Source: Campylobacterales bacterium | GTDB taxonomy: Bacteria; Campylobacterota; Campylobacteria; Campylobacterales; Sulfurovaceae | DNA: 10,690 nucleotides | Assembly: GCA_014763905.1 (NCBI GenBank) | Contig: JACXUN010000028.1 | Span: forward strand, 1 to 10,690 | Reading direction: 5' to 3' | Part shown: positions 1 to 10,690 of the stretch, piece after piece | How positions within the stretch are numbered: position 1 is the stretch's first letter | Layout of the letters: every line of letters begins with the position of its first letter | The notes under the pieces: generated by a model | Database searches by the model: none | Told to the model about the DNA's origin: nothing | Seen by the model: only the letters and a program-made list of their open reading frames with translations | Program-made: the position numbers and the translations under genes

Positions 1-5
1 ACTAT

Positions 6-11
6 AAGGAG
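6..11 (+). promoter_or_regulatory. Ribosome binding site for the first gene
   Basis: AAGGAG is a near-perfect Shine-Dalgarno sequence 8 nt upstream of a GTG codon at 20. It supports GTG as the true start, because the conserved N-terminal sequence of the nucleotidyltransferase fold (MKAIVLAGGFGTR) begins exactly there. Only 19 bases precede the gene, so the promoter and any upstream operon partner lie outside the window. Confidence 0.8.
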
Positions 12-19
12 ATAACACA

Positions 20-2500
20 GTGAAAGCAATCGTATTAGCAGGCGGATTTGGAACCCGAATCCAACCATTAACCAACTCCATACCAAAACCAATGTTACCA
101 ATTTTAAACCGACCGATGATGGAGCATATTATTTTAAAACTGCGGGATGAATTGGGTATTACGGAGATTGCCGTATTATTATATTTTAAACCCGAAATTA
201 TCAAAGATCATTTTAAAGATGGCAGTGATTTGGGCGTTAAAATTCATTACGTTTTACCGGATGATGACTACGGAACGGCGGGTGCGGTTGCGTTCGCAAG
301 AGAGTTTTTGGATGAGACCTTTATTATCGTCAGCGGTGACCTCGTAACCGACTTTGATCTCAAAGCGATTAAATCATTCCATGATACCAAAAAATCCAAA
401 TTGACCATTACCCTCACCCCGGTAGAAAACCCGTTACAGTTTGGAGTGGTGATCGCCAATGAAGAGAACCGGATCGAGAAGTTTTTAGAAAAGCCGAGCT
501 GGGGAGAGGTATTCAGTGACACCATCAATACCGGTATCTACGTTATCGAACCGGAAATATTGAACTATATCCCATATGGAGAAAACTTTGACTTTGCCAA
601 AGACCTCTTCCCGAAACTGATGCAAGAAGATATTCCACTATGGGGATGTCCGTTAGAGGGGTATTGGCGAGATGTCGGAAACCCGATCAGCTATCGTGAT
701 GTCTATCAAGATATCTTTAATAAAGAGGTTACCCTTCAGATCAAAGGGGATAAATATGAGATCGATAATGGCGTCGTCTATTGTGAAGAGAAACCAAAAC
801 TGCCTAAAAAGATTCGTGTTAAAGGTATCGTCGTTTTAGGAAAAAGCTGTCAAATTGAAGAAGGAGTGACACTCAAAGATTGTTCAATCGGGGATAATGT
901 CACGATTGAGAAACACAGCGAAGTGATCGACAGTGTTATTTGGGACAATGTGACCATCGGAACCAAAGCCAAGATTGTCAACAGTGTCCTTTGTAACGAT
1001 AACATTATCGAAGATGAAGTCAAAGCCTCTTTTGGGGTCATCATGGCAGAGAAGTGTCATATCTATAAAAAAGTAGCCTTTGAAAAAGATATCATGATGT
1101 GGCCGGAGAAGATTGTCGAAGCCTCTTCCGTGGTCAGTACCAATGTGATCTGGGGTACCAAATATAAATCTTCGATTTTTGAAGATGGCTCAGTAGTCGG
1201 ACGAACCAATATCGAACTATCCTGTCAAATGAGTACCAAACTGGCTGAATCATTTGGTTCTATTCTACCGGTGGGTTCGACCGTCTATATATCAAGAGAC
1301 TACCACAGAAGTTCACGAATGCTAAAACGAGCCTTCTTAAGCGGAATGCTCTCTACCGGTATCAATGTCGTGGATCTCGTCAATGTACCATCTAACGTCA
1401 TGCGGCACCATTTGAGTAAAGATGATAAGATGATCGCCGGTATCCACTTTAGACGTTCGATTCTCAATCCAATGAATACCGAGATTCTCTTCTATACCAA
1501 TGAGGGGTTAGAGGTCGATTCTAAATTGGCTCAATCGATCGAACGAATCTTCTTTAGAGAAAACTTTAGACGCGTCAGTTATAACGAGATCGGTGAACTC
1601 TATGAAGATCACAGTGTCACTGAGCGATATATCAATGCGGTCTGGGAACGTTTTGATAAGAGTATCTTCAAAAGACGAGAGTTCAAAATCGCAGTCGATA
1701 TTATGCATGGCTCTACCGCCGATACCTATCCAAAGATTGCCAATGGATTAGGGATTGACAATATTATTCTCAATGCACACCATAGCGATAACGTCACCAG
1801 CTGTATCACTAAGTCACAAGAAGATATGGAGAGTATTGTTCGTGCATTAAGCCTCAATTGCGGATTTTTAATCTATCCAAACGGACACAAACTCCAGCTG
1901 GTTAACAGCAAAGGGGAGTTGATCTATGACTATGTGTTGTTACTCATTCTCCTTGATCTCTTAAACAGCACCGCAGAGCGGCCGATGAAAGTGTTATTGC
2001 CGGCATGGGCTCCGGATTATATTGAATATGAAAATATCACCATTACGAGAGCCAAATTGAGCAGTTTTAAAGCAGAGCAGCTGCAAGAGTATGATCTCAT
2101 TGCTGATACCGACGGACATTTTGCTTTTGCAGATTTCAGTCTCAATAGAGATGCCGTATTCACATCGTTTAAGCTTTTAGAGTTGATTATTAAAGCCGAT
2201 ACCAAGTTTATTCACGTGATTGATAAACTGCCGCAGTTTACCTTTGCTGGGGAAAATATCGCGTGTCCGAGCGAACTCAAAGGCAAAATGATGCGTAAAT
2301 TCCTCGAAGACGGTAAAGACAAGCGAACCTCTTCGATCGACGGTGTCAAAATTTGGGTCAGTGAAAATGAGTGGATATTGATGGTTCCAGATCAGCATGG
2401 TGAGTTCCTAAACCTCTATATCCAAGCCGAAAATGAAAAAAATGCGGGTAAAATATACTATCAATACAGCGAAAAAATAGAAAAGTGGATGAATGAGTAA
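20..2500 (+). CDS. Sugar-phosphate nucleotidyltransferase / degenerate phosphohexomutase fusion (ManC-PMM-like)
   Basis: Seen: GTG start, 826 aa. Residues 1-235 are a nucleotidyltransferase domain with GGFGTRIQPLT (8-18), PKPMLPI (22-28), SGD (105-107), EKP (157-159), NTGIY (170-174) and GYWRDVG (214-220). Residues about 265-365 hold hexapeptide (left-handed beta helix) repeats. Residues about 380-826 have the layout of an alpha-D-phosphohexomutase. Known: actinobacteria and cyanobacteria have proteins of the same length and architecture, usually annotated mannose-1-phosphate guanylyltransferase/phosphomannomutase. Such enzymes join an NTP to a sugar 1-phosphate in the cytoplasm. Odd: canonical mutase motifs are lost. 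The metal loop DGDADR corresponds to YPNGHK (619-624), the sugar loop GExSGH to ADTDGH (695-700), and the phosphate loop RPSGTEP to VPDQHGE (789-795). Ser480 is the only candidate for the phosphoserine. Inference: only the nucleotidyltransferase half is likely active. In this locus the substrate may be glucose 1-phosphate rather than mannose 1-phosphate, but sequence alone cannot decide. It is not a canonical GlgC. Its stop overlaps the next gene by 8 bp. Confidence 0.88.
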   Translation: MKAIVLAGGFGTRIQPLTNSIPKPMLPILNRPMMEHIILKLRDELGITEIAVLLYFKPEIIKDHFKDGSDLGVKIHYVLPDDDYGTAGAVAFAREFLDETFIIVSGDLVTDFDLKAIKSFHDTKKSKLTITLTPVENPLQFGVVIANEENRIEKFLEKPSWGEVFSDTINTGIYVIEPEILNYIPYGENFDFAKDLFPKLMQEDIPLWGCPLEGYWRDVGNPISYRDVYQDIFNKEVTLQIKGDKYEIDNGVVYCEEKPKLPKKIRVKGIVVLGKSCQIEEGVTLKDCSIGDNVTIEKHSEVIDSVIWDNVTIGTKAKIVNSVLCNDNIIEDEVKASFGVIMAEKCHIYKKVAFEKDIMMWPEKIVEASSVVSTNVIWGTKYKSSIFEDGSVVGRTNIELSCQMSTKLAESFGSILPVGSTVYISRDYHRSSRMLKRAFLSGMLSTGINVVDLVNVPSNVMRHHLSKDDKMIAGIHFRRSILNPMNTEILFYTNEGLEVDSKLAQSIERIFFRENFRRVSYNEIGELYEDHSVTERYINAVWERFDKSIFKRREFKIAVDIMHGSTADTYPKIANGLGIDNIILNAHHSDNVTSCITKSQEDMESIVRALSLNCGFLIYPNGHKLQLVNSKGELIYDYVLLLILLDLLNSTAERPMKVLLPAWAPDYIEYENITITRAKLSSFKAEQLQEYDLIADTDGHFAFADFSLNRDAVFTSFKLLELIIKADTKFIHVIDKLPQFTFAGENIACPSELKGKMMRKFLEDGKDKRTSSIDGVKIWVSENEWILMVPDQHGEFLNLYIQAENEKNAGKIYYQYSEKIEKWMNE

Positions 2501-5500
2501 AAAACTTTATCTCTCCTTCTTATGGCATATGCATCAGCCTTATTATAAAAATGATGTAACCAATACAACCTTGATGCCGTGGGTGTTTCTCCACGCCATC
2601 AAGGACTACTACGATATGCCATGGTATCTGAGTCAACACCCCTCGATCAAAGCGACCTTTAACCTTGTACCCTCTCTGCTGGAACAGATCGAATCTTATA
2701 TCGACGGAACGGCAAACGATAAGTTCTTAACGATTTTGGAAAAAGAGGTCAACCACCTCAATGAGAGCGATATCAAAATGTTGGAGGAGTATCTCTTCTT
2801 AGCCAACAGTGAGAATATGATCAAGCCGTTTGCACGCTATCACGCCCTATTTCAGAAGTACAAAGCACATCAAGAGTCTCTCAAAAGTTTCTCTTTGCAA
2901 GAGCTGCAAGATGTGCAAATCCTCTTTCTATTAAGCTGGTGCGGCAACTATCTGCGGGAAAAGAGTGAAATGATCAAAGAGTTGATTGATCAACAAGAGA
3001 ATTTCACCCATATTCAAAAAATCAAGCTGCTTGGTACACTCTTTGATTTTGTCACCGAGATCATACCATACTACAAAGCACTGATGAGATTGGAGCAGAT
3101 CGCCCTCTCAACTACGCCCTTTTACCACCCTATTCTACCGCTCTTAATCGATAGAGAGAAGAGTGCCAAAGCAGCGAGATGGGATGTCAAACTGCCAAAA
3201 ACTGAAGCCAACTACAGTGATTTCGCCCGTCTACATCTCCAAAAAGCGGTCGACTATTTTGAAGAGACCTTCAACCAAAAGCCCAAAGGGATGTGGCCCT
3301 CAGAAGGAAGCGTCAGCCAAAAAACGGCAGAGATGATCAGTGAGTATGAGGTGGAATGGATCTGTTCGGATGAAGAGATTCTTTTCAAAACACTCAAAAG
3401 CGATGACAGGAAGAACCTCTACAAACCCTATACGATTCAAAACGCAAACGGCAAACCGATCAATATCTTTTTTAGAGACCGCTATCTGAGTGATCGAATC
3501 GGATTTGAATACTCTAAAAAATCCCCCAAAGAGGCGGCATACGATTTTATCTCTCACCTGAAAAAAATCTATGAAAACAGCGAAAACGGTTCACTGGTCT
3601 CCGTTATCTTAGACGGCGAAAATGCATGGGAATTTTATGCCAATAACGGTAAAGACTTTTTCGATGAACTTTATCTGTTACTACAGAATCAGACTTGGTG
3701 TGAAACGGTCTTCTTTAATGAGATTGATCAAATCCAAGACCTTAAAAAAGTTCCGCTCACAGATTTAGCCGCCGGTAGCTGGATCAACGGCAACTTCGAT
3801 ATCTGGATCGGACACCGTGAAAAGAATGCGGCATGGGAACTGTTGGATGGAGCCAAAGTGGTCTATGATAAACTCAAAGCAACGTTTAATCCCGAAACCT
3901 TAGAGCAGATCGACAAAGAGTTTATGATCGCGTTGGGCAGCGACTGGTTCTGGTGGTACGGCGATGACCATTACACCTCACTCAAAGCACAATTTGATGA
4001 AGAGTTCAGAACCCATATCCGCAATATCTATGAACTGATGGAGAAAGAGCCGCCGCACAATCTCTCGGTGCCGATTGTAACCAAACAGAGCAAAACCAAA
4101 GAGACCTTTTTCTCCCAGCCGACCGGTACGATCAGCCCGATGATCAGCGGCAAGGTCAATAGCTTTTACGAGTGGTTCGGAAGCGGATTGATTGATCTCA
4201 AAAAAGAGTTGACGACGATGGATCGATCGCTGCATATTGAAGCGATCAACTACGGTACCGATTTAGATAAAAACATCTATTTCCTCTTTAAACTCAAAAA
4301 TCCTCAACGCATTACCGAAAACTCGGTTTTGAAAATCTATCTCAACGAGAAATCGTATGATATGCCGATCCAATCCAATACGATTCAAAGCTTCGATGAC
4401 AATGTCCGGATCGAATTGGGCTTCAAAGAGGCAATAGAACTCAAAATTGAAGGATTTGACCGCAACACTATCGACTTTGCCTTTGAACTGTTTGATCAGG
4501 ATCAGGTTATTTTACAAAAATTTCCACTCTATGAGACCTTCTTGCTGCATCTGCACAACCACAGTCTCAAACGGTGGAACCTAAATGCCGGAGAGAGTAA
4601 ATCGGAGTTCCGATACTGTAAACTGACCAAAGAGTGGACACTCTTCGCCCCCGAACGGCTCAAACGACCGGACGATGTCAATAATAAGGTCAAAAAACAT
4701 GTACGTGACGGCAGTGACTCCTGTCCTTTTGATCATGGCAAAGAGGATCTGACGCCTAAAGAGATCGCACGGATTGAAGACCATAACGGATGGCGATGCC
4801 GCGTCGTTCCCAATCTCTATAATGCCCTCTCCATTGACGGATCACCCAAGTCCATCAAAGATAGCTTTTTCGATAAGTTTACCGGATTTGGAGCCCATGA
4901 GGTATTGATCGAGACCCCAAACCACGAGCAGCAGATATGGGATTACAGTTTTGATGACTTTTATAACTACTTTTCACTGATGCAGAAACGGGTTATTGGT
5001 CTCCAAAACGATAAACGGTTCGCCTGTCTCTCGATTTTTAAAAATCACGGAGAGGGAGCCGGAGCTTCATTGATTCACTCTCACTCTCAGATCATCGCCC
5101 TGCCCTTTGTACCCAAAAAGCTAAAAGAGGAGATTGCACGGAAGCTAGAACATTATGAGACCTTCAAACGATCGATGCTAGACGATGCGGTTTATGAAGA
5201 GACTGCCTACGGAAAAAACATTGTAGCGGAAAACTCCGATTTTATCATCTACTGTCCCTATGCCTCCAAGTTTGAGTTTGAGGCAAAAATCGTCGCCAAA
5301 AAACCGCTTAGTTCATTGGCGGAATTTACCTCCAAAGATATCACCGCACTTAGTGATATCATTAAAGACTTTTTTAAACGGTTCCATAACGCCTTGGGCG
5401 ATATCCCGTTCAATATGATTATCAAAAATGCTCCGTATGAAAACTACTCCGAAAAGACCAAAGAGTATTTCCGTTTTCATATCAATATCCTACCGAGAAT

Positions 5501-5594
5501 CTACAAAAATGCCGGATTTGAACTCGACAGTGACATCTATATCAATCTCATACTGCCGGAAAATGCAACCAAAATCTATAAGGAAAATCTATGA
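2493..5594 (+). CDS. GH57 alpha-glucan-active enzyme fused to GalT-type nucleotidylyltransferase
   Basis: Seen: 1033 aa with two enzyme modules. Residues 1 to about 530 are a glycoside hydrolase family 57 barrel with the HMHQP motif (12-16), the presumed nucleophile Glu271 in GMWPSEG and the presumed acid Asp374 in ILDGENAWE. A beta-rich linker resembling the C-terminal part of GH57 amylases covers about 545-690. Residues about 700-1033 are a full-length GalT (galactose-1-phosphate uridylyltransferase family) with APERLKRP (719-726), TPNH (808-811), the HSHSQ active site (862-866, nucleophile His864) and FHINILPR (995-1002). Known: GH57 enzymes hydrolyse or transfer alpha-glucans with retention; GalT-family enzymes move a nucleotidyl group between a sugar nucleotide and a sugar 1-phosphate (or phosphate) via a histidine intermediate. 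Odd: the zinc motif CxxC reads CPFD (744-747). Inference: the fusion couples glucan trimming to sugar-nucleotide/sugar-1-phosphate exchange. The start ATG overlaps the previous gene by 8 bp without a strong ribosome site, suggesting translational coupling. No frameshift or internal stop is seen at the fusion, so this is one gene. Confidence 0.88.
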   Translation: MSKKLYLSFLWHMHQPYYKNDVTNTTLMPWVFLHAIKDYYDMPWYLSQHPSIKATFNLVPSLLEQIESYIDGTANDKFLTILEKEVNHLNESDIKMLEEYLFLANSENMIKPFARYHALFQKYKAHQESLKSFSLQELQDVQILFLLSWCGNYLREKSEMIKELIDQQENFTHIQKIKLLGTLFDFVTEIIPYYKALMRLEQIALSTTPFYHPILPLLIDREKSAKAARWDVKLPKTEANYSDFARLHLQKAVDYFEETFNQKPKGMWPSEGSVSQKTAEMISEYEVEWICSDEEILFKTLKSDDRKNLYKPYTIQNANGKPINIFFRDRYLSDRIGFEYSKKSPKEAAYDFISHLKKIYENSENGSLVSVILDGENAWEFYANNGKDFFDELYLLLQNQTWCETVFFNEIDQIQDLKKVPLTDLAAGSWINGNFDIWIGHREKNAAWELLDGAKVVYDKLKATFNPETLEQIDKEFMIALGSDWFWWYGDDHYTSLKAQFDEEFRTHIRNIYELMEKEPPHNLSVPIVTKQSKTKETFFSQPTGTISPMISGKVNSFYEWFGSGLIDLKKELTTMDRSLHIEAINYGTDLDKNIYFLFKLKNPQRITENSVLKIYLNEKSYDMPIQSNTIQSFDDNVRIELGFKEAIELKIEGFDRNTIDFAFELFDQDQVILQKFPLYETFLLHLHNHSLKRWNLNAGESKSEFRYCKLTKEWTLFAPERLKRPDDVNNKVKKHVRDGSDSCPFDHGKEDLTPKEIARIEDHNGWRCRVVPNLYNALSIDGSPKSIKDSFFDKFTGFGAHEVLIETPNHEQQIWDYSFDDFYNYFSLMQKRVIGLQNDKRFACLSIFKNHGEGAGASLIHSHSQIIALPFVPKKLKEEIARKLEHYETFKRSMLDDAVYEETAYGKNIVAENSDFIIYCPYASKFEFEAKIVAKKPLSSLAEFTSKDITALSDIIKDFFKRFHNALGDIPFNMIIKNAPYENYSEKTKEYFRFHINILPRIYKNAGFELDSDIYINLILPENATKIYKENL
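5580..5585 (+). promoter_or_regulatory. Ribosome binding site for glgA
   Basis: AAGGAA lies 5 nt before the ATG at 5591, inside the last codons of the GH57-GalT gene. The two genes share an ATGA stop/start overlap, so glgA translation is probably coupled but also has its own ribosome site. Confidence 0.65.
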
Positions 5595-7018
5595 GTATAC
5601 TCTTTGCCTCCAGCGAAATCTTCCCCTATGCCAAAAGCGGCGGACTCGCCGATGTCTCCCAAGCCCTTCCCGAGGCATTACGAAACAGTGAGCGGGTCTA
5701 TACCATCATGCCGCTTTATGACCTAATCGATCGAGAGAAATATAATCTTGTCTACAGCGGTTTGACCTTTGATTATTGGTTAGCCGGAATACAGCATCAA
5801 TTTGATATTTTTCACCGAGAAGATATGCCGGACGATCTTTTTGTCTACAATCCAATACTCTGCAATCGTCAAGGACTCTATAATGACCAACACGGGGATT
5901 TCGGAGATAATGGACTGCGATTTGGACTCTTCAGCTATGCCGTACTAGAGGTGATGATCCGTATGGAACTGGATATCCAGACCATCCATGTCAATGATTG
6001 GCAGAGTGCCTTGGTGCCATTGCTTGCTAAAACCCGCTACCACCTCCCGCAAAAAATTGTCCTCACCATTCACAATCTCGCCTATCAAGGAATCTTTGCC
6101 AAATCGGTGATGAATGAACTGGAGATCGATTGGGAAAAATGTTTCAAATTTGAGGGGTTGGAGTATTATGACAAAGTCAACTATCTCAAAGCCGGTATCT
6201 TTTTTGCCGACCAGATTACCACCGTTAGCCACAGCTATGCCAATGAGATTCAAACCCCGATATTTGGATATGGGCTGAATGAGACGCTTCAAGTCAACAG
6301 CCATAAACTCACCGGTATTCTCAACGGTATCAGTTACGAGGTATTTGATCCCAAAAGCGATCAAGACCTCTATAAAAACTTTACTGCCCGGACCTTTAAA
6401 AACGGAAAACTTAGCAATAAAAGTGCCTTGTTAGCCGAAGTAGGGCTGAGTGATGAGGGAAAACCGCTCTTTGTCTTTATCGGACGATTTACCAAACAGA
6501 AGGGACTCGATCTGATTTTAGAGAGTCTTTCACTCTTTAAAGATTTTGAAGCCAATGTGGTGATCCTAGGGAGTGGAGAGGATTATTATACCCACCGTTT
6601 TGCGGCATTAGCCAATCGCTATGACAATATCCGTATCATTATCGGATATGATGAGGCTCTCAGCCGAAAACTCTATGCCGGAGCCGACTTTCTGCTGATG
6701 CCGTCCATTTTTGAACCGTGCGGTCTCAATCAGATGATTGCGATGCGGTATGGGACGCTGCCGATTGTCGCCAAAACCGGAGGACTCAGAGATACGGTAA
6801 CCGATTTTACCGATATCGGAGAGCTGGAGAACCACGGCGGTGTCGGGATCACTTTTGAAGAGCATAATATGTTCTGGTTTATGCATGCCATCAGCAAAGC
6901 CCTCTCGCTTTACGGTAACCGTGAGAAATTTAATGAGATCGTCAAACACGATATGCAAGTGGATAACTCATGGAAACATTCGGCAGCACTTTATCGAGAA
7001 CTTTATCAACAACACTAG
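5591..7018 (+). CDS. glgA: Glycogen synthase (GT5)
   Basis: Bacterial glycogen/starch synthase elongates alpha-1,4-glucan chains in the cytoplasm from an NDP-glucose donor, classically ADP-glucose. Seen: 475 aa, the usual length for GlgA. Landmarks match the E. coli enzyme closely: KSGGLADV (15-22, donor-binding loop), HVNDW (133-137), HNLAYQG with His161 (161-167), GRFTKQKG with Arg299 and Lys304 (phosphate binding), the catalytic-site EPCGLNQM with Glu375 (375-382), and KTGGLRDTV (395-403). Both GT-B halves are intact and nothing is missing. The ATG start is the only one that gives a complete N-terminal strand (MSILFASSEIFPYAKSGG). It overlaps the preceding stop by 4 bp (ATGA). The donor is uncertain here because no GlgC is in view; the nucleotidyltransferase and the GalT domain upstream are candidate suppliers. 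Confidence 0.95.
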   Translation: MSILFASSEIFPYAKSGGLADVSQALPEALRNSERVYTIMPLYDLIDREKYNLVYSGLTFDYWLAGIQHQFDIFHREDMPDDLFVYNPILCNRQGLYNDQHGDFGDNGLRFGLFSYAVLEVMIRMELDIQTIHVNDWQSALVPLLAKTRYHLPQKIVLTIHNLAYQGIFAKSVMNELEIDWEKCFKFEGLEYYDKVNYLKAGIFFADQITTVSHSYANEIQTPIFGYGLNETLQVNSHKLTGILNGISYEVFDPKSDQDLYKNFTARTFKNGKLSNKSALLAEVGLSDEGKPLFVFIGRFTKQKGLDLILESLSLFKDFEANVVILGSGEDYYTHRFAALANRYDNIRIIIGYDEALSRKLYAGADFLLMPSIFEPCGLNQMIAMRYGTLPIVAKTGGLRDTVTDFTDIGELENHGGVGITFEEHNMFWFMHAISKALSLYGNREKFNEIVKHDMQVDNSWKHSAALYRELYQQH

Positions 7019-7023
7019 GAGAG
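7017..7023 (+). promoter_or_regulatory. Ribosome binding site for the phosphorylase-like gene
   Basis: AGGAGAG overlaps the TAG stop of glgA and sits 7 nt before the ATG at 7031. It fixes that ATG as the start and argues against a missing longer N-terminal domain. Confidence 0.75.
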
Positions 7024-7030
7024 ATCATTC

Positions 7031-8674
7031 ATGCAACCGCTTCACCCTTATACCATTCGCCCAGAATATAGCACCAGTGTCGCCTACTTTTCAATGGAGT
7101 TTGCAATGCACCAAGCTCTCAAAATCTATTCCGGCGGACTTGGTTTTCTAGCCGGTTCCCATATGCGAAGTGCTTTTGATTTACAGCAAAACATGATCGG
7201 AATCGGTATCTTATGGAGTTACGGTTATTATGATCAAGCCCGAGATGAAGATCGCAATCTCAAAGTGGAGTTTAGACGCAAACGCTACTACTTTCTCGAA
7301 GATTTGAACACCACCGTCACCGTCACCATCAACGGCAAGCCGGTTCAGGTCAAAGCCTTCTTGGTGCCGGGCAAACTGTTTGGAACTGCACCGCTGATCC
7401 TGCTTACGACCGATATTCCGGAAAATGATTACCTCTCCCGCACCATTACCCATAAACTCTATGATGCCAACAATGAGACCCGTATCGCACAGGAGATCGT
7501 ACTTGGTATCGGCGGAGCCAAAGTACTAGAACAGATCAATCACCCCGTCGATATCTACCATATGAATGAGGGTCATGCCTTGCCGATGGTCTTTGAACTC
7601 TATAGTCGATACCGCAATCTCGATGAACTCAAACGCCGAGTGGTCTTTACCACCCATACACCAGAGCGAGCCGGAAACGAAGAGCATAATATTCACCTGC
7701 TGCACCGTATGGGCTTCTTTAACGGTCTCTCACTCGAAGAGGTTCGCAGCATTACCGGTATCCAAGGGGAGCAGTTTAGTCTCACCGTCGGAGCCTTAAC
7801 CACCGCGAAAATCGCCAACGGTGTCTCCAAGATTCACGGTGAAGTCGCCAATCAAATGTGGTTCAATATCGAAAACCGCTGTGAGATCATCTCCATCACC
7901 AATGCCCAAAACAAAAAGTACTGGACCGATAAAGGACTCTTACGTGCCGTTGAAGAGGCGAAAGACTTTGAACTGGAAGCCCGTAAAAAACATCTCAAAC
8001 GGCTGCTTTTTATCGAGGTGGCGAACCAGACCGGAAAGATGTTCGACCCGGAAGTCCTCACCATCGTCTGGGCGAGACGCTTTGCCGAATATAAACGCCC
8101 ACGGCTGTTAGAGTATGATTTTGCACGTTTTGCCAAATTGATCACCGATGCCAACTATCCGATCCAGATCATCTGGGCGGGAAAACCGTATCCGTTTGAC
8201 AGTCAAGCGGTCAACTTCTTTAATGAGTTGAACTATATGAGCCGTGAGTATAAAAATGTGGCAGTGCTGGTCGGATACGAGCTCAATCTCTCCATGATGC
8301 TCAAAAAAGGTGCCGATATCTGGCTCAATACTCCAAGAATGACCCGCGAGGCGAGCGGTACCAGCGGGATGACGGCAGCAATGAACGGAGCGATTCACCT
8401 CTCTATGCCGGACGGATGGCATCCTGAGTTTTGTCGGGAAGGGATTAACGCCTTTACGATTCCGGCTCAACAACCGGGACTCTCCAATGAAGAGCAAGAT
8501 CACCTAGATAACGCCAATCTCATGGAGCTATTGGAAAACAAAGTGATTCCACTCTATTATGACGACCCAAAACAGTGGGTCGAGATGATGAAAAATGCGA
8601 TTCATGACATCGCACCGACGTTTGATTCAGGGCGAATGGCTCATGAATATTATGAGAAGATGTATAATAAATAG
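7031..8674 (+). CDS. glgP: Short alpha-glucan phosphorylase homologue (GT35-like) lacking the PLP lysine
   Basis: Known: GT35 phosphorylases release glucose 1-phosphate from alpha-1,4-glucans using pyridoxal phosphate (PLP) bound to a lysine. Seen: 547 aa, shorter than the roughly 700-850 aa of most family members, beginning directly at the conserved core VAYFSMEFA (17-25) and YSGGLGFLAG (33-42), without the N-terminal extension found in many relatives. Other family landmarks are HMNEGH (177-182), FTTHTPERAG (206-215), WARRFAEYKRP (347-357; Arg350 and Lys355 correspond to the phosphate-binding pair of rabbit phosphorylase), TREASGTSGM (438-447, Glu440) and the C-terminal RMAHEYYEKMY (535-545). 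Odd: the residue after SGM, a PLP-bearing lysine in the family, is Thr448 (codon ACG, 8372-8374). Inference: it may not be a PLP phosphorylase at all. It could be a nucleotide-sugar glycosyltransferase on the same fold, a glucan-binding regulatory protein, or an enzyme inactivated by mutation or misread base. A 12-bp gap separates it from glgA. Confidence 0.85.
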   Translation: MQPLHPYTIRPEYSTSVAYFSMEFAMHQALKIYSGGLGFLAGSHMRSAFDLQQNMIGIGILWSYGYYDQARDEDRNLKVEFRRKRYYFLEDLNTTVTVTINGKPVQVKAFLVPGKLFGTAPLILLTTDIPENDYLSRTITHKLYDANNETRIAQEIVLGIGGAKVLEQINHPVDIYHMNEGHALPMVFELYSRYRNLDELKRRVVFTTHTPERAGNEEHNIHLLHRMGFFNGLSLEEVRSITGIQGEQFSLTVGALTTAKIANGVSKIHGEVANQMWFNIENRCEIISITNAQNKKYWTDKGLLRAVEEAKDFELEARKKHLKRLLFIEVANQTGKMFDPEVLTIVWARRFAEYKRPRLLEYDFARFAKLITDANYPIQIIWAGKPYPFDSQAVNFFNELNYMSREYKNVAVLVGYELNLSMMLKKGADIWLNTPRMTREASGTSGMTAAMNGAIHLSMPDGWHPEFCREGINAFTIPAQQPGLSNEEQDHLDNANLMELLENKVIPLYYDDPKQWVEMMKNAIHDIAPTFDSGRMAHEYYEKMYNK

Positions 8675-8692
8675 ACCGCTTCCGCAGTAACC

Positions 8693-8714
8693 TTGTAACC
8701 CTATTTGGTTATAA
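8693..8714 (+). repeat. Imperfect inverted repeat overlapping the -10 box
   Basis: TTGTAACC and GGTTATAA form 8-nt arms with one G-T mismatch around a 6-nt loop (CTATTT). The right arm covers five of the six bases of the TATAAT box. A second copy of GTAACC lies just upstream at 8687-8692. This could be an operator for a repressor or chance. No T-run follows, so it is a poor terminator. Confidence 0.35.
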
Positions 8715-8715
8715 T
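8704..8715 (+). promoter_or_regulatory. Probable sigma-70 promoter for the DUF4912-branching enzyme unit
   Basis: TTTGGTTATAAT contains a perfect TATAAT -10 box at 8710-8715 in the only sizeable gap of the window. There is no convincing -35 hexamer at the expected distance (8687-8692 reads GTAACC). This is typical of Campylobacterota promoters, which rely on an AT-rich region upstream of the -10. Transcription would start about 6-8 bases downstream of the box and leave a leader of roughly 20 nt before the ATG at 8742. Read-through from the upstream operon is also possible because no terminator is visible. Confidence 0.6.
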
Positions 8716-8731
8716 ACAATATGATATAAAA

Positions 8732-8737
8732 AAGGAA
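8732..8737 (+). promoter_or_regulatory. Ribosome binding site for the DUF4912 gene
   Basis: AAGGAA is a fair Shine-Dalgarno sequence 4 nt before the ATG at 8742, a slightly short spacing. It is the only ribosome site between the -10 box and the gene. Confidence 0.6.
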
Positions 8738-8741
8738 TTTA

Positions 8742-9392
8742 ATGCATAAATCTAATCAAGATTTGGCTCATAAAAGTATCAGTATCGAAAACGATTTTTC
8801 CAGTACTTCACACGCCATTGATACCACTACCTACGATAACCCTAATGAAGAAGTGAATAAATTTCCAATTCCTAGTCGATACAACAGAGACTATCTCAGA
8901 CTGCTTCCCGTCAACTTATCCACCTATTATATCTATTGGGAGGTTTCAGATCAAACACTTCAACAAAATCAACTCGATTTGAACCACGATCAGTTGATAT
9001 TTAAAGTCTATCATGGAGAGCGTATCGTGTTTGAATTCACCTCCTCTTTTGCTCTGGGTGAATACTTTTTAGATCAAACCTTTGAAGATCGAGATATTCA
9101 CGTCTCAATCGGTTTTCCAAAGGATAATGTTTTTACGGAGTTGATGCACTCCAATACGGTGCATACCTTCTCCAACCAACTCAAATGGCCTTCACCGGAA
9201 GATGAGATATGGATCAAAAGAGAAAAAGTATGGATCGATATGCTTACCTCCACCATGCAGTCTCAGATGATAAGCGGCGGTATCTCTTCGGCACAATATA
9301 TTGAAGAGATCGAACGGCTAAAGCAGTTGAGCCGTGTCGATGAGGAGCAGTTCAGCTCCAGCAGCTTACATAAAGGAGTAGAAAATGGTTAA
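8742..9392 (+). CDS. DUF4912 domain-containing protein
   Basis: Seen: 216 aa, no signal peptide and no membrane segment. Residues 1-40 are polar and probably disordered. Residues about 43-150 match the DUF4912 pattern: IPSRYNRDYLRLLPV (43-57) followed by the aromatic strand YYIYWEVSD (62-70), then beta-rich sequence. The tail (about 155-200) is charged and helical, with a serine-rich end. Known: DUF4912 proteins have no assigned reaction; their genes are, from my recollection, often found beside GH57/DUF1957 branching enzymes. Inference: given the tryptophan/tyrosine-rich beta fold and its coupling to the next gene, it may bind glucan or assist the branching enzyme, but it has no recognisable catalytic motif. 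It is the first gene behind its own promoter, and its stop overlaps the next start by 8 bp. Confidence 0.8.
   Translation: MHKSNQDLAHKSISIENDFSSTSHAIDTTTYDNPNEEVNKFPIPSRYNRDYLRLLPVNLSTYYIYWEVSDQTLQQNQLDLNHDQLIFKVYHGERIVFEFTSSFALGEYFLDQTFEDRDIHVSIGFPKDNVFTELMHSNTVHTFSNQLKWPSPEDEIWIKREKVWIDMLTSTMQSQMISGGISSAQYIEEIERLKQLSRVDEEQFSSSSLHKGVENG
9372..9378 (+). promoter_or_regulatory. Ribosome binding site for the GH57 branching enzyme
   Basis: AAAGGAG lies 6 nt before the ATG at 9385, within the end of the DUF4912 gene. It fixes the start of the downstream frame, which is open to the window end and begins with the conserved GH57 N-terminus GYWVPVLHSHLPFV. Confidence 0.8.
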
Positions 9393-10690
9393 AGGTTATT
9401 GGGTACCGGTTCTTCACTCCCATCTCCCGTTTGTCAAACATCCCGAGTATGATAACTTCTTGGAAGAGCATTGGCTCTTTGAGGCGATCACTGAGTGTTA
9501 TATCCCGCTGTTTCAACGTCTCAAACAGCTTGAAGAGGAGCAGATTCCGTTTAAATTGACCACCTCAGTTACCCCGCCGTTAGCCGAGATGCTCGATGAT
9601 GCTCACCTGATGCAGAAGTACCAAGTCTATCTGGATCGGCAGATCGAACTGGGCGAAAAAGAGGTGCAGCGAACCGCAGACAGTGATGAGTATCGTGATA
9701 TCGCCCGTTTTTATCACAACCTCTTTGTGGAGACCAAAGCCTTTTTTAACGGTTTCTTAGCCGGTAATGTTCTTAATGGCTATCGGCACTTTTACAACGC
9801 CGGTTCACTAGAAGTAATCACCTGCGGAGCAACCCACGGTTTCCTCCCGCTTCTCAATGTGAATAAGAAAGCGGTCGAGGTGCAAATCGAAGTGGCTGTC
9901 CAAGCCCACAAAAAACATTTCAACCGAGCACCGCGGGGAATCTGGCTGCCGGAGTGTGCCTATTATGATGGATTGGATGAGATTCTCAAAGCCAATGAGA
10001 TTGATTTCTTTATCGTCGACTCTCATGCCTTAGTCTATGGACGACCAACCGCGATGTATGGGGTTTATGCTCCGGCTTATACGCCACACTCGGTGGCTGC
10101 CTTTGGTCGTGATGCCGAATCCTCCAAACAGGTTTGGAGTTCCAAGGAAGGATATCCGGGAGATTTGAACTATCGAGACTTCTATCGCGATATCGGATAT
10201 GACTTGGATTATGACTATATCCAACCGTATATCAATCCGGACGGAGTAAGGGTCTTTACCGGGTATAAATACCATAAAATCACCGGTGAAACCGATCACA
10301 AAGAGGTCTATGTGCCGCATGTCGCCAAATCCAGAACCGCTGACCACGCCCGAAATTTCCACTACAACCGGGAAAAGCAATTAGAGCATCTTGGCTCATT
10401 GATGGACAGAACGCCGATGATCGTCTCCCCGTACGATGCCGAACTTTTTGGACACTGGTGGTTTGAAGGACCGGATTTCCTCTATCACCTCTTCAAAGAG
10501 ATTCATCAGCATGGGGTGATCAAAGCCATCACGCCGTTAGACTACCTCACGATGTATCCGCAAAACCAGATGGTCAATCCAAATCCCTCCTCTTGGGGTG
10601 ATAAAGGCTACTACGATGTCTGGTTGAACCGTGAAAATGCCTGGATCTATCGACACCTACATCAGATGGCAGACGTGATTTGTGAAAAGG
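9385..10690 (+). CDS. GH57 1,4-alpha-glucan branching enzyme with DUF1957 (partial, 3' end outside window)
   Basis: Known: GH57 branching enzymes of the Thermococcus TK1436 type cleave alpha-1,4 chains and reattach them as alpha-1,6 branches in glycogen. Seen: 435 complete codons are visible and the frame is still open at the window edge. The family is usually about 520-560 aa, so roughly 90-120 residues are missing, mostly from the C-terminal DUF1957 helical bundle. Motifs: HSHLPFV (11-17), the nucleophile Glu190 in IWLPECAYYDG, the acid Asp351 in SPYDAELFGHWWFEGP (348-363), and the substrate-site tryptophans Trp404 in SSWG and Trp413 in DVWLN. All expected catalytic residues are present. 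The start overlaps the DUF4912 gene by 8 bp and has its own ribosome site. Inference: it provides the branching step for the glucan made by GlgA, in place of a GH13 GlgB, which is absent from the window. Confidence 0.9.
   Translation, partial: MVKGYWVPVLHSHLPFVKHPEYDNFLEEHWLFEAITECYIPLFQRLKQLEEEQIPFKLTTSVTPPLAEMLDDAHLMQKYQVYLDRQIELGEKEVQRTADSDEYRDIARFYHNLFVETKAFFNGFLAGNVLNGYRHFYNAGSLEVITCGATHGFLPLLNVNKKAVEVQIEVAVQAHKKHFNRAPRGIWLPECAYYDGLDEILKANEIDFFIVDSHALVYGRPTAMYGVYAPAYTPHSVAAFGRDAESSKQVWSSKEGYPGDLNYRDFYRDIGYDLDYDYIQPYINPDGVRVFTGYKYHKITGETDHKEVYVPHVAKSRTADHARNFHYNREKQLEHLGSLMDRTPMIVSPYDAELFGHWWFEGPDFLYHLFKEIHQHGVIKAITPLDYLTMYPQNQMVNPNPSSWGDKGYYDVWLNRENAWIYRHLHQMADVICEK

Follow-up and report, generated by a model that had tools for sequence, protein, structure and literature searches.

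The window analyzed here, a stretch of 10,690 nucleotides from a member of the Campylobacterales, harbors a glycogen gene cluster of which all six described genes are located on the plus strand. The genes, and the segment of the GT35 protein that is central to this study, are as follows:

20..2500, plus strand: fusion of a nucleotidyltransferase, a left-handed beta-helix and a phosphoglucomutase, 826 aa (domain matches)
2493..5594, plus strand: GH57 domain fused to a galactose-1-phosphate uridylyltransferase-like domain, 1033 aa (domain matches)
5591..7018, plus strand: glgA, GT5 glycogen synthase, directly upstream of the GT35 gene (TIGR02095, 495.4 bits; cut-off: 328.45)
7031..8674, plus strand: short GT35 protein without the cofactor lysine, 547 aa, TIGR02094 family (translation of the open reading frame)
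8342..8374, plus strand: active-site segment TREASGTSGM-T448 of the GT35 protein (translation of the open reading frame; alignment with MalP)
8742..9392, plus strand: DUF4912 protein (PF16258, 57.7 bits)
9385..10689, plus strand: GH57 branching-enzyme-like gene, incomplete at the window end (domain matches)

The 826-aa fusion protein at 20–2500 is a possible supplier of NDP-sugars. None of 298 Campylobacterota genomes contained a GlgC above the family cut-off, while GlgA was found in 44 of them; 42 of these 44 exhibited a weaker GlgC match within a frame of about 830–875 aa resembling the nucleotidyltransferase/phosphoglucomutase fusion of the window. The GH57 and GalT-like parts of the protein encoded at 2493–5594 occur as separate frames in the neighborhoods of relatives (loci L087 and L109). 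The DUF4912 gene sits between the GT35 gene and the gene of the GH57 branching enzyme, and DUF4912-like frames were also present near the GT35 gene in two loci of relatives (L025 and L033).

The 547-aa protein scored 457.5 bits with TIGR02094 (curated cut-off: 191.7) and 55.9 bits with PF00343 (curated cut-off: 27) and is thus above both cut-offs. Its named relatives are annotated as alpha-glucan family phosphorylase or starch/glycogen phosphorylase, and the AlphaFold model (pLDDT 94) displays a minimal phosphorylase core with a phosphorylase-type GT-B fold. By homology and predicted fold, the window protein is therefore a GT35 member. With the GlgA model TIGR02095 it reached 30.6 bits, which is below the cut-off of 328.45, and it fails the test for a GT5 glycogen synthase. 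A preliminary description of this locus, made from the sequence alone, had placed the gene directly after glgA, and indeed 12 bases separate the end of glgA (7018) from the start of the GT35 gene (7031). It had also called the protein short. This is correct in comparison with the frames of about 680–980 aa found for most lysine-bearing forms, but it does not set the protein apart from all of them, because lysine-bearing forms of about 550–610 aa exist as well. Used as a length control in a protein search, this short lysine-bearing group exhibited the lysine in 120 of 120 cases among the matches listed. A GT35 protein can therefore be short and still keep its lysine; the two traits are independent, and shortness as the cause of the lysine loss is ruled out.

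Translation confirmed that residues 438–447 read TREASGTSGM and that residue 448 is a threonine, its codon being ACG at 8372–8374. The alignment used to place this residue comprised 115 members of the short, lysine-less clade to which the window protein belongs, 45 lysine-bearing TIGR02094 proteins (referred to as cousins) as well as MalP and GlgP from E. coli. In agreement with the preliminary description, T448 occupies the PLP lysine position, as it aligns with K646 of MalP, the lysine carrying PLP according to a review (PMC11046441). At this position, the aligned clade members have threonine (82), serine (32) or alanine (1), and all 45 other TIGR02094 proteins have lysine. Most of the 115 aligned clade members came from a motif scan that shuts out lysine; residue 448 was therefore also counted in samples that were collected without any motif.

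The window protein and the distant clade member L075 each served as query in a protein search. Among the 240 homologs listed, the best 120 of 8000 matches from each search, none has lysine (S 213, T 25, A 1, G 1, window protein included), an absence that exceeds chance. The preliminary description had considered the case that the closest relatives all have lysine here. Yet the search with the window protein returned, among the best 120 of 8000, 119 other relatives with 68–79% identity, and lysine is found in none of them. A further sample consisted of loci picked by their TIGR02094 matches from Campylobacterota, Bacteroidota, Verrucomicrobiota and the phylum of a Gastranaerophilales locus. Among these fetched loci, which were partly hand-picked from match tables, lysine is missing from 75 of 75 members of the short clade, window included, with T (39), S (35) or A (1) in its place, and it is present in 74 of 74 TIGR02094 members outside the clade; four single-match loci (L234–L237) were assigned to the clade after reading, and the clade count is 71 of 71 when they are left out. 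Among genes read later, seven more clade members carry serine or threonine and one more long form carries lysine. Within the clade, position 448 holds only small residues (S, T, A, G), as expected if space matters there. The lysine-less GT35 is a fixed state of this clade, with the lysine replaced by serine or threonine.

The other mapped residues of the active site are retained. R350, K355 and E440, which the preliminary description had listed as kept, match R535, K540 and E638 of MalP and are identical in all 115 aligned clade sequences. The same holds for Y354, G443, T444, H209, N291, W298, G35 and G36, while Y416, R349 and Y19 are identical in 114 of 115. The counterparts of MalP R535, K540, Y539, E638, H346 and N450 are unchanged throughout the aligned clade, and site residues that are invariant in the lysine-bearing cousins are, as far as they were mapped in the alignment, otherwise kept. 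The view that the cofactor anchor is lost from an otherwise preserved active site thus stands, with no lysine among the 240 homologs listed and with near-invariant mapped residues around its position. Several of these residues are expected to have the roles assigned to their counterparts in rabbit phosphorylase, and Y19, G35, G36, W298, R349, Y416 and T444 presumably lie close to the cofactor site.

Some differences to MalP are shared between the clade and its cousins, namely R349 for K534, E180 for D308 and S445 for G643. A fixed counterpart of MalP K554, a ligand of the PLP phosphate according to the same review (PMC11046441), is absent in the clade, and equally in the 45 cousins and in GlgP from E. 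coli. A marked clade-specific change is E417, located beside Y416: all 115 aligned members have glutamate there, and the 45 aligned cousins have N, G or D. In the motif-free set, E417 was found in 74 of 75 clade members, the exception being a failed pattern match, and the 74 lysine-bearing members exhibited N (25), D (25), G (13), E (1) and S (1) besides nine failed matches. The GYE..LS segment of the clade looks closer to GlgA than to phosphorylases. When equal-sized sets were compared by profile with 22 GlgA proteins, the clade scored 91.8 and the cousins 81.0. Of five lysine-less proteins, three were matched by TIGR02095 at 35.9–50.4 bits, across about 370 or more positions of the model; of five lysine-bearing proteins, two gave partial matches of 24.2 and 18.9 bits. 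Judged from these sequence comparisons, the likeness of the clade to GlgA appears to exceed that of the cousins modestly.

The lysine-less branch of the glycogen phosphorylase family is widespread in bacteria. A scan for the lysine-less motif in one genome per species yielded at least 119 loci, with the motif lying within a GT35 reading frame in 119 of 119. Eighty of these at least 119 loci belong to Bacteroidota, Verrucomicrobiota, Gastranaerophilales/Melainabacteria and Campylobacterota (including a Desulfurellales MAG), and furthermore to two Halopseudomonas, to MAGs labeled Sphingomonadales or Beijerinckiaceae and to two unplaced bacteria. The 43 clade members included in a 76-protein tree formed a single branch (support 100/99), the stem of which measures 0.75 changes per column; the support for the lysine-bearing group was 61/83. 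With GlgA as outgroup, the clade was supported with 100/100 and TIGR02094 as a whole with 92/93. The lysine-bearing proteins were paraphyletic in this rooted tree, at weak support values, and the clade was located inside or beside the lysine-bearing TIGR02094 proteins. As the best tree places the clade there, the lysine was probably lost, and these sequences favor one old loss. A PLP-free state ancestral to GT35 is disfavored by the best GlgA-rooted tree, with the reservation that an alternative tree joining lysine-bearing TIGR02094 and canonical enzymes stands (AU p 0.279) and that long branches meet at this point.

Thirty-eight of the 298 Campylobacterota genomes carry the lysine-less form and all 38 of them contain GlgA, which occurs in only six Campylobacterota genomes without this form (Fisher p 4e-42, a value that ignores kinship). 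The lysine-less gene and glgA share a strand at a distance of up to 15 kb in 27 of the 38 genomes; they are farther apart on one contig in two and on different contigs in nine. About half of the Campylobacterota genomes with the lysine-less gene exhibit two GlgA matches, often adjacent to each other. A long, lysine-bearing paralog is also present in 10 of the 38 holders and was not seen in the other 28; reading confirmed the lysine in 15 long forms from Campylobacterota. This coexistence suggests a different job for the lysine-less form. In the genome of the window itself, no GT35 was seen besides the 547-aa protein.

Among 50 genomes hand-picked from the at least 119 motif loci, a lysine-bearing GT35 was not seen in 49. 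The exception, the genome of locus L108, contains an additional long form with lysine. In one of the 50 genomes there are two lysine-less genes, and in one the gene is accompanied by an additional lysine-less fragment. Likewise, a lysine-bearing GT35 was not seen in any of 33 Bacteroidota holders; the model used for this search does match in E. coli, which served as positive control. Concerning synthases, 26 of the 50 genomes contain GlgA above cut-off, seven others a GT3 synthase above cut-off and seven more a full-length or split GlgA-like gene below cut-off, and in 10 neither GT3 nor a full-length GlgA-like match was found. Most of these genomes, though not all, thus combine the lysine-less protein with a glycogen synthase. 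Outside Campylobacterota, no constant gene partner was found among the loci laid out, and the 20 neighbors scanned there included few sugar enzymes (GH31, GH13 of the branching type, phosphoglucomutase, GH77).

Within 296 Bacteroidota genomes, the short pattern was found in 33 and a TIGR02094 match above cut-off in 166 others, with both together not being seen; the number of 33 is a tally from best E-values and match numbers, and second matches of some long-form genomes lie outside this tally. Replacement of the ordinary phosphorylase by the lysine-less form would fit the Bacteroidota, where it is confounded with phylogeny, but it fails in the Campylobacterota, in which 10 of 38 holders have both.

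The explanation we prefer, with a probability of roughly 0.45, is that the clade consists of PLP-independent alpha-glucan phosphorylases. The clade of minimal GT35 enzymes to which the window protein belongs would then be old and functional, the lysine having been lost most likely once and a small residue (S/T, rarely A/G) having become fixed in its place. The window protein would most likely be a PLP-independent alpha-1,4-glucan phosphorylase that acts on glycogen at its non-reducing end, with the glucosyl unit held by E440, S442, G443, N291 and H209 and the phosphate by R350, K355, Y354 and the glycine loop G35-G36, roles that are carried over from phosphorylase and presumably apply here. 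The proton relay provided by the PLP 5′-phosphate may have been taken over by phosphate or a second oxyanion in the emptied cofactor pocket, and the partner in glycogen turnover would be glycogen synthase. Both the phosphorylase activity and the absence of bound PLP are what we infer as parts of the best explanation, and we know of no activity for any clade member. PLP-independent phosphorolysis is ranked first because the residues for glucose and phosphate match those of phosphorylases, no other kind of GT35 is seen in many of the genomes and a synthase is its usual company. In GT4, trehalose phosphorylases are not known to need PLP.

The ranking is also based on an archaeal precedent and on literature describing phosphate as proton donor. 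The glycogen phosphorylase of Methanococcus maripaludis was reported to be PLP-independent (Gonzalez-Ordenes et al., 2024, doi 10.1101/2024.09.29.615707), as cited in a plant review (PMC12267944). That enzyme is archaeal, and glycogen phosphorolysis without PLP, as reported for it, is the mechanism proposed for the clade. According to another review, phosphate itself can serve as proton donor in GT4 and GT35 phosphorylases (PMC8950772). Evidence speaking against the phosphorylase reading comprises the coexistence with a lysine-bearing paralog in 10 of 38 genomes, the 10 of 50 genomes with neither GT3 nor a full-length GlgA-like match, E417 and the GlgA-like GYE..LS segment.

The preliminary description had suggested a change of chemistry rather than decay, with a nucleotide-sugar-dependent synthase or a glucan sensor as examples. 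Decay is indeed ruled out, whereas PLP-independent phosphorolysis is at least as good an explanation as either example. The emptied PLP pocket could bind a nucleotide, so that the enzyme adds glucose from NDP-glucose, or forms NDP-glucose, beside GlgA. The clade, present in at least five bacterial phyla, would then be a second glycogen synthase or an NDP-glucose-forming breakdown enzyme and, if so, the first non-phosphorylase GT35. We consider this unlikely, as the protein has Y354, T444 and the glucose site EASGTS in common with phosphorylases, all 38 Campylobacterota holders already possess GlgA, and the TIGR02095 score of the window protein is far below the cut-off. The likeness to GlgA is modest as well, with TIGR02095 missing two of five clade proteins and weakly matching two of five lysine-bearing ones.

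A catalytically inert glucan-binding protein, acting as a sensor or as a partner of GlgA, would agree with the close glgA linkage in Campylobacterota and with the lysine-type enzyme coexisting in 10 of 38 genomes there. It is nonetheless rather improbable: a pure binder would have no need for the other mapped catalytic residues, yet they are unchanged in all 115 aligned sequences, and in most other genomes examined no other kind of GT35 was seen. Still less credible is a PLP-type phosphorylase that keeps PLP (or another B6 phosphate) loosely bound without a Schiff base. The residues kept in at least 114 of 115 sequences around the cofactor site (Y19, G35, G36, W298, R349, Y416, T444) would suit it, and the PLP phosphate is the proposed acid/base in phosphorylase (PMC6411801), but it is hard to square with lysine in none of the 240 homologs listed and in none of the 75 clade members, and the kept residues may instead hold the substrate or the fold. 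Finally, base 8373 is, as the preliminary description had pointed out, the middle base of ACG and its change alone restores a lysine codon, but the sequencing error or recent mutation considered there, or a pseudogene, has a negligible probability and is ruled out by the 119 lysine-less relatives among the matches listed and by open frames in several phyla.

From the systems known so far, the clade can be distinguished in several respects. The lysine-bearing TIGR02094 phosphorylases, many of which are longer than the clade proteins, had the lysine in every case read. The solved example among them, the glycogen phosphorylase of Segatella copri (9l6i/20yr), has the PLP lysine according to the alignment of 9l6i, unlike the clade. 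Canonical GT35 enzymes such as MalP and GlgP from E. coli comprise about 800 aa, carry PLP on K646 (MalP) and are distant from the clade in the tree. GT5 GlgA appears similar to the clade in its GT-B fold, its R/K/E phosphate and sugar residues and its GY(E/D)..LS segment, but it uses ADP-glucose. No description of a lysine-less bacterial GT35 or of the bacterial clade was found in open-licence papers.

As the PLP lysine is absent, the window protein should not be classified among the PLP-dependent phosphorylases, regardless of any name assigned to it automatically. The lysine-less glycogen enzymes probably work without PLP or catalyze a different reaction. Where a genome is now annotated as having an ordinary phosphorylase, frequently as its only GT35, glycogen may therefore be mobilized (or made) by other chemistry, and this large and stable clade, which lacks the PLP lysine, represents a natural test of the role of PLP in glycogen phosphorolysis.

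Several further observations concern related genes. Many Bacteroidota genomes (e.g., G305, G317, G324, G334) contain a frame of about 270–310 aa whose match to GlgA is confined to the N-terminal half (about positions 2–220), and several such genomes are without a full-length GlgA match. In a Campylobacterota genome without GlgA match (G053, locus L020), several stop codons interrupt the TIGR02094 gene, which covers profile positions skipped by the short clade and thus looks like a decaying long form. Genome G494 (loci L184, L214 and L215) contains one long and two short lysine-bearing TIGR02094 enzymes together with a weaker GT35 match.
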